Shown here: positions 1 through 64,000 of the stretch, in pieces
Layout: each line of letters opens with the position of its first letter
How positions within the stretch are numbered: the first letter of the stretch is position 1
From: Streptomyces coeruleorubidus
Lineage (GTDB): Bacteria > Actinomycetota > Actinomycetes > Streptomycetales > Streptomycetaceae
DNA: 64,000 nucleotides
Assembly: GCF_028885415.1 (NCBI RefSeq)
Contig: NZ_CP118527.1
Span: 5,766,001 to 5,830,000 of the forward strand
Reading direction: 5' to 3'
Made by a program: the position numbers and the translations under genes
Notes under the pieces: generated by a model
What the model saw: only the letters and a program-made list of their open reading frames with translations
The model's database searches: none
Told to the model about the DNA's origin: nothing

Positions 1-518
1 TTGCGGTTCTTCGTCGAGGCTTTGCTCTCATCGGTGCAGTAGGAGAGGGACGCCGCTGCCTTGTCCTTGGCGAGGGTGACCTTGGGGTCGAACACTGGCA
101 GCTTGCCGATGACGGTGAGGTTCTTGTCCGTGTAGGTCCTGATCCACAGCTGGCTCTGCAGGAAGCCGGCCTTCGTGTCGTAGAAGGCGCGGTCCTTGCT
201 GTCGGGGTCATTCTCGATGATCGCCTCGTACCCCGCCCGGAGTTGTTCCTTGCCGTCGTTGAGTACGGCCTGCTCGACGGGGTCGCTGCTCGTCCAGTTC
301 TCGAAGGTCAGCTGGAAGCTGCTGGGAAGCTTGATCACCGGGCGCTTGACCTCGGGCGCCGCAGCCGACGTCGAAGCGGGGGTCGAGGGGCTGCTCGACC
401 CGCTGTCCGCCCCCTTGATGTCGTCCGATGGCGAATCGCCACCACCACACGCGGACAGAAGCAGCGCCGCTGTCGCGGTCAGCGTGGCGGCGGTGGTGGT
501 CAGAGCGCGGCGTGCCAC
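1..518 (-). CDS. Secreted lipoprotein, function unknown (C-terminus cut by window edge)
   Basis: Reading the minus strand from a GTG at 518 gives a protein starting MARRALTTTAATLTATAA with a lipobox LLSAC followed by GGGDSPSD, so it is predicted to be exported and lipid-anchored at a cysteine near residue 24. A Ser/Thr/Pro-rich linker follows, then a folded region containing SFQLTFENW and an AFYDTKAGF segment. The reading frame stays open to base 1, so the end is missing. It is a clear paralogue of the gene at 2460-3116: the first 20 residues are nearly identical, both have acidic Ser-rich linkers, and the leader DNA is also duplicated. An SD-like GGGGGAG lies 7 bases before the GTG. I recognise no functional domain; similar small Streptomyces lipoproteins are annotated as hypothetical. 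Confidence 0.75.
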   Translation of the reverse strand, partial: MARRALTTTAATLTATAALLLSACGGGDSPSDDIKGADSGSSSPSTPASTSAAAPEVKRPVIKLPSSFQLTFENWTSSDPVEQAVLNDGKEQLRAGYEAIIENDPDSKDRAFYDTKAGFLQSQLWIRTYTDKNLTVIGKLPVFDPKVTLAKDKAAASLSYCTDESKASTKNR

Positions 519-534
519 GGTTCGTCTCCCCCGG

Positions 535-568
535 TGTTCGGCGTATGCGACTGTTCGGCGTATGCGAC
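535..568. repeat. 17-bp perfect tandem duplication in a lipoprotein leader
   Basis: TGTTCGGCGTATGCGAC occurs twice back to back, just upstream of the lipoprotein start at 518. The paralogous leader near 3135 has a single, slightly different copy, so this is a local duplication within otherwise homologous leader DNA. Confidence 0.8.
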
Positions 569-689
569 AGGGAACGAAGTTATCAGGGGCCGGTGAGGGG
601 GCCCTTGAGAGGCAGTGGGTGGATTGTGTGGGGAAGGTGAGGCGTGAACCAGGTGAAATGCGCGGGTCGGCAATGCGAGGCATGAGCTA

Positions 690-1367
690 GTGGCTGGTCA
701 GGTTGTTCGCGTTCCGGAAGGCGCGCTGGCGCGGGAGATCTTCGGGCCGCTCGGCGGGGTCGTGGAGGTCGGGGCCGTGTCGGCGACCGGCACCTGGAGT
801 GTCGGCGCGGTCTCCGTCGGCGAGTTGGTGAGCCGTCGGCGTGACGAGGTCGGCCGGTTGCTCGAACTCGTCCGTGACATCGGTGGCTTCACCTCGTCCG
901 CGATGGCCGTCGCCGATGAACTGGGCTATCTGCGGGAGCACGAGGTGACGGCACCCTCCTTGCTGCTGTGGTCGGGTGCGGTCGAGGAGGTTCCGTCCCG
1001 GCTCGAGGACCTCGGACGGCCGGACATCGTTCGTCGCATGTGCCACATGGCGGCCGACCTGCAGCTGACGTACTTCCTGCAGGCCCTGATCACGGCTGCC
1101 GTCGCGGCGGGAGGGGAAGTCCGCCCGGGGGCAGCCCGCATCGCCGAAGCGCTGGCGATCGCGTCCGGCATCGCGGACGCCACGGGACGGAGCGCACCAG
1201 CGCTGGTCTTCAGGATGTGGCGAGTTGCCTGCCTCCCGGGCCTGCTTCGGCCCGAGGCCGACATGCCCCAGCACGGAAAGGCCGGGTTCCGGGCCTATGA
1301 CCGGGCGCTCGACGCCCTGCTCCCGGTGGACGGCCGCGCTGATGCTCCCCGTCGCGTCAGCGGTTGA
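690..1367 (+). CDS. Hypothetical protein, 225 aa
   Basis: A GTG-started frame of 225 codons, MAGQVVRVPEG to ADAPRRVSG. An in-frame stop at 654-656 limits the start, and GTG at 690 is the first usable codon. The sequence is soluble-looking, with a mid-region of helical character (LITAAVAAGGEVRPGAARI) and no signal peptide or clear membrane segment. I recognise no family. A minus-strand frame of 195 codons covers the same DNA; the plus frame is preferred for its more normal composition and low Arg/Pro content. Its 3' end overlaps the converging pseudogene by 11 bases. Confidence 0.55.
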   Translation: MAGQVVRVPEGALAREIFGPLGGVVEVGAVSATGTWSVGAVSVGELVSRRRDEVGRLLELVRDIGGFTSSAMAVADELGYLREHEVTAPSLLLWSGAVEEVPSRLEDLGRPDIVRRMCHMAADLQLTYFLQALITAAVAAGGEVRPGAARIAEALAIASGIADATGRSAPALVFRMWRVACLPGLLRPEADMPQHGKAGFRAYDRALDALLPVDGRADAPRRVSG

Positions 1368-2463
1368 TCGACTGGATCTCCTGGACGTTCATGTCCTGGG
1401 TCGTTTCGAAAGTGCCATCCGGGAGGTCACCGTTCGCGCCACCCGTGCCTTCCCACGAAATCTGCCAGGTGATGCTGGCCTTCAACTGGTACGGCTCACC
1501 GTTCGTGGCGCGCAGGTACCTGATGCCGCAAGGCGGGGTCTTGTCGGCGTCGCCCTTGGCGTAGGGGGTTCCGGATCGAGCCGTCCTCGTTGATCTCGCA
1601 GTCACCGGAGGCCGGGAAGGTCTCGGCATCGTCCGTGCCCGGTTCCAGGTGCAGGGCCACCGGCTTGGCCGTCGTCTCCGTCCACAGCCCCGTGTCGGGA
1701 AGCTCGGCCCGGACCTTGACCTCCTTGAAGGTGCCCTTGTCCAACCACACCCAAGTGGGCAGGTTCACCGTGGACTTGGCCTCCGGCCTCAGCGTGACCT
1801 CGGTCTTGGGCACCTCGATCTTGTCGTAGGCGTACGCCGCAAGCGTCTCAGGAGTCGGCGCGTGCTCGTCGTCCGGGATCGTGCCGGCGTCCTGCCAAAA
1901 CATGATCCGGCCGCAGTCCCAGGCCTTGCTGTCGTTCTCGTGGCCCTTGCGGACAACACTGCGCCAGAACATGCCCTTCTTGCCGATGTTGTAGTTCTTG
2001 TACCCCTCGGCGGTGCTGTTGGTGGGTGACTTGAGATCGAAGTTGTCCTCCGGTCCACCCTTGTCGTAGTGATCGACGAAGATGCCCGAGCTCCACCACT
2101 CGTGGGCGTTGACGGCACCCATCCCGCCGTTCTTCTGCAAGTCCTCCACCGCGGATTTGAGCCCGTCCGGAGTGAAGACCGGCTCGTACCAGCAGACCGG
2201 GGGCTCCCAATTGGGGTCGACGGACGTCAGCTCGTCCATGGAACCTTGTTCGGTTCGGCCGTCGGGGTGGCTGACCTGGATGCGGGATTGCGAGACGGAC
2301 GCCAGCAGGGTGCGACCGTTGAAGTCACCGGAGGGCTTCTCAGCAGGCTGACTGGGCGTCGTGGGCGCCGGTACTTCGTCGGCGAAGGCTGCGCCCGACG
2401 AGCACAAGAGCACGGTGGCGGTCAGCGCGGCTGTCCATGCTGCGCTTCGTCCGGTCCCGTCAC
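1357..2463 (-). pseudogene. Secreted protein gene broken by two apparent frameshifts
   Basis: Two minus-strand frames together encode one plausible exported protein. The upstream part (about 2413 to 1575) reads LLCSSGAAFADEVPAP, a signal-peptide end, then a Trp/Tyr-rich domain with CWYEPVFTPDGLKSAVEDL and FVDHYDKGG. Near a run of five G at 1564-1568 the natural continuation moves to another frame (GTPYAKGDADKTPPCGIRY) ending at 1357. At the 5' end the expected start is the GTG at 2463-2461, overlapping the stop of the lipoprotein gene, but it is one base out of phase with the signal peptide (TGRSAAWTAALTATV). In-phase expression would otherwise have to begin at GTG 2413, inside the signal peptide. 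This is either a real pseudogene or two indel errors in the sequence. Family not recognised; probably co-transcribed with the lipoprotein gene upstream. Confidence 0.6.
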
Positions 2464-3116
2464 TGCTGACACTCCGTGGCCTTGCCCGCGACCTCGATCT
2501 GCTGCGCCTGCCAGATGCCGGGGGAGTCGGCCGAGGGCTGCATCAAGATGCGGTACTTCAGGTAACTGTCGAGGCTTTCCTTCGTGTAATGGATCTTGTT
2601 GGTCTTGATGTCCTTGCTGTACGACTTGGCCTGGTTACGGCAGAAGGTGACGAGGACGGCTTTCGCGTCCTCGGACTTGCTCGTGGCGGCGTCGTAGTAC
2701 TGGTCCTCGCCTGTCGGGGTCCAGCCGCCCTTCACCCACGCCTCGATCTGCGACTTCGCGTACTTGGCAGCTCCGGCTCGGGCGTAGAACCTGTAAGCCG
2801 AGTCGTTCGGGTTCTGGGCGACGATGGCGTGCTTCAGCGCGCGGATGAAGTTGGCAGAGTCGTCCAGCGCAGCCGCCTCATCGCTGTCGGACGGCTTGTC
2901 GAAGTCGAAGACCATCTTCAGGTCCTTCGGCAGGCTGAGATCGGGGCGGTCCGCATCCGCGGCCTTCGACGGTGAAGCCGACGGACTCCTCGCCCCCTGC
3001 TCCGCCCCCTCGATGCCGTCCGAAGAGTCTCCGCCACCTCCGCCGCAAGCGGTGAGCAGAAGCGCCGCTGTCGCGGTGAGTGCGGCGGCGGTGGTGGTCA
3101 GGGCGCGGCGCGCCAC
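2460..3116 (-). CDS. Secreted lipoprotein, function unknown (paralogue of the gene at 1-518)
   Basis: A GTG-started 218-residue protein with an N-terminal signal peptide (MARRALTTTAAALTATAA) and lipobox LLTAC directly followed by GGGGG, typical of actinobacterial lipoproteins. A charged Ser-rich linker (residues about 25-60) precedes a globular domain with FDFDKPSDSDEAAALDD and a FYARAGAAKYAKSQIEAWV helix. Two further cysteines (FCRNQ and the terminal TECQQ) could form a disulfide outside the membrane. Its TGA overlaps the GTG of the broken secreted-protein gene downstream, indicating coupling. The SD GGGGGAG precedes the start by 7 bases, as in the paralogue. No function can be assigned. Confidence 0.75.
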   Translation of the reverse strand: MARRALTTTAAALTATAALLLTACGGGGGDSSDGIEGAEQGARSPSASPSKAADADRPDLSLPKDLKMVFDFDKPSDSDEAAALDDSANFIRALKHAIVAQNPNDSAYRFYARAGAAKYAKSQIEAWVKGGWTPTGEDQYYDAATSKSEDAKAVLVTFCRNQAKSYSKDIKTNKIHYTKESLDSYLKYRILMQPSADSPGIWQAQQIEVAGKATECQQ

Positions 3117-3449
3117 GGTTCGTCTCCCCCGGTGTTCGGTGTATGCGGCAGAGAACGAAGCTATCAGGGGCGGGTAATGGGCCCTTGAGAGGCCGTAGGG
3201 GATTACGGGGGGAATGTGAGGGGCGTGCGTGGCAATTGCGAAGGGAGCGAACCCTGCCGCCCTGTCGCAGACCGCAAGCGCATGCCACTACGAGGGCAAA
3301 ACGGACGTCAACGACGTTCGTTCCCCACGCCCTTCGACGACCGCAATAAGAGTCAATAAGATCTCTGTAGGCTCAGCACACCTCTCGGACCACAGCTCGC
3401 CTCACCGTTCGCCTCACCGCACTCCACACACGACCCCAGGACACCCGCC
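3117..3449. other. Intergenic region between divergent genes
   Basis: This stretch holds the leader of the minus-strand lipoprotein gene, homologous to 519-620, and the upstream region of the plus-strand LysM/BTAD gene. I see two AATAAGA copies spaced 10 bases (3345-3351 and 3355-3361), an A/T-rich patch unusual for this genome, and a short direct repeat TCGCCTCACCG near 3410. These may be promoter or operator elements for the gene at 3450, but no convincing -35/-10 pair stands out. Confidence 0.4.
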
Positions 3450-6446
3450 ATGCCGCGACGCCGCACCTCAAGCTCGTCAAGCTCGACGGGAAGTACGCCG
3501 GGAACGACGGCTCCGAGGAATCGGACGCCGCAGCCGGTGAGGATCCGGCGGCGGTCGTTCGGGGACTTCGTCAAGGCGTTCTTCGCGTTCGTCGCCCTGG
3601 CCGTTCTGCTCGTCGGTGTGCCCGGCGCGCTGGCCACGCAGATCGGGTGGCCGTTGCCGAACGGGGTGCCGAGCCTCGACTGGCTTCAGCAAGAGATCAC
3701 CGTCGACACGTTTCTGAACATCCTCACCGTCGTGGTGTGGCTCGCGTGGGCCCAGTTCACCGCCTGCGTGCTCGTGGAGATGAAGGCCGCGCTGTCCGGT
3801 GTCGGTGTGCCGGGGCGGGTGCCGGGGGCCGGGCCCAGTCAGTTGCTCGCCCGGCAGCTCGTCGCCGCGCTGCTGCTCGTCGGCGCCACCGCGGCGAGCT
3901 TCGCGCCCGGGCTGTCGCAGCTCGGGCAGAGCGGCTACGACGCCAATCAGAAGCCCGCCGCCGCGGCGGCCCAGCAGACCCCGGGGCTCTTCGCCCAGCA
4001 GCAGGAGCAGGCCGCCGACACCGCCGCCGCCCTCGCCGAGCAGGCCTCGCACGCCGCCTCGCACGCCGACGCCGGCGGCAGCACCGCCAAGCAGGGCGAC
4101 ACGAAGTACTACCGGATCCAGCCGCCCGAGGGGCGTCACCACGACTCCCTGTGGGAGATAGCGGATCGACACCTCGGTGACGGGCGTCGCTACAAGGAGA
4201 TCTTCGAGCTCAACAAGGACCGCATCCAGCCGGACGGGTCCAAGCTCTCCGAGGCCAGCCTCATCCGGCCCGGATGGATCATGGAGATGCCCGGCGACGC
4301 GCGCGGCGGCGAACTCGTCGAGATGCCCGACGAGGCTCCCAACGTGTCCCCGGACGTGCAGCAGCAGATCAGCGACTACGCCCTGACCGGCGATCACGCG
4401 CAGGGCGGCGGCGCCGGAGGCAGTGGCGCCCAGGGCGGCGGGCACGAGCACGCCGGTGGTGGTCCCTCCGCCTCCCAGGTCTCCCTGCCCGAGCAGCGGC
4501 CCGCCCCCGACTCCGGCCATCAGCAGGCCACCGGCGTCGGCGCCGAGTCCGGCAGCTCCTTCGGTCTGCCCGAGGCCCTCCTCGCCGCACCCCTCCTCGC
4601 CGCCGGTCTCCTCGGCGCCCTGGGGCGGCGGCGCCGGCAGGCGCTCTGGCAGTCGGCGTTCGGGGCCGTCGGCGGGCGACGCGGTATGGAGCCGCCCACG
4701 CCGAGCGGGGACGCCCAGGACGTCCAGGACGCGCTGCTCGTCGGCGCCGACCCCGAGGGCGTGCGGCTGCTCGACCGGAGCCTGCGCGGTCTCGCCGCCT
4801 CCCTCGCCGAGGAGTCGCGGGCCCTGCCGGTCGTGTATGCCGCCTGGCTCAGCAACGGCGACCTGCACCTCCAGCTCGCCCAGCCCGCCGGGAAGCCCCC
4901 CGCCCCCTGGCAGCAGGGGCAGGACCAGACGTTCTGGATGCTGTCCCGGACGGACGCCGAGCGCTACGAGGACGTCGACACGGCCGCGCCCTATCCGGGG
5001 CTCGTCAGCCTCGGCACCATGGACGACTCGCGGCTGCTGCTCAACCTGGAGGCCGTGCCCGGCATCGTGTCGCTGAGCGGCCGGGAGGCCGACCGGGCCG
5101 CCGTCTTCGCGTCCGTCGCCGCCGAGTTGGCGACCAACGGGTGGTCCGACCGCATGACCATCACGCTCGTCGGCTTCGGGCAGGACCTGACGCCTCTCGC
5201 CCCGAACCGGATCCGGCACCTCGAGGACGTCGAGGCACTCGTCGAGACCATGGAGGCCGAGACGCGGCAGCGGCGGGGCGCCCTGGGCGCGGCCGGGCAC
5301 GACTCGGTCCTCACCGGGCGCACCGGGCCCGCCCAGCACACCCGTTGGGCCCCGCACCTCGTCCTGCTCGCCGCCCAGCCGTCCGCCGAGGACGCCGTCA
5401 AGCTCGCCGAACTCGCCGCCGACGCCGGCCGTCTCGGCATCGGCTACCTCGTCGGCACCGAGACCGGCGACCTGCCGGGCGCCGCCTGGGAGATGGAGAT
5501 CACCGGCCAGGGCAAGCTGCTCGCGCCCCTCCTCGGCCTCGAACTCGACGCCCAGCTGCTGCCCGCCGCCCAGCAGCGGGCCGTCGTGGAGCTGTTCGTC
5601 GACGCCGACCCGGAGAACCGGCCCGAGGGCGGCCCGGCCAACAGGCCGCCGTTCCTCGTCGACATCAGCGAGCAGGGGCGGCCGGCCGTCTACGCCCGGC
5701 TCGTCGGGCCGTACGAGATCATCGGCCTCGACACCCCGGACGGGGAGCGCAGCGCCCTCCTCCACGAGGCGCTCGCCCTGCTGCTCCTGCACCGCGAGGG
5801 CGTGCACCCGCGCGTGCTGTCCTCCGCGCTGTGGCCGCGCGGCGTCACCGACGACGTACGGGGCGCGCTGCTGGACCGGCTGCGCGACTGGCTCGGCGCC
5901 GACCCCGACGGCACTCCCCGCCTCGGCACCGACAGCAGCGGCCGGCTCACGCTCGCCAAGTCCGTCGTCTCCGACCTGGACGTCCTGCGGTCCCTCTACC
6001 ACGAGGCCACGCAGGGCAAGGGCGTCGAAAGCCGGGCCGTGCGCGGGCGGCTGCTCACCGACGCGCTCGTGCTGGTGCGCGGGCCGCTGCTCGCCGACCG
6101 GCCCGAGGGGCGCTACCGGTGGCTCACCCACGAGATCGTCGACGCCCAGCTGCCGCTGCTCGTCGCGGACACCGGGCTCGCGCTGTGCGAGTTCCACATG
6201 GAGAAGAACCGCGCGGAGAAGGCCATCGAGGCCCTCAACGCGGCCCTGCGCACCGCCCCGGCCGACGAGCGCCTGTGGCACGAGCTGCTGCGCGCCACCC
6301 ACGCCACCGGCGACACGTCCCGGCTGACCGCGCTCGCCACCGATCTCATCGGCCGCAGCGGGGCCCGCGGCCTGCCGCCGCGCACCGAGGCACTGCTCGA
6401 CGAGCTGCTGCCGACGTGGCGCGACGCGATCGCCGCGGTGGGATGA
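3450..6446 (+). CDS. Large membrane protein with LysM and BTAD-like regions
   Basis: A 998-residue protein. After a basic Ser-rich start it has predicted membrane segments at about 44-64, 89-108 and 133-152, then a Gln/Ala-rich stretch, a LysM-like module at about 219-281 (YYRIQ...DSLWEIADRHLGDG...IRPGWIMEMP) and a fourth hydrophobic segment near 373-392 followed by GRRRRQ. The C-terminal quarter (about 720-995) resembles bacterial transcriptional activation domain (BTAD) proteins, ending in a TPR-like helical array (AEKAIEALNAALRTAPADERLWHELL). Such proteins occur in Streptomyces next to Tad/Flp pilus genes, and the coupled downstream gene is a prepilin peptidase, which supports a role in pilus assembly or its control at the membrane. 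The start ATG is followed at once by PRRRTSSSS; the SD is weak (AGGAC). Confidence 0.8.
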   Translation: MPRRRTSSSSSSTGSTPGTTAPRNRTPQPVRIRRRSFGDFVKAFFAFVALAVLLVGVPGALATQIGWPLPNGVPSLDWLQQEITVDTFLNILTVVVWLAWAQFTACVLVEMKAALSGVGVPGRVPGAGPSQLLARQLVAALLLVGATAASFAPGLSQLGQSGYDANQKPAAAAAQQTPGLFAQQQEQAADTAAALAEQASHAASHADAGGSTAKQGDTKYYRIQPPEGRHHDSLWEIADRHLGDGRRYKEIFELNKDRIQPDGSKLSEASLIRPGWIMEMPGDARGGELVEMPDEAPNVSPDVQQQISDYALTGDHAQGGGAGGSGAQGGGHEHAGGGPSASQVSLPEQRPAPDSGHQQATGVGAESGSSFGLPEALLAAPLLAAGLLGALGRRRRQALWQSAFGAVGGRRGMEPPTPSGDAQDVQDALLVGADPEGVRLLDRSLRGLAASLAEESRALPVVYAAWLSNGDLHLQLAQPAGKPPAPWQQGQDQTFWMLSRTDAERYEDVDTAAPYPGLVSLGTMDDSRLLLNLEAVPGIVSLSGREADRAAVFASVAAELATNGWSDRMTITLVGFGQDLTPLAPNRIRHLEDVEALVETMEAETRQRRGALGAAGHDSVLTGRTGPAQHTRWAPHLVLLAAQPSAEDAVKLAELAADAGRLGIGYLVGTETGDLPGAAWEMEITGQGKLLAPLLGLELDAQLLPAAQQRAVVELFVDADPENRPEGGPANRPPFLVDISEQGRPAVYARLVGPYEIIGLDTPDGERSALLHEALALLLLHREGVHPRVLSSALWPRGVTDDVRGALLDRLRDWLGADPDGTPRLGTDSSGRLTLAKSVVSDLDVLRSLYHEATQGKGVESRAVRGRLLTDALVLVRGPLLADRPEGRYRWLTHEIVDAQLPLLVADTGLALCEFHMEKNRAEKAIEALNAALRTAPADERLWHELLRATHATGDTSRLTALATDLIGRSGARGLPPRTEALLDELLPTWRDAIAAVG

Positions 6447-7180
6447 ACACCGGGACGCTGGTCATCGCCGCCGCGCTGTGGGGCGCGGCGGCGGGTGCGT
6501 TTCTGCCGCGGGCGGCCTACCGGTTCTCGGCTCCCTCGGGGGTGCCCTGGCGGGAGCAGTGCCCCGGCGGGCACGCCCTCAAGGGCTGGCTCGGGCGGGC
6601 CTCGTGCCCGGAGTGCGCGGAGCGCGAGGAGGCCGGATACGGGCCGCGTACGACCCCCCTGGTGATCGCCACCGCCCTCGTCTGCGCCGCCCTCGCCGCA
6701 GCCACCGGCACCCGGCCCGAGCTCGGGGTGTGGCTACTGCTAGCGCCCGTCGGGGTGCTGCTGACGGCCGTCGACTTCCGGGTGCGGCGGCTGCCCGACC
6801 CGCTCACGCTCCCGTTCGCCGCGGCCGCGCTCGCCCTGCTCGGCCTCACCGCGCTCGTGCCCGAGCACGCGGGGGAGTGGACGACCGCCCTGCTCGGCTC
6901 GCTCGCGCTGGGCGGCGGCTACTTCGTGCTGTTCCTCATCAACCCCGCGGGGATGGGATTCGGCGACGTCAAGCTCGCCCTGGGCGCGGGGGCGGTACTC
7001 GGCTGGTACGGGTGGCCGACGGTGATGCTCGGCACCTTCGCCGGGTTCGTGCTCGGCGCGCTGTACGGCGGTGCCCTCGTGGTCGCGCGGCGTGCCGGGC
7101 GCAAGACGGCCATCCCCTTCGGGCCGTTCCTGATCTCCGGCGCCTTCCTCGGGCTGCTGGCCGGGGCCTACGCGGCCTGA
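6443..7180 (+). CDS. A24-family prepilin peptidase (TadV/PilD-like)
   Basis: A 245-residue polytopic membrane protein that starts inside the previous stop (ATGA overlap), so it is translationally coupled to the LysM/BTAD gene. The two aspartates expected of type IV prepilin peptidases are visible: one in TAVDFRVRRLPDPLT and one in the family signature GMGFGDVKLALG. An N-terminal segment contains a cysteine pair in RASCPECAE, reminiscent of the zinc-binding motif of bifunctional PilD enzymes but reduced. The predicted role is cleavage of the basic leader of Flp/type IV-like prepilins at the cytoplasmic membrane face. No pilin or secretion ATPase gene lies within the window, so partners are probably elsewhere or just outside. 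Confidence 0.88.
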   Translation: MNTGTLVIAAALWGAAAGAFLPRAAYRFSAPSGVPWREQCPGGHALKGWLGRASCPECAEREEAGYGPRTTPLVIATALVCAALAAATGTRPELGVWLLLAPVGVLLTAVDFRVRRLPDPLTLPFAAAALALLGLTALVPEHAGEWTTALLGSLALGGGYFVLFLINPAGMGFGDVKLALGAGAVLGWYGWPTVMLGTFAGFVLGALYGGALVVARRAGRKTAIPFGPFLISGAFLGLLAGAYAA

Positions 7181-7274
7181 CGTGCTCAGGGCCCCAAGGC
7201 CTGACGTCCAGCGGCCCGAACGGCTGGCGTACGCTGGGCTGGTCCGTCCACAACCCTTACGAAAGGGACGCCCG

Positions 7275-8474
7275 GTGACCGAGAAGGCCGACCTTCAGCC
7301 CATCCTCGACCGTGCTGCCGCCGGTGGGCGGATCACCCCCGACGAGGCGCTCGCGCTGTACCGGGACGCCCCGCTGCACGCGCTGGGCGCCGCCGCCGAC
7401 GCCGTACGCCGCCGCAGGTACGCGGGCACCGAGCACATCGCGACGTACATCATCGAGCGCAACATCAACTACACGAACGTCTGCGTCACGGCGTGCCGCT
7501 TCTGCGCCTTCTACGCCGCCCCCAAGGACACCGCCAAGGGCTGGACGCGCGACCTGGACGACATCCTGCGCCGGTGCGCCGAGACGGTCGAGCTGGGCGG
7601 CACCCAGATCATGTTCCAGGGCGGACACCACCCGGACTACGGCGTCGAGTACTACGAGAAGCACTTCTCCGCCATCAAGCAGGCCTTCCCGCAGCTGGTC
7701 ATCCACAGCCTGGGGGCGTCCGAGGTCGAGCACATGGCCCGGATCTCCAAGGTCAGCGTCGAGGAGGCGATCCAGCGCATCCACGCCGCCGGGCTCGACT
7801 CCTTCGCCGGTGCCGGTGCCGAACTGCTGCCCGAGCGGCCCCGCAAGGCCATCGCCCCGCTGAAGGAGTCCGGCGAGCGCTGGCTGGAGATCATGGAGAT
7901 CGCGCACGGGCTGGGCGTGGAGTCCACGTCCACCATGCTCATGGGCACCGGCGAGACCAACGCCGAGCGCATCGAGCACCTGCGGATGATCCGGGACGTC
8001 CAGGACCGCACGGGCGGCTTCCGCGCCTTCATCCCGTACACCTACCAGCCCGAGAACAACCACCTGAAGGGCCGGACGCAGGCGACCCTCTTCGAGTACC
8101 TGCGGATGATCGCGATCGCGCGGCTGTTCATGGACAACATCGCCCACATCCAGGGCTCGTGGCTGACCACGGGCAAGGAGGTCGGGCAGCTCTCCCTGCA
8201 CTACGGCGCCGACGACCTCGGCTCGATCATGCTGGAGGAGAACGTCGTCTCCTCCGCGGGTGCCAAGCACCGCTCCAACCGGATGGAGATCATCGACCTG
8301 ATCCGGAAGGCCGGGCGGGTGCCCGCGCAGCGGTCGACCACGTACGAGCACCTCGTCGTGCACGACGACCCGGCGAACGACCCCGTCGACGACCGCGTGG
8401 TCTCGCACATCTCGTCCACGGCCATCGAGGGCGGTACGGCTCACCCCGAGCTGAAGCTGCTCGCCCCCAACTGA
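7275..8474 (+). CDS. mqnC: Cyclic dehypoxanthine futalosine synthase MqnC
   Basis: A 399-residue radical SAM enzyme. The cluster motif is C70-x3-C74-x2-C77 (CVTACRFC), followed by the GGTQIMFQGGHHPDYG segment shared by MqnC and CofH-type proteins. MqnC converts dehypoxanthine futalosine to its cyclic form in the futalosine route to menaquinone, the route used by Streptomyces. The start is GTG at 7275 with an SD-like GAAAGGGA upstream. It stands alone downstream of the pilus genes; other mqn genes are not in the window. menG, the last step of menaquinone synthesis, lies 2.5 kb away and the polyprenyl synthase is further right. CofH/MqnE are the main alternatives, but length, motif context and recalled synteny favour MqnC. 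Confidence 0.93.
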   Translation: MTEKADLQPILDRAAAGGRITPDEALALYRDAPLHALGAAADAVRRRRYAGTEHIATYIIERNINYTNVCVTACRFCAFYAAPKDTAKGWTRDLDDILRRCAETVELGGTQIMFQGGHHPDYGVEYYEKHFSAIKQAFPQLVIHSLGASEVEHMARISKVSVEEAIQRIHAAGLDSFAGAGAELLPERPRKAIAPLKESGERWLEIMEIAHGLGVESTSTMLMGTGETNAERIEHLRMIRDVQDRTGGFRAFIPYTYQPENNHLKGRTQATLFEYLRMIAIARLFMDNIAHIQGSWLTTGKEVGQLSLHYGADDLGSIMLEENVVSSAGAKHRSNRMEIIDLIRKAGRVPAQRSTTYEHLVVHDDPANDPVDDRVVSHISSTAIEGGTAHPELKLLAPN

Positions 8475-8492
8475 GTCGGCGCGGAGAGGTAG

Positions 8493-8939
8493 TTGGAAAC
8501 CATTCACACGGCCGACGCCGTCCGCGTCACCTGGGACTCCGAGCCCGTCAAGGGTGGTGCCGTGGCCGTCGGACGGGACCGGATCGGTGCCGTCGGAAAA
8601 CTCGACGACGTGCGCGAGGCGTTCCCACGCGCCCGGGTCCGCAGGTGGCCCGGGACCCTCGGTCCCGCCCGGGTCCACGAGGGTCCGCTCCCGGACGCCC
8701 CGAGCCCGCGCGAACGCGTCCACGAGGTGCTGAAGCTCGGCGCGGTCGCGGTCCTGGAGGAGTACGTCGACTCGCCGGAACTCCGGTCCGCCGCCGAGCG
8801 CAACGACGTCGTCGTCCTGCCGAGTGCGCGCCACACCGCGATCGTCCCGACCGGCCGCGCCGACCTCGCCGTCTTCGACGAGGCGGGGGAGTGCGTGGCG
8901 ACGGTGTGTGCGGGGCGGCTGGTGCACCGGCGGCGCTGA
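8493..8939 (+). CDS. Small imidazolonepropionase-like (amidohydrolase N-terminal) protein
   Basis: A 148-residue protein starting at TTG 8493, preceded by GGAG with a 6-base gap, 18 bases after mqnC. It resembles the beta-sandwich part of amidohydrolases: an N-terminal ETIHTADAVRVTWDSEPVKGGAVAV and a C-terminal GRADLAVFDEAGECVATVCAGRLVHRRR, the usual ends of a composite amidohydrolase domain. The central metal-binding barrel is missing, so it is too short to be a catalytic amidohydrolase. Streptomyces homologues carry the label imidazolonepropionase-like domain protein. Its position after mqnC suggests co-expression, but a link to menaquinone synthesis is only inference. Confidence 0.75.
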   Translation: METIHTADAVRVTWDSEPVKGGAVAVGRDRIGAVGKLDDVREAFPRARVRRWPGTLGPARVHEGPLPDAPSPRERVHEVLKLGAVAVLEEYVDSPELRSAAERNDVVVLPSARHTAIVPTGRADLAVFDEAGECVATVCAGRLVHRRR

Positions 8940-8941
8940 CA

Positions 8942-9033
8942 GCGCCTTTCGAGGAGCCTTTCGAAGCGGGCCTTTGAAGGGCCCTTTTCGAAGCGCTCTT
9001 TTGATGCGCCTTTTTGAAGTGCCCTTTTGATCC
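8942..9033. repeat. Seven degenerate 13-14 bp repeats between convergent genes
   Basis: The 92 bases between the convergent genes read as seven consecutive units of the form GCCTTTTGAAG with small changes (for example AGCCTTTCGAAGC, GGGCCTTTGAAGG, GCCCTTTTCGAAGC, GCCTTTTTGAAGT), spaced 13 or 14 bases. The T-runs and the complementary GAAGGGCCC/GGGCC pieces can form alternative hairpins, so the array may act as a bidirectional terminator. Confidence 0.7.
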
Positions 9034-9034
9034 G

Positions 9035-10099
9035 TCAGCCCGCGAACGCCTCCCCGAACGCCCCCGAACTCTGCCTCACCCCACTGCAATCGGTCGCCGG
9101 CTGATCCGGCTCGGAGCCCTGCGCGCACTGCCGGTCCCGCGCGGCCGACCACATCGACACCCACCCGATGCCCTTCTCCTCGGCGAAGGCACGGACTTCG
9201 GCCGCGTCGGCGAGCGTGAACGTCTCGCCGTCGACGTCGTTGACGCCGATCATCGAGGTGAGCGCCATGCCCTGCCAGGCGGCCGCGTCCGAGGTGCCGA
9301 AGACCTTCTTCAGCTGGGTGTGCGCGGCCTTGGCGGCCGTGCGGGCGTAGCCGCCCATGTCGCCGTCGTACGACGTGCCGTAGTTCATCGTCATCAGGTT
9401 GACCGTGGCGACCCGTACGCCGTTGTCGTCGGCGGAGCCGAGCAGCGCCAGGCTGTCCTTGCCCAGGCCCGAGGGCATGACCGGGAGCGTGAAGGAGACC
9501 TCCAGATCCGTACGCTCCTTCTGCAGCAGCGCGATCGCCTTCGAACGCAGGGCGACGGAGGCGGAGTCGGCCAGTTCGTCGCCCTCGACGTCGAAGTCGG
9601 CCCGGGTGGCACCGGCCGCGTCGAGGGCCGTGCCGTACGCCGCCGCCAGTTCCGTCGCGCTGTCGCAGGCCGCCGCGAGTTCCTTGCCGGAGGCGCCGCC
9701 GAAGGAGACCCGGACCTGGCCGCCGTTCTCCTCCAGCCGCGCTATACGGGACTTCACCGCCGAGTCGCCGATCGCGTGGGTGCCGTTCCAGCGCGGGGCG
9801 CAGTCGTCGCCGTCGGCCAGGACGAAGGCCAGGTTGTACGTCCTCGGTGAGCCGGCGGAGTCGGTGCCGGCGGCCTCCGTGGCACTCACGTACGGGGCGT
9901 ACGCGGGACCGGACGCGGCAGGGGGCGAGGAGGCAGGAGGCGAGAACGCGGGGGGCGAGGACGCGGGGGGCGAGGTGCCGGGCGCGGCCGACAGCGAGGG
10001 TGCCGGGCGTGCCACCTCGCCCTGTTCGGAGCACGCCGTGGTGACCAGGGCGATCAGGCAGCCCAGTCCGACCGCCGCCGGCTTCCGGTAACTCCTCAT
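9035..10099 (-). CDS. Secreted GH18-like (chitinase-type) lipoprotein
   Basis: A 354-residue exported protein: signal peptide MRSYRKPAAVGLGCLIALVT with lipobox VTTAC, a Pro/Ser-rich linker made of repeated SPPAS/SPPAF units (about residues 40-62), then a catalytic-type barrel. RADFDVEGDEL matches the GH18 DxDxE catalytic signature, preceded by the beta-strand VRVSFGGASG and followed by VATVNLMTMNYG and GWVSMWSAARD, all typical of GH18 strands. The likely substrate is chitin or another N-acetylglucosamine polymer outside the membrane. Activity is plausible because the acidic triad is intact, but some Streptomyces proteins of this type are uncharacterised. An inverted repeat lies just upstream (10148-10168). 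Confidence 0.85.
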   Translation of the reverse strand: MRSYRKPAAVGLGCLIALVTTACSEQGEVARPAPSLSAAPGTSPPASSPPAFSPPASSPPAASGPAYAPYVSATEAAGTDSAGSPRTYNLAFVLADGDDCAPRWNGTHAIGDSAVKSRIARLEENGGQVRVSFGGASGKELAAACDSATELAAAYGTALDAAGATRADFDVEGDELADSASVALRSKAIALLQKERTDLEVSFTLPVMPSGLGKDSLALLGSADDNGVRVATVNLMTMNYGTSYDGDMGGYARTAAKAAHTQLKKVFGTSDAAAWQGMALTSMIGVNDVDGETFTLADAAEVRAFAEEKGIGWVSMWSAARDRQCAQGSEPDQPATDCSGVRQSSGAFGEAFAG

Positions 10100-10147
10100 G
10101 ACGCGCGCTCCCGTTCTCGTGAGACCTCAGGGGTACGCACACCGAGT

Positions 10148-10168
10148 ACGTTTCCCGGCAGCAAACGT
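10148..10168. promoter_or_regulatory. Inverted repeat ACGTTT-N9-AAACGT upstream of the GH18-like gene
   Basis: A perfect 6-9-6 palindrome located 49 bases before the GTG/ATG end of the GH18-like gene at 10099. The symmetry and position fit a repressor or activator site. It does not match the DasR consensus or the direct repeats described for Streptomyces chitinase promoters, so the regulator is unknown. Confidence 0.4.
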
Positions 10169-10286
10169 CTCACCAGGTCGGGCGCTCATGTCCCGATGCG
10201 CGGGTGTTTGCGAGAACTATCAGAATAAGGACCGGCGTCCTGATGTCCGGGGAGGGCATTCCGAGCCTGCCATCGAAAGCCACGCC

Positions 10287-10982
10287 ATGCGCGGTCGCCG
10301 CAGCAAACGCGGCAACGAGAGCGCCGGGGCCGTCTGTCCGGCATACGCGGCCGTGCTCGGCGCGGCCGTCATGGTCTCGGGCACCTCGCTCACGCCGTCG
10401 CAGTTGCTGCCGTTCGCGGATGCGGGGCCCGGTGCCGGCCGGCCGCGGGGCGAGGGCCCCGGCGACCCGGACGCAGCCCCGCCGAGCAGCGCCCCGTCGG
10501 CTCCGCCCCAGGCCGCCGGAAGCGGCGCCGCCGGTCCCACCACGACCACGTCCCCGTCCACCTCCTCGTCCCCCTTCGGCCTCCGCTTCCGCGGTCGCCG
10601 ACCGACCGGGGGCCGCCGTATGTCCCCCTCCCGCGGCCGCCACCGCGCCCCCTCCCGGATGGAGCGGGCCTCACCGACCTGGCGGCGTTCCTTTTCTGCC
10701 GGCTCCTCGGCTCGCGCACCACGACGACGTCCCGGCTCGGCTGAAGCCCGCCGCGGTGGTCCCGCTCGCGGCTGGGCGCCCTCGCGTACGGCGGCTGGTA
10801 CGTCCGGCGACTGGACCGCGTCGTGACTGTCTCCAACGCCCGGGCGGTGACGATCTGCCTGCGGCGCGAGATCGCGCCGATCCTCGCCGTAGCGCTGATC
10901 GACCGGTCCCGGGACGTGCCCGCGTTCGAGGCCTGTCTGCGCCGCGGCTTCTCCCGGGCGGGCGTGCTGCAACAATGGGCCC
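10287..10982 (+). pseudogene. Probable degraded gene of unknown function upstream of menG
   Basis: Coding-like signal jumps between frames. From ATG 10287 one frame reads MRGRRSKRGNESAGAVC with a hydrophobic stretch (AYAAVLGAAVMVSGTSL) and a Pro/Ser/Thr-rich linker up to about 10565. After that, the coherent frame is another one, reading GAGLTDLAAFLFCRLLG before a TGA at 10742, then RSRLGALAYGGWYVRRLD and a tail that runs into the menG start. The pieces would make a membrane-anchored protein if two or three indels were repaired. No single frame gives an acceptable protein. I recognise no family. It may be a real pseudogene, or sequence errors may be responsible. Confidence 0.4.
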
Positions 10983-11678
10983 GTGACCCGCGCATCCCTG
11001 GACAAGCAGCCGCACGAAGTCGCCTCGATGTTCGACGACGTGGCGGAACGGTACGACCTGACCAACGACGTGCTGTCCCTCGGCCAGGACCGGCGATGGC
11101 GCAAGGAGGTCGCCAAGGCGGTCGACGCGCGCCCCGCGCAGAAGGTCCTCGACCTGGCGGCGGGCACGGGCACGTCCTCGCTGCCCTTCGCCCGCACCGG
11201 CGCCTACGTCGTCCCCTGCGACTTCTCCCAGGGCATGCTCCGGGTCGGCAAGCAGCGGCAGCCCTGGCTGCCCTACACCGCCGGCGACGCGACGCGGCTG
11301 CCCTTCAAGGACGACACGTTCGACGCCGTCACGATCTCCTTCGGGCTGCGCAACGTGCAGGACACGGACGCCGCCCTGCGGGAGATGTACCGGGTGACCC
11401 GGCCCGGCGGGCGGGTCGTGATCTGCGAGTTCTCGCACCCCACCTGGGCGCCGCTTCGCACCGTCTACACCGAGTACCTGATGCGCGCCCTGCCGCCGGT
11501 GGCGCGGTCCGTTTCCTCCAACCCCGACGCCTACGTCTACCTCGCCGAGTCCATCCGGGCCTGGCCCGACCAGCCCGCGCTGGCCGAGCGGTTGGGCAAG
11601 GCCGGCTGGTCGCGGGTGGCCTGGCGCAACCTGAGCGGCGGCATCGTGGCCCTGCACCGGGGCTTCAAGGAGAGCTGA
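10983..11678 (+). CDS. menG: Demethylmenaquinone methyltransferase MenG (UbiE family)
   Basis: A 231-residue class I SAM-dependent methyltransferase starting at GTG 10983. The SAM-binding loop [16 protein letters not shown], the UbiE-type segment [13 protein letters not shown] and the C-terminal [12 protein letters not shown] are all present, and the N-terminus [20 protein letters not shown] is diagnostic of UbiE/MenG. It performs the last step of menaquinone synthesis, C-methylation of demethylmenaquinone. It is flanked by mqnC upstream and a geranylgeranyl-reductase-like gene downstream, so quinone head, methylation and tail saturation are grouped. The converging PASTA gene ends 11 bases after its stop. 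Confidence 0.95.
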
Positions 11679-11688
11679 CCGACAGGCC

Positions 11689-12036
11689 CTAAGGGGAGCT
11701 GAGGGCCATGTACGGGTCGCCGGGCTCGTCCAGCTCCCGCTGCAGCCCGCCCCTGGGCGGTCTCGGGATCCGCGGCTCGTGCACGCCCCCGCCGCCCTCG
11801 CCGGGGCCGAAGTCGAACCACACGTAGACCATCGAGTCCCGCGGCACCTCGGCACCGGCCTGCGGGTACTGGCGTACGACGTAGTCGACGACGGCGAGGT
11901 GGAAGTCGGGCCGGTCCGGTGCGTTGAGGAGCAGGCCCTGTGCCCGGGCCGTCTCCCGCGCGTCCACGGCCATCAGGCCCACCAGACGCGGTACACGCAC
12001 TTCGGGTGTTTTGCGGGATATGTGCACAGATGTCAC
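11689..12036 (-). CDS. Small PASTA-domain protein
   Basis: A 115-residue protein. Residues about 14-78 form a PASTA-like unit: VRVPRLVGLMAVDARETARAQGL, then VVDYVVRQYPQAGAEVPRDSMVYVWFDFG. PASTA domains in penicillin-binding proteins and Ser/Thr kinases sense peptidoglycan or beta-lactams. This protein has no signal peptide, transmembrane segment or kinase domain, so it is a free-standing, presumably cytoplasmic PASTA protein. A Gly-rich turn and acidic tail follow. It converges on menG. The start ATG lies in MTSVHISRKTPEV. Its role is unknown. Confidence 0.8.
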   Translation of the reverse strand: MTSVHISRKTPEVRVPRLVGLMAVDARETARAQGLLLNAPDRPDFHLAVVDYVVRQYPQAGAEVPRDSMVYVWFDFGPGEGGGGVHEPRIPRPPRGGLQRELDEPGDPYMALSSP

Positions 12037-12306
12037 CCCCAGCGGTACGGGAAGGGTAACTCCCGCTCCACACCGGCCGGAAGCGACAGATGTCTTTCTG
12101 TGACAGTCGACTACGCAGCGTCAGCGGACGGTCGGGCCGGCGCTGGCGGGCGGTGAGCTCCTCGTGGACCGACAACTCGGCGGTCCTGCCGCTCTGGAAC
12201 TCAGTTCATGGAGGCAGCCCTTCGGCCGGTGATGAATGCCGCTGCATAGACTGCCCATGTCCTGTGCCGGTCGGCACGCAGATTTCGAACTTGGGGAGAT
12301 CCCGCC

Positions 12307-13599
12307 GTGACCGTCGTGACCGAGCCGCTCTCCGAGAACACCGCCGATGTGATCGTCGTGGGCGCGGGGCCGGCCGGCTCCACGACCGCCTACCACCTCG
12401 CCAAGGCGGGACTCGACGTCCTTCTGCTGGAGAAGACCGAGTTCCCGCGCGAGAAGGTCTGCGGCGACGGCCTCACCCCACGCGCCGTCAAGCAGCTGGT
12501 GGCGATGGGCATCGACATCTCGGAGGAGGCCGGCTGGCTGCGCAACAAGGGCCTCAGGATCATCGGCGGAGGGGTGCGGCTCCAGCTCGACTGGCCGGAT
12601 CTCGCCTCCTTCCCCGACTACGGCCTCGTCCGCAAGCGCGACGACTTCGACGAGCAGCTCGCCCGGCAGGCCCAGAAGGCCGGCGCCCGACTGTTCGAGC
12701 GCTGCAACGTGGGCGCGCCGATCCTGGACGACCGCACCGGCCGTATCACCGGCGTGCACGCCAAGCTCGGCGAGGAGAAGCGCGAGGTCACCTTCCGCGC
12801 CCCGCTCGTCGTGGCCGCCGACGGCAACTCCACGCGCCTGTCCCTCGCGATGGGCCTGCACCGCCGCGAGGACCGCCCGATGGGCGTGGCCGTGCGGACG
12901 TACTTCACCAGCCCGCGCCACGAGGACGACTACCTGGAGTCCTGGCTGGAGCTGTGGGACCGCCGCGGCCCCGTGGACCGTCTCCTGCCCGGCTACGGCT
13001 GGATCTTCGGCATGGGCGACGGCACCTCGAACGTCGGCCTGGGCGTGCTGAACACCTCCGACTCCTTCAAGGAACTGGACTGGCGCGAGGTCCTGAAGGC
13101 CTGGTGCGCGTCCATGCCGGAGGACTGGGGCTACACCCCCGACAACATGACCGGGCCCATCCGCGGCGCAGCGCTCCCGATGGCCTTCAACCGCCAGCCC
13201 CACTACACCAAGGGGCTGTTGCTGGTGGGCGACGCCGGCGGCCTGGTGAACCCCTTCAACGGCGAGGGCATCGCCTACGCCATGGAATCCGGCCAGATCG
13301 CCGCCGACGTCATCGTCCAGGCCCACGCCCGCGCCACGCCGTCCCAGCGCGAGACGGCCCTCCAGCGCTACCCGCGCGTCCTCAAGGACACCTACGGCGG
13401 CTACTACACGCTCGGCCGGGGCTTCGTGAAGCTCATCGGCAACCCGAAGGTCATGCAGATCGCCGCCCAGCGCGGTCTCACGCACCCGCTGCTGATGAAG
13501 TTCACGCTGAAGCTCCTCGCGAACCTCACCGACCCGACCGGCGGTGACGCGATGGACCGCATCATCAACGGCCTGAGCAAGGTGGCGCCGAAGGCCTGA
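12307..13599 (+). CDS. Geranylgeranyl-reductase-family FAD oxidoreductase (MenJ-like)
   Basis: A 430-residue flavoprotein starting at GTG 12307. The dinucleotide-binding motif DVIVVGAGPAGSTTAYHLAKAG lies near residues 14-35, followed by the family motif EKVCGDGLTPRAV and a second FAD motif LLVGDAGGLVNPFNGEGI. Proteins of this group reduce isoprenoid double bonds; the mycobacterial homologue MenJ saturates one isoprene unit of menaquinone. Position beside menG and upstream of nuo supports the same job here, giving partly saturated MK-9 forms typical of Streptomyces. A TAGACT sequence at 12247 could be part of its promoter. Reduction of other prenyl chains is the alternative. Confidence 0.85.
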   Translation: MTVVTEPLSENTADVIVVGAGPAGSTTAYHLAKAGLDVLLLEKTEFPREKVCGDGLTPRAVKQLVAMGIDISEEAGWLRNKGLRIIGGGVRLQLDWPDLASFPDYGLVRKRDDFDEQLARQAQKAGARLFERCNVGAPILDDRTGRITGVHAKLGEEKREVTFRAPLVVAADGNSTRLSLAMGLHRREDRPMGVAVRTYFTSPRHEDDYLESWLELWDRRGPVDRLLPGYGWIFGMGDGTSNVGLGVLNTSDSFKELDWREVLKAWCASMPEDWGYTPDNMTGPIRGAALPMAFNRQPHYTKGLLLVGDAGGLVNPFNGEGIAYAMESGQIAADVIVQAHARATPSQRETALQRYPRVLKDTYGGYYTLGRGFVKLIGNPKVMQIAAQRGLTHPLLMKFTLKLLANLTDPTGGDAMDRIINGLSKVAPKA

Positions 13600-13613
13600 T
13601 CAGGCACGCGGGC

Positions 13614-13643
13614 AGGCGGGCCTTCGGCACCGTAGGCCCGCCT
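13614..13643. terminator. Bidirectional stem-loop between the reductase gene and def
   Basis: AGGCGGGCCT and AGGCCCGCCT form a perfect 10-bp stem around a 10-base loop, exactly between two convergent genes. No T-run follows, as is usual for Streptomyces terminators. Confidence 0.75.
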
Positions 13644-14269
13644 CAGCCGCTCAGAGCCGCGACGTTGGCGGCCCGGCGCGCGAACACCGCCTCGCGCCGG
13701 CCCGCCATCTGCCGCAGCGCATCCTTCCGTTCCCGCCCGGACAGCCGGTCCAGGTACACCTGCCCGTTCACATGGTCGGTCTCGTGCGCCAGGCAGCGGG
13801 CGAAGTAGCCCGTGCCCTCGATCACGAGCGGTTCGCCGTCCCGGTCGTACCCGCGCACCACGGCCCGGTCCGGACGCGGTACCTCCATCGTGGCGCCCGG
13901 CACCGACAGGCACCCCTCGCCGTCGTCGAGCAGTCTCCTGTGAGCGGCGTCGAGCGGCTCCAGCACCGGGTTGACGATGTGCCCGACGTGCCGCACCCCG
14001 TCGTCGTCCGGACAGTCGTACACGAACAGCCGCAGACCGACACCGACCTGGTTCGCCGCGAGCCCGGCTCCGTCCGCGATGTACATGGTCAGGAACATGT
14101 CGTCGATCAGCGCGGCGAGGTCCGGACCGAACTCGGTGACGTCCCGGCACGGCTTGTGCAGGACCTCCTCACCGACCTCGGTGATCCGCCGCACCTGCCC
14201 GCGCCGGGCCTCGGGCGCGAGCCGCGGGTACGAGTCGACGGGTCGTCCCTGTACGAAGACGCTCGGCAT
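13643..14269 (-). CDS. def: Peptide deformylase
   Basis: A 208-residue enzyme with all three deformylase motifs: [10 protein letters not shown] at 68-77, EGCLSVPG starting at 118 (the metal-binding cysteine is C120) and HETDH at 162-166 (the metal-binding histidines plus the catalytic glutamate; most family members have HEFDH). It removes the formyl group from nascent N-formylmethionine peptides in the cytoplasm. The N-terminus [22 protein letters not shown] segment is normal for the family. It is transcribed alone on the minus strand; streptomycetes usually have several def paralogues, so this need not be the essential housekeeping copy. Confidence 0.95.
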
Positions 14270-14359
14270 CTGCTGTCTCTCCCTGTGTTTGTGAGGATGC
14301 TGTGGGTGGCGGGAACCGGGCTACCGGCATCGGACGCCCCTGCCTACCCTCCGGGACTC

Positions 14360-16183
14360 ATGACAACAGAACACGCGCAGCAGTCCCAGGAGCAGTCCGG
14401 CCACACCCGCAGACGCTTCCTCACGGCCACCGGGGGAGCCGCCGGGGCCGTCGCCTTAGGGTCCGGCGTCGCGGCTGCCGCACCCGCCTCCGGCGGCGGC
14501 AGACGCGTCGCCGTCCTCGGCGGTGGCATCTCCGGCCTCAGCGCCGCCCACGAACTCGCCGAGCGCGGCTACGCCGTCACCGTCTACGAGTACTACGACG
14601 CCCTCGGCGGCAAGGCCCGCTCGATGGACGTCCCGGGCACCGGCACCGGCGGGCGCAGGCCGCTCCCCGGCGAGCACGGCTTCCGCTTCTTCCCCGGTTT
14701 CTACCGGAACCTGCCGGACACCATGCGCCGCATCCCCTTCGCCGGCAACGCCGACGGCGTCCGCGGCAACCTCCGCTCCGGCACCGAGGCGCTGTTCGCC
14801 CGCGGCTCGGGCCGGCCGGACCTGCACTTCCCCCTCAGACGCGCCACGACCCCGCCACGCCCCGGCGACCTCACCCCGTCCTGGATCCGCGACCAGATCC
14901 TGTCCGCCCTCGACCTCGGCACCCGCCTGCCCGCCCACGAGGCCGCCTACTTCGCGAACCGTCTCCTCGTCCACCTCACCAGCTGCGAGGCGCGCCGCGA
15001 GGGCCAGTGGGAGCAGGTCGCCTGGTGGGACTTCATCCGCGCCGAGGAGATGAGCCAGGAGTACCGCACGGTCCTCGGCATCGGTCAGACCCGCAACCTC
15101 GTCGCCACGCGCGCGGAGGTGGCCTCCACGAGGACCGTCGGCCGCGTCATCATCGAGGCCCTGCTGCTGTGGGGTCTGCTCGGCCGGGGCATGGACGGCC
15201 CCGATGCCGACGTCGACCGCGTTCTGAACGCCCCGACGAGCGAGGCGTGGATCGACCCCTGGGAGACGTACCTGCGCTCGCTCGGTGTGCAGTTCGTCCT
15301 CGGCACCCAGGTCCACGAGGTCCTCTGCGACGGCGGTCGCGTGACCGGCGTACGCGTCTCGGCCCGCGACGGCGGCGGGGAACGCATGGTCACCGCCGAC
15401 CACTACGTCAGCGCGCTGCCCGTCGAACACGCCCGCCTCACCTGGGGCCGGGCCCTGCGCACCGCCGACCCGCAGCTCGCCCGGTGCGACGCGCTCCAGA
15501 CCGACTGGATGACCGGCGTGATGTTCTACCTGCGCACCCCGACCCCGGTCGTGCACGGCCACGTCAACTGTCTCGACTCGCCCTGGTCGGTGACGGCCAT
15601 CGGCCAGGCCCAGTTCTGGGACGTACGGGACTTCCCACGCGACTACGGCGACGGGCAGGCCCGCGACTGTCTCTCCGCGATCATCTCGGAATGGGACAAG
15701 CCCGGCATCCTGTACGGCAAGACGGCCAAGGAATGTACGACGGAGGAAGTCGTCGCCGAGCTCTGGACGCAGTTGAAGGACGGGCTGAACGACGCCGGGA
15801 AGACGATCCTGCGGGACGGGGACCGGCTGGGCTGGTTCATGGACCCGGCGGTGACGGGCCTGGGCGGCCCCGACCCGCAGAACCGCGAACAGCTCCTCGT
15901 GCACCCCACGGGCACCCTCGGCAACCGCCCGACCGCCCGCACGAAGGTGCCGAACTTCTTCCTCGCGGGCGACTACGTCCGCACCGACGTCGACCTCGCC
16001 TCCATGGAGGGCGCCAACGAGTCCGCGCGGCACGCCGTCAACGCCCTGCTGGACGCGGACGATTCGGACGCCGAGCGCTGCCGGGTCCAGGAGCTGTACC
16101 GCCCGCCCGAGCTGGAACCCCTCAAGCGCGTCGACGAACTGCGCTACCGGCTGGGCCTGCCGAACACGTTCGACCTCGGATAG
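14360..16183 (+). CDS. Tat-exported FAD-dependent oxidoreductase (phytoene dehydrogenase/HpnE-like)
   Basis: A 607-residue protein starting at ATG 14360. A twin-arginine signal (TRRRFLTATGGAAGAVALG) with an AAAAPA cleavage region precedes the Rossmann motif RRVAVLGGGISGLSAAHELAERG at about 48-70. The GGKARS motif and the HGFRFFPGFYRNLP segment are typical of hydroxysqualene dehydroxylase-like and phytoene-desaturase-like amine oxidase family members. A C-terminal FAD motif (FLAGDYVRTDVDLASMEGANESARHAVNALL) closes the fold. Export with a bound flavin by the Tat route is consistent with a cofactor enzyme. The substrate is unknown; a terpenoid or other lipid is suggested by the family. Confidence 0.82.
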   Translation: MTTEHAQQSQEQSGHTRRRFLTATGGAAGAVALGSGVAAAAPASGGGRRVAVLGGGISGLSAAHELAERGYAVTVYEYYDALGGKARSMDVPGTGTGGRRPLPGEHGFRFFPGFYRNLPDTMRRIPFAGNADGVRGNLRSGTEALFARGSGRPDLHFPLRRATTPPRPGDLTPSWIRDQILSALDLGTRLPAHEAAYFANRLLVHLTSCEARREGQWEQVAWWDFIRAEEMSQEYRTVLGIGQTRNLVATRAEVASTRTVGRVIIEALLLWGLLGRGMDGPDADVDRVLNAPTSEAWIDPWETYLRSLGVQFVLGTQVHEVLCDGGRVTGVRVSARDGGGERMVTADHYVSALPVEHARLTWGRALRTADPQLARCDALQTDWMTGVMFYLRTPTPVVHGHVNCLDSPWSVTAIGQAQFWDVRDFPRDYGDGQARDCLSAIISEWDKPGILYGKTAKECTTEEVVAELWTQLKDGLNDAGKTILRDGDRLGWFMDPAVTGLGGPDPQNREQLLVHPTGTLGNRPTARTKVPNFFLAGDYVRTDVDLASMEGANESARHAVNALLDADDSDAERCRVQELYRPPELEPLKRVDELRYRLGLPNTFDLG

Positions 16184-16215
16184 GCCGGCCCGGCCGGCGT
16201 CCCCGGACAGGCCGG

Positions 16216-16248
16216 GAGGGCCGCTGCCCCCGAAAGGCGGCGGCCCTC
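16216..16248. terminator. Stem-loop after the FAD oxidoreductase gene
   Basis: GAGGGCCGC pairs with GCGGCCCTC, 9 bp perfect, with a further inner TGCC/GGCG pairing. It lies 32 bases after one gene and 18 before the end of the converging NlpC/P60 gene, so it can serve both. Confidence 0.75.
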
Positions 16249-16266
16249 AAGCCCGTATGCCTGACG

Positions 16267-17076
16267 TCAGAGGACGCGCACCGCGCCCGACGCCGGGTAG
16301 CCCGACAGGTCCTGGATGACGACGCCCTTGGACGGGTTGGCCGCGTCCAGGTACTGGCCGTCTCCGATGTAGACACCCACGTGGTACGCGGAGCCCTTGC
16401 CACCCCAGTACAGGATGTCGCCGACCTGGATGTCGGACAGCGGGACGTCCGTGCCGGCCATCGACTGGTCCTGCGAGACACGCGGCAGGTCCACACCAAC
16501 CTGCTTGTACGCGGCCTGCACGAGGGAGGAGCAGTCCCAGGCGTTGGGACCGGTGGCGCCCATGACGTAGGCGTCGCCCACCTGAGCCTTCAGGAAGGAG
16601 ATGACGGTCGCGACGCTGCCGCTGGCGGGCGCCGACACCGACGTGGAGGCGGACGCGGACGCGGAGGCGGAGAGCGTGGCGCGCTCGGCGTTGCGCGTGG
16701 CGCGCTCGGCTGCGGCCTTGCGGGCGGCCTCGGCGGCCTTCTTCTTGGCCTCCGCCTTCTTCTTCGCCTCGGCGAGGTCCTTCTTGGCCTCCGCGGCGGC
16801 CTTGGCGGCGGCGGCGTCACGCTCGGCGCGCAGTTCGTAGTTCGCGGCCGCCTGCTGGGTGGCGGCAGCGGACTGGGAGACCTGTGCGGACAGGTCGGCC
16901 GTCAGGGTGGGCAGTTCGATGGTCTGGGTGACCGGCTCGGCGGCGCTCGCCGAGGCCGAGGCACCCGCCGCTGCCATGCTGAGAACGCCACCGGCAACTC
17001 CGGCACGCACGGCGATCGCAGAGGTCGCGTTGCGGCGGGGTTTCCGGTGGCTGCGTATGTGAGCGGTGTGGGACAT
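16267..17076 (-). CDS. Secreted NlpC/P60 peptidoglycan endopeptidase
   Basis: From ATG 17076 the protein has 269 residues: MSHTAHIRSHRKPRR, a signal peptide ending near ASAAEP, a long Ala/Lys/Glu-rich coiled coil (about residues 75-130), an Ala/Ser linker and a C-terminal NlpC/P60 domain. The catalytic cysteine is in NAWDCSSLVQAAY, the histidine in GSAYHVGVYIGDG, with a third polar residue expected after it. It should cut stem-peptide bonds in the cell wall. Upstream in-frame GTG and ATG codons exist (17133, 17103), but the MSHTAHIRSHRK start matches homologues I recall. The long, motif-rich upstream region suggests complex control, including a Crp-type site and a leader hairpin. Confidence 0.88.
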   Translation of the reverse strand: MSHTAHIRSHRKPRRNATSAIAVRAGVAGGVLSMAAAGASASASAAEPVTQTIELPTLTADLSAQVSQSAAATQQAAANYELRAERDAAAAKAAAEAKKDLAEAKKKAEAKKKAAEAARKAAAERATRNAERATLSASASASASTSVSAPASGSVATVISFLKAQVGDAYVMGATGPNAWDCSSLVQAAYKQVGVDLPRVSQDQSMAGTDVPLSDIQVGDILYWGGKGSAYHVGVYIGDGQYLDAANPSKGVVIQDLSGYPASGAVRVL

Positions 17077-17195
17077 GGGAACAACCGGTACCAGGGGCTC
17101 CTTCATATCTTCAAGAAACGTGTGCTGCGCCACAGTTGTTCAATCGAGCCCCCAAAAACCCCGCGCGAGACCCTTTATTGACGCCGTAACGGACA

Positions 17196-17212
17196 TTACG
17201 GGCGCCCCGTAA
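17196..17212 (-). promoter_or_regulatory. Perfect 7-3-7 hairpin in the leader of the NlpC/P60 gene
   Basis: TTACGGG-CGC-CCCGTAA is a perfect inverted repeat about 120 bases upstream of the start at 17076. A neighbouring GTAACGG (17186-17192) and GTAACCGG (17209 on) can compete for pairing with the same arms, giving alternative stems. It could be an RNA switch in the leader or a DNA operator. Confidence 0.45.
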
Positions 17213-17221
17213 CCGGCCTGT

Positions 17222-17673
17222 GATCACGGCCTTTGATCAATACGCCCGAATTGCCCCGCACTTACCATCGGTTGGGTTGATTGGCCAAGCCCCGTTCTCA
17301 TGAGCCTCTCATGCGTGTGACGGAGGTCACGGAACGGCTGCCGTGGCGGACGCGTCCGGCGTCGTAGATCACGGCCGGATCACGGCCTCGCGAAGATCGT
17401 GAACGAATGCACGCGTCCACACCCCGCTCCGCGCGACCTCTGATGTGTGAACGCGCCTCTATCAAGAGATCGAGTCCATCGCGAATTTGCATGCAAGGGA
17501 ACCCTCTTGATATGGAGACGCCCCCCTCCGGCCTGCACTGACGAGCCAAAATGTCACCTCTGGTGATCACTCGGACGCTTCGGGTGTGAAGATCACCGCT
17601 CATCCGACTTCATGATCGATCGTCAGGTGGTGGAGATCACAAAGCTTGTGCAATACCTCGTGTCGCAGATCAC
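17222..17673. repeat. Cluster of seven GATCAC motifs in the NlpC/P60-nuoA intergenic region
   Basis: GATCAC occurs on the plus strand at 17222, 17367, 17378, 17565, 17591, 17635 and 17668. The copies at 17367 and 17378 belong to an 11-bp tandem repeat GATCACGGCCG. Those at 17565, 17591, 17635 and 17668 are spaced 26, 44 and 33 bases; 44 and 33 are whole multiples of 11. A six-base word is expected about 0.1-0.2 times in this length. The copy at 17563-17570 is the palindrome GTGATCAC. Confidence 0.7.
17317..17330. promoter_or_regulatory. Crp-type binding site (GTG-N6-GNCAC)
   Basis: GTGACGGAGGTCAC exactly fits the GTG-N6-GNCAC motif known for Streptomyces Crp. It lies about 240 bases upstream of the NlpC/P60 start and 500 upstream of nuoA. 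Crp influences germination and cell-wall genes in Streptomyces, so the hydrolase gene is the likelier target; this is inference from sequence only. Confidence 0.55.
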
Positions 17674-17707
17674 AGAGCGTCGGGCATAAGATGCACGCGG
17701 TTGGGCT

Positions 17708-17723
17708 TGTGACCTGCTTCACA
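17708..17723. promoter_or_regulatory. Rex operator (ROP-type site) upstream of nuoA
   Basis: TGTGACCTGCTTCACA carries perfect TGTGA and TCACA arms separated by six bases, matching the Streptomyces Rex operator family (consensus TGTGAAC...TTCACA). Rex is the NADH/NAD-sensing repressor of respiratory genes and is known to control nuo in S. coelicolor. The site lies 109 bases before the nuoA start, and a CATAAG (17685-17690) just upstream could be the -10, which would put the operator just after the transcription start. The same symmetry would also suit a Crp protein; the nuo context favours Rex. Confidence 0.75.
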
Positions 17724-17831
17724 TGTTCCCGATCTTCGCCGGGACCGGCGGGGTTCGAGGGGCCGGTGGGGCGGATGTGAGCTCGACGCAAACCGCCAGC
17801 AGTCAGTGCCGACTGAGAGGAGCGAGGAGCG

Positions 17832-18191
17832 GTGAACGCTTATGCGCCCATCCTCGTACTGGGAGCCCTCGGGGCAGGCTTTGCGATCTTCTCCGTGGTC
17901 ATGGCCACGTTGATCGGGCCGAAGCGGTACAACCGCGCCAAGCTCGAGGCCTACGAGTGCGGTATCGAGCCGACCCCCACGCCGGCCGGCGGCGGGCGCT
18001 TCCCGATCAAGTACTACCTGACGGCGATGCTCTTCATCATTTTCGATATCGAGATCGTCTTCCTCTACCCCTGGGCCGTCACCTTCGACGCCCTGGGGAT
18101 TTTCGGGCTCGTGGAGATGCTGCTCTTCGTGCTCACCGTCTTCGTCGCGTACGCGTACGTATGGCGGCGCGGCGGCCTGGAATGGGACTGA
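17832..18191 (+). CDS. nuoA: NADH-quinone oxidoreductase subunit A
   Basis: A 119-residue protein with three membrane helices, starting at GTG 17832 behind a purine-rich GAGGAGCG. The family segment [27 protein letters not shown], containing the functionally important cysteine of the loop between helices 1 and 2, is intact, followed by [16 protein letters not shown]. It is part of the membrane arm of respiratory complex I next to the quinone site. First gene of the fourteen-gene operon. Confidence 0.97.
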
Positions 18192-18204
18192 GGGGCCACA
18201 AGTC

Positions 18205-18755
<551 letters not shown>

Positions 18756-18759
<4 letters not shown>

Positions 18760-19492
18760 GCGACGCCGACAACAACGGGGTCAACCCCGAGAAGGACCTC
18801 AGCGCGTCGAACCTCCCGGGCCAGCGCGGCCAGGGCGGTGAGGAGATCCGCGTCCAGCGCGGCATGTTCGGCGCGACCAACGGCGGCGACACCTCCGGCT
18901 ACGGCGGCCTGGTCCGCTCGGTCCGGCTCCCGGGACCGGCGACCCGCCCCTACGGCGGCTGGTTCGACGAGGTCGCCGACGAACTGGAGGGCGCGCTGGA
19001 GGAACAGGGACTGCTCCCCGGGAACGCCATCGAGAAGACGGTCGTCGACCGCGACGAGCTGACCTTCCACATCGAGCGCGAGCACCTGCTGATGGTCGCC
19101 CGCACCCTGCGCGACGACCCGGCCCTGCGCTTCGAGCTGTGCACCGGCGTCAGCGGTGTCCACTACCCGAACGACAAGGGTCGCGAGCTGCACGCCGTCT
19201 ACCACCTGCGTTCGATCACCCACAACCGGCTGATCCGCCTGGAGGTCAGCTGCCCCGACAGCGACCCGCACATCCCGTCGCTGTTCTCCGTCTATCCGAC
19301 GAACGACTGGCACGAGCGCGAGACGTACGACTTCTTCGGCATCGTCTTCGACGGCCACCCTGCCCTGACGCGGATCATGATGCCGGACGACTGGCAGGGC
19401 TTTCCGCAGCGCAAGGACTACCCCCTCGGCGGCATCCCCGTCGAGTACAAGGGCGCCCAGATCCCGGCTCCGGACCAGCGGAGGTCGTACTC

Positions 19493-19496
<4 letters not shown>
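18756..19496 (+). CDS. nuoC: NADH-quinone oxidoreductase subunit C
   Basis: A 246-residue subunit of the peripheral arm, starting at GTG 18756 inside the nuoB stop. About 60 disordered, Gly/Asn-rich residues precede the conserved domain. The signature [22 protein letters not shown] and the C-terminal [13 protein letters not shown] are typical of the 30-kDa subunit family. It is separate from NuoD here, unlike the fused NuoCD of E. coli. The long N-terminal region is common in streptomycetes. Confidence 0.96.
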
Positions 19497-20811
<1,315 letters not shown>

Positions 20812-20815
<4 letters not shown>

Positions 20816-21672
20816 CCACCTCTTCTTCCGAGCGGGGCGTCAGCCTGGGTATGCCCGAACTGCCCGCACCCGCCTACCCGGACGACGTCCGGGCCCGTCT
20901 GGAGACCGACGCGCGCGAGATCATCGCCCGCTACCCGGACTCCCGGTCCGCCCTCCTGCCGCTGCTGCACCTGGTGCAGTCGGAGGAGGGGCACGTCACG
21001 CGCACCGGGATGCGGTTCTGCGCGGACATGCTCGGCCTGACCACGGCCGAGGTCACCGCCGTCGCCACCTTCTACACCATGTACCGGCGCCGCCCGAGCG
21101 GTGATTACCAGGTGGGGGTGTGCACCAACACCCTGTGCGCCGTCATGGGCGGGGACGCGATCTTCGAGGAGCTCCAGGAGCACCTGGGCGTCGGCAACGG
21201 CGAGACCACCGACGACGGCAAGGTCACCCTGGAGCACATCGAGTGCAACGCGGCCTGCGACTTCGCGCCGGTCGTGATGGTCAACTGGGAGTTCTTCGAC
21301 AACCAGACCCCGACGAGCGCCAAGCGCCTCGTCGACGACCTGCGCGCGGGACGGCCGGTCGCACCCACGCGCGGGGCGCCCCTGTGCACCTTCAAGGAGA
21401 CCGCCCGGGTCCTGGCCGGTTTCCCCGACGACCGGGACGGGGCCGTCGAGTCGGGGGGAAGCGCGGGACCCGCCTCCCTGGTCGGTCTGAAGCTCGCCAA
21501 GGGCGAGTCCGCTCCCGCACGCGTGGTGCACCCGCGCGGTGAGGCGGCCCGGACCGGGGCACCGCACGAGCCCTCACCGACGGAGCACTTGAGCTCGCAC
21601 GACGCGCCGCAGGACACGTCGGCCTCCGACCCAGCCCACCCGGCCGGGCCTGCCGCCGAGGAGGGGGAGTGA
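20812..21672 (+). CDS. nuoE: NADH-quinone oxidoreductase subunit E
   Basis: A 286-residue subunit carrying the N1a 2Fe-2S cluster. Cysteines appear in [13 protein letters not shown] and [13 protein letters not shown], the thioredoxin-like pattern of the 24-kDa subunit. It starts at GTG 20812 inside the nuoD stop. The conserved domain ends near residue 195; the remaining 90 residues are a Pro/Ser/Glu-rich, probably disordered tail ([17 protein letters not shown]) absent from E. coli NuoE. It sits with NuoF in the NADH-dehydrogenase module. Confidence 0.95.
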
Positions 21673-23018
21673 TGACCTTGGCACCCGAGCTGAAAGACAT
21701 GAGCCCCGAGAAGCTGCTCGCACCGGTGCTGTCGGCCTTCTGGGACGAGGACAGGTCCTGGACGCTGGACGTGTACCGAAGGCACGACGGGTACGAGGGG
21801 CTTCGCAAGGCGCTCGCCATGTCGCCGGACGACGTGATCGCGTACGTCAAGGAGTCCGGTCTGCGCGGGCGCGGCGGCGCGGGATTCCCCACGGGCATGA
21901 AGTGGCAGTTCATTCCCCAGGGGGACGGAAAGCCGCACTATCTGGTTGTCAACGCCGACGAGTCGGAGCCGGGGACGTGCAAGGACATCCCGCTCCTCTT
22001 CGCGAACCCGCACAGCCTCATCGAGGGCATGATCATCGCGTGTTACGCCATCAGGTCTTCGCATGCCTTCATCTATCTGCGTGGTGAAGTCGTCCCAGTG
22101 CTGCGGCGGTTGCACTCTGCCGTGCGCGAGGCGTACGAGGCGGGCTTCCTCGGCGAGAACATCCTGGGCAGCGGACTCGACCTCGACATCACCGTGCACG
22201 CGGGCGCGGGCGCGTACATCTGCGGTGAGGAGACCGCACTGCTGGACTCGCTCGAAGGCCGCCGGGGTCAACCGCGGCTTCGTCCCCCCTTCCCTGCTGT
22301 CGCGGGCCTCTACGCGTGCCCGACTGTGGTGAACAACGTCGAGTCGATCGCGTCGGTTCCCGCGATCATGCATCGGGGCAAGGAATGGTTCCGGTCGATG
22401 GGGAGTGAGAAGTCGCCCGGCTTCACGCTCTACTCCCTCTCCGGCCATGTGGCGAGCCCCGGCCAGTACGAGGCGCCGCTCGGGATCACGCTCCGCCAGC
22501 TCCTCGAGATGAGCGGCGGCATGCGCCCCGGGCACCGCCTCAAGTTCTGGACGCCGGGCGGCTCCTCGACCCCGATGTTCACCGACGAGCATCTCGACGT
22601 CCCTCTTGATTACGAAGGAGTGGGCGCCGCGGGTTCCATGCTCGGCACAAAAGCTCTCCAGTGCTTCGACGAGACGACCTGCGTGGTGCGGGCCGTGACG
22701 CGCTGGACCGAGTTCTACGCCCACGAGTCCTGCGGCAAGTGCACGCCCTGCCGCGAAGGGACGTACTGGCTCGTGCAGCTGCTGCGCGACATCGAGGCCG
22801 GCAAGGGACGGATGTCCGACCTCGACAAGCTGAACGACATCGCCGACAACATCAACGGCAAGTCCTTCTGCGCCCTCGGCGACGGCGCCGCCTCGCCGAT
22901 CTTCTCCTCGCTCAAGTACTTCCGCGAGGAGTACGAGCAGCACATCACGGGCCGGGGATGCCCCTTCGACCCGGCCAAGTCGACGGCCTGGGCCGACCGC
23001 ACGGAGGTGAACGCATGA
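21672..23018 (+). CDS. nuoF: NADH-quinone oxidoreductase subunit F
   Basis: A 448-residue flavoprotein that binds NADH, FMN and the N3 4Fe-4S cluster. The NADH site [16 protein letters not shown], the FMN-site segment [13 protein letters not shown], and the cluster motif [12 protein letters not shown] with a later cysteine in SFCALGDGA are present. ATG 21672 is preferred over the adjacent GTG 21669 because AGGAGG at 21659-21664 is then 7 bases away. Codon use in part of the gene (about 21880-22400) is a little less GC-rich at third positions than the rest of the operon. Confidence 0.96.
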
Positions 23019-25519
23019 CCGTGACCACCAACGCTCCCTCAGGCGGGGGGCAGGCGGCGGTCCCGCCGGAGGACCTCGTGACGCTGACGATCGACGGCAT
23101 CGAGATCAGCGTGCCCAAGGGCACCCTGGTCATCCGGGCCGCCGAACAACTCGGCATCGAGATCCCCCGGTTCTGCGACCACCCCCTCCTCGACCCGGCC
23201 GGCGCATGCCGCCAGTGCATCGTCGAAGTCGAGGGCCAGCGCAAGCCCATGGCGTCCTGCACCATCACCTGCACCGACGGGATGGTGGTCAAGACCCACC
23301 TCACCTCCCCGGTCGCCGAGAAGGCCCAGAAGGGTGTGATGGAGCTCCTGCTCATCAACCACCCGCTGGACTGCCCGGTCTGCGACAAGGGCGGCGAGTG
23401 CCCGCTGCAGAACCAGGCCATGTCGCACGGCGACGCCGAGTCCCGCTTCGAGGGCCGCAAGCGGACCTACGAGAAGCCCGTGCCGATCTCCACGCAGGTG
23501 CTGCTCGACCGCGAGCGGTGCGTGCTGTGCGCCCGCTGCACCCGGTTCTCCAACCAGGTCGCGGGCGACCCGATGATCGAGCTGGTCGAGCGGGGCGCGC
23601 TCCAGCAGGTCGGCACCGGCGAGGGCGACCCGTTCGAGTCGTACTTCTCCGGCAACACCATCCAGATCTGCCCGGTCGGCGCGCTGACCTCGGCGGCGTA
23701 CCGATTCCGCTCCCGCCCCTTCGACCTGGTCTCCTCCCCGTCGGTCTGCGAGCACTGCTCCGGCGGCTGCGCCACGCGCACCGACCACCGGCGCGGCAAG
23801 GTCATGCGGCGGCTCGCGGCCCACGACCCCGAGGTCAACGAGGAGTGGATCTGCGACAAGGGGCGGTTCGCGTTCCGGTACGCGCAGCAGCGGGACCGGC
23901 TGGAGACGCCGCTCGTGCGCAACGCCGAGGGCGAGCTGGAACCGGCCTCCTGGCCCGAGGCGCTCCAGATCGCCGCCCAGGGGCTGCTGGCCTCCCGGGG
24001 GCGCACCGGCGTCCTGACCGGCGGCCGGCTCACCATCGAGGACGCCTACGCGTACAGCAAGTTCGCGCGCGTGGCGCTCGACACCAACGACATCGACTTC
24101 CGCGCGCGCGTGCACAGCGGCGAGGAGGCCGACTTCCTCGCCGCCCAGGTCGCCGGGCGCGGCCGGGACCTCGACGGTACGGGCGTCACGTACACCGCAC
24201 TGGAGAAGGCACCCGCCGTCCTGCTGGTCGGTTTCGAGGCGGAGGAGGAGGCGCCCGGCGTCTTCCTGCGGCTTCGCAAGGCCTGGCGGGGGCACGGGCA
24301 GAAGGTCTTCTCCCTGGCCACGCACGCCACGCGCGGTCTGGAGAAGGCCGGCGGGACGCTGCTGCCGGCGGCCCCCGGCACCGAGACCGAGTGGCTGGAC
24401 GCACTCGCGAGCAACGTCGGCCTGGAGGACGACGGCGCTCTCGCCGCCGAGGCGCTGCGCGCCGAGGGTGCCGTGATCGTCGTCGGCGAGCGGCTGGCGG
24501 CGGTGGCCGGCGGCCTGACCGCCGCCGCACGCACCGCCTCCGCCACCGGAGCGCGGCTGGCGTGGATCCCGCGCCGGGCCGGGGAGCGCGGTGCCATCGA
24601 GGCGGGCGCGCTGCCTTCGCTGCTGCCGGGCGGGCGCCCGGCCACCGACCCACGCGCGCGTGACGAGGTCGCCGACGTCTGGGGCGTCGCCGGTCTCCCG
24701 CACCGCTACGGCCGTGACACCGGCCAGATCGTGGAGGCCGCCGCGACCGGCGAACTCCAGGCGCTGCTGGTGGCGGGCGTCGAGATCGCCGACCTGCCCG
24801 ACCCGGCACGCGCGCGTGCGGCACTCGACGAGGTCGGCTTCCTGGTCTCGCTCGAACTGCGGCCGGGCGAGATCACCCGCAAGGCCGACGTGGTCCTGCC
24901 CGTCGCCGCGGTCGCCGAGAAGGCCGGCACCTTCCTCAACTGGGAAGGCCGGGTCCGCTTCTTCGAGGCCGCGCTCAAGCCCGACCACATGACCCGCCGC
25001 CTCGCGCCCACCGACGCGCGCGTGCTGCAGATGGTGGCCGACGCCATGGACGTCCACCTCGGACTGCCCGATCTGCGCACCGTTCGGGCGGAGATCGACC
25101 GGCTCGGCGCCTGGGACGGCCCGCGGGCCACCGAACCCCTGGAGACGGCGGGCGCCCTGCCCCGTCCGGCCGCCGGCGAGGCCGTGCTCGCGGGTCACCG
25201 GCTGCTGCTCGACCAGGGCGTCCTCCAGCAGGGCGACGAGGCTCTCGCCGGCACCCGGCACGCCGCACGCGCGCGTGTGTCCGCCGCGACGGCCGCCGAG
25301 GCGGGCGTCAAGGACGGCGACCTCCTCGCGGTGACCGGCCCCCAGGGAGTCGTCGAACTCCCGCTCCAGATCAGTGAGATGCCCGACCGGGTGGTGTGGC
25401 TCCCGCTGAACTCCACCGGTGGCGGCGTCGCCTCCGACACCGGGGCGCGGCCCGGCTCCCTCGTCCGCATCGGCCCGGCGACCCTCGCCGGCGAGGCCCC
25501 CAAGGAGGTGGAGGCATGA
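23015..25519 (+). CDS. nuoG: NADH-quinone oxidoreductase subunit G
   Basis: An 834-residue iron-sulfur subunit. The N-terminal 2Fe-2S ferredoxin domain has C54, C65, C68 and C82; then come [13 protein letters not shown] and [10 protein letters not shown] with a CPVGAL cysteine for two 4Fe-4S clusters. A further set [11 protein letters not shown] belongs to the remnant molybdopterin-enzyme domain, which continues to the C-terminus without catalytic residues for molybdenum. Electrons pass through it from NuoF/E towards NuoI. The start ATG 23015 overlaps the nuoF stop. Confidence 0.96.
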
Positions 25520-26892
25520 GCCCGTACCTCGCCGCTGAAGACCTCTCGATGTTCGGCCACGACCCGTGGTGGCTGGTCGTCATCAAGGCGGTGTTCTGCT
25601 TCGCCTTCCTGATGGTGACCGTGCTGATCTCCATCGTCATGGAGCGCAAGGTCGTCGCCTGGATGCAGCTGCGCATCGGCCCCAACCGGCACGGCCCCTG
25701 GGGCATGCTCCAGTCGCTCGCCGACGGCATCAAACTGATGCTCAAGGAAGACGTCATCGTCAAGCGCGCGGACAAGGCGGTGTACGTCCTCGCGCCGATC
25801 GTCGCGGCCATCCCGGCCTTCATGGCGATCGCGGTGATCCCCTTCGGCCCGGCCGGCAACGAGATCTCGATCTTCGGCCACCGCACCACGATGCAGCTCA
25901 CCGACCTGCCGATCGCGATGCTCTACATCCTCGCGGTCGCCTCCGTCGGCATCTACGGCATCGTGCTGGCGGGCTGGAGCTCCGGATCGACGTACCCGCT
26001 GCTGGGCGGCCTGCGCTCCTGCGCGCAGATGATCTCGTACGAGATCGCGATGGGCGCCGCCTTCGCCTCCGTCTTCCTCTACTCGGGGTCGATGTCGACC
26101 TCGGCGATCGTGGAGCAGCAGACCGACCGCTGGTACATCCTGCTGCTGCCGCTCTCCTTCGTCCTCTACATCGTGACGATGGTCGGCGAGACCAACCGCG
26201 CGCCCTTCGACATGCCGGAGTCCGAGGGCGACCTGGTCGGCGGCTTCAACACCGAGTACTCGTCGATCAAGTTCGCGATGTTCATGCTCGCCGAGTACGT
26301 CAACATGGTGACCGTCTCGGCCGTCGCCACCACGCTGTTCCTCGGCGGCTGGCGGGCCCCCTGGCCGGTCAGCACCTTCTGGGAGGGCGCGAACCACGGC
26401 TGGTGGCCGATGCTCTGGTTCACGGTCAAGGTCCAGTTGCTGCTGTTCATGTTCATCTGGATCCGCGGCACGCTCCCACGCGTCCGCTACGACCAGCTGA
26501 TGAAGCTCGGCTGGAAGGTCCTCATCCCGGTCTCGCTGGTCTGGCTGATGCTCGTCGCCACCGTGCGGGCCTTCAGGAACGAGGGCTACGACTTCGCCGA
26601 CATCGCCCTCTACGTCGGCGGCGGCGTGCTGGCGCTGCTGGTGCTCTCCTTCGTGGTCGACATGTTCCGCGAGAAGTCGAAGCAGGCCGAGCCGCCGGCC
26701 GAGACGCCGGCCGCCTTCGACCCGATGGTGGGCGGATTCCCCGTACCGCCATTGCCGGGACAGGAGCTCCCACCGGTCCCGCGACGCCGCTCGCGCCGAG
26801 AGCGGGAGCTGATTGTCAGTGGTGGGCCCGATACTCAGAGTGACGAATCTCTGGGCGGAACTACGGATGGAAAGGAGGCGTCCGATGGCTGA
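25516..26892 (+). CDS. nuoH: NADH-quinone oxidoreductase subunit H
   Basis: A 458-residue membrane subunit with eight predicted helices that, with NuoB and NuoD, forms the quinone-access channel. Conserved loops [17 protein letters not shown] and [15 protein letters not shown] (acidic residues implicated in proton coupling) are clear. After the last helix it has a tail of about 75 residues rich in Pro and Arg ([17 protein letters not shown]), longer than in most bacteria and overlapping the next gene by 8 bases. The start ATG 25516 overlaps the nuoG stop. Confidence 0.96.
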
Positions 26893-27526
26893 GGAACCGA
26901 AGGACACCAAGCCCGGTTTCCAGAACCCGGTGGCCGGCTTCGGCGTGACCTTCAAGGCCATGTTCAAGAAGCGGCTGACCGAGCAGTACCCGGAGCAGCA
27001 GAAGACCACGGCTCCGCGCTTCCACGGACGGCACCAGCTCAACCGCCATCCGGACGGCCTGGAGAAGTGCGTCGGCTGCGAACTGTGCGCGTGGGCGTGC
27101 CCCGCCGACGCGATCTACGTGGAGGGCGCGGACAACACCGACGAGGAGCGCTACTCGCCGGGCGAGCGGTACGGCCGCGTCTACCAGATCAACTACGCCC
27201 GCTGCATCCTGTGCGGCCTGTGCATCGAGGCGTGCCCCACGCGCGCGCTCACGATGACGAACGAGTTCGAGCTGGCCGACTCCAGCCGGGCCAACCTCAT
27301 CTACACCAAGGAGCAGCTGCTCGCCGGTCTGGAGGAGGGCATGGTCGACACGCCCCACGCCATCTACCCGGGCACCGACGAACAGGACTACTACCGCGGC
27401 CTGGTCACCGAGGCCGCACCCGGTACGGAGCGCCAGGTCGCCCACTCCAAGGGCGAGGTCGTGCAGGAGGCCGACTCGACCTTCGGCGGGACGGAACCGG
27501 CGTCGAAGAAGGTGATCGACCGATGA
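26885..27526 (+). CDS. nuoI: NADH-quinone oxidoreductase subunit I
   Basis: A 213-residue ferredoxin-like subunit with two 4Fe-4S motifs: [12 protein letters not shown] and [12 protein letters not shown], carrying clusters N6a and N6b that feed N2 in NuoB. The start is ATG 26885, preceded by GGAGGCGTCCG, so the ribosome site and first codons lie inside the 3' end of nuoH. A polar 50-residue C-terminal tail ([17 protein letters not shown]) is present. Confidence 0.96.
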
Positions 27527-28365
27527 CCACCCAGCTCGCCGCCTACTCCACCTCCACCGGAGAGGCCGTCCAGTTCTGGATCCTCGGCACGATCGCGGTG
27601 ATCGGCGCCCTGTGCACCATCCTCATGAAGAGGGCCGTGCACAGCGCGCTCTGCCTCGCCGGCACCATGATCATCCTGGCGGTGTTCTACCTCGCCAACG
27701 GCGCCTACTTCCTGGGCGTGGTACAGATCATCGTCTACACCGGCGCGATCATGATGCTGTTCCTGTTCGTGGTGATGCTCGTCGGCGTGACCGCGGCGGA
27801 CTCCTTGAAGGAGACCATCAAGGGCCAGCGCTGGCTGGCCCTGCTGTGCGGGCTCGGCTTCGGCGTCCTGCTGATCGCCGGCATCGGCAACGCCTCCCTC
27901 AGCGAGTTCAGCGGCATCGGCCAGGCGAACGCCGGCGGCAACGTGGAGGGCATCGCCGCGCTCCTCTTCACCAGATACGTCTTCGCGTTCGAGATCACCG
28001 GCGCCCTGCTCATCACGGCCGCCGTCGGCGCCATGGTGCTCACGCACCGCGAGCGCACCGAGCGCGCCAAGACGCAGCGCGAACTGTCCGAGGAGCGGGT
28101 CCGCGAAGGCAAGCAACTGCCGCCGCTGCCGGCCCCGGGTGTGTACGCCCGGCACAACGCGGTCGACATCGCGGGCCTGCTGCCCGACGGCACGCCCTCC
28201 GACCTCACCGTCAGCAAGACGCTGCGGGAGCGGGGCCAGATCCGGGACGTGTCGCAGGAGGCGCTCAACGACCTCAAGGCCCTGGAACAGCGGTCCGAGG
28301 AGCGCCTGGAGCGCAGGGCGGTCGGGCCGGCGAACCTCAAGCGGCCCGAGGAGGCGTCGAAGTGA
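27523..28365 (+). CDS. nuoJ: NADH-quinone oxidoreductase subunit J
   Basis: A 280-residue membrane subunit with five predicted helices in the first 175 residues. The helix containing [22 protein letters not shown] is the conserved third helix with a pi-bulge linked to coupling. The remaining 100 residues are a charged cytoplasmic extension ([32 protein letters not shown]) that may be coiled coil and is not found in E. coli NuoJ. The start ATG overlaps the nuoI stop. Confidence 0.95.
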
Positions 28366-28661
28366 ACCCGGTCAACTATCTCTATCTCGCGGCCCTGTTG
28401 TTCACGATCGGTGCCACCGGCGTGCTGATCAGGCGCAACGCGATCGTCGTGTTCATGTGCATCGAGCTCATGCTCAACGCCTGCAACCTCGCGTTCGTCG
28501 CCTTCTCCCGGATGCACGGCAACCTCGACGGCCAGATCATCGCCTTCTTCACGATGGTCGTCGCCGCCGCGGAAGTCGTGGTCGGGCTCGCGATCATCGT
28601 GTCCCTGTTCCGTGCCCGCCACTCGGCCTCGGTCGACGACGCCAGCCTGATGAAGCTGTAA
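28362..28661 (+). CDS. nuoK: NADH-quinone oxidoreductase subunit K
   Basis: A 99-residue antiporter-related subunit with three helices. The conserved glutamates of the proton path are in [15 protein letters not shown] and [15 protein letters not shown] 28362 overlaps the nuoJ stop. Length and layout are as usual for the family. Confidence 0.96.
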
Positions 28662-28676
28662 GGGGTCGGAAGAATC

Positions 28677-30641
28677 GTGGAGAACCTGATTGCGCTGCTG
28701 GTGGCGGCGCCCCTGCTCGGAGCGGCGGTCCTGCTGTGCGGCGGACGCCGGCTGGACGCCGTCGGCCACTGGATCGGCACGCTGCTCGCGGCCGCCTCCT
28801 TCGTGCTCGGCCTGGTGCTGTTCACCGACATGCTCGGCCAGGACGCCGAACACCGCGTCATGACCCAGCACCTGTTCAGCTGGATCCCGGTCGAGGGCTT
28901 CCAGGCGGACGTCGCCTTCCAGCTCGACCAGCTGTCCATGACGTTCGTGCTGCTGATCACGGGCGTCGGATCGCTGATCCACCTCTACTCCGTCGGGTAC
29001 ATGGAGCACGACGAGCGGCGCCGCCGCTTCTTCGGCTACCTGAACCTGTTCCTCGCGGCGATGCTGCTGCTCGTCCTCGCCGACAACTACCTGCTGCTGT
29101 ACGTCGGCTGGGAGGGCGTCGGTCTCGCCTCCTACCTGCTGATCGGCTTCTGGCAGCACAAGCCCAGCGCCGCCACGGCCGCGAAGAAGGCCTTCCTGGT
29201 CAACCGCGTCGGCGACATGGGCCTGTCCATCGCGATCATGCTGATGTTCCTCTGGTTCGGCACCTTCGCCTTCGGGCCGGTGCTCGGCAGCCACGAGGAG
29301 GCCGGGCTCGCCGGAGCCGCCGGTGAGGACAAGCTCACCGCGATCGCGCTGATGCTGCTGCTCGCCGCCTGCGGCAAGTCCGCCCAGGTGCCGCTCCAGT
29401 CCTGGCTCGGGGACGCGATGGAGGGCCCGACCCCGGTCTCGGCCCTGATCCACGCCGCGACCATGGTGACGGCGGGCGTGTACCTGATCGTCCGCTCCGG
29501 AGCCGTCTTCAACGGCGCCCCCGACGCGCAGCTCGTCGTCACCATCGTCGGTGCCGTCACGCTCCTGTTCGGTGCGATCGTCGGTTGCGCGAAGGACGAC
29601 ATCAAGAAGGCCCTGGCCGGCTCGACCATGTCGCAGATCGGCTACATGATCCTCGCCGCCGGCCTCGGCCCCATCGGCTACGTCTTCGCGATCATGCACC
29701 TGGTGACGCACGGCTTCTTCAAGGCTGGGCTGTTCCTCGGCGCCGGTTCGGTCATGCACGGCATGAACGACGAGGTCGACATGCGCCGCTACGGCGGACT
29801 GCGCAAGTACATGCCGGTCACCTTCGTCACCTTCGGCCTCGGCTACCTGGCCATCATCGGCTTCCCGGGCCTGTCCGGCTTCTTCTCCAAGGACAAGATC
29901 ATCGAGGCGGCGTTCGCCAAGGGTGGCACCGAGGGGTGGATCCTCGGCGCCTGCGCCCTGCTCGGCGCGGCCATCACCGCGTACTACATGACGCGCGTGA
30001 TGCTGATGACGTTCTTCGGCGAGGAGCGCTGGCGCAACGCCCCGACGCCGTCCCCGGCCGAACCCGACGTGGAGCCCGCCGCCGAGACCCGCGGCGCGTA
30101 CACCCCGCCGCACCCGCACGAGTCGCCCAAGGTCATGACGATCCCGATGATCGTGCTGGCCGTCGGGTCGGTGGGCGGCGGTGCGTTCTTCAGCATCGGC
30201 GACCGCTTCATGCACTGGCTGGAGCCGATCACCGGACATGACCACGGCCACCCGCCGATCAGCGCCCTCACGGTCACGCTGGCCACGGTCGCCGTGATGG
30301 TCCTCGGTGTCGCCGTCGCCTGGGCGCAGTACGGCCGCCGCCCGGTCCCGGCCGTCGCCCCACGCGGCTCGCTGCTCACCCGGGCCGCCCGGCGCGACCT
30401 GCTCCAGGACGACCTCAACCATGTCGTCCTGGTCCGCGGCGGCGAGCACCTCACGCGGTCCCTGGTCTACGTCGACCACACCCTGGTCGACGGCGTCGTC
30501 AACGGCACGGCGGCCTCGGTCGGCGGCCTCTCCGGGCGGATGCGCAGGCTGCAGAACGGCTTCGCCCGCTCCTACGCGGTCTCGATGTTCGGCGGCGCGG
30601 CGGTCATCGTCGCCGCGACCCTGCTGATGAGGGCGGTCTGA
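28677..30641 (+). CDS. nuoL: NADH-quinone oxidoreductase subunit L
   Basis: A 654-residue antiporter-like proton-pumping subunit with about 16 membrane helices. Visible landmarks are [49 protein letters not shown] helix 7-8 region, and [20 protein letters not shown] long interrupted helix near the C-terminus is expected after residue 520, where a Pro/His-rich loop ([12 protein letters not shown]) lies. GTG start 16 bases after nuoK. Confidence 0.96.
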
Positions 30642-30646
30642 TACCG

Positions 30647-32218
30647 ATGTCCTTTCCTCTGCTGACAGTGACAGCGGCGCTCCCGGCCGTCGGGGCGATC
30701 GCCACGGCCGCCGTACCGGCCGCGCAGCGCACCGCCGCCAAGTGGCTGGCGCTGCTCTTCTCGCTCGCCACGCTCGTCCTGGCGATCACCGTCCTGGTGC
30801 GCTTCGACCCGGACGGCGACCGCTACCAGCTCACCGAGTCCCACGCCTGGATCGCGGACTTCGGCGTCCGCTACGAACTGGGCGTGGACGGCATCGCGGT
30901 GGCGCTGATCGCGCTGACCGCCCTGCTGATCCCCTTCATCATCCTCGCGGGCTGGCACGACGCCGACCCGCTGGAGACCGGCAGCAGGCGCTGGCGGCCC
31001 ACCCAGGGCTTCTTCGCCCTGATCCTGGCCGTCGAGGCGATGGTGATCCTCTCCTTCGAGGCCACCGACGTCTTCCTCTTCTACATCTTCTTCGAAGCCA
31101 TGCTGATCCCGATGTACTTCCTCATCGGCGGCTTCGGGGACCGTGCCCACGAGCACGGCGAGAAGGCGGCGGCGACGCAACGGTCGTACGCGGCGGTGAA
31201 GTTCCTCCTCTACAACCTGGTCGGCGGTCTGATCATGCTGGCCGCGGTGATCGGCCTGTACGTGGTCGCCGGGAACTTCTCGCTCACGGAGATCGCCGAG
31301 GCCCGCGCCAACGGCTCGCTCTCCATGGCGACCAGCACCGAACGCTGGCTGTTCCTGGGCTTCTTCTTCGCCTTCGCGGTGAAGGCGCCGCTGTGGCCGC
31401 TGCACACCTGGCTGCCCAACGCGATGCAGGAGTCCACCGCCCCGGTCGCGGTACTGATCACGGCAGTCGTCGACAAGGTGGGCACCTTCGCGATGCTCCG
31501 CTTCTGCCTCCAGCTGTTCCCGGAGGCCAGCAAGTGGGCGACGCCCGCCATCCTCGTCCTGGCCCTGATCAGCATCATCTACGGGGCGCTGCTCGCGGTC
31601 GGCCAGCGGGACATCAAGCGGCTGATCGCCTACGCGTCGATCTCCCACTTCGGCTTCATCATCATGGGCATCTTCGCGATGACCAGCCAGGGTCAGTCCG
31701 GGGCGACGCTCTACATGGTCAACCACGGCATCTCGACCGCCGCGCTGATGCTGGTGGCGGGCTTCCTGATCTCCCGGCGCGGCTCGCGGCTCATCGCCGA
31801 CTACGGAGGAGTGCAGAAGGTCGCCCCGGTGCTCGCCGGCACGTTCCTGATCGGCGGCCTCGCGACCCTCTCCCTGCCGGGACTGGCGCCGTTCGTGAGC
31901 GAGTTCCTGGTCCTGGTCGGCACGTTCGCCCGCTACCCGGTGATCGGCATCATCGCCACCTTCGGCATCGTGCTCGCCGCGCTCTACACCCTCGTCCTCT
32001 ACCAGCGGACGATGACGGGCCCGGTGAAACCGGAGGTCGCGGCGATGCCGGACCTCAGGGTGCGTGAACTCGTGGTCGTCGCCCCGCTGGTCGTACTGCT
32101 GATCTTCCTGGGCGTCTACCCGAAGCCCGTCACGGACATCGTCAACCCGGCGGTCAAGCAGACCATGTCCGACGTACAGAAGAAGGACCCCCAGCCCGAG
32201 GTGGAGGCGGCCAAGTGA
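30647..32218 (+). CDS. nuoM: NADH-quinone oxidoreductase subunit M
   Basis: A 523-residue antiporter-like subunit. Conserved acidic and basic channel residues occur in FFEAMLIPMYFLIGGFG, FAVKAPLWPLHTWLPNAMQEST and RDIKRLIAYASISHFG. Five bases separate it from nuoL, so it is certainly co-transcribed. It pumps protons in the membrane arm between NuoL and NuoN. Confidence 0.96.
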   Translation: MSFPLLTVTAALPAVGAIATAAVPAAQRTAAKWLALLFSLATLVLAITVLVRFDPDGDRYQLTESHAWIADFGVRYELGVDGIAVALIALTALLIPFIILAGWHDADPLETGSRRWRPTQGFFALILAVEAMVILSFEATDVFLFYIFFEAMLIPMYFLIGGFGDRAHEHGEKAAATQRSYAAVKFLLYNLVGGLIMLAAVIGLYVVAGNFSLTEIAEARANGSLSMATSTERWLFLGFFFAFAVKAPLWPLHTWLPNAMQESTAPVAVLITAVVDKVGTFAMLRFCLQLFPEASKWATPAILVLALISIIYGALLAVGQRDIKRLIAYASISHFGFIIMGIFAMTSQGQSGATLYMVNHGISTAALMLVAGFLISRRGSRLIADYGGVQKVAPVLAGTFLIGGLATLSLPGLAPFVSEFLVLVGTFARYPVIGIIATFGIVLAALYTLVLYQRTMTGPVKPEVAAMPDLRVRELVVVAPLVVLLIFLGVYPKPVTDIVNPAVKQTMSDVQKKDPQPEVEAAK

Positions 32219-33864
32219 GCGCAACAGCCGTCCACAGCCTGTGGACAACCGCGGCCGAACCGATCACCAAGATCGACGCGCCGAAGTTCGAGTACGGACA
32301 GTTGGCGCCCACCCTTATCGTCGTCGGAGCGGCGATCGTCGGGATCCTGGTCGAGGCATTCGTACCGCGCAAATCTCGTTATTACGTCCAGATGTTCGTG
32401 TCCGTCGTCGCGCTCGCGGCCGCCTTCGCCGCGGTCGTCGCACTCGCGGCCGACGGATACGGCACGACCAAGGCGCGCATCGCGGCGATGGGCGCGATCG
32501 CCGTCGACGGACCGGCCCTCTTCCTCCAGGGCACGATCCTGCTGGCGGCGCTGGTCGGCCTGTTCACCTTCGCCGAACGGCGGCTCGACCCGGTGGTGCA
32601 CGGCAACCGCGTCGACTCCTTCGCCGCGCAGGCCGCGTCCGTACCGGGCAGCGAGAGCGAGAAGGCCGCGGTCAAGGCAGGGTTCACCACCACCGAGGTG
32701 TTCCCGCTGCTGATGTTCGCCGTCGCCGGCATGCTGATCTTCCCGGCGGCCAACGACCTGCTGACGCTCTTCGTGGCGCTGGAGGTCTTCTCGCTCCCGC
32801 TGTACCTGCTGTGCGCGCTGGCCCGCCGCAAGCGGATGATGTCGCAGGAGGCGGCGGTCAAGTACTTCCTGCTCGGCGCGTTCTCCTCCGCGTTCACCCT
32901 GTTCGGCATCGCCCTGCTGTACGGCTACGCGGGCTCGATGTCGTACGCGACGATCGCGCAGGTCGTCGACGGCACTGTGCAGGACATCAACCCGGCGCTC
33001 GCCGACACCATGGGCAACGACGCGCTGCTGCTGGTCGGCGCCGCGCTGCTGGTGATGGGCCTGCTGTTCAAGGTGGGCGCCGTGCCGTTCCACATGTGGA
33101 CGCCGGACGTGTACCAGGGCGCGCCGACGCCGGTGACCGGTTTCATGGCGGCGGCGACCAAGGTGGCGGCCTTCGGCGCGCTGCTGCGGGTGCTGTACGT
33201 GGTCCTGCCGGGCCTGCGCTGGGACTGGCGGCCGGTGATGTGGGCGGTGGCGATCGTCACCATGCTGGGCGGTGCGATCGTCGCGATCACGCAGACCGAC
33301 ATCAAGCGGCTGCTGGCGTACTCGTCGATCGCGCACGCCGGGTTCATCCTCGCGGGTGTCATCGCGACCACGCCCGACGGTGTCTCGTCGGTGCTGTTCT
33401 ACCTGGCCGCGTACTCGTTCGTGACGATCGGCGCCTTCGCGGTGGTCACGCTCGTGCGCGACGCGGGCGGCGAGGCGACGCACCTGTCCAAGTGGGCGGG
33501 GCTCGGCCGGCGTTCGCCGCTGGTGGCGGCCGTGTTCGCGGTGTTCCTGCTGGCCTTCGCGGGCATTCCGCTGACGTCCGGCTTCGCCGGGAAGTTCGCC
33601 GTGTTCAAGGCGGCGGCGGAGGGCGGGGCCGCGCCGCTCGTCGTGATCGGTGTGATCTCGTCGGCGATCGCGGCGTTCTTCTACATCCGCGTCATCGTGC
33701 TGATGTTCTTCAGCGAGCCTCGGCCGGAGGGCCCGACGGTGGCCGTGCCGTCACCGCTGACGATCACGGCGATCGGGATCGGCGTGGCGGTCACGCTGGT
33801 GCTCGGTGTGGCGCCGCAGTACTTCCTGGATCTGGCGGGGCAGGCGGGGGTGTTCGTGCGCTGA
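32215..33864 (+). CDS. nuoN: NADH-quinone oxidoreductase subunit N
   Basis: A 549-residue antiporter-like subunit, last gene of the operon, starting at GTG 32215 within the nuoM stop region. Landmarks are LEVFSLPLYLLCAL, VGAVPFHMWTPDVYQGAPTP and TDIKRLLAYSSIAHAGFI. Codons 6-12 contain a TGTGGACAA sequence (a reverse-oriented Streptomyces DnaA box) within the palindrome GTCCACAGCCTGTGGAC. A strong stem-loop terminator follows. Confidence 0.96.
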   Translation: MSATAVHSLWTTAAEPITKIDAPKFEYGQLAPTLIVVGAAIVGILVEAFVPRKSRYYVQMFVSVVALAAAFAAVVALAADGYGTTKARIAAMGAIAVDGPALFLQGTILLAALVGLFTFAERRLDPVVHGNRVDSFAAQAASVPGSESEKAAVKAGFTTTEVFPLLMFAVAGMLIFPAANDLLTLFVALEVFSLPLYLLCALARRKRMMSQEAAVKYFLLGAFSSAFTLFGIALLYGYAGSMSYATIAQVVDGTVQDINPALADTMGNDALLLVGAALLVMGLLFKVGAVPFHMWTPDVYQGAPTPVTGFMAAATKVAAFGALLRVLYVVLPGLRWDWRPVMWAVAIVTMLGGAIVAITQTDIKRLLAYSSIAHAGFILAGVIATTPDGVSSVLFYLAAYSFVTIGAFAVVTLVRDAGGEATHLSKWAGLGRRSPLVAAVFAVFLLAFAGIPLTSGFAGKFAVFKAAAEGGAAPLVVIGVISSAIAAFFYIRVIVLMFFSEPRPEGPTVAVPSPLTITAIGIGVAVTLVLGVAPQYFLDLAGQAGVFVR

Positions 33865-33882
33865 CGCTCCGCTTGCTGCGAG

Positions 33883-33922
33883 ACAGCGGCCCGGTTCCCC
33901 TCAGGGGGTGCCGGGCCGCTGT
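33883..33922. terminator. Terminator of the nuo operon
   Basis: ACAGCGGCCCGG pairs perfectly with CCGGGCCGCTGT (12 bp) around a loop that itself contains CCCC/GGGG. It begins 19 bases after the nuoN stop and ends 18 bases before the end of the converging Uma2 gene, so it probably works in both directions. Confidence 0.85.
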
Positions 33923-33939
33923 CCTGTGCGTCGTGGCTC

Positions 33940-34542
33940 TTACTCGCCGCTCCGGCGGCGCGGTTTGATGCCGGTGAGATCCAGATCCACGGGGAACGGG
34001 GCGCTGACCTTCATCCGCTCACGGAAGATCCCGGTGCTGGTGTACGCGCCGGTGGTGGGCTCCAGCTCGAAGGCGTGCACGGCGGCGAGGCCCTTCTCGT
34101 TCTCCACGCGCCAGTAGTGGGGGATACCGGCCCGGGCGTACTTCAGCGGTTTGGTCTCGCGGTCCCGGGAGACGGAGTCCGCCGAGACGACCTCGATGGC
34201 GAGCAGGACGGACTCCGCTGGGTAGCGGGTCTGCTCAGGATCGTCCACTACTTCGCCGCGTACCACGATCACATCCGGCTCAGGGCGGTTCTGGCGGTCG
34301 ATGTCGATGGTGAACTCGCGGACGACCTCGAATTCCGCCGGGGCCAGGGACTGAAGCTGCCAATTGAAGAAATCAACCGCACGCGAGTGGAAAAGAGTCT
34401 GAGGACTCACGAAGACCAGGCTCCCGTCGATCAGTTCCGTGTGCGGAGGCAGATTCGGGAGGCGGTCCAGGTCGTCGGCGGTCCAGCCGCCTTCCGGCGG
34501 GGTCGGCCAGGTCGGCGTGGACGCCTTCGGTGCGACGCTCAT
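33940..34542 (-). CDS. Uma2-family (PD-(D/E)XK-like) protein
   Basis: A 200-residue protein from ATG 34542, chosen because GGGAG lies 5 bases upstream; a start at 34554 would add MGAL. The Uma2 (DUF820) pattern is visible: [12 protein letters not shown] at the N-terminal strand, [10 protein letters not shown] with the central aspartate, [34 protein letters not shown], which holds the ExK-type element. The fold is nuclease-like, but these proteins are very numerous in Streptomyces and no biological role is established. Confidence 0.88.
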
Positions 34543-34638
34543 CAGTGCTCCCATGGGACGGAGTCTCGCCGGGTCTTTCAGACTATCGGGCGGAAACGGG
34601 CGGGGTCTCCCGCGAACGTGTGAACGACGGTCGTGTCC

Positions 34639-34671
34639 TTGACGCAGGCGTTCGGGGCGGCCTGTGGATAA
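34639..34671 (+). promoter_or_regulatory. Candidate recQ promoter with a DnaA box
   Basis: TTGACG at 34639-34644 could be a -35. A TGTGGATAA at 34663-34671, the reverse complement of the consensus DnaA box TTATCCACA, falls where the -10 would be. The spacing to a good -10 is not ideal, so the promoter call is tentative; the DnaA box match is exact. Confidence 0.4.
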
Positions 34672-34742
34672 CTCCGGGGCTGTCGGTGCGGGCGCCTATG
34701 GTGGACGCAGTGGTCGAGGCGCGACGCACGGGGGACGGAACG

Positions 34743-36830
<2,088 letters not shown>

Positions 36831-36855
36831 GGCCGAGCTCCCGCAGGGGCAGGGG

Positions 36856-37025
36856 CAGGGCATCGACAGAGCTGGGCGTTGGTCCGGCCTGGGCATCGGC
36901 CTGCTTTCCCGGCCGGTGCATCGGCAGATCTGGGCGTCGGCCCGGCCTGGCGTAGACCCGCGATCCCGGCCGGTGCATCGGCAGAACTGGGCGTCCGCCC
37001 GCCCGGGCGTCGGACTGCGCCCCCG
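36856..37025. repeat. About three imperfect copies of a 57-58 bp tandem repeat
   Basis: GGCCGGTGCATCGGCAG recurs with a 57-base period (36911 and 36968) and TGGGCGT at 36873, 36931 and 36988. The region between recQ and the small ORF has no convincing gene on either strand. Being 19 codons long, the period keeps frame, but the translations are low-complexity. Confidence 0.65.
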
Positions 37026-37081
37026 GCCGCGCCGCGCAGCGGATCGTCACAGTGCCGTGCCGCGTACGCCCGGTCATAGCC

Positions 37082-37207
37082 CTACGGGCCCCTGGGCGCC
37101 CGGCCGCCGGGAACGGGCGCGGTGCGGGGCAGCCAGCGGGTGAGGGGGCGGCCCAGCAGCTCCACGACCGCGGAGGCGGCCCGGCCGAGCCCGCCGACGG
37201 TGACCAT
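37082..37207 (-). CDS. Possible small protein, 41 aa, downstream of the M56 peptidase gene
   Basis: ATG 37207 to TAG 37082 on the minus strand encodes MVTVGGLGRAASAVVELLG and a Pro/Arg-rich end (RTAPVPGGRAPRGP). Third codon positions are almost all G or C, as in real genes here, and an amphipathic helix is predicted (AASAVVELLGRPLTRWL). It begins 33 bases after the stop of the M56 gene. No clear ribosome site is seen and I know no homologue, so this is tentative. It could also be the displaced end of a longer protein. Confidence 0.3.
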   Translation of the reverse strand: MVTVGGLGRAASAVVELLGRPLTRWLPRTAPVPGGRAPRGP

Positions 37208-37239
37208 GCCGGCGCCACCGGCCGCCCGGGCCGGCAGGG

Positions 37240-38178
37240 CTACGACAGGGCAGTCAGCCCCGGCGCGAACACGATCAGCAGGGGCAGCAGCGGTACCAGC
37301 GCGGCCGTGGTGGTCGTCAGGGCCCGGTGCCGGCGGCCCAGCCGGGGCGGCGGTTCCAGGAGCCGGTCGACCCGCTCGCCCAGCAGGCGGTGGCTGGAGG
37401 CGCAGGACAGGACGCCGCGGTGCTGGTTGAGCTCGATCAGGGCCAGGGCCGTGGTCAGGTGGCCGCAGCGGCGGGAGGCCGTGTCGTCGGCGGCCAGTTC
37501 GACCAGGCGGTGCGTCTGGTCGCAGAAGTGGGCGAACAGCGGGATGCGGGGGAAACCGGTGGCCAGGGCGGTGGACAGGTGCAGCAGCCAGTCGTGGCGG
37601 GCGCGGGCGTGGCCGCGCTCGTGGGTGAGGACGGCGTCGAGCTGGTGGTCCGTGAGGCGGTGCAGCGCGCCCGTGGTGACGATCAGCTGGGGCGGGTTGC
37701 CGGGCATCCACCAGGCGTCGGGGTATTCGTCCTCCAGGACCAGGAGGGGGCCGCGGGCGGCGGGCAGTCCGGCCGGCAGGTCGGGGGCGCGTTCGCGGAG
37801 GTGGGCGCGGGCCTGGCCGCGACGCCGGCGCGCCTCGACGAGTTCACGCGCGAGCATCGCGGTCGTCCAGGCGGCACCGCAGGCCAGCAGCAGGGTGAGG
37901 GCGGCGGCCCCGGGCGGCGCCGTGGACAGGTCGTACGCCGCCGTCACCGCGGGCGGAGCCGGGGCGAAGAGCTGGGCGCGGACGGTGCCGAAGACGGCGG
38001 CGGCGCCCAGGGCGAGTGCTGTCACGCAGCAGAGCAGGACGGTGGCGACCAGGCACTGCCACACCCACAGCGCGACCACCGGTTCCCGCTCGGGCCAGGC
38101 GGCCCGGGTCAGCGCACGGGGAACGGGTACGGCGGCCGTCACGGCGACAACACTCAGCAGGAGCAGGCAGACGGTCAT
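37240..38178 (-). CDS. M56-family membrane peptidase (BlaR1-like)
   Basis: From ATG 38178, 312 residues with N-terminal membrane helices (MTVCLLLLSVVAVTAAV, CLVATVLLCCVTALALGAA), another near residue 95, a cytoplasmic metallopeptidase domain with HERGH in AVLTHERGHARARHDWLL, and a C-terminal helix (TAALVPLLPLLIVFAPG). This is the BlaR1/MecR1 gluzincin layout without a penicillin-sensor domain. Such genes usually sit beside a BlaI/MecI/CopY repressor gene, which the peptidase inactivates. No such gene is adjacent here, so the target is unclear. Confidence 0.85.
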   Translation of the reverse strand: MTVCLLLLSVVAVTAAVPVPRALTRAAWPEREPVVALWVWQCLVATVLLCCVTALALGAAAVFGTVRAQLFAPAPPAVTAAYDLSTAPPGAAALTLLLACGAAWTTAMLARELVEARRRRGQARAHLRERAPDLPAGLPAARGPLLVLEDEYPDAWWMPGNPPQLIVTTGALHRLTDHQLDAVLTHERGHARARHDWLLHLSTALATGFPRIPLFAHFCDQTHRLVELAADDTASRRCGHLTTALALIELNQHRGVLSCASSHRLLGERVDRLLEPPPRLGRRHRALTTTTAALVPLLPLLIVFAPGLTALS

Positions 38179-38344
38179 TGCCACGGGCTCCGGTTCCTGG
38201 TCGGAAGAAGGGCGGCTACGGGTCGTGCGAGGGAGGGCGGCTGCTGTGCGCACCGGTGACGCGGTTGACGTACACACCGACGACGCGACGAACGCGACGA
38301 ACGTGCCGTGCACAGTGCGCGTGCGGGCACACCGCCCGACGCCC

Positions 38345-38374
38345 AGTATGACGGTGCCGGGCGGTGTGGGTCAG
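38345..38374 (-). promoter_or_regulatory. Candidate promoter for the M56 peptidase gene
   Basis: On the minus strand, CTGACC (38374-38369) and CATACT (38350-38345) are separated by 18 bases. This would give a leader of about 160 bases before ATG 38178. The match to the HrdB consensus is partial, so the call is tentative. Confidence 0.35.
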
Positions 38375-38439
38375 GGTTCCAGCGGCATCAGAAGCGCCGG
38401 GAGGGCGAGTGTCGGCCAGATCCGGGCCGTGGAGCGCCG

Positions 38440-39651
38440 TCAGGCCGGCACCACCCGCCCCGTCACCTCGCCCAGCCCCACCCGCACACCGTCCGGCCCC
38501 GGCGCCCAGGCCGACAGGGTCACCACGTCGCCGTCCTCCAGGAACGTCCGCTTGCCGTCGGGGAGTTCGAGCGGGTCGCGGCCGTTCCAGGTCAGTTCGA
38601 GGAGGGAGCCGCGCTCGCGGTCCGCCGGGCCGCTGACCGTGCCCGAGCCGTACAGGTCGCCGGTGCGCAGGGAGGCGCCGTTGACGGTCATGTGGGCCAG
38701 CTGCTGGGCGGCCGTCCAGTACATGGTGGAGAAAGGCGGCTCGGAGACGACGTGGCCGTTCACGGCGACGGCGATCCGCAGGTCGTAGCCGCCGGGTTCC
38801 TCGTCGCCGTCGTCCAGGTAGGGCAGCAGCTCGTGCGTCCGGGCCGGCGGGGCCACCCGGGCGTCCTCCAGGGCGTCCAGCGGGGTGATCCACGCCGACA
38901 CCGACGTGGCGAAGGACTTGCCGAGGAACGGGCCGAGCGGGACGTACTCCCAGGCCTGGATGTCGCGCGCGGACCAGTCGTTGAGGAGGCAGAGACCGAA
39001 GACGTGCTCGCGGAAGCCGTCGAGGGACACCGGCTCGCCCATCCGGGACGGCACGCCGACCACGAAGCCGACCTCCGCCTCGATGTCCAGGCGGACGGAC
39101 GGGCCGAAGACGGGAGCCGGGTCCGTGGGCGCCTTGCGCTGGCCCGCGGGGCGTACGACGTCCGTGCCCGAGACGACGACCGTGCCGGAGCGGCCGTGGT
39201 AGCCGATCGGCAGGTGCTTCCAGTTGGGGGTCAGGGAGTCCTCGGCGTCGGGGCGGAAGATCCGGCCGACGTTCCGGGCGTGGTTCTCGGACGCGTAGAA
39301 GTCGACGTAGTCCGCGACCTCGAAGGGGAGGTGCAGGGTCACCGAGGACAGGGGGTGGAACATCGGTGCGACGGTCTCGCGGTGGGACGGCACGGTCACC
39401 CATGCCGTCAGCGCCCGGCGTACGTCCGACCAGGCGGTGCGGCCCGCGGCCAGCAGCGGGTTGAGGGTCGGCCGCGCGAGCAGGGAGGCGTACGGGGAGC
39501 CGAGGGCGTGGGCCGCCGCGCCGGCGTCCAGTACGTGGTCGCCGAGCCGGACGCCCACGGTCCGGCGGGAGGAGCCGGGGAGGGAGAACACGCCGTACGG
39601 CAGGTTGTGCGGACCGAAGGGGTCGCCCTCGGGGACATCGAAGGGGGGCAT
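38440..39651 (-). CDS. fahA: Fumarylacetoacetase
   Basis: A 403-residue protein from ATG 39651 (MPPFDVPEGDPFGPHNLPYG), which fits the family start; an upstream in-frame start at 39711 would add an unlikely Arg/His-rich leader. Fumarylacetoacetase motifs are present: DFYASENHARNVGRIFR with the catalytic histidine, LDIEAEVGFVVG with metal-binding acidic residues, and LLNDWSARDIQAWEY. It cleaves fumarylacetoacetate to fumarate and acetoacetate, the last step of tyrosine/homogentisate breakdown. No other genes of that pathway are in the window. Confidence 0.93.
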   Translation of the reverse strand: MPPFDVPEGDPFGPHNLPYGVFSLPGSSRRTVGVRLGDHVLDAGAAAHALGSPYASLLARPTLNPLLAAGRTAWSDVRRALTAWVTVPSHRETVAPMFHPLSSVTLHLPFEVADYVDFYASENHARNVGRIFRPDAEDSLTPNWKHLPIGYHGRSGTVVVSGTDVVRPAGQRKAPTDPAPVFGPSVRLDIEAEVGFVVGVPSRMGEPVSLDGFREHVFGLCLLNDWSARDIQAWEYVPLGPFLGKSFATSVSAWITPLDALEDARVAPPARTHELLPYLDDGDEEPGGYDLRIAVAVNGHVVSEPPFSTMYWTAAQQLAHMTVNGASLRTGDLYGSGTVSGPADRERGSLLELTWNGRDPLELPDGKRTFLEDGDVVTLSAWAPGPDGVRVGLGEVTGRVVPA

Positions 39652-39704
39652 CGGGTGCTGCCTCGCTTTCGGGTGTGCCGTGTCGTCGCCACGTGTTCGT
39701 GGTC

Positions 39705-39727
39705 GTGCCACACGTTACGGGTGGCAC
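39705..39727. promoter_or_regulatory. Inverted repeat GTGCCAC-N9-GTGGCAC upstream of fahA
   Basis: A perfect 7-9-7 palindrome 54 bases before the fahA start, in the intergenic space between two divergent genes. Placement and symmetry suggest an operator for tyrosine-catabolism control. The binding protein is unknown. Confidence 0.5.
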
Positions 39728-39849
39728 ACCGGTCCTGGGCAGTGTCCGAGGAGGCGGATACGGGCGAACGGGGCAGGTGGGCCGCGGTGGGACCGGACGG
39801 TGGGGCTCCGGCGCGGCGGACGGGACGCCCCATTCGTACGTGCCGGAAG

Positions 39850-39903
39850 TTATCCACAGGACGCGACGCAATCTTGACGGAGCGGTGCGAACGGGGCGAC
39901 TCT
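39850..39903 (+). promoter_or_regulatory. Candidate promoter of the polysaccharide operon, with DnaA box
   Basis: TTGACG (39874-39879) and GACTCT (39898-39903) are 18 bases apart and would give a leader of about 55 bases before ATG 39963. An exact DnaA-box sequence TTATCCACA lies just upstream at 39850-39858. The -10 match is weak. Confidence 0.4.
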
Positions 39904-39962
39904 GGGCGGGTGCCGGAAGGCCTCGGGGAGGGGGCGTTCCGACGGCACACCTGGGGGGGCGG

Positions 39963-41222
39963 ATGGCCATTGGGGAGGCCGGTCCGGGCTCGGTACGGCG
40001 TGGTTCGCAGCTCAAGCGGCTGGAAGAGACCATGCGCGTGCGGCTCGGCCGGGAATGTGTGTATGTACCGTCGTGCCGTTTCGGGCTGTACGTGGCGCTG
40101 CGCCACTGGTGCCCGCCCGGCGGCCGGGTGCTGATGTCGCCGGTCAACGACGACGTCATCTTCTTCGTCGTGCTCGCGGCCGGACTGCGTCCGGTGCAGG
40201 CGCCGTTGAACCCGCTCGACGCGTCCATCGACATCGATGCCGTGCCGGACGAGACCTGGAGATCGGTGTCGGCCGTGCTCACGACGAACCTGTACGGGAA
40301 TCCCGACCCGGCGCCGCGCCTCAGGCAGAAGTGCGACGCGCTGGGGATCCCGCTGTTCGAGGACGCGGCGCACGCCATCGGCAGCCGGGTGGGGGACCGG
40401 CCGGTCGGGGCGTGGGGCGAGGCCTCCGCGTTCAGCCTGTCCAAGCACGTCGGGGCGAAGGCCGGGGGCATGCTCTCCCTCGCCGACCCAGGGCTGCGGG
40501 ACGCGGTGGAGAAGACCTGCGCGGGACTGCTCACGCCGCGCCGGCCGGGCTCCGAACTCGCCTACGCGATCCGGCCGTACGCGGAGGCGGCGGTGCGCGG
40601 GCTGCGGCTGCGGCGCGCCGCCTGGGCCGCGATCCGGCTGCTGGGGCTGGCCGACCGCGAGGAGATCCGGATGCCGCTGCGCCCGGACGAACTCGCGCGG
40701 GCCGCCCGCCGGGCGCCCGGGCTCGACGCCCACCACCCCTGGGTACGCGTCGACATGCACGACTACCGCCAGGAGTCCGGCCGGCTGCGGCTGCGTCGCA
40801 TCGGCCGCAGGCTCGACCGGCTGGACGACGTGCTGGACTCCTGCCGGGCGGGCACGGAACTGCTTCTGTCCACGCCCTGGGCCAAGCCGCGTGACGCGTA
40901 CGGCACCCAGCCGTTGTTCCGCGTCCCGCTGTTCGTGGCGGACCGGGACGCGGCTATCGCGGCACTGGCACGGCGGGGCGTCGTCGTCGGCTACCTCTAC
41001 GACCCGCCCCTGGACGACTACGCCGGCGCGGAGTTCACCGACCCCTCACCGGCCCCCGAGGCGGCCCGCTGGTTCGCGCGGCACGCGCTGCCCGTGGACC
41101 CGCTGCGGGCCCGGACGGTCGTCGAGGTGCTTCAGCGGTCCGGGGCACGGCCGGTCCAGGCACCGGGAGAGTCACCCCGCAGCAGTCCGGAACCGGGAGG
41201 GCTGGGTCAGTCCCGTGGCTGA
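39963..41222 (+). CDS. DegT/DnrJ/EryC1-like (PLP aminotransferase-fold) protein
   Basis: A 419-residue protein from ATG 39963, preceded by a run of seven G as ribosome site. The fold-type I pattern is visible: YVPSCRFGLYVALRHW, then VLTTNLYGNPD, PLFEDAAHAIGS, where the aspartate would contact the pyridoxal ring, and FSLSKHVGAKAGGML with the likely Schiff-base lysine. Homologues transfer amino groups to sugar-nucleotide ketosugars used in surface glycans. Sequence similarity to characterised members looks distant, so the substrate cannot be named. The stop overlaps the start of the flippase gene, so it is part of the same operon. Confidence 0.75.
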   Translation: MAIGEAGPGSVRRGSQLKRLEETMRVRLGRECVYVPSCRFGLYVALRHWCPPGGRVLMSPVNDDVIFFVVLAAGLRPVQAPLNPLDASIDIDAVPDETWRSVSAVLTTNLYGNPDPAPRLRQKCDALGIPLFEDAAHAIGSRVGDRPVGAWGEASAFSLSKHVGAKAGGMLSLADPGLRDAVEKTCAGLLTPRRPGSELAYAIRPYAEAAVRGLRLRRAAWAAIRLLGLADREEIRMPLRPDELARAARRAPGLDAHHPWVRVDMHDYRQESGRLRLRRIGRRLDRLDDVLDSCRAGTELLLSTPWAKPRDAYGTQPLFRVPLFVADRDAAIAALARRGVVVGYLYDPPLDDYAGAEFTDPSPAPEAARWFARHALPVDPLRARTVVEVLQRSGARPVQAPGESPRSSPEPGGLGQSRG

Positions 41223-43629
41223 GATCCAGGTGCACGAGCCCGCCACCACGCGCGCCGACGGCGGCGGACCGAAGCCTGCCGCCGCCGACGAGCACACGCA
41301 CGACTCGCTGTTCAAGAACGCCTACTTCCTCATGCTCAGCACCGGCGTCTCCGCCGTACTGGGCCTGGGATTCTGGCTGGTGGCCGCCCGCTACTACTCC
41401 GAGGAGGCCGTCGGCCAGGGCTCCGCCGCCATCGCCGCGATGCGGCTGCTCGCCAGCATCACGGCGACGACGATGATCGGCGCCGTGGTCCGTTTCGTCC
41501 CGCGCGCGGGACGGGAGACCGGACGCCTCGTGTGGGGCACGTACGCGGCCAGTTCGCTGATCGTGGCGCTCGCCGCCGCCGTCTTCCTGCTCACGCTCGA
41601 CGCCTGGGGAGCGTCGTACGCCCCCCTGGGCACGCCCATGGCGGGCGCGGTGTTCGTCGCGGCGTGCGTGGCCTGGGCGCTGCTCACGCTCCAGGACGGG
41701 GTGCTCACCGGTCTGCGCAAGGCGGAGTGGGTGCCGGCCGGGAACGCGGTGTTCTCGGTCGGGAAACTGGCCCTCCTGGCCGTCTTCGCCGGCACGCTGC
41801 CCGTCCTCGGCATCTTCGTCTCCTGGGCGGTGGCGATCGCCTTCTCCACCCTGCCGCTGGGCTGGCTGATCTTCCGCCGGCTCATCCCGCGCCAGGCCGA
41901 ACTCGAGCGCGAGAAGGAGCCCCCGAAACTCCGCGACATGGGCCGCTTCCTGGCCGGGGACTCGCTGGGCGCGCTGTTCAGCCTGGCGATGATCAACCTG
42001 CTGCCGGTGATGGTCGCGGTCCGCTTCAGCGCCGCGGAGAACGGCTACTTCTACGTGGCGTACACCGTCGGCGGCACGATGGAGTTCATGGCCATCAATA
42101 TGGCCTCGTCCCTCACCGCGCACGCCTCCCACGACCCGCGACAGCTCGCCGACGGCGTCCGGGGCGCCCTGCGGCGCATGACGCTGCTGCTGGTCCCGGT
42201 CGTGCTGGTGCTGGTCCTCTTCGCCCCCTACATCCTCACGCCCTTCAGCCCGGACTACGCCGAGCACGGCTCGACCGTGCTGCGGCTGCTCGCCCTCGGC
42301 GCGCTGCCGCGGGTCGTGGTGGAGCTGTACATCGGCGTACTGCGCGTGCAGGGGCGCACAGGTGTGCTCGCCGCCCTCCAAGGCGCCATGTGCGCCCTGG
42401 TGCTGGGCAGCGCGGCCGTGCTGTTCACCCCGGCCGGGATCGCGGGCGCAGGCTGGGCGGTGCTGCTGAGCATGACGCTGATCGCTGTGGTCTCCACGGC
42501 CGGGCTGCGAGCGGCACTGCGGCACAACGGCAGCACGCCCGCGGCCCGTACGCCCGCCGATCCCTCCCATCCCTCCTACGGCACCCGCTGGGCGAAACTG
42601 AACGCCACCGCCGGGTACGGCACGACCTGGGCCCGACGGGCCGCGTACCAGCCCAAGGACGGCGACGAGGACACGGTCACGTTGTTCATAGGGCGCCCCG
42701 GATACGAACGCGAGGCGCTCCAGGCGGACACGCTGGCGCTGATCGTGCGGCCGCATCGCCCGGACGGGCAGCAGCATCCGGACGCCGCGGAGAAGGGGGC
42801 GAGCGCCGAGGCCGTCGAGACGGCGGATACGAGCGAGGACCACGACAGCCACGGGGAGCCGAGAGCGCCTCAGCGCGCGGGAACCGCCGACTACGAGGAC
42901 ACCGCCGGGCACGAGGGGCCCGCCGAGGCCGAGGACGAAACCCGGGAGCGGCGGCTGAGAGGCGCCCTCTGGAGCCTGCTCGGCGTCGCCACCGTCTTCT
43001 TCTGGGCGCCGTTGCGCGACCTGCCCTGGCTCGACGGTGCCACCCAAGCGGCACTGACGGGGCGTCAGCTGCTGGAGGGTCTGCCGTTGCCGTCGCTCAC
43101 CGCGGGAGGCCTGCTGCTCGTGGTGTTCGTCGCCGCCCTCACGCTGTGCACCCGGCGCGACCCGTGGCTGCCCGGCACGGCGCTGTACGCCGCCCTGCTC
43201 GCCCTGTACGCCGCACCGGTCGCCCTCGGGCGGGAACCGCGGCCGGTGGACGGGGCGTTGTATGTGAAGACGGCCGGCTTCCTCGCGGACGCGGTGGGGC
43301 TCGACGGGCCCGAGCCGCTGCTGCGCTGGGCGCCGCCGGTCTGCCAGCTGCTGTGTCTCGTACCGCTGTGGCTGCTGCTCGCGAGCGCGGGCGGACGGCT
43401 GACGTGGCCGGGGCGCTGGGGGGTTCTGTATCTCGTCGCGGTCGGCGGCTGGGTGTGGCGTGCGGCGCTCGCACCGGTCGCGCCGCCCCTGCTCGCCGTA
43501 CTTGTCGTACTCGTCCTGCTCCTGCCGGTCTGCCGCCGTGCCGCGTCGGCCATGGGGCTACCGCACCGCAGAAGGTCGGCCATGGGACTGCCGCACCGCA
43601 GAAGGCCCAACGGCCGATCCAGCGCCTGA
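41215..43629 (+). CDS. Polysaccharide flippase (MOP superfamily) with long C-terminal extension
   Basis: An 804-residue membrane protein starting at GTG 41215, overlapping the previous stop. Residues about 30-440 have the 12-14 helix layout of oligosaccharide flippases, with NAYFLMLSTGVSAVLGLGFW at the start. About 130 polar residues follow (ADTSEDHDSHGEPRAPQRAG), then a second membrane region of about five helices (residues about 590-785). This added C-terminal part is unusual for Wzx-type proteins and could be a fused membrane domain. The last residues contain a duplicated SAMGLPHRRR. The predicted role is export of lipid-linked sugar units across the membrane. Confidence 0.8.
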   Translation: MAEIQVHEPATTRADGGGPKPAAADEHTHDSLFKNAYFLMLSTGVSAVLGLGFWLVAARYYSEEAVGQGSAAIAAMRLLASITATTMIGAVVRFVPRAGRETGRLVWGTYAASSLIVALAAAVFLLTLDAWGASYAPLGTPMAGAVFVAACVAWALLTLQDGVLTGLRKAEWVPAGNAVFSVGKLALLAVFAGTLPVLGIFVSWAVAIAFSTLPLGWLIFRRLIPRQAELEREKEPPKLRDMGRFLAGDSLGALFSLAMINLLPVMVAVRFSAAENGYFYVAYTVGGTMEFMAINMASSLTAHASHDPRQLADGVRGALRRMTLLLVPVVLVLVLFAPYILTPFSPDYAEHGSTVLRLLALGALPRVVVELYIGVLRVQGRTGVLAALQGAMCALVLGSAAVLFTPAGIAGAGWAVLLSMTLIAVVSTAGLRAALRHNGSTPAARTPADPSHPSYGTRWAKLNATAGYGTTWARRAAYQPKDGDEDTVTLFIGRPGYEREALQADTLALIVRPHRPDGQQHPDAAEKGASAEAVETADTSEDHDSHGEPRAPQRAGTADYEDTAGHEGPAEAEDETRERRLRGALWSLLGVATVFFWAPLRDLPWLDGATQAALTGRQLLEGLPLPSLTAGGLLLVVFVAALTLCTRRDPWLPGTALYAALLALYAAPVALGREPRPVDGALYVKTAGFLADAVGLDGPEPLLRWAPPVCQLLCLVPLWLLLASAGGRLTWPGRWGVLYLVAVGGWVWRAALAPVAPPLLAVLVVLVLLLPVCRRAASAMGLPHRRRSAMGLPHRRRPNGRSSA
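43546..43605 (+). repeat. 30-bp in-frame tandem duplication at the end of the flippase gene
   Basis: Two consecutive 30-base units differ at two positions and encode SAMGLPHRRR twice, 8 codons before the stop. The duplication keeps the frame and lengthens the basic C-terminal tail. Confidence 0.85.
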
Positions 43630-43685
43630 TCAAGCTCCAGAGCCGAACAGAGCCAACAGAGCCGAACCGCCAGGGGGGAACCACC

Positions 43686-45650
43686 GTGCGTCCGCCAGTA
43701 ACTCCGAGGGAGAGACCCACGCCAGAACCCACACCCGCACGGGACGGCGCGAGCACCCCCGGCAGCAGCCCCGAAGCCTCCAGCCAGTCCGCCAGCCCCT
43801 CCTCCTCGGAGTCGTCGAGCCCCGCCCATGAGCCCGTGACGGACCTGTCCGACCTGCCCCCTGCCCCCTCGGGGCGGCGCGCGCCGGCCTGGCCCGGCGT
43901 TCCGCTGCTCGTCGCGCTCGCCCTGTGGGCGTACGCCATGCGGCACACCGACGTCTCGCGGCTCGACGACTACGGGCTGGTCACCGCGCTGCACCCGACC
44001 TTCTGGGCCGGCCTCGTGGTGCTCACGACCGGGTTCTGGTTCACGGTCCGCGATCCGCGCCGGCCGGGTGCCTGGGCAGCGGCGTACGTCCTCGGGCTGC
44101 TGGTGATGGAGCGGGCCACGCAGGCCGTGCTCTACCCGACCCCGCTGTACGCCTGGGCGTGGAAGCACGAGGCGGTCATCGACCATCTGCTGACGGCGGG
44201 CGGTCTGCAAACGGCCGACCAGGTCGGCGACATGGCGGTGTACGACCAGTGGCCCGGCTTCTTCGCCGCGCAGGCCGCCCTGATGCGGCTGCTGGGCGTG
44301 GACTCGGCGGCGATGTTCATGGCCTGGTGGCCCCTGGTCTCCAGCCTGATGCTGCTGCTCCCGCTGCTGCTGATCTACCGCACCTTCACGGAGGACCGGC
44401 GGCTGATCTGGACCGCCGTCTGGCTCTTCTACGTCGCCAACTGGGTCGGGCAGGACTATTTCTCCCCCCAGTCCGTGGCCTACGCGCTGCACGTCGGCGT
44501 CCTGGCCCTGGTCCTGCGCCGCTTCGGCCGGTCCGCCGGGCGGCGCGGGCGGCCCCGGCAGGCGGTGTGGACGGTGGTGCTCACCGTCATGCTCGTGGCG
44601 ATCGTCATCTCCCACCAGCTCACCCCGGGCATGCTGGTCGTCTGCCTGATCGCCCTGTGCCTCAGTCGCCGCTACCGAGACTGGGTCCCGGCGGTCACGA
44701 CCGTCGTGATCTTCCTGGCCTGGTGTCTCACGGCCGCGCTGCCCTTCCTGTCCGCGGCGATGCCGGACATGATCCGCTCCGTCGGTGACGTCGGCGCCAA
44801 CGTGGAGACGGGATACGGCGCCACGCCGACCGGCGCCGGAGCGATAGCGACCTCCTGGGCGGCCCGGCTGCTGTCCGGCTCCGTCCTGCTGCTCGCGGCC
44901 GTCGGCGTCCTGCGCCAGCGGGTGCTGCGGCACCGCGCCCGCCCCCTGGTGCTGATCGCGGCGGCCCCGCTGCCGATGTTCGCGGCGAGCAGCTACGGCA
45001 GCGAGATGATCTTCCGGGTGCTGCTGTTCATGCTGCCCGGCGCCGCGTTCTTCGCCGCCGCCGCGCTGCTGCCCAAGGTCCGTACGCTGGCCGCGGACGC
45101 CGCGGCGCAGGAGGCCGGCAGCCGGCAGGCCGCCCCCGTGAAGTCCCGCGGACGAGGGCTCGGTGCCTGGGTGGGGTTGGCCGCACTGCTCGGCGGAACC
45201 CTGGCTTTCGTCCCGGCCTACTCGGGCAAGGACCGGATCAACTACTTCCCGCCGCAGGAAGTGGCCCTCGTACGGCAGCTCTTCGACCAGGCGCCCGACG
45301 GCTCGCTCGTCGTGGCCGCCAACCGCAACTACCCGCTGGCGTACGCCTCCTACTGGAGCGTCGACCACTACTGGTTCCTCGACGACGCCCGCAGCCACGT
45401 CGACCGGATCGTCGAGAACCCGGCCGGCACCCTCGCCGGTGACATGGCCGGGGTGGAGCGGCCGGCCCGGGCCTACTTCCTGCTCACGCAGGGGCAGTTG
45501 GCCAACTCCGAGATGAACGGACAGCTCGACAAGACGCAGCTGGAGCGCATCCAGAAGTCCGTCGCCGCCTCACCACGGTTCCAGCTCGTGGCGGAGAACA
45601 GCGCCGGATGGCTCTACGTACTGAAGCAGGCGCAGGGAGCGCAGCGATGA
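43686..45650 (+). CDS. Multi-spanning membrane protein, probable GT-C-type glycosyltransferase or polymerase
   Basis: A 654-residue protein from GTG 43686 with SD GGGGGGAA. After 65 disordered Ser/Pro residues there are about a dozen helices (for example VPLLVALALWAYAM, LVVLTTGFWFTV). A long first external loop between helices contains ERATQAVLYPTPLYAWAWKHEAVIDHLL, acidic and aromatic like GT-C enzymes. The C-terminal 150 residues form an extracytoplasmic domain (DGSLVVAANRNYPLAYASYW). Family assignment is by layout only; a role in transferring or polymerising flipped lipid-linked sugars fits the neighbours. Confidence 0.65.
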   Translation: MRPPVTPRERPTPEPTPARDGASTPGSSPEASSQSASPSSSESSSPAHEPVTDLSDLPPAPSGRRAPAWPGVPLLVALALWAYAMRHTDVSRLDDYGLVTALHPTFWAGLVVLTTGFWFTVRDPRRPGAWAAAYVLGLLVMERATQAVLYPTPLYAWAWKHEAVIDHLLTAGGLQTADQVGDMAVYDQWPGFFAAQAALMRLLGVDSAAMFMAWWPLVSSLMLLLPLLLIYRTFTEDRRLIWTAVWLFYVANWVGQDYFSPQSVAYALHVGVLALVLRRFGRSAGRRGRPRQAVWTVVLTVMLVAIVISHQLTPGMLVVCLIALCLSRRYRDWVPAVTTVVIFLAWCLTAALPFLSAAMPDMIRSVGDVGANVETGYGATPTGAGAIATSWAARLLSGSVLLLAAVGVLRQRVLRHRARPLVLIAAAPLPMFAASSYGSEMIFRVLLFMLPGAAFFAAAALLPKVRTLAADAAAQEAGSRQAAPVKSRGRGLGAWVGLAALLGGTLAFVPAYSGKDRINYFPPQEVALVRQLFDQAPDGSLVVAANRNYPLAYASYWSVDHYWFLDDARSHVDRIVENPAGTLAGDMAGVERPARAYFLLTQGQLANSEMNGQLDKTQLERIQKSVAASPRFQLVAENSAGWLYVLKQAQGAQR

Positions 45651-46087
45651 CACCGCAGGAACTCGTGGTCCGGATGCTGCCGCCGTTCGGCGGCTGGCTC
45701 GCGCTCGCCGCCCTCGCGCTGCCCGGCGGATCGCCGCTGCGGGGCGCCGCCGTCGCCCTCTTCCTGGCGGCGGGCCCGGGCGCGGCCGTGGTCAGAGTCT
45801 GCGCCCCCGCGCTCAGGGCGCGGCCCGCCGAAGGGCCCGTCGAGCGCCGGGACCCGGACTTCGCCCGCCACTCCGACCTGCTGGAGCGGCTGATGCTGAT
45901 GCTGTTCCTGAGCATCGGCGCCGTGATGCTCGTCGCGACCGTGCTGATCGCCACGCACACCTTCAGCGCGCAGCGGGTGCTGCTGACGCTGACGCTGCTG
46001 ACCACACTCGCCGCGTTCTGTCCGCCGCTGCGCGCCTCCCCGCCGCCGAGGACGACTCCGAGGACACCGAAGGGTTCTGCTCCGTGA
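45647..46087 (+). CDS. Small membrane protein of the polysaccharide operon
   Basis: A 146-residue protein starting at ATG 45647 (ATGA overlap with the previous gene). It has about four hydrophobic segments (FGGWLALAALALPGG, AAVALFLAAGPGAAVV, LMLMLFLSIGAVMLVATVLI, VLLTLTLLTTLAAFC) and a Pro/Thr-rich end. I recognise no family. Tight coupling on both sides suggests it is an accessory subunit of the membrane glycan machinery. Confidence 0.7.
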   Translation: MTPQELVVRMLPPFGGWLALAALALPGGSPLRGAAVALFLAAGPGAAVVRVCAPALRARPAEGPVERRDPDFARHSDLLERLMLMLFLSIGAVMLVATVLIATHTFSAQRVLLTLTLLTTLAAFCPPLRASPPPRTTPRTPKGSAP

Positions 46088-47235
46088 GGTTCAACCGTCC
46101 CCACCGTCCCTTTCGCCGCAAGCCGACCACGACCGGACAGCACCGCAGGAGGCCACAGCCGCACGAGGAACAGCCGTCCGCCGGCCCGTTCACATCGAGC
46201 CGGCGCCGTCTGCTGATCACGTCCGCCACGATCGTCAGCGCGGTCCTGGTCGGCGCACTCGCCCTCCGGAACGCCTCCGGGCCGGACCCGGGAGCCACCG
46301 GTTCCAAGGCGGACTGCCGCCCCACGGCGCTCCTGGAACCGCCCTGCGGCGCCTGGTTCGGGGCGTTCGTGCCGCACGAGCGGGACGACCTGCCGGAGAA
46401 GGTGCGCGCCTACGAGAAGCGCGTGGGCCGCGAACTCGACATCGTGTACACGTACCACGACATGTCCCTGCCCGAGGGCACCCGCCGGGAGGGCCAGCTG
46501 CTCACCCCGGAGGAACAGCGCGTCGGCGAGGACCATCTGCTGCTGCTGTCCTGGGAGAGCAAGTGGTGGGGCGGCACGAAGCAGCAGCAGCCGACCTGGA
46601 AGCAGATCGCCTCCGGCGAGCTGGACGAGGCCGTCATCGACGTCCAGGCGAGGCGCATCAAGGACTACGGCAAGAAGGTGTTCCTCTCCTTCGACCTGGA
46701 GATGGACACCCGCACCCCGGACAACGGCACCCCCGCCGACTACGTGAAGGCCTACCGGCACATCCACGACCGGTTCCGCGAACTGGGCGTCGACAACGTG
46801 GTGTGGACGTGGATCACCACCGGCTACCTCGACCACGCCGACGAGATGAAGCGGATGTATCCCGGCGACGAGTACGTCGACTGGATCGGCTACAACCAGT
46901 ACAACTACTACCGCTGCCACAAAACCGGCTGGCTCACCTTCGCGCAGACACAGCACGCCGCGCACGACTGGATCCGTAAGAACATCTCCGACGACAAGCC
47001 GCTGATGCTCTCCGAGTTCGGCACGGCGGCGGACTCGGCACGCCCGCAGCGGCAGGCCGAGTGGTACGCGCAGGTGCCCGGGGTGCTGAAGGGCCTGAAG
47101 GGCGTCAAGGCCGCCCTCCAGTGGAACTACCGCGACCCCGGACCGCACTGCAACCTGGCCCTGGCGAACGACGCGGCCTGGGACAGCCTGCGCAAGGCGG
47201 TCGCCGACCCGTACTTCAACCAGCCCCTCAAGTAA
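46084..47235 (+). CDS. Secreted GH26-like glycoside hydrolase
   Basis: A 383-residue protein from GTG 46084, overlapping the previous stop. A basic N-terminus and one membrane segment (LLITSATIVSAVLVGALAL, about 44-62) anchor or export it. The rest resembles GH26: WFGAFVPHERDDL at the first strand, VFLSFDLEMDTRTPDNG with the putative acid/base glutamate, NVVWTWITTGYLD, and LMLSEFGT with the putative nucleophile. The family cleaves beta-mannans and beta-1,3-xylans. In this locus it may trim or cut the polysaccharide made by the neighbouring proteins. Confidence 0.78.
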   Translation: MRFNRPHRPFRRKPTTTGQHRRRPQPHEEQPSAGPFTSSRRRLLITSATIVSAVLVGALALRNASGPDPGATGSKADCRPTALLEPPCGAWFGAFVPHERDDLPEKVRAYEKRVGRELDIVYTYHDMSLPEGTRREGQLLTPEEQRVGEDHLLLLSWESKWWGGTKQQQPTWKQIASGELDEAVIDVQARRIKDYGKKVFLSFDLEMDTRTPDNGTPADYVKAYRHIHDRFRELGVDNVVWTWITTGYLDHADEMKRMYPGDEYVDWIGYNQYNYYRCHKTGWLTFAQTQHAAHDWIRKNISDDKPLMLSEFGTAADSARPQRQAEWYAQVPGVLKGLKGVKAALQWNYRDPGPHCNLALANDAAWDSLRKAVADPYFNQPLK

Positions 47236-47247
47236 CTCGGGCAGCGA

Positions 47248-48150
47248 TCAGCCCGCGAACTCGGGCCCGCGCACCACCGCGCGGGCCCGCCGGTACCACC
47301 GCCACGCGATCGTCTTCGGCCCGTCCCGGTACGGCGCGACCCGCGCGCCCGCACCCGCCAGCCAGCCCTCGACGTCGGCGACGGTGTGGGTACGCCGGAC
47401 GATGAGCCGGGCGATGCGGTAGCGCTCGTCGCGGTCGGAGCTGAGCGCGTGCCGTACGGCGGTCGCCGTCTCGTAGCCGGCCCGGGCCGACATCGCCCGC
47501 ACACGCGGGCTGTTGTAGCCGTGCGGATAGGCGAGATGGCGGACCTCGTGCCCGAGGGCGTCCTCCAGCACGGCCTTCGACGAGCGCAGTTCGTACGCCA
47601 GGTCCTTGCCGGACAGGGTGTCGAGCTGCGCGTGCGTGACCGTGTGGCTGCCGATCTCCATGCCGTAACGTTCCAGCTCCGCCGCCCGGTCCAGGGTCAT
47701 CATCGGCGCGGGCGGCAGCAGACTGCGGCCGCCCGGGGCGATGGCGCCGGTGGTGAGATAGGCGGTGGCGGGCAGCGCCCGCTCGGCCAGCGCCTCGGCG
47801 GTGGGGCCGGGCAGATCGGCGAAGCCGTCGTCGAAGGTGAGCAGCACGGGCCGGGGCGGCAGGGGAGCCCGACCGGCCAGATGGTCGGCGATCGCGCTGA
47901 TCGTGACGGGCGTACGGCCGCTGCGGACCACGGCGTCGAGATGCGCGGCGAACTGCTTCGGCGTGACCGTGAACTCGGCGATCCAGTCGGGCGGATCGTC
48001 CATCACGGAGTGGTACAGGAAGACCGGGATGGCCGGGGAGCCGACCGCACCCGGGAGTGATATCGGCCCCTCACCGTCCCGCGTACCCCGCTCCGCCCGG
48101 CCTCTGCCGTCCCCCTGCCCCTCACCACGCGTACGTGCAGACGTCCTCAT
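47248..48150 (-). CDS. Polysaccharide deacetylase (NodB homology domain)
   Basis: A 300-residue protein. The metal and catalytic motifs are clear: LLTFDDGFADLPGP (motif 1, catalytic aspartate) and IGSHTVTHAQLDTLS (motif 2, H-x3-H), with AYPHGYNSPRVRA as the third motif. It should remove N- or O-acetyl groups from a carbohydrate. There is no strong signal peptide: the first 30 residues are Arg/Gly-rich. It is the last gene of a minus-strand operon and overlaps the glycosyltransferase stop/start by 4 bases. It converges on the GH26-like gene. Confidence 0.88.
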   Translation of the reverse strand: MRTSARTRGEGQGDGRGRAERGTRDGEGPISLPGAVGSPAIPVFLYHSVMDDPPDWIAEFTVTPKQFAAHLDAVVRSGRTPVTISAIADHLAGRAPLPPRPVLLTFDDGFADLPGPTAEALAERALPATAYLTTGAIAPGGRSLLPPAPMMTLDRAAELERYGMEIGSHTVTHAQLDTLSGKDLAYELRSSKAVLEDALGHEVRHLAYPHGYNSPRVRAMSARAGYETATAVRHALSSDRDERYRIARLIVRRTHTVADVEGWLAGAGARVAPYRDGPKTIAWRWYRRARAVVRGPEFAG

Positions 48151-49439
48151 CTCGCCCCCTCAACACGCGCGCGCAGCGCCCGCCGCGCACGCAGATAGCC
48201 GACAGGCCCGTACACCATCCCCCTGCGCTGCAACCGCGACAGCCGCCGCGGCCACGGATGCGTCCGCACGTCGTGGTCGCCCGGCGCCCCGCCGCCCTCC
48301 GTCTCGCGTACGGCGGTCAGCGCGCGGGCGTGGACGAGGCCCCGGGGCAGCCGCGCGAGGAACGCCGGCAGCAGCGCCGGGCGGTTCACGAGCACCGCGG
48401 TGAGATAGGCGGTGAGTCCGGCGCCGTAGCCGTACGCCTGGGTCTCCAGATCCCGCCAGGTCTCCCGGTGGTGGTGCCACACCAGGGCGTACGGGGTGTA
48501 GCGCAGCCGGTGGCCCTCGGCGAGGACGCGGACGAAGCCGTAGAGGTCGTCGCCGCCCCGGGCGGCCGTGCCGGCACCGGTGGCCGGGTCGAAACCGCCG
48601 ACGGACCGCAGGGCGGCCGTCCGGAAGGCCATGTTGGCACCGGAGCCGAACCGCCCCGCCGTGAACGGGAACAGCGGTTCGTCTCCCGGCGGACGCGCCG
48701 GGTCGTACGTCCTTGGAGTGAAGCCTTTCGCGAAGCCGCCGTGGCTCTCCAGCAGCACCTGGGCCGGGGTGGTCAGCCGCGCGGGCAGGATCAGCCCGGT
48801 GCTGCACCCGAGTCCCGGGTCGGCGGCGAAGGGCGCGGTCAGCTCGCTCAGCCAGCGCGGGTCGGCGACCACGTCGTCGTCGGTGAAGGCGACCACCTCG
48901 CCCCGCACGGCCGCGAGCCCCGTGTTGTGCGCGACCGCGAGGCCGGGCACCGGCTCGCAGACGTAGCGCACGCGCTCGGCGTACTTCCGCTCGACCAGCT
49001 CCCGCGTCTCGCTCGTCACGGGAGCGTTGTCCACGACGACGACCTCGAACCGCGGATGGTCCTGCGCCAGCAGCGAGTCCAGCGCCCGGGCCAGCTGCCC
49101 GGCACGCTCCCGGGTGGCGATGACGACACTCGTGTACGGCGGCTCACCGGCTGCTCCGGGTCCACGAGCCTGCGCGGGCCCCGGCGCACACTCCGCCCGC
49201 GCCCGCGCCGCGAGCACGGTCTTCGCATCCGCCCCCTCCGGCACCCGCCCCAGCAGCGTCCCCACGGGCCACCCACCCTGCCTGACCAGCACGAACACCT
49301 CGCCGTGCGTCACCGGCGGACTCCCCGGGCCCGGTCTGAGCACCGCCTCGTCGCCGTCGAGGTCCAGTTCGGCGACCTGCACCGCCCCGATGTCCAGGAA
49401 CCGCCGTATCTCCTCCTGCGCACGTGCCGATCGGGCCAT
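48147..49439 (-). CDS. Family 2 glycosyltransferase
   Basis: A 430-residue protein. An N-terminal region of about 95 residues unique to this type precedes the GT-A fold: YTSVVIATRERAGQLARALDSLL, VVVVDNAPVTS, the metal-binding DDD in VAFTDDDVVADPRW, and a later GGDDLYGFVRVLAEG acceptor-side motif. The C-terminus has an amphipathic stretch that could hold it at the membrane. It should transfer a sugar from a nucleotide donor to a lipid-linked or glycan acceptor. Middle gene of the minus-strand operon. Confidence 0.88.
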   Translation of the reverse strand: MARSARAQEEIRRFLDIGAVQVAELDLDGDEAVLRPGPGSPPVTHGEVFVLVRQGGWPVGTLLGRVPEGADAKTVLAARARAECAPGPAQARGPGAAGEPPYTSVVIATRERAGQLARALDSLLAQDHPRFEVVVVDNAPVTSETRELVERKYAERVRYVCEPVPGLAVAHNTGLAAVRGEVVAFTDDDVVADPRWLSELTAPFAADPGLGCSTGLILPARLTTPAQVLLESHGGFAKGFTPRTYDPARPPGDEPLFPFTAGRFGSGANMAFRTAALRSVGGFDPATGAGTAARGGDDLYGFVRVLAEGHRLRYTPYALVWHHHRETWRDLETQAYGYGAGLTAYLTAVLVNRPALLPAFLARLPRGLVHARALTAVRETEGGGAPGDHDVRTHPWPRRLSRLQRRGMVYGPVGYLRARRALRARVEGAR

Positions 49440-49458
49440 GCGCCCTCCCCCCTCGTCG

Positions 49459-50544
49459 TCAGGTACGGCGCAGCCGAGCCGCGCCCTTCAGGGTCCGCGC
49501 GGCCAGCGACGCGAGCCGTGGCCTGCCGCGGACGAAGCTGTGCGCGCGGCGCGCCGGCTCGCGGCTCAGCCAGTGCAGCGCCGCGCCCGTCCCCGGACGC
49601 GTCACCGCACCCTCGTACACGGGCAGTTCGCCCGTCTTCAGCGCGTCCTTGTACTCGGCCGCGCCCCGCCCCAGGTCGAGCATGCCGATACCCGCGGCGG
49701 CCGCCGCCTCGGCCATGCGCAGGTGCAGCACCAGACCCGGTGAGTACTTCGCGAACTCCGGGTCGTAGGCCGGGAACCAGCAGGCCAGGACCGAGGCGGA
49801 GCGCAGTCCGAAGTGCGCGGCCAGCGGCCGCTGCCCGGCGTACAGCACGGACAGCGTGCCGCTGCACTCCGGTGCCCGGGTGTGGGCCAGCCGCCTCACG
49901 AGCCGGGTGATCCACTCCCGGGCGAACCGGTCCCGGCGGCCCGTCCTGCGGTACTGCGCCGACTTCCACTCCATCAGCGTGCGCAGCGCGGCCGGATCGC
50001 GCTCGTCGAAGACGAACCGCAGCTCGCCGACCTGCCGGCCCAGCCTGCGCTCCTTGGCCAGGGTGGTCTTCAGGAACTTCGGCGACTGGGCGCGCAGCAC
50101 CGACTCGTACGTCTCGTAACCCTTCTCCACGTCGATGACGTAGGTGGCGTGCTCCTCGGCCGCGTACCGGACGAACAGCCGCTGCTCGGCCTCCAGGTTG
50201 TCGAAGGCGAAGCTCGACAGCGCGCAGGCCCGCAGCAGTTCACCCGTGTCCAGATCGAGGCCGGGCCGCAGGATCGCGCCCTGCGCGTCCGAGACGCCGA
50301 GCCCGATCGCCCGGCCCTGCCCCAACGGGCCCCGCTCATGGGGCAGGAAGCCGGCCGGCTCCAGCCCCTCGTACACCACCGCGACCCGCGCCTGCGGCCT
50401 CACCAGGCCGACGGCTGCGGTGAACTCCGGTTCCATGAAGGGGTTGCGCGGTGTCTCCGACGCCGCGCGCAGCGCGCGCCAGCGCTCCCTCTCCCCCTCG
50501 CCGAGCTCCCCGGGCCGAGCCACACGTATGCGCCCACTGCTCAA
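49459..50544 (-). CDS. GNAT-fold acyltransferase (CelD/BioF2, FemAB-like)
   Basis: From TTG 50544 the protein has 361 residues; GGGGGG lies just upstream on the minus strand. The start is uncertain: a longer form to 50634 is possible. The region about residues 130-330 matches the CelD/BioF2-like acetyltransferase domain (FAFDNLEAEQRLFV, KFLKTTLAKERRLGRQVG, LSVLYAGQRPLAAHFGLRSA, YDPEFAKYSPGLVLHLRM, MLDLGRGAAEYKDAL). Such proteins are common in exopolysaccharide loci and may acylate a sugar or peptide. First gene of the operon with the GT2 and deacetylase genes, 19 bases before the GT2 gene. Confidence 0.82.
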   Translation of the reverse strand: MSSGRIRVARPGELGEGERERWRALRAASETPRNPFMEPEFTAAVGLVRPQARVAVVYEGLEPAGFLPHERGPLGQGRAIGLGVSDAQGAILRPGLDLDTGELLRACALSSFAFDNLEAEQRLFVRYAAEEHATYVIDVEKGYETYESVLRAQSPKFLKTTLAKERRLGRQVGELRFVFDERDPAALRTLMEWKSAQYRRTGRRDRFAREWITRLVRRLAHTRAPECSGTLSVLYAGQRPLAAHFGLRSASVLACWFPAYDPEFAKYSPGLVLHLRMAEAAAAAGIGMLDLGRGAAEYKDALKTGELPVYEGAVTRPGTGAALHWLSREPARRAHSFVRGRPRLASLAARTLKGAARLRRT

Positions 50545-50715
50545 CCTGACCCCCCGATCAAGTCCCCCCTGGACACTTGGAAGGTACCGCCCGAGACGGC
50601 CCCACGGGTAGGTAGCGGACCATGTTGTTGCCAACTGGTGCAGAGGCCTTCAACCGGGCAATCGGCGTCCGCCGCACGGTGAAACGAAAGGGCGCGCTGT
50701 CCGTATTCTCTGATC

Positions 50716-51564
50716 ATGGCCGCACCCATCGCATATTCACTCATCGCCACCGACCTGGACGGGACGCTGCTGCGCGGCGACGACACCCTGTCCGACCGGT
50801 CCCTCGCCGCGCTCGCGCGGGTGGCCGACGCCGGCGCCCAGCACCTCGTGGTGACGGGCCGGCCGGCGCCGAGGGTGCGGCCGCTCCTGGACGACCTCGG
50901 CTGTACGGGGCTCGCGGTGTGCGGGCAGGGCGCGCAGGTGTACGACGCGGGCGCGGACCGGCTGCTGTGGTCCATCACCCTGGACCGGGAGCTGGCCGAG
51001 ACCGCCCTCGGCAAGATCGAGGCCGAGGTGGGGCAGGTGTACGCCGCGGTCGACCAGGACGGGGTCGACGGGCTCACGCTCATCGAGCCGGGCTATCTCA
51101 TGCCGCACCCGACCCTGCCCGCCGTGCGGGTCGACCGGCGCGACGAGCTGTGGGGCGAGCCCATCAGCAAGGTGCTGCTGCGCCACCCCTACCTGAGCGA
51201 CGACGAGTTGGCGGCGACGGCCCGCTCGGTGGTCGGGTCGCTGGCGACGGTGACGATGTCGGGGCCCGGCACGGTCGAGCTCCAGCCGTGCGGCGTCACC
51301 AAGGCGACGGGGCTGGCGCTGGCCGCCGAGCACCTGGGGCTGCGGCCGGCGGACACCGTTGCCTTCGGTGACATGCCCAACGACATCCCGATGTTCGACT
51401 GGGCCGCCCACGGCGTGGCGATGGCCAACGCCCATCCCGAACTCAAGGCCGTGGCCGACGAGGTCACCCTGTCGAACGAGGACGACGGCATCGCCGTCGT
51501 CCTCGAACGACTGCTGGGCGGGACGGCTCAGTACGGGCCGTTGACGTTGTCGATCGAGCCGTAG
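50716..51564 (+). CDS. HAD-superfamily phosphatase (Cof-type)
   Basis: A 282-residue protein. Motif I is LIATDLDGTLLRGDD with the nucleophilic aspartate, motif II is VVTGRPAPRV, motif III contains GVTKATGLALAA, and motif IV is AFGDMPNDIPMF. This is the Cof/YbiV type IIB group, which dephosphorylates sugar phosphates or similar metabolites. A GTG-free ATG start at 50716 is clean. Its last 37 bases overlap the end of the converging LysM gene. Confidence 0.9.
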   Translation: MAAPIAYSLIATDLDGTLLRGDDTLSDRSLAALARVADAGAQHLVVTGRPAPRVRPLLDDLGCTGLAVCGQGAQVYDAGADRLLWSITLDRELAETALGKIEAEVGQVYAAVDQDGVDGLTLIEPGYLMPHPTLPAVRVDRRDELWGEPISKVLLRHPYLSDDELAATARSVVGSLATVTMSGPGTVELQPCGVTKATGLALAAEHLGLRPADTVAFGDMPNDIPMFDWAAHGVAMANAHPELKAVADEVTLSNEDDGIAVVLERLLGGTAQYGPLTLSIEP

Positions 51565-52307
51565 CGGGCGGCCGCGTAGTTGCAGGCAGCGGTGATGTTG
51601 GCGACCGGGTCGTACGGGTCCCACGACGTGCCGTCCACGTGGTAGGCCTGGAAGGTCGGGTCGATGGTCTGGAGGAGGCCCTTGGACGGGGTGCCCTTGG
51701 CGGCGTTCGAGTCCCAGTTGTTGATGGCCTGGGGGTTGCCCGACGACTCGCGCATGATGTTGCGGTAGATGCCGTCGTACGAACCCGGAATCCCCTTCTG
51801 CGCCATGATGTCCAGCGCCTCGCGGATCCAGCCGTCCAGGTTGTTGGCGTAGGTCTTCGCGGAGGCCTGGGTGGCCTCGGCGACGCCGCCGGCGGGCTTC
51901 GCGGCCGGCTTGGCGGGGGCGGAGGACTTGGTCGCCGTCTTCTTCGCGGCGCCCGCCTTGGCCGTCTTCACCTTCAGCTTCAGACCCGGGCGGATCAGCC
52001 CCGGGTCGTCGCCGACGGCGGCGCGGTTGTCCTTGTAGAGCTGCTTCCAGCCGCCCGACACGTCGTACTTGTCCGCGATGCGGTACAGCGTGTCGCCCTT
52101 GGTCACGGTGTACGTGAGGGACTTGGCGGGCTGGGCCGCCTGCGGCACGGACTGTGCGGCGGCGGACGCGCTCTGGGCCGGCTGGGCGGCGCTGGCGTGC
52201 GTCGCGCCGAGGAGCGGGAGGGTGAGTGCCGCTCCGCCTGTTCCGGCGGCTACGACACGACGGGTGAGCGCGTTGGTTCTGGGGCGACGGTGCTTGCCTC
52301 GGGGCAT
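51528..52307 (-). CDS. Secreted LysM protein with lytic-transglycosylase-like domain
   Basis: A 259-residue exoprotein: basic start MPRGKHRRPRTNALTRR, signal peptide to about THASAAQ, an Ala/Gln linker, one LysM module (YTVTKGDTLYRIADKYDVSG to PGLKLKVK) and an Ala/Lys-rich linker. The C-terminal SLT/Rpf-like domain carries IMRESSGNPQAINNWDSNAA with the expected catalytic glutamate in RESSGNP, then KGLLQTIDPTFQAY. It should bind and cleave peptidoglycan. The leader is a c-di-AMP riboswitch (52312-52525), as known for Streptomyces cell-wall hydrolases. SD GGAGAGGA lies 8 bases before ATG 52307. Confidence 0.9.
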   Translation of the reverse strand: MPRGKHRRPRTNALTRRVVAAGTGGAALTLPLLGATHASAAQPAQSASAAAQSVPQAAQPAKSLTYTVTKGDTLYRIADKYDVSGGWKQLYKDNRAAVGDDPGLIRPGLKLKVKTAKAGAAKKTATKSSAPAKPAAKPAGGVAEATQASAKTYANNLDGWIREALDIMAQKGIPGSYDGIYRNIMRESSGNPQAINNWDSNAAKGTPSKGLLQTIDPTFQAYHVDGTSWDPYDPVANITAACNYAAARYGSIDNVNGPY

Positions 52308-52311
52308 GGCG

Positions 52312-52525
52312 ATGTTCCTCTCCGGCGCCTGCGAGGTGAGCTGTCGGGTTCGGGCCGGGAGGTGCCCGGCCGCCCACGGCGCTGTGCGCCGTACGCGGCT
52401 TCACCCCGAGCCGTTCCGCTGCGCGGACCGGCGACTTACCTGGGTCCCCCGCTCCTGCCCTGCGTGAGTGAGTGGGTTTGTGGGGAGTCCGGGCGGTGGC
52501 AGGATTCGGCGTCCGCCGGACTGGC
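52312..52525 (-). promoter_or_regulatory. c-di-AMP (ydaO-yuaA) riboswitch
   Basis: Read on the minus strand, the leader has the class hallmarks in order: GCCGAATCCT (52510-52501) opening a hairpin closed by GGCAGGAG; the block GCGGGGGACCCA (52452-52441); GGGGTGAAGCC (52407-52397); and CCGAACCCGACAGCTCACC followed by TCGCAGG (52353-52328). These are the conserved ydaO elements. The SD GGAGAGGA starts directly after. In this class, ligand binding normally switches the downstream gene off by termination; the target is the LysM/SLT hydrolase gene. Confidence 0.93.
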
Positions 52526-52829
52526 CCGGAACGTATGCGAGAGCACATGTCGGGAACAAGCACCGGAGTCACACATCGCGCCGTTCGACCTTGGTCAGGG
52601 GCATATGAGCCGCTTGATCCTTTGCGGGGGCCAAGGCTCAACTGGCGTTCGGCGGAAGGAGGTACGGGCCGGTGTCGGAGTGGGGCGTCACAGGGGATAA
52701 CGTGATTCAACTCACTGATCACGAGTCCATGGGGCAATTTCCACCAAGGGGAATTTGCTTACTCAACACGGCAAATCGTGCATACCCCTCTACCTCCTGG
52801 TAAGTCGATAAATGTCTGTTCTTATGAGC

Positions 52830-52913
52830 TGATCGAAAACATTGCGGTCGTGATCGGATACCACCCGGCCTGTAACCATGGGCGCTGGCGGTGATCGAAA
52901 CGTGACCGGATAC
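52830..52913 (+). promoter_or_regulatory. Duplicated motif upstream of the polyprenyl synthase gene
   Basis: TGATCGAAA followed by GTGAYCGGATAC occurs twice: 52830-52838 with 52850-52861, and 52892-52900 with 52902-52913. The second pair ends 77 bases before the start codon. Between 52526 and 52990 I see no gene; this part is more A/T-rich than average, as expected for a promoter region. Confidence 0.45.
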
Positions 52914-52990
52914 GCTGACTCGAGTGATGGCAGCGACCTATCGACAAACCGCGTAATCACCGGCAGACACCAGCAGACAGGAGACCCCTC

Positions 52991-54001
52991 GTGACCGACG
53001 TCGGGCCGTTCGGGCTGAGCGTGCGGGACCAGGCTCTGGAAGCCGATGTCCAGGCCGGATTGGCGGCTGTCGAGGAAGGCTTGCTCGAGGCCACCAAGAG
53101 TGAGGTGCCCTTCATCACGGAGGCCGCCCAGCACCTGGTCCGGGCCGGCGGCAAACGGTTCCGTCCGCTGCTCGTGATGCTCTCCGCCCAGTTCGGCGAC
53201 CGGCACGCACCCGGGATCGTGCCGTCGGCCGTCGTCGTGGAGCTGACCCACCTCGCCACGCTGTACCACGACGACGTGATGGACGAGGCCGCCGTGCGCC
53301 GCGGGGTGGCGAGCGCGAACGCCCGCTGGGGCAACTCCGTCGCGGTCCTCACAGGCGACTTCCTCTTCGCCCGTGCCTCGCACATCCTGGCCGACCTCGG
53401 CCCGGAGGCGGTGCGGGTGCAGGCCGAGGCGTTCGAGCGGCTGGTGACCGGCCAGATCCTGGAGACGGCCGGACCGCAGGACGGCCGCGACCCGGTCGAG
53501 CACTACCTGGACGTGCTGGGCGGCAAGACCGGCTCGCTGGTGGCGGTGTCGTGCCGGTTCGGCGCGATGATGTCCGGCGCCGACGAGACGGTCGTGGACG
53601 TGCTGACCCAGTACGGCGAGCGGCTCGGTGTCGCCTTCCAGCTCGCGGACGACGTCCTGGACATCGCGTCCGACTCCCACGAGTCCGGCAAGACCCCCGG
53701 CACCGACCTGCGCGAGGGCATCCCCACGCTGCCGGTGCTGCGGCTGCGCGAGCGGGCCGCCCGGCTCGGGCTCGCGGACGACATCGCCCTGTGCGAGCTG
53801 CTGGACTCCGACCTGACCGACGACGACCGGCACGCCGAGGCCCTGCGCCTGCTGCGCGCCCACCCGGCGCTGGAACAGGCCCGCCAGGACACCATCCGCT
53901 ACGCCCAGGACGCCCGCTCGGCGCTCGCGCCGCTGCCCGAGTGCACCGCGAAGACGGCGCTGGTGGAGCTGTCCGACGCGGTGGTGCACCGGGCCGGCTA
54001 G
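52991..54001 (+). CDS. Polyprenyl diphosphate synthase (trans-isoprenyl type)
   Basis: A 336-residue enzyme with the two aspartate-rich motifs: first HDDVMDEA near residues 95-101, and second QLADDVLDIASD near 218-226. The GGKRFRPLL motif binds diphosphate. The residue pattern before the first motif (ATLYHDD, with small residues) is typical of long-chain synthases, so the product is likely the C45-range side chain of menaquinone. Recalled synteny places this next to nuo in Streptomyces. It fits the mqnC, menG and reductase genes in the window. GTG/ATG start at 52991 follows GGAGA. Confidence 0.92.
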   Translation: MTDVGPFGLSVRDQALEADVQAGLAAVEEGLLEATKSEVPFITEAAQHLVRAGGKRFRPLLVMLSAQFGDRHAPGIVPSAVVVELTHLATLYHDDVMDEAAVRRGVASANARWGNSVAVLTGDFLFARASHILADLGPEAVRVQAEAFERLVTGQILETAGPQDGRDPVEHYLDVLGGKTGSLVAVSCRFGAMMSGADETVVDVLTQYGERLGVAFQLADDVLDIASDSHESGKTPGTDLREGIPTLPVLRLRERAARLGLADDIALCELLDSDLTDDDRHAEALRLLRAHPALEQARQDTIRYAQDARSALAPLPECTAKTALVELSDAVVHRAG

Positions 54002-54232
54002 CGCATCTTCCCCGCATGACCCCTACGGGTCGGGGGAGAAGCAGCCCTCTCGTGTCATACCGCAGCAGTACGTGGAGTTGAGCCCGGAGTCTGACGTATC
54101 TCCCTGGCCGATTTGGTCAGATGGACACCACGGAAAACACCACTCCTCACCACTTCGGGTGAGAATGGCGGCACAGGGACGAGTGCGTGGACGACACGGA
54201 CAGCCGCCGCCGACCACGGAGGTAGGGCACAC

Positions 54233-55471
54233 ATGGCACCGTACGCATCCGACGACAGCACGACCGGCGGGGAGGTCGACGAGCAGCGCTCCGGGCGGCG
54301 CAAAGCCGCGCGGTACGTCGTCCCGGTCACGGTGATGGGGGTGGCGGCCGCGACGATCGGGCTGGTCCCCGCGCTCGCCGACTCCGGTGACCCCGACCTC
54401 CCGAAGATCACCGCACAGCAGCTCATCGAGAAGATGGCCAAGTCGGACGTCCAGCAGCTGTCCGGCACGGTGAAGATCAGCACGGACCTCGGCCTGCCGG
54501 ACCTCGGCGGGCTGGAGAGCAGCCTGATGTCCGGTGCCGCGGGCCAGGGCGAGGGCGGCTCCTCCGCCGACCCGACGGCCAAGCTCACGGAACTGGCCTC
54601 CGGCACGCACACCCTGCGCGTCGCGGCCGACGGCCCGGACAAGCAGAAGCTGTCGCTGCTGGAGAACGCCGCCGAGTACAGCATCGTCCACAACGGCAAG
54701 GACGTCTGGGGCTACGACAGCAAGTCGAACGAGGTCTACCACGGCACCGCCTCCGACAGCCCGGAGCACGCGAAGGAGCAGCCGCCGGCCACGCCGAAGG
54801 ACTTCGCCGAGGAGGCCCTGAAGGCCGTCGACGACACGACCTCCGTGACCGTGGACGGCACCGCCCAGGTCGCCGGCCGGGACGCCTACAAGCTGCTCAT
54901 CGAGCCGAAGCAGTCCGGCACGACGGTCGGTGCGGTCACCGTGGCCGTGGACGCGAAGACCGGCATGCCGCTGAAGTTCACGCTGACCCCGGCGAGCGGC
55001 GGCGCCGCCGTCGTCGACGCGGGCTTCACCCAGGTCAGCTTCGCCAAGCCGGCCGCGTCGACCTTCGACTTCACCCCGCCCAAGGGCGCGAAGGTCACCG
55101 AGGAGAAGGCCTCCGACAAGGCCTCCGACAAGGCCTCTGGCAAGGGCTTCGACAAGGGCGAGGCGCGCAAGCACGCCCCGAAGTCCGGGGAGGACCTCGG
55201 CAAGGGCCTCGACGGCATGAAGACCATCGGCGAGGGTTGGAACGCCATAGCCACGTTCGACACCGGCGGCGAGGGCATGCCCTCCGGCGAGGCCGGCGGC
55301 GACCTCGGCGGCTTCGTGAACTCGCTCGGCGACAAGGTCACCGGCAAGTTCGGCTCGGGCACGGTCTTCTCCACCCGCCTGGTCAACGCCCTGATGACGG
55401 ACGACGGCAAGGTCTACGTGGGCATGGTCACCAAGGACGCGCTCGTGAAGGCGGCCGACGCCGGGAAGTAA
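54233..55471 (+). CDS. LolA/DUF2092-like exported protein
   Basis: A 412-residue protein from ATG 54233 (SD GGAGG 9-10 bases before). A basic segment and one hydrophobic stretch (YVVPVTVMGVAAATIGLVPAL) form a signal or anchor. Residues about 55-285 have the LolA/LppX-like beta-barrel pattern (ITAQQLIEKMAKSDVQQLSGTVKI, LLENAAEYSIVHNGKDVWGYDS, VAVDAKTGMPLKFTL). A short repeat ASDKASDKASGKGFDKG follows and a second domain closes the protein. The homologous fold carries lipids or lipoproteins. With the ABC genes directly downstream it may be the extracytoplasmic part of a transport system. Confidence 0.8.
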   Translation: MAPYASDDSTTGGEVDEQRSGRRKAARYVVPVTVMGVAAATIGLVPALADSGDPDLPKITAQQLIEKMAKSDVQQLSGTVKISTDLGLPDLGGLESSLMSGAAGQGEGGSSADPTAKLTELASGTHTLRVAADGPDKQKLSLLENAAEYSIVHNGKDVWGYDSKSNEVYHGTASDSPEHAKEQPPATPKDFAEEALKAVDDTTSVTVDGTAQVAGRDAYKLLIEPKQSGTTVGAVTVAVDAKTGMPLKFTLTPASGGAAVVDAGFTQVSFAKPAASTFDFTPPKGAKVTEEKASDKASDKASGKGFDKGEARKHAPKSGEDLGKGLDGMKTIGEGWNAIATFDTGGEGMPSGEAGGDLGGFVNSLGDKVTGKFGSGTVFSTRLVNALMTDDGKVYVGMVTKDALVKAADAGK

Positions 55472-55512
55472 GTCCGGTACTCCTACGGGACTTGGAGAAA
55501 ACGAGGAAGCCG

Positions 55513-56499
55513 ATGGGCGAACCGTCCGCCGCGGAGCCGGAGCACAGCGACGTGCGGGCCGAGGCCGGGGAACCGGTCATCGCCACCCGCGCGCTCACCA
55601 AGCGCTACCGCGGCGGACAACTCGCCGTCGACGGCCTCGACCTGACCGTCCCGGCGGGCAGCGTCTTCGGCTTCCTCGGACCCAACGGCTCCGGCAAGAC
55701 CACCACCATCCGCATGCTGATGGGCCTCATCGAGCCCACCTCCGGCACGGCACGGGTGCTCGGGCAGCCCATGCCCCGGGCCACCCGCGCCGTGCTGCCG
55801 CACGTCGGCGCCCTCATCGAGGGCCCGGCCCTGTACGGCTTCCTCTCCGGCCGCGACAACCTGATCCGCTACGACTGCGCCGACCCGGCCGCCGATCCGC
55901 GCACCCGCAAGGCCCGGGTCGCCGCCGCGCTGGACCGGGTGGGCCTGACGGCCGCCGCGGGCAAGAAGGCCAAGGCCTACTCGCTGGGCATGAAACAGCG
56001 CCTGGGCCTCGCGGCCGCGCTGCTCCAGCCGCGCCGGCTGCTCGTGCTCGACGAGCCGACCAACGGCCTCGACCCCCAGGGCATGCGCGAGATCCGCACC
56101 CTGATACGGGAGCTGGCCTCGGACGGCACGACCGTCTTCCTCTCCTCCCACCTGCTCGACGAGATCGAGCAGGTCTGCACGCACGCGGCCGTGATGACGC
56201 AGGGCCGTCTGATCACCCAGGGCGCGGTCGCCGAGCTGTCCGCCGGAGCGCGCGGCCGGCTGGTCGTCACCACGCCGGACCCGGCGGAGGCGGCCCGGGT
56301 GCTGAAGGAGCAGGGCGTCGGCGACGTCGTCGTCACGGACGACCGGGTGACCGGCGAACCACCGGAGAGCGACCTCGCCGACGTGAACACCGCGCTGGTG
56401 ACGGCCGGTGTGCGCGTACGCGGCTTCACGGTCGAACGGACCTCGCTGGAGGACGCGTTCGTCGCGCTGACCGGGGAGGGCTTCGATGTCGCGGGCTGA
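55513..56499 (+). CDS. ABC transporter ATP-binding protein
   Basis: A 328-residue ATPase: Walker A GPNGSGKTT at 56-64, signature YSLGMKQRLGLAAAL, Walker B LLVLDEPTNGLDPQG, H-loop LSSHLLDEIE. It is of the CcmA/DrrA exporter type with an added C-terminal domain of about 100 residues. Its stop overlaps the permease start by 14 bases, so the two form one exporter. The substrate is unknown; the LolA-like neighbour hints at a lipid or lipoprotein. Confidence 0.93.
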   Translation: MGEPSAAEPEHSDVRAEAGEPVIATRALTKRYRGGQLAVDGLDLTVPAGSVFGFLGPNGSGKTTTIRMLMGLIEPTSGTARVLGQPMPRATRAVLPHVGALIEGPALYGFLSGRDNLIRYDCADPAADPRTRKARVAAALDRVGLTAAAGKKAKAYSLGMKQRLGLAAALLQPRRLLVLDEPTNGLDPQGMREIRTLIRELASDGTTVFLSSHLLDEIEQVCTHAAVMTQGRLITQGAVAELSAGARGRLVVTTPDPAEAARVLKEQGVGDVVVTDDRVTGEPPESDLADVNTALVTAGVRVRGFTVERTSLEDAFVALTGEGFDVAG

Positions 56500-57364
56500 A
56501 GTCGGTCGGACCGTACGGCCGGTGAGCCCGCTGTGGACCTTCGGGCTGCTGCGCAGCGAGCTCACCACCACCTTCCGGCGCTGGCGCACCCTCGCGCTGC
56601 TGGCCGTGCTGGCGGGCGTGCCCGTCCTGGTCGGCATCGCCATCAAGATCGAGACGAGCGACGGTTCGCCGCCCGGCGGTGGCGGCGGGGGAGGACCGGC
56701 CTTCATCTCGCAGATCACCAACAACGGCCTGTTCCTCGTCTTCACCGCGCTGGCCGCCACCCTCCCGTTCTTCCTGCCGATGGCCATCGGTGTCGTCGCG
56801 GGCGACGCGATCGCCGGCGAGGGACACGCCGGCACGCTCCGCTATCTGCTGGTCGCCCCGGCCGGCCGCGGCCGGCTGCTGCTCACCAAGTACGCGACCG
56901 TCGTCATCTTCTGCCTGGCCGCCACCCTTGTCGTGGCCGTCTCCGCGCTGACGGTCGGCGCGCTGCTGTTCCCGCTCGGCGATCTGACGACCATCTCCGG
57001 CACCCGGATCAGTTTCGCCGAAGGCCTGGGCAGAGCCCTGCTGATCGCCCTGGTCGTCGCCGCGTCACTGATCGGCGTCGCCGCGCTCGGGCTGTTCGTC
57101 TCGACGCTCACGGGCAGCGGCATCGCGGCGATGGCGACCACCGTCGGCCTGCTGATCACGGTCCAGATCCTCGACCAGATCCCGCAATTGCACGCCCTCC
57201 AGCCGTACTTCTTCTCGCACTACTGGCTGTCCTTCGCCGACCTCATGCGCGAGCCCGTCTACTGGGACGACCTGGCGAAGAACCTGGGCCTCCAGGCCCT
57301 GTACGCGGCGGTGTTCGGCTCGGCGGCCTGGGCCCGCTTCACGACGAAGGACATCACCGCCTAG
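56486..57364 (+). CDS. ABC transporter permease (ABC-2 type)
   Basis: A 292-residue permease with six predicted helices, starting at ATG 56486 within the ATPase gene. LWTFGLLRSELTTTFRRWRT is the typical amphipathic entry helix, followed by TLALLAVLAGVPVLVGIAI; VAGDAIAGEGHAGTLRYLL is the conserved cytosolic loop of ABC-2 permeases. A poly-Gly stretch (GGGGGGG) lies in the first external loop. Partner of the upstream ATPase. Confidence 0.92.
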   Translation: MSRAEVGRTVRPVSPLWTFGLLRSELTTTFRRWRTLALLAVLAGVPVLVGIAIKIETSDGSPPGGGGGGGPAFISQITNNGLFLVFTALAATLPFFLPMAIGVVAGDAIAGEGHAGTLRYLLVAPAGRGRLLLTKYATVVIFCLAATLVVAVSALTVGALLFPLGDLTTISGTRISFAEGLGRALLIALVVAASLIGVAALGLFVSTLTGSGIAAMATTVGLLITVQILDQIPQLHALQPYFFSHYWLSFADLMREPVYWDDLAKNLGLQALYAAVFGSAAWARFTTKDITA

Positions 57365-57641
57365 CGCACAGCCCTCGCGCAGGGCCAGCCCTGGCAGCGC
57401 TCAGTACTCGTACACGAACCGTGCGCAGCCGGCCCGACCAGTGGTCCAGGTAGCGCTTGGTGTGTGCGGAGACCGAGTACCAGTACAGGGGCGAGGCGAT
57501 CACGATGTCCGTGGCCGCGAGGGTGGCGTCGAGCAGCAGGGCCAGGTTGCCCTCGGTCGGACGGACGTGGTCGCTGTCGTGCCGCAGGTCCTCGAAGTCG
57601 GGCACCGGATGCTCGGTGGGGTCAGGGCCGCCGCCCGTCAT
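57354..57641 (-). pseudogene. Remnant of a flavodoxin-fold NAD(P)H-dependent reductase gene
   Basis: A 95-residue frame that keeps only the middle of the family: LLLDATLAATDIVIASPLYWYSVSAHTKRYLDHWSG, the flavin-side segment of flavodoxin-like FMN reductases. The N-terminal FMN-binding loop (normally GSSRxxGNT) is absent and the sequence after SGRLRTVRVRV no longer resembles the family; normal length is about 190-200. Its ATG overlaps the amidase stop (ATGA), so it may still be translated, and its end overlaps the ABC permease by 11 bases. It looks like a gene shortened at both ends. Confidence 0.6.
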
Positions 57642-58831
57642 CCGCCAGGGCCCGCCTCATCCGTCAGGGCTGCCCGCCAGCTCTCGATGCGCACCTCCGC
57701 CTCCCGCGCCACGCCCAGCAGCAGCACCTCCCGGCCGTGCGGCGCCACCAGTTGCAGCCCGGCCGGGCAGCCGTCACCGCCGAAGCCCGCCGGGAGGCTC
57801 AGCGCCGGGTGTCCGCTGAGGTTGAACGCCCAGGTGAGGGAGGTGGAGTAGCGGTCGCCCGGGCCGTCGTGCCCGTGCGGTGCGGTGGGCGTGGTCGGCG
57901 TCAGCAACAGCTCCGCTTCGGCGAACAGTCCGGCCAGCCGCCGGTCGTTCTCCGCCCGGACGCGGTGGGCCTCGCCCGGATCGGCGCCGGTTGTGCGCAG
58001 GGCGAGCCAGGCGGGCCCGGGGTCCGCGAGCCGTAACGGCACCCGCGGCCGTACGAGCCGTACGACACCCGCCGCCACGAGCCGGTCGACCGCCGCCCGC
58101 GCGAGCGCGACGGGCTGCGGGTCGGGCTCGGCGAAGCCCAGGTCGGACGACCAGACGGCGGTGACGGGCAGAGGCGTGCCGGCGGGCACCGGTTCCTTCG
58201 ACACCACCCGCCACCAGCTCGCCGCGTCCGATGCCGAGCGGGCGAGCACGCCGGGGACGGCGAGCCCCGTGCGGTCGGCGGAGGGCAGCCGTCCGGCCGT
58301 GGTCTTCAGGCCGGTCACCCCGCACCACGCCGCCGGGATCCGCACCGACCCGGCCCCGTCGCCACCCGTCGCCAGCGGCACCAGCCCGGCCGCCACCGCC
58401 ACCGCGGCCCCGGCCGACGAACCGCCCGGCGTACGGTCCGCCCGCCACGGGTTGACGGTCCGGCCCCGGGCGCCGAGACCCCAGGTCTGCCAGGGCGTCC
58501 CCGGCCCGGGCACGGAGGTCGCACCCACGGCGACACACCCGGCCGCGAGCAGCGGCCCCGCCGCCCGCAGCCCGTGCCGCCCCTTCACGGCGATCGGCAC
58601 CCCGGCCAGCGGCAGCGCTTCCTCCTTTCGGGGGACATTCCCGGCACGCCGGCCGAGTCGCGCGTCCACCTCGCCCGCCCGCCGCAACGCCTCCTCGCGC
58701 CACACCTCGACGAACGCGCACAGCTCCGGATCGGCCCGCTCGATCCGCTCCAGCGCCGCCGCGACCACGTCGACCGCGCGCAGTTCACCGGCCCGTACGC
58801 CCGCCGCGATCTCCCCGGCCGACCGGGCCAC
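57638..58831 (-). CDS. Amidase-signature enzyme
   Basis: From GTG 58831 the protein has 397 residues. The Ser-cisSer-Lys triad is visible: [14 protein letters not shown] with the lysine, and [19 protein letters not shown] with the two serines. The substrate-side region between residues about 230 and 330 is shorter than in GatA, so it is a general amidase, not the tRNA amidotransferase. The start lies 5 bases after the stop of the DUF6668-like gene, indicating co-transcription. The natural substrate is unknown. Confidence 0.88.
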
Positions 58832-58836
58832 CGCCG

Positions 58837-59343
58837 TCAGCGCGCCGCTCCCGTCAGCCGGACCAGGGCCGATGTCTCGCGCGGCGGACGCCCCAGTTCG
58901 CCCAGCCGCCAGGCCGGCACCCACGGCACGCGGTACACGTCGATGACCGACTCCAGGGACTTGACCCGCTGGGCGAGCGGACGCGGCAGCCGGCCAGGAG
59001 CGTCCGCCACGAGGACGACGGCGTCGAGGTCGAGGCCGGGCGGCGCCTGGCCGCGCCGGAAGATCTCCACGGCCCCGGCGATCGTGTCCAGCCCGGCCGC
59101 GTGCGTCCGCGCGACCAGCAGCACGGACGGCGGGTCGTCCGGTCCGGGCCAGGCGCGGCCGCTGTCATGGCCGCCGTAGACCGCGGCGAGGGTGGAGACG
59201 CCCGCGCCGCCGTGTGTGCCGACCCAGGAGAAACGCCGCGTGGCGGCATGGGTGTGAGCGGGCCCTGGCGGCCCCGGCTCCCGCGTGGTCGTCACCGGGC
59301 CGCGGATCCAGATCTCCGGTCCCTGCCGCATGCCTGTCTGCAT
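58837..59343 (-). CDS. DUF6668-like P-loop protein
   Basis: A 168-residue protein from ATG 59343, preceded by [37 protein letters not shown] contains a deviant Walker A of the ParA/MinD type (GxxGGxGxST), followed by [14 protein letters not shown] and [23 protein letters not shown], alternating strands and helices of a minimal Rossmann-like ATPase. The lysine expected in the P-loop is missing, so ATP hydrolysis is doubtful. I recognise it as the DUF6668 type from memory. It diverges from a TPR-like, proline-rich protein gene and precedes the amidase gene. Confidence 0.75.
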
Positions 59344-59501
59344 GCCCCTCTCCTCCCTCGTACTCTCGATCCTCATGCCAACCGGAACGATCCATGCCGG
59401 GTCCCGGAACCCTTGGGACGAGCCTGTGACACCGCGGTGACGTGAGAAACGGATGCGAGCGGACACACTCGACAGTAGGTACGACGCCGATTGAGGGGAC
59501 G

Positions 59502-60971
59502 ATGTCTCGACTCAGCCGCGAGAAGAAGCGGGAACAGAAGCAGGCCGCACACGCGGCGACCCCGGCGGCGCCGATCGACGTCCGTGTCCCCGGGGCCGGA
59601 ACGGACCCGGCAGGGGCGGGGCCGGGAGCAGGCACGGGGGGTGTCTGTGACGGTGCGTCGGTCGGCGGTGTCCCCGTCTTCGCGGCCCCCGGCGAGGAGA
59701 TCCAGCAGGCCGTGCTGAACCGCCTTCACCGCATCGCCCTCGCCACCGGCCATCCCGTCCTCGCCACGGTCCACGACGAGCGCATCGGCTACGTCGTGCC
59801 GCTCCAGGTCGACCCGGACGGCTCCAGCCGCTTCACCGCCGAGCCGGTCCGCACGGCCCCGCCAAAGGACGCCGTCGCCAGGGAAACTCCTGCGGCCGGC
59901 GCGGTGACGGAGCCGCCCGTTCCGCCGCCCGGACCGCCGCCGCCCGTTCCGCCGCCCGGACCGACGCCGCCAGCGCCGGAGCGGCAGCACCCGCGGGGCG
60001 ACAGGGCCACGCACGTCCTGCGCCCCGTACCGGAGCCGGGCCGTGGCACGCCACCGACGTTCCCGCTGAGGGCGGTGCCCGAACCGCAGCCGGCCGATCG
60101 GCTCCCACCGACGTTCGAGCCGCGACCCGTGCCGGAGCCGCCGCAGAGCGAACCGGAAGACGCACCACCGGTCTGGCCCACGCCCCCCGACGCGCCCGAG
60201 CCGTCGGGCACGCCCACGCCGTCCGGCACGGCCACGCACTCGGGCACCTCCACGCCCCCGGGCCCGGTCACCCCTCCCGGCACCGTCGCACCCCCCACCG
60301 GCGAGTTCGGGCCGCCCCCGCTCATGGACGCCAGGCCGCTCCCCCTCCCCGGAACCGGGCCTGGAACCCACCGCAGGCGGGAGCCCGAGCCGATGTCCGA
60401 AGCGGAGCTGCTCGCGGCCGAAGCCGACGCCAAGCCGACTCCCGCCCGGGGCTTCGACGCCGTCGCGGAGGCCGTGCTCGGCGACGAACCCCTCGGCGCC
60501 CCGGGCGACCCCGCCGCACCCGCCCTCCTCGCGGAGCCGATCGCGCGGATCAACGAGGCCGTCAAGGAAGGCCGGATCGACACGGCGGCCGGACTGGCGG
60601 ACCAGACCGTCGCGGAGGCGTCCGGGACGCTCGGGCCGGAGCACCCCGAGGTGCTCCGGCTGGGCGAACTCACCGCGTACATCGCCTATTTGGCGGGTGA
60701 ACCGGTCCGGGCCTTCCGGCTGTCCCTCGACCTGGCCGGTGCCCGCCGCCGCACGGGCGACGCGGAGGCCGCCTACGGCAACGTGCAGAGCGCGGCCACC
60801 GCCTGGCGCGCCGTGCGCGACCCCGCGGTGGGACTGGAGCTGGGCCGGGACCTGATCGGCCTGTGGAGCGAACTCGCCGCCGAGGACGGCCCCGCAGCCG
60901 AGGAGATCGAGCAACTGGAGTCGGCCCGTGCCCGCATGGGCCGCCTGACCGAACGCGCCCGCAACCAGTAG
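59502..60971 (+). CDS. Proline-rich protein with TPR-like C-terminal domain
   Basis: A 489-residue protein from ATG 59502 (SD GAGGGGAC). The N-terminus MSRLSREKKREQKQAA is very basic, followed by a small domain (EIQQAVLNRLHRIALATGHPVLATVHDERIGYVVPLQV). Residues about 130-310 are a Pro/Thr-rich spacer with repeated PPVPPPGP and PVPEP units. The C-terminal 170 residues form helical pairs of the TPR kind (ALLAEPIARINEAVKEGRIDTAAGLADQTV, LGELTAYIAYLAGEPVRAFRLSLDL). The layout is that of an adaptor. Function unknown. It shares the promoter region with the DUF6668-like gene. Confidence 0.75.
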   Translation: MSRLSREKKREQKQAAHAATPAAPIDVRVPGAGTDPAGAGPGAGTGGVCDGASVGGVPVFAAPGEEIQQAVLNRLHRIALATGHPVLATVHDERIGYVVPLQVDPDGSSRFTAEPVRTAPPKDAVARETPAAGAVTEPPVPPPGPPPPVPPPGPTPPAPERQHPRGDRATHVLRPVPEPGRGTPPTFPLRAVPEPQPADRLPPTFEPRPVPEPPQSEPEDAPPVWPTPPDAPEPSGTPTPSGTATHSGTSTPPGPVTPPGTVAPPTGEFGPPPLMDARPLPLPGTGPGTHRRREPEPMSEAELLAAEADAKPTPARGFDAVAEAVLGDEPLGAPGDPAAPALLAEPIARINEAVKEGRIDTAAGLADQTVAEASGTLGPEHPEVLRLGELTAYIAYLAGEPVRAFRLSLDLAGARRRTGDAEAAYGNVQSAATAWRAVRDPAVGLELGRDLIGLWSELAAEDGPAAEEIEQLESARARMGRLTERARNQ

Positions 60972-60977
60972 GCGCCG

Positions 60978-61940
<963 letters not shown>

Positions 61941-62030
61941 TCACAGGTGAATGGGGTGCCTGGATGGTGGAGCCCCGGCTGAATCGCCGTCAAGGGCGGT
62001 AAGCAGCCAGACAGTTGGGTTGACGCCGCG

Positions 62031-62498
62031 CTAGTGCACGCAGAACTCGTTTCCCTCCGGATCCTCCATCACGACCCATGCCGTGCCCTGGTCCGCCACC
62101 CGCCGCAGCACGCTCGCCCCGAGCCCCTCCAGGCGTACGACCTCGTCCTCGCGCGTCCCTCGATCGGGGTGCAGGTCCAGGTGGAGCCGGTTCTTGACCG
62201 TCTTCGGGTCCGGTACGCGCTGGAACAGCAGCCGCCGTCCCAGCCCGGTCCCGCTCTCCTTGTCGTACGGGTCGTCGGGATGCCGTACGGCGACCAGGTC
62301 CCGGAAGGCGTGCCGACCGTGGAACTCGACGGTGAGCTCGGCCGGTACGGCGCCGGAGTCCAGCAGTCTCTCGATGAGCGCGTTGTTGTCCTCGACCTCG
62401 TAGTGCAGCGCGGCGGCCCAGAAGTCGGCCTGTGCGTGGGGGTTCGCGCAGTCGATGACGATCTTCCAGTGGAGGGGGTGCGGAGCGTTGTCTGCCAT
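62031..62498 (-). CDS. VOC-family (glyoxalase/bleomycin-resistance fold) protein
   Basis: A 155-residue protein from ATG 62498, flush with the 21-bp palindrome at 62499-62519. It has the two beta-alpha-beta-beta-beta units of the fold: LHWKIVIDCANPHAQADFWAAAL and RLHLDLHPDRGTREDEVVRLEGLGA, ending in WVVMEDPEGNEFCVH. The second unit keeps HLDL and the terminal E of DPEGNEFC, possible metal ligands. It may detoxify or bind a small molecule. The absence of any leader before ATG and the TATAAG 7 bases upstream suggest a leaderless transcript. Confidence 0.88.
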   Translation of the reverse strand: MADNAPHPLHWKIVIDCANPHAQADFWAAALHYEVEDNNALIERLLDSGAVPAELTVEFHGRHAFRDLVAVRHPDDPYDKESGTGLGRRLLFQRVPDPKTVKNRLHLDLHPDRGTREDEVVRLEGLGASVLRRVADQGTAWVVMEDPEGNEFCVH

Positions 62499-62519
62499 GT
62501 AACCACTTATATTGGTTAC
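62499..62519. promoter_or_regulatory. 21-bp palindromic bidirectional promoter/operator
   Basis: GTAACC-N9-GGTTAC occupies exactly the space between ATG of the VOC gene (62496-62498) and GTG of the CGNR gene (62520-62522). The A/T-rich centre provides TATATT (62508-62513) for the rightward gene and TATAAG for the leftward one, each 6-7 bases from the start codon, the distance of a -10 element to +1. Both transcripts would begin at their start codons. Confidence 0.7.
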
Positions 62520-63131
62520 GTGAACGAGCGCGCAACGGAAACGCCGGGCCTGACGCTGACTTCGTACGGGGGAAGAACCTTCCGCTTCGACCCCGGCGCC
62601 CTGTGCCTGGAACTGCAGACGACGGGCGGCCCCGGGGAGTTCGCGCGGTACGAGGTGCTGCACGAGCCCGTCGACCTGGTCGCCTGGACGGCGCGCAGCC
62701 GCCTCCCGGACGACCTTGACATCACCGTCACCGAGGGCGAGCTGGAGCGCGTCCGCGCCCTGCGCGACGTCGTGTTCCAGCTCGCCGCCGACCGCGCCCA
62801 CGGCCGCCCGCTGCGAGCCGCCCACCTGGACGTCGTCAACGCCGCCGCGGCCGGGCCCCCGTTGGTCGCCCGCATTGAGCCGGACGGCACCCGCGCCTGG
62901 GCCCCGGGCGCCACCGGAGCCCACCTGCTCTCCACGATCGCCCGGGACGCGATCGACCTGTTCACCGGCCCCTACGCCCACCGCGTCCGCGAGTGCGGCG
63001 CGCACAACTGCTACCTGCTCTTCGTCGACACCTCCCGCCCGGGCCGCCGCCGCTGGTGCGCGATGGAGCACTGCGGCAACCGCGAGAAGGCCCGGGCACA
63101 CCGGGCCCGGGCCTTCCCTAGGAAGCCGTAG
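62520..63131 (+). CDS. CGNR zinc-finger (ABATE-domain) regulator
   Basis: A 203-residue protein from GTG 62520. The N-terminal ABATE domain (residues about 15-145: RFDPGALCLELQTTGG, DLVAWTARSRLPDDLDI, ALRDVVFQLAADRAHGRPL) is followed by the CGNR zinc finger with CGAHNCYLLFVD, RRWCAMEHCGNREKARAHRAR, which supplies four cysteines and the CGNR motif. Such proteins are predicted DNA-binding stress regulators. It may bind the palindrome between itself and the VOC gene and control both. The 3' end overlaps the converging HxlR gene by 14 bases. Confidence 0.9.
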   Translation: MNERATETPGLTLTSYGGRTFRFDPGALCLELQTTGGPGEFARYEVLHEPVDLVAWTARSRLPDDLDITVTEGELERVRALRDVVFQLAADRAHGRPLRAAHLDVVNAAAAGPPLVARIEPDGTRAWAPGATGAHLLSTIARDAIDLFTGPYAHRVRECGAHNCYLLFVDTSRPGRRRWCAMEHCGNREKARAHRARAFPRKP

Positions 63132-63558
63132 CCCGCGCCTCGCGGGCGTCGTACGCGCTGCGGGCCGCCGCGATCTCCTCCTGGTGCCGCTCCGTCCAGG
63201 TCACCAGGGACTGGATGGTGGTGTGCAGCGTCCTGCCGAGGGAGGTCAGTTCGTACTCGACCCGCGGCGGCACCACCGGGTGCACCGTCCGCTTCACCAG
63301 GCCGTCGCGCTCCAGCGACCGCAGGGTCACCGTCAGCATCCGCTGGCTGACCCCGTCGATCTCCCGGCGCAGTTCGGTGAAGCGCAGCCGCCGGTTATCC
63401 AGCAGCGCGATGACGAGCAGCGACCACTTGTCGGCGATCCGGTCGAGGATCTGCCGGACCTGGCAGTCCTCGCGGGTGTCCCACTGGAAGGGATCCGCGT
63501 CGCCGTAGTCCACGGTGCTCTCGCAGTTACTCGGTGACTTCGAAGTGCCTTCTTCCAT
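63118..63558 (-). CDS. HxlR-family transcriptional regulator
   Basis: A 146-residue winged-helix protein. The HxlR pattern is clear: REDCQVRQILDRIADKWSLLVIALL with the conserved cysteine near the first helix, FTELRREIDGVSQRMLTVTLRSLERDGLVKR as the helix-turn-helix, and PPRVEYELTSLGRTL as the wing. Members often sense electrophiles or redox changes through that cysteine and repress neighbouring genes. It diverges from an MFS transporter gene 91 bases away, the probable target. Confidence 0.92.
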   Translation of the reverse strand: MEEGTSKSPSNCESTVDYGDADPFQWDTREDCQVRQILDRIADKWSLLVIALLDNRRLRFTELRREIDGVSQRMLTVTLRSLERDGLVKRTVHPVVPPRVEYELTSLGRTLHTTIQSLVTWTERHQEEIAAARSAYDAREARATAS

Positions 63559-63587
63559 GTCTGTCGATGCTGCCGCAGGGTGGTCTT

Positions 63588-63623
63588 GGTTACAAGAGGG
63601 AACCGACCCTCATTTGCGTAACC
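63588..63623. promoter_or_regulatory. Possible HxlR operator between regulator and MFS gene
   Basis: GGTT-N9-AACC (63588-63604) is an inverted repeat in the 91-base divergent intergenic region, and a GTAACC follows at 63618-63623. The GGTTAC/GTAACC words are the same as the arms of the palindrome at 62499-62519, with different arrangement. Placement suits a repressor of both genes. Confidence 0.5.
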
Positions 63624-63649
63624 GGACTTGACCAGAGGAGTGTTGACTC

Positions 63650-64000
63650 ATGGGCACGCGTGCCTGGGCGTTGCTGCTCGTCCTGTGCGGGACGATCTTC
63701 CTTGAGGGCGCCGACGTCGCGATGATGGCGGTGGCGATCCCGGCCATCCGCTCCGATCTGGGCCTAGCCACCGGCACGGCGGCCTGGGTGCTGAGCGCCT
63801 ACGTGCTCGGATACGCCGGCTTCACCCTCCTCGGCGGCCGGGCCGCCGACCTGCTCGGCCGGCGGCGGATGTTCCTGCTCTGGCTGACCGTCTTCCTCGC
63901 CTTCTCCGGACTCGGCGGCCTCGCGACGGACGGCTGGATGCTGATCGTCGCCCGGTTCGTCACCGGCGTCGCCGCCGCGTTCATGACCCCGGCCGCGCTC
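63650..64000 (+). CDS. MFS transporter, N-terminal part (cut by window edge)
   Basis: From ATG 63650 (GAGGAG 9 bases before) the frame is open to the window end, 117 residues. MGTRAWALLLVLCGTIFLEGADVAMMAVAIPAIRSDLGL is the first helix and loop typical of the 14-helix DHA2 drug-efflux group, and GGRAADLLGRRRMFLLWL carries the family motif A between helices 2 and 3. Probably exports a drug or toxic compound and is controlled by the adjacent HxlR regulator. Confidence 0.88.
   Translation, partial: MGTRAWALLLVLCGTIFLEGADVAMMAVAIPAIRSDLGLATGTAAWVLSAYVLGYAGFTLLGGRAADLLGRRRMFLLWLTVFLAFSGLGGLATDGWMLIVARFVTGVAAAFMTPAAL

Follow-up and report, generated by a model that had tools for sequence, protein, structure and literature searches.

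The 21-bp palindrome that separates the divergent genes of a VOC/glyoxalase-like protein and a CGNR/ABATE regulator in Streptomyces coeruleorubidus (positions 62499-62519) is likely, judging from its sequence and conservation, to combine the operator of an autoregulating CGNR/ABATE repressor with a pair of overlapping -10 elements from which two leaderless mRNAs would be made. The window analyzed here is a stretch of 64,000 nucleotides, part of one 9.41-Mb contig. As read from the sequence, the palindrome is the entire gap between the ATG of the VOC gene on the minus strand and the GTG of the CGNR gene on the plus strand, in the local order ...gtctgcCAT-GTAACCACTTATATTGGTTAC-GTGaacgag.... This placement, given in a preliminary description of the window, was confirmed by the coordinates of the following features.

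62031..62498, minus strand: VOC/glyoxalase-like protein, 155 aa, ATG start (PF18029, E 1.3e-27)
62496-62498, minus strand: VOC start codon, ATG
62499..62519, no strand: palindrome GTAACC-ACTTATATT-GGTTAC, proposed CGNR operator over both core promoters
62499..62504, no strand: left arm GTAACC, falling between the -35 region and the -10 on the CGNR side
62511-62506, minus strand: putative VOC -10, TATAAG, ending 7 nt before the ATG and overlapping the plus-strand -10 by 4 bp
62508..62513, plus strand: putative CGNR -10, TATATT, ending 6 nt before the GTG and fitting TANNNT
62514..62519, no strand: right arm GGTTAC, abutting the CGNR start codon
62520-62522, plus strand: CGNR start codon, GTG
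62520..63131, plus strand: CGNR/ABATE regulator, 203 aa, GTG start (PF07336, E 9.3e-25; PF11706, E 2.1e-19)
62530..62535, minus strand: proposed VOC -35, TTGCGC, with an 18-bp spacer, inside CGNR codons 4-6

The CGNR protein carries an ABATE domain followed by a CGNR zinc finger, both above the Pfam cut-offs, and the CGNR residues are present in its translation. There is no room for a leader between the proposed operator and the start codon of this gene. The palindrome by itself is not significant, since 6-bp arms around a 9-bp centre are common: 50 were counted in the window and 28 to 49 in five shuffled versions. What is beyond chance is the exact placement of the palindrome, its uniqueness in the genome and its conservation. 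The perfect GTAACC-N9-GGTTAC occurs at a single site in the 9.41-Mb genome, and the reversed-pattern control at none. When one mismatch is allowed in TAACC-N9-GGTTA, the genome holds 16 sites versus 9 for the reversed control, so that a few further genomic sites are possible. One of the 15 other near-matches in this genome (L051, about 3929091-3929109, one mismatch) is located upstream of another CGNR paralogue, where it stands among several GTAACC/GGTTAC repeats.

Loci for comparison were collected by similarity of the CGNR protein in several overlapping searches and by one DNA-motif scan. They comprised the best matches from a search of 150 genomes of the genus (L002-L031 and further regions), the matches with E 1e-40 or better in 42 of 394 genomes of the class and in 112 of 392 genomes of the genus, 69 loci from a scan of named genomes, and 21 loci from a strict motif scan of 297 genomes whose pattern ends in RTG. 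Removal of duplicates left 203 distinct loci, of which 185 had been gathered without use of the motif. At least 14 of the 18 fixed bases of GTAACCnnTTATAnTGGTTAC are present in 177 of these 185 loci, at least 16 in 165 and all 18 in 66, and an ATG or GTG follows directly in 173 of the 177 motif-bearing loci. A control stretch taken from within these genes scored at best 7 to 11 out of 18 in all 110 loci so compared. The preliminary description had named loss of the arms beside a retained gene pair as evidence against it; this comparison was made and did not refute it. Eight of the 185 loci score below 14 (L150, L151, L169, L171, L174, L175, L202 and L234), with 29% to 67% identity; L150 is a fragment at a contig end. 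These eight loci, among them a fairly close relative (L202, 62% identity), count against the proposed explanation, as do L155, L226, L230 and L231, in which the motif is not directly followed by a start codon. Apparent decay or assembly error is seen in these last four loci, as well as in the short remnant-like VOC frame of L047 and the short CGNR frames of L115 and L207. Some 61 of the 69 relatives from named genomes bear the name Streptomyces; the remainder are Kitasatospora, Micromonospora, Spongiactinospora, Frankia and one Acetothermia bin. The families bearing the motif include Streptomycetaceae, Micromonosporaceae, Streptosporangiaceae, Frankiaceae and those coded f17, f19 and f46.

A -10-like hexamer in each direction and a -35 inside each opposite gene had been proposed for this element, and both proposals hold in part. 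The consensus reported for S. coelicolor is NTGACC for the -35 and TANNNT for the -10 (PMC4895711). TATATT on the plus strand fits the latter, and across loci the CGNR direction reads TATAnT at -12 to -7. The VOC hexamer, mostly TATAAN across loci, matches five of the six bases of TATAAT, and is not a TANNNT because the last T is missing. For the counts of hexamers, GCA codons, VOC codons and Shine-Dalgarno words, the loci in which a start codon stands at the motif were classed as 136 with the VOC gene adjacent, 24 with it distant and 31 with it absent, L033, L088, L119 and L162 being VOC-adjacent but classed as distant. A -35-like hexamer for the CGNR promoter was found in 8% of the 136 adjacent loci versus 10% in shuffled sequences, i.e. 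without excess. A scan of synonymous sites in the 5' codons of the VOC gene gave no peak where this -35 would be expected, A/T richness being present at several early codons (0.68 at codon 2, 0.41 at codon 4 and 0.57 at codon 6). On these two scans, a -35 for the CGNR promoter is not recognisable.

This CGNR promoter without a recognisable -35 could mean that the CGNR protein activates one direction through a MerR-like distortion and blocks the other, and SoxR is reported to be an activator of such kind at a bidirectional promoter (PMC12825309). However, the palindrome is centred on the -10 (at about -11) and not on the spacer between -10 and -35, and a dimer bound over its extent from -21 to -1 should block the polymerase. 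We regard such activation as unlikely. The lack of a -35 on the CGNR side would also be compatible with a -10-like centre that is simply the AT-rich middle of an operator, the real starts lying upstream and giving leaders without Shine-Dalgarno sequence. This is decidedly unlikely in view of the base conservation: in the 96 VOC-near loci, positions -10 and -9 do not vary (every locus has T at -10), and T is found at -7 in 95 and at -12 in 92, although palindrome positions -12 and -10 are not complementary to each other. Moreover, leaderless genes of bacteria, and most of all those of actinobacteria, are marked by a TANNNT some 12 bp ahead of the start (PMC3160421). In S. coelicolor, 21% of the primary starts are leaderless (PMC4895711).

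Leaderless translation of both genes is the reading to which the start regions point. The palindrome offers no space for a Shine-Dalgarno sequence, and none of the 140 adjacent VOC starts and none of the 191 CGNR starts is preceded by a Shine-Dalgarno-like word. Such a word precedes 8 of the 13 VOC starts placed at least 15 nt away, by an automatic placement that is partly wrong: for the 24 loci concerned, six starts were not found, four lie beyond the palindrome, and several of the 13 counted look misplaced. More Shine-Dalgarno words are visible by eye at distant VOC starts. From this distribution, the promoter appears to serve a leaderless VOC gene in most loci and a leadered one in some.

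In the VOC direction, a -35 can be proposed within the CGNR coding sequence. The scan required at least four of the six bases of TTGACA, and found a hexamer in 38% of the 136 adjacent loci, 25% of the 24 distant and 3% of the 31 VOC-less loci, versus 8.5% in shuffled sequences; 54 of the 59 matches stand at the 18-bp spacer. GCA encodes 90 of the 100 alanines at CGNR codon 5 of the adjacent loci versus 11 of 89 at the other codons from 2 to 15, and 96 of 2590 alanines in the CGNR gene bodies. At four-fold degenerate third positions of the VOC-bearing loci, A or T is present in 137 of 159 cases at codon 5, in 18 of 120 at codon 4 and in 13 of 99 at codon 6. The corresponding baseline is 7% over the gene bodies; at codon 5 of VOC-less loci, A or T is present in 5 of 22 cases. 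In loci without GCA, such as L071, TGGACG is found in the place of the -35. A VOC -35 of the form TTGC-N18-TATAA within CGNR codons 4-6, which shows itself by a rare GCA codon and is new here, is therefore probable. Counting against it, the exact TTG is missing in 55 of the 140 adjacent loci. After correction for kinship (189 rows of the same classes), the association between the TTG element and the presence of VOC is not significant, the independent pairs being too few: five were supported, with means of 2.7 going the same way and 1.0 the other. CGNR codon 7 (62538-62540) shows a second excess of A/T, found at 43 of 65 four-fold sites when VOC is present and at 4 of 23 in VOC-less loci; the VOC promoter may have an upstream element here. 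A third operator half-site, GCAAC, within the CGNR gene was also considered and is disfavoured, because CAA is present at this place in 2 of the 31 VOC-less loci while the palindrome stays.

The palindrome is linked to the CGNR gene. The strict scan of 297 genomes returned 21 sites, one per genome, and 21 of the 21 RTGs start a CGNR orthologue, the RTG itself being demanded by the scan pattern. The ATG of VOC lies at 0 nt from the motif in 101 of the 140 VOC-adjacent loci, at 1 nt in 36 and at -1 nt in 3. Among the 31 loci in which VOC is absent, i.e. gives no tblastn match at 1e-5 within the region examined (the short remnant of L047 included), at least five of six bases are kept in the left arm of 29 and in the right arm of 25; leaving out the motif-selected loci (n=27), the numbers are 25 and 21. 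Since both arms mostly persist where no VOC was found, the motif belongs to the CGNR gene. The left arm is located between the CGNR -10 and the expected -35, so that its retention is not explained by the core promoter alone and points to an operator. In 12 VOC-less loci of one genus (f19/g53; L178 and L240-L250), the divergent gene reads as RidA (PF01042, 74.7 bits for the one full protein tested), its ATG being mostly about 9-10 nt from the palindrome. Elsewhere it encodes a MerR-type regulator (PF00376) or an apparent oxidoreductase (PF07992, below its cut-off and from a fragment only). In L023, about 200 nt separate the two divergent genes, and a copy of the palindrome stands at either start codon, the second copy being directly before the VOC ATG.

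A similar organization is found in paralogous CGNR groups. One of them (L055, L251-L280), matched in 39 of 150 genomes, has AACC-N9-GGTTCC directly before the ATG in all 30 loci examined, with TAAGGT or a similar TANNNT hexamer 6 nt before the ATG, as in the main group, and a second AACC/GGTT box upstream. In several loci of another group (L058, L281-L310), CTAATGG...CCATTAG stands just before the start, a similar layout with different half-sites. This group supports a general design weakly, because the palindrome is less regular and absent from other loci. From the linkage between motif and gene we infer that the CGNR protein binds DNA sequence-specifically and is the reader of the operator.

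The same shared leaderless promoter might instead have its arms read by another regulator, such as the neighbouring HxlR protein. The intergenic region of HxlR itself contains GGTTAC-N24-GTAACC (63588-63623), with the same hexamers in opposite order, and this is kept in 8 of 8 relatives inspected out of 27 loci with an HxlR match. However, an HxlR homologue was found in the flanks (up to 2.5 kb) of 27 of the 69 named loci, whereas the palindrome is present in all those listed except L150 and L151. A CGNR gene follows at every strict motif site, and the CGNR paralogue group has the same core. HxlR is thus very unlikely to be the reader of 62499-62519, as the palindrome is present at named loci without an HxlR homologue in these flanks. 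The 36-bp element at 63588-63623, between the HxlR regulator gene and a divergent MFS transporter gene, is perhaps an operator of HxlR. That the palindrome acts as an RNA hairpin, within longer leaders that begin in the opposite genes, is highly unlikely: the arms could pair in either transcript, judging from the sequence, but at the six arm pairs of 191 loci 127 changes are one-sided versus 3 compensated, and these arm changes break the pairing. Symmetric arms, one-sided tolerance of change and the position over both -10s rather suggest a protein operator. The arm centres are about 15 bp apart and not one helical turn, which weighs somewhat against the proposed operator, as the fit of a dimer to them is not obvious.

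In the mechanism that we propose, RNA polymerase would use the two overlapping -10s in the palindrome centre to initiate at the first nucleotide of the one or the other start codon, giving two leaderless mRNAs, VOC leftward and CGNR rightward. A CGNR dimer would bind the TAACC/GGTTA arms, cover both -10s and repress both genes, until released by a ligand of the ABATE domain, which might be the VOC substrate. The VOC direction would rely on a weaker -10 and a probable -35 (TTGC) in CGNR codons 4-6, while the CGNR direction would have a better -10 and no recognisable -35, which would suit a low-level autoregulated gene. The palindrome covers both predicted promoters and is present at one site per genome at high stringency. 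That a single element could be both the promoter of two leaderless genes and an operator, most likely that of the CGNR protein, had been suggested beforehand, and is supported by the conservation and the CGNR linkage. The companion idea that two polymerases could not be bound together holds, and mutual exclusion is physically plausible. Mutually exclusive expression, also predicted, does not follow: the five E. coli bidirectional promoters tested are reported as non-competing at basal activity, competition arising once one direction is strongly activated (PMC12825309), and a repressor centred on the palindrome should shut both directions together.

The bidirectional promoters of E. coli with symmetric -10 elements (Warman et al. 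2026, PMC12825309) likewise have overlapping -10s on opposite strands and physically exclusive polymerases. Their common start-site distances are 18, 10 and 23 bp; the distance here would be 22 bp if both transcripts begin at the start codons, near the 23-bp class. Unlike them, the present element has two predicted leaderless mRNAs, a palindromic operator over the shared -10 and nothing else in the gap. Leaderless genes of Streptomyces likewise have a TANNNT ending 6 nt before the start and no Shine-Dalgarno sequence (PMC4895711, PMC3160421). The CGNR side has this spacing and the VOC side approximately so, with a TATAAN devoid of the final T. In contrast to other such genes, two that point away from each other would be served by a single 21-bp element, and each start codon adjoins the operator. 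The only solved relative found for the CGNR protein is Jann_2411 (3h0n, E 1.9e-5), which likewise combines PF07336 and PF11706 and was proposed to be a dimeric, ligand-responsive DNA-binding regulator (PMC2954205). That account, in the parts available to us, names no operator, whereas a 21-bp operator is proposed here. In the crtR-crtE system of Corynebacterium glutamicum (PMC5401885), a repressor controls a divergent operon as well as the gene that encodes it, reportedly a leaderless one, perhaps also through a single site over the promoter. It differs by a MarR-type regulator, a 114-nt leader for the divergent operon and a longer gap.

We would give even chances to a general design for actinobacterial CGNR/ABATE regulators, in which a palindromic, -10-bearing operator ends on the start codon of the leaderless regulator gene. 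In many cases a divergent gene of the detoxification type (VOC or RidA) would share this operator and have its -35 in the opening codons of the regulator. The operator would outlast an exchange of the partner; a partner that has moved away would have acquired a Shine-Dalgarno leader or, in one genome, a second operator copy. Our literature search returned one structural paper but no operator for the CGNR/ABATE family. This widespread family now gains a concrete predicted operator, with a cognate protein and a DNA to be used in assays. With promoter, operator and both translation starts within 27 bp, the arrangement may represent a minimal natural system for testing repression, polymerase exclusion and translation of leaderless mRNAs at once. 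The -35 embedded in the codons of the opposite gene, if true, would constitute a regulatory constraint on synonymous sites.
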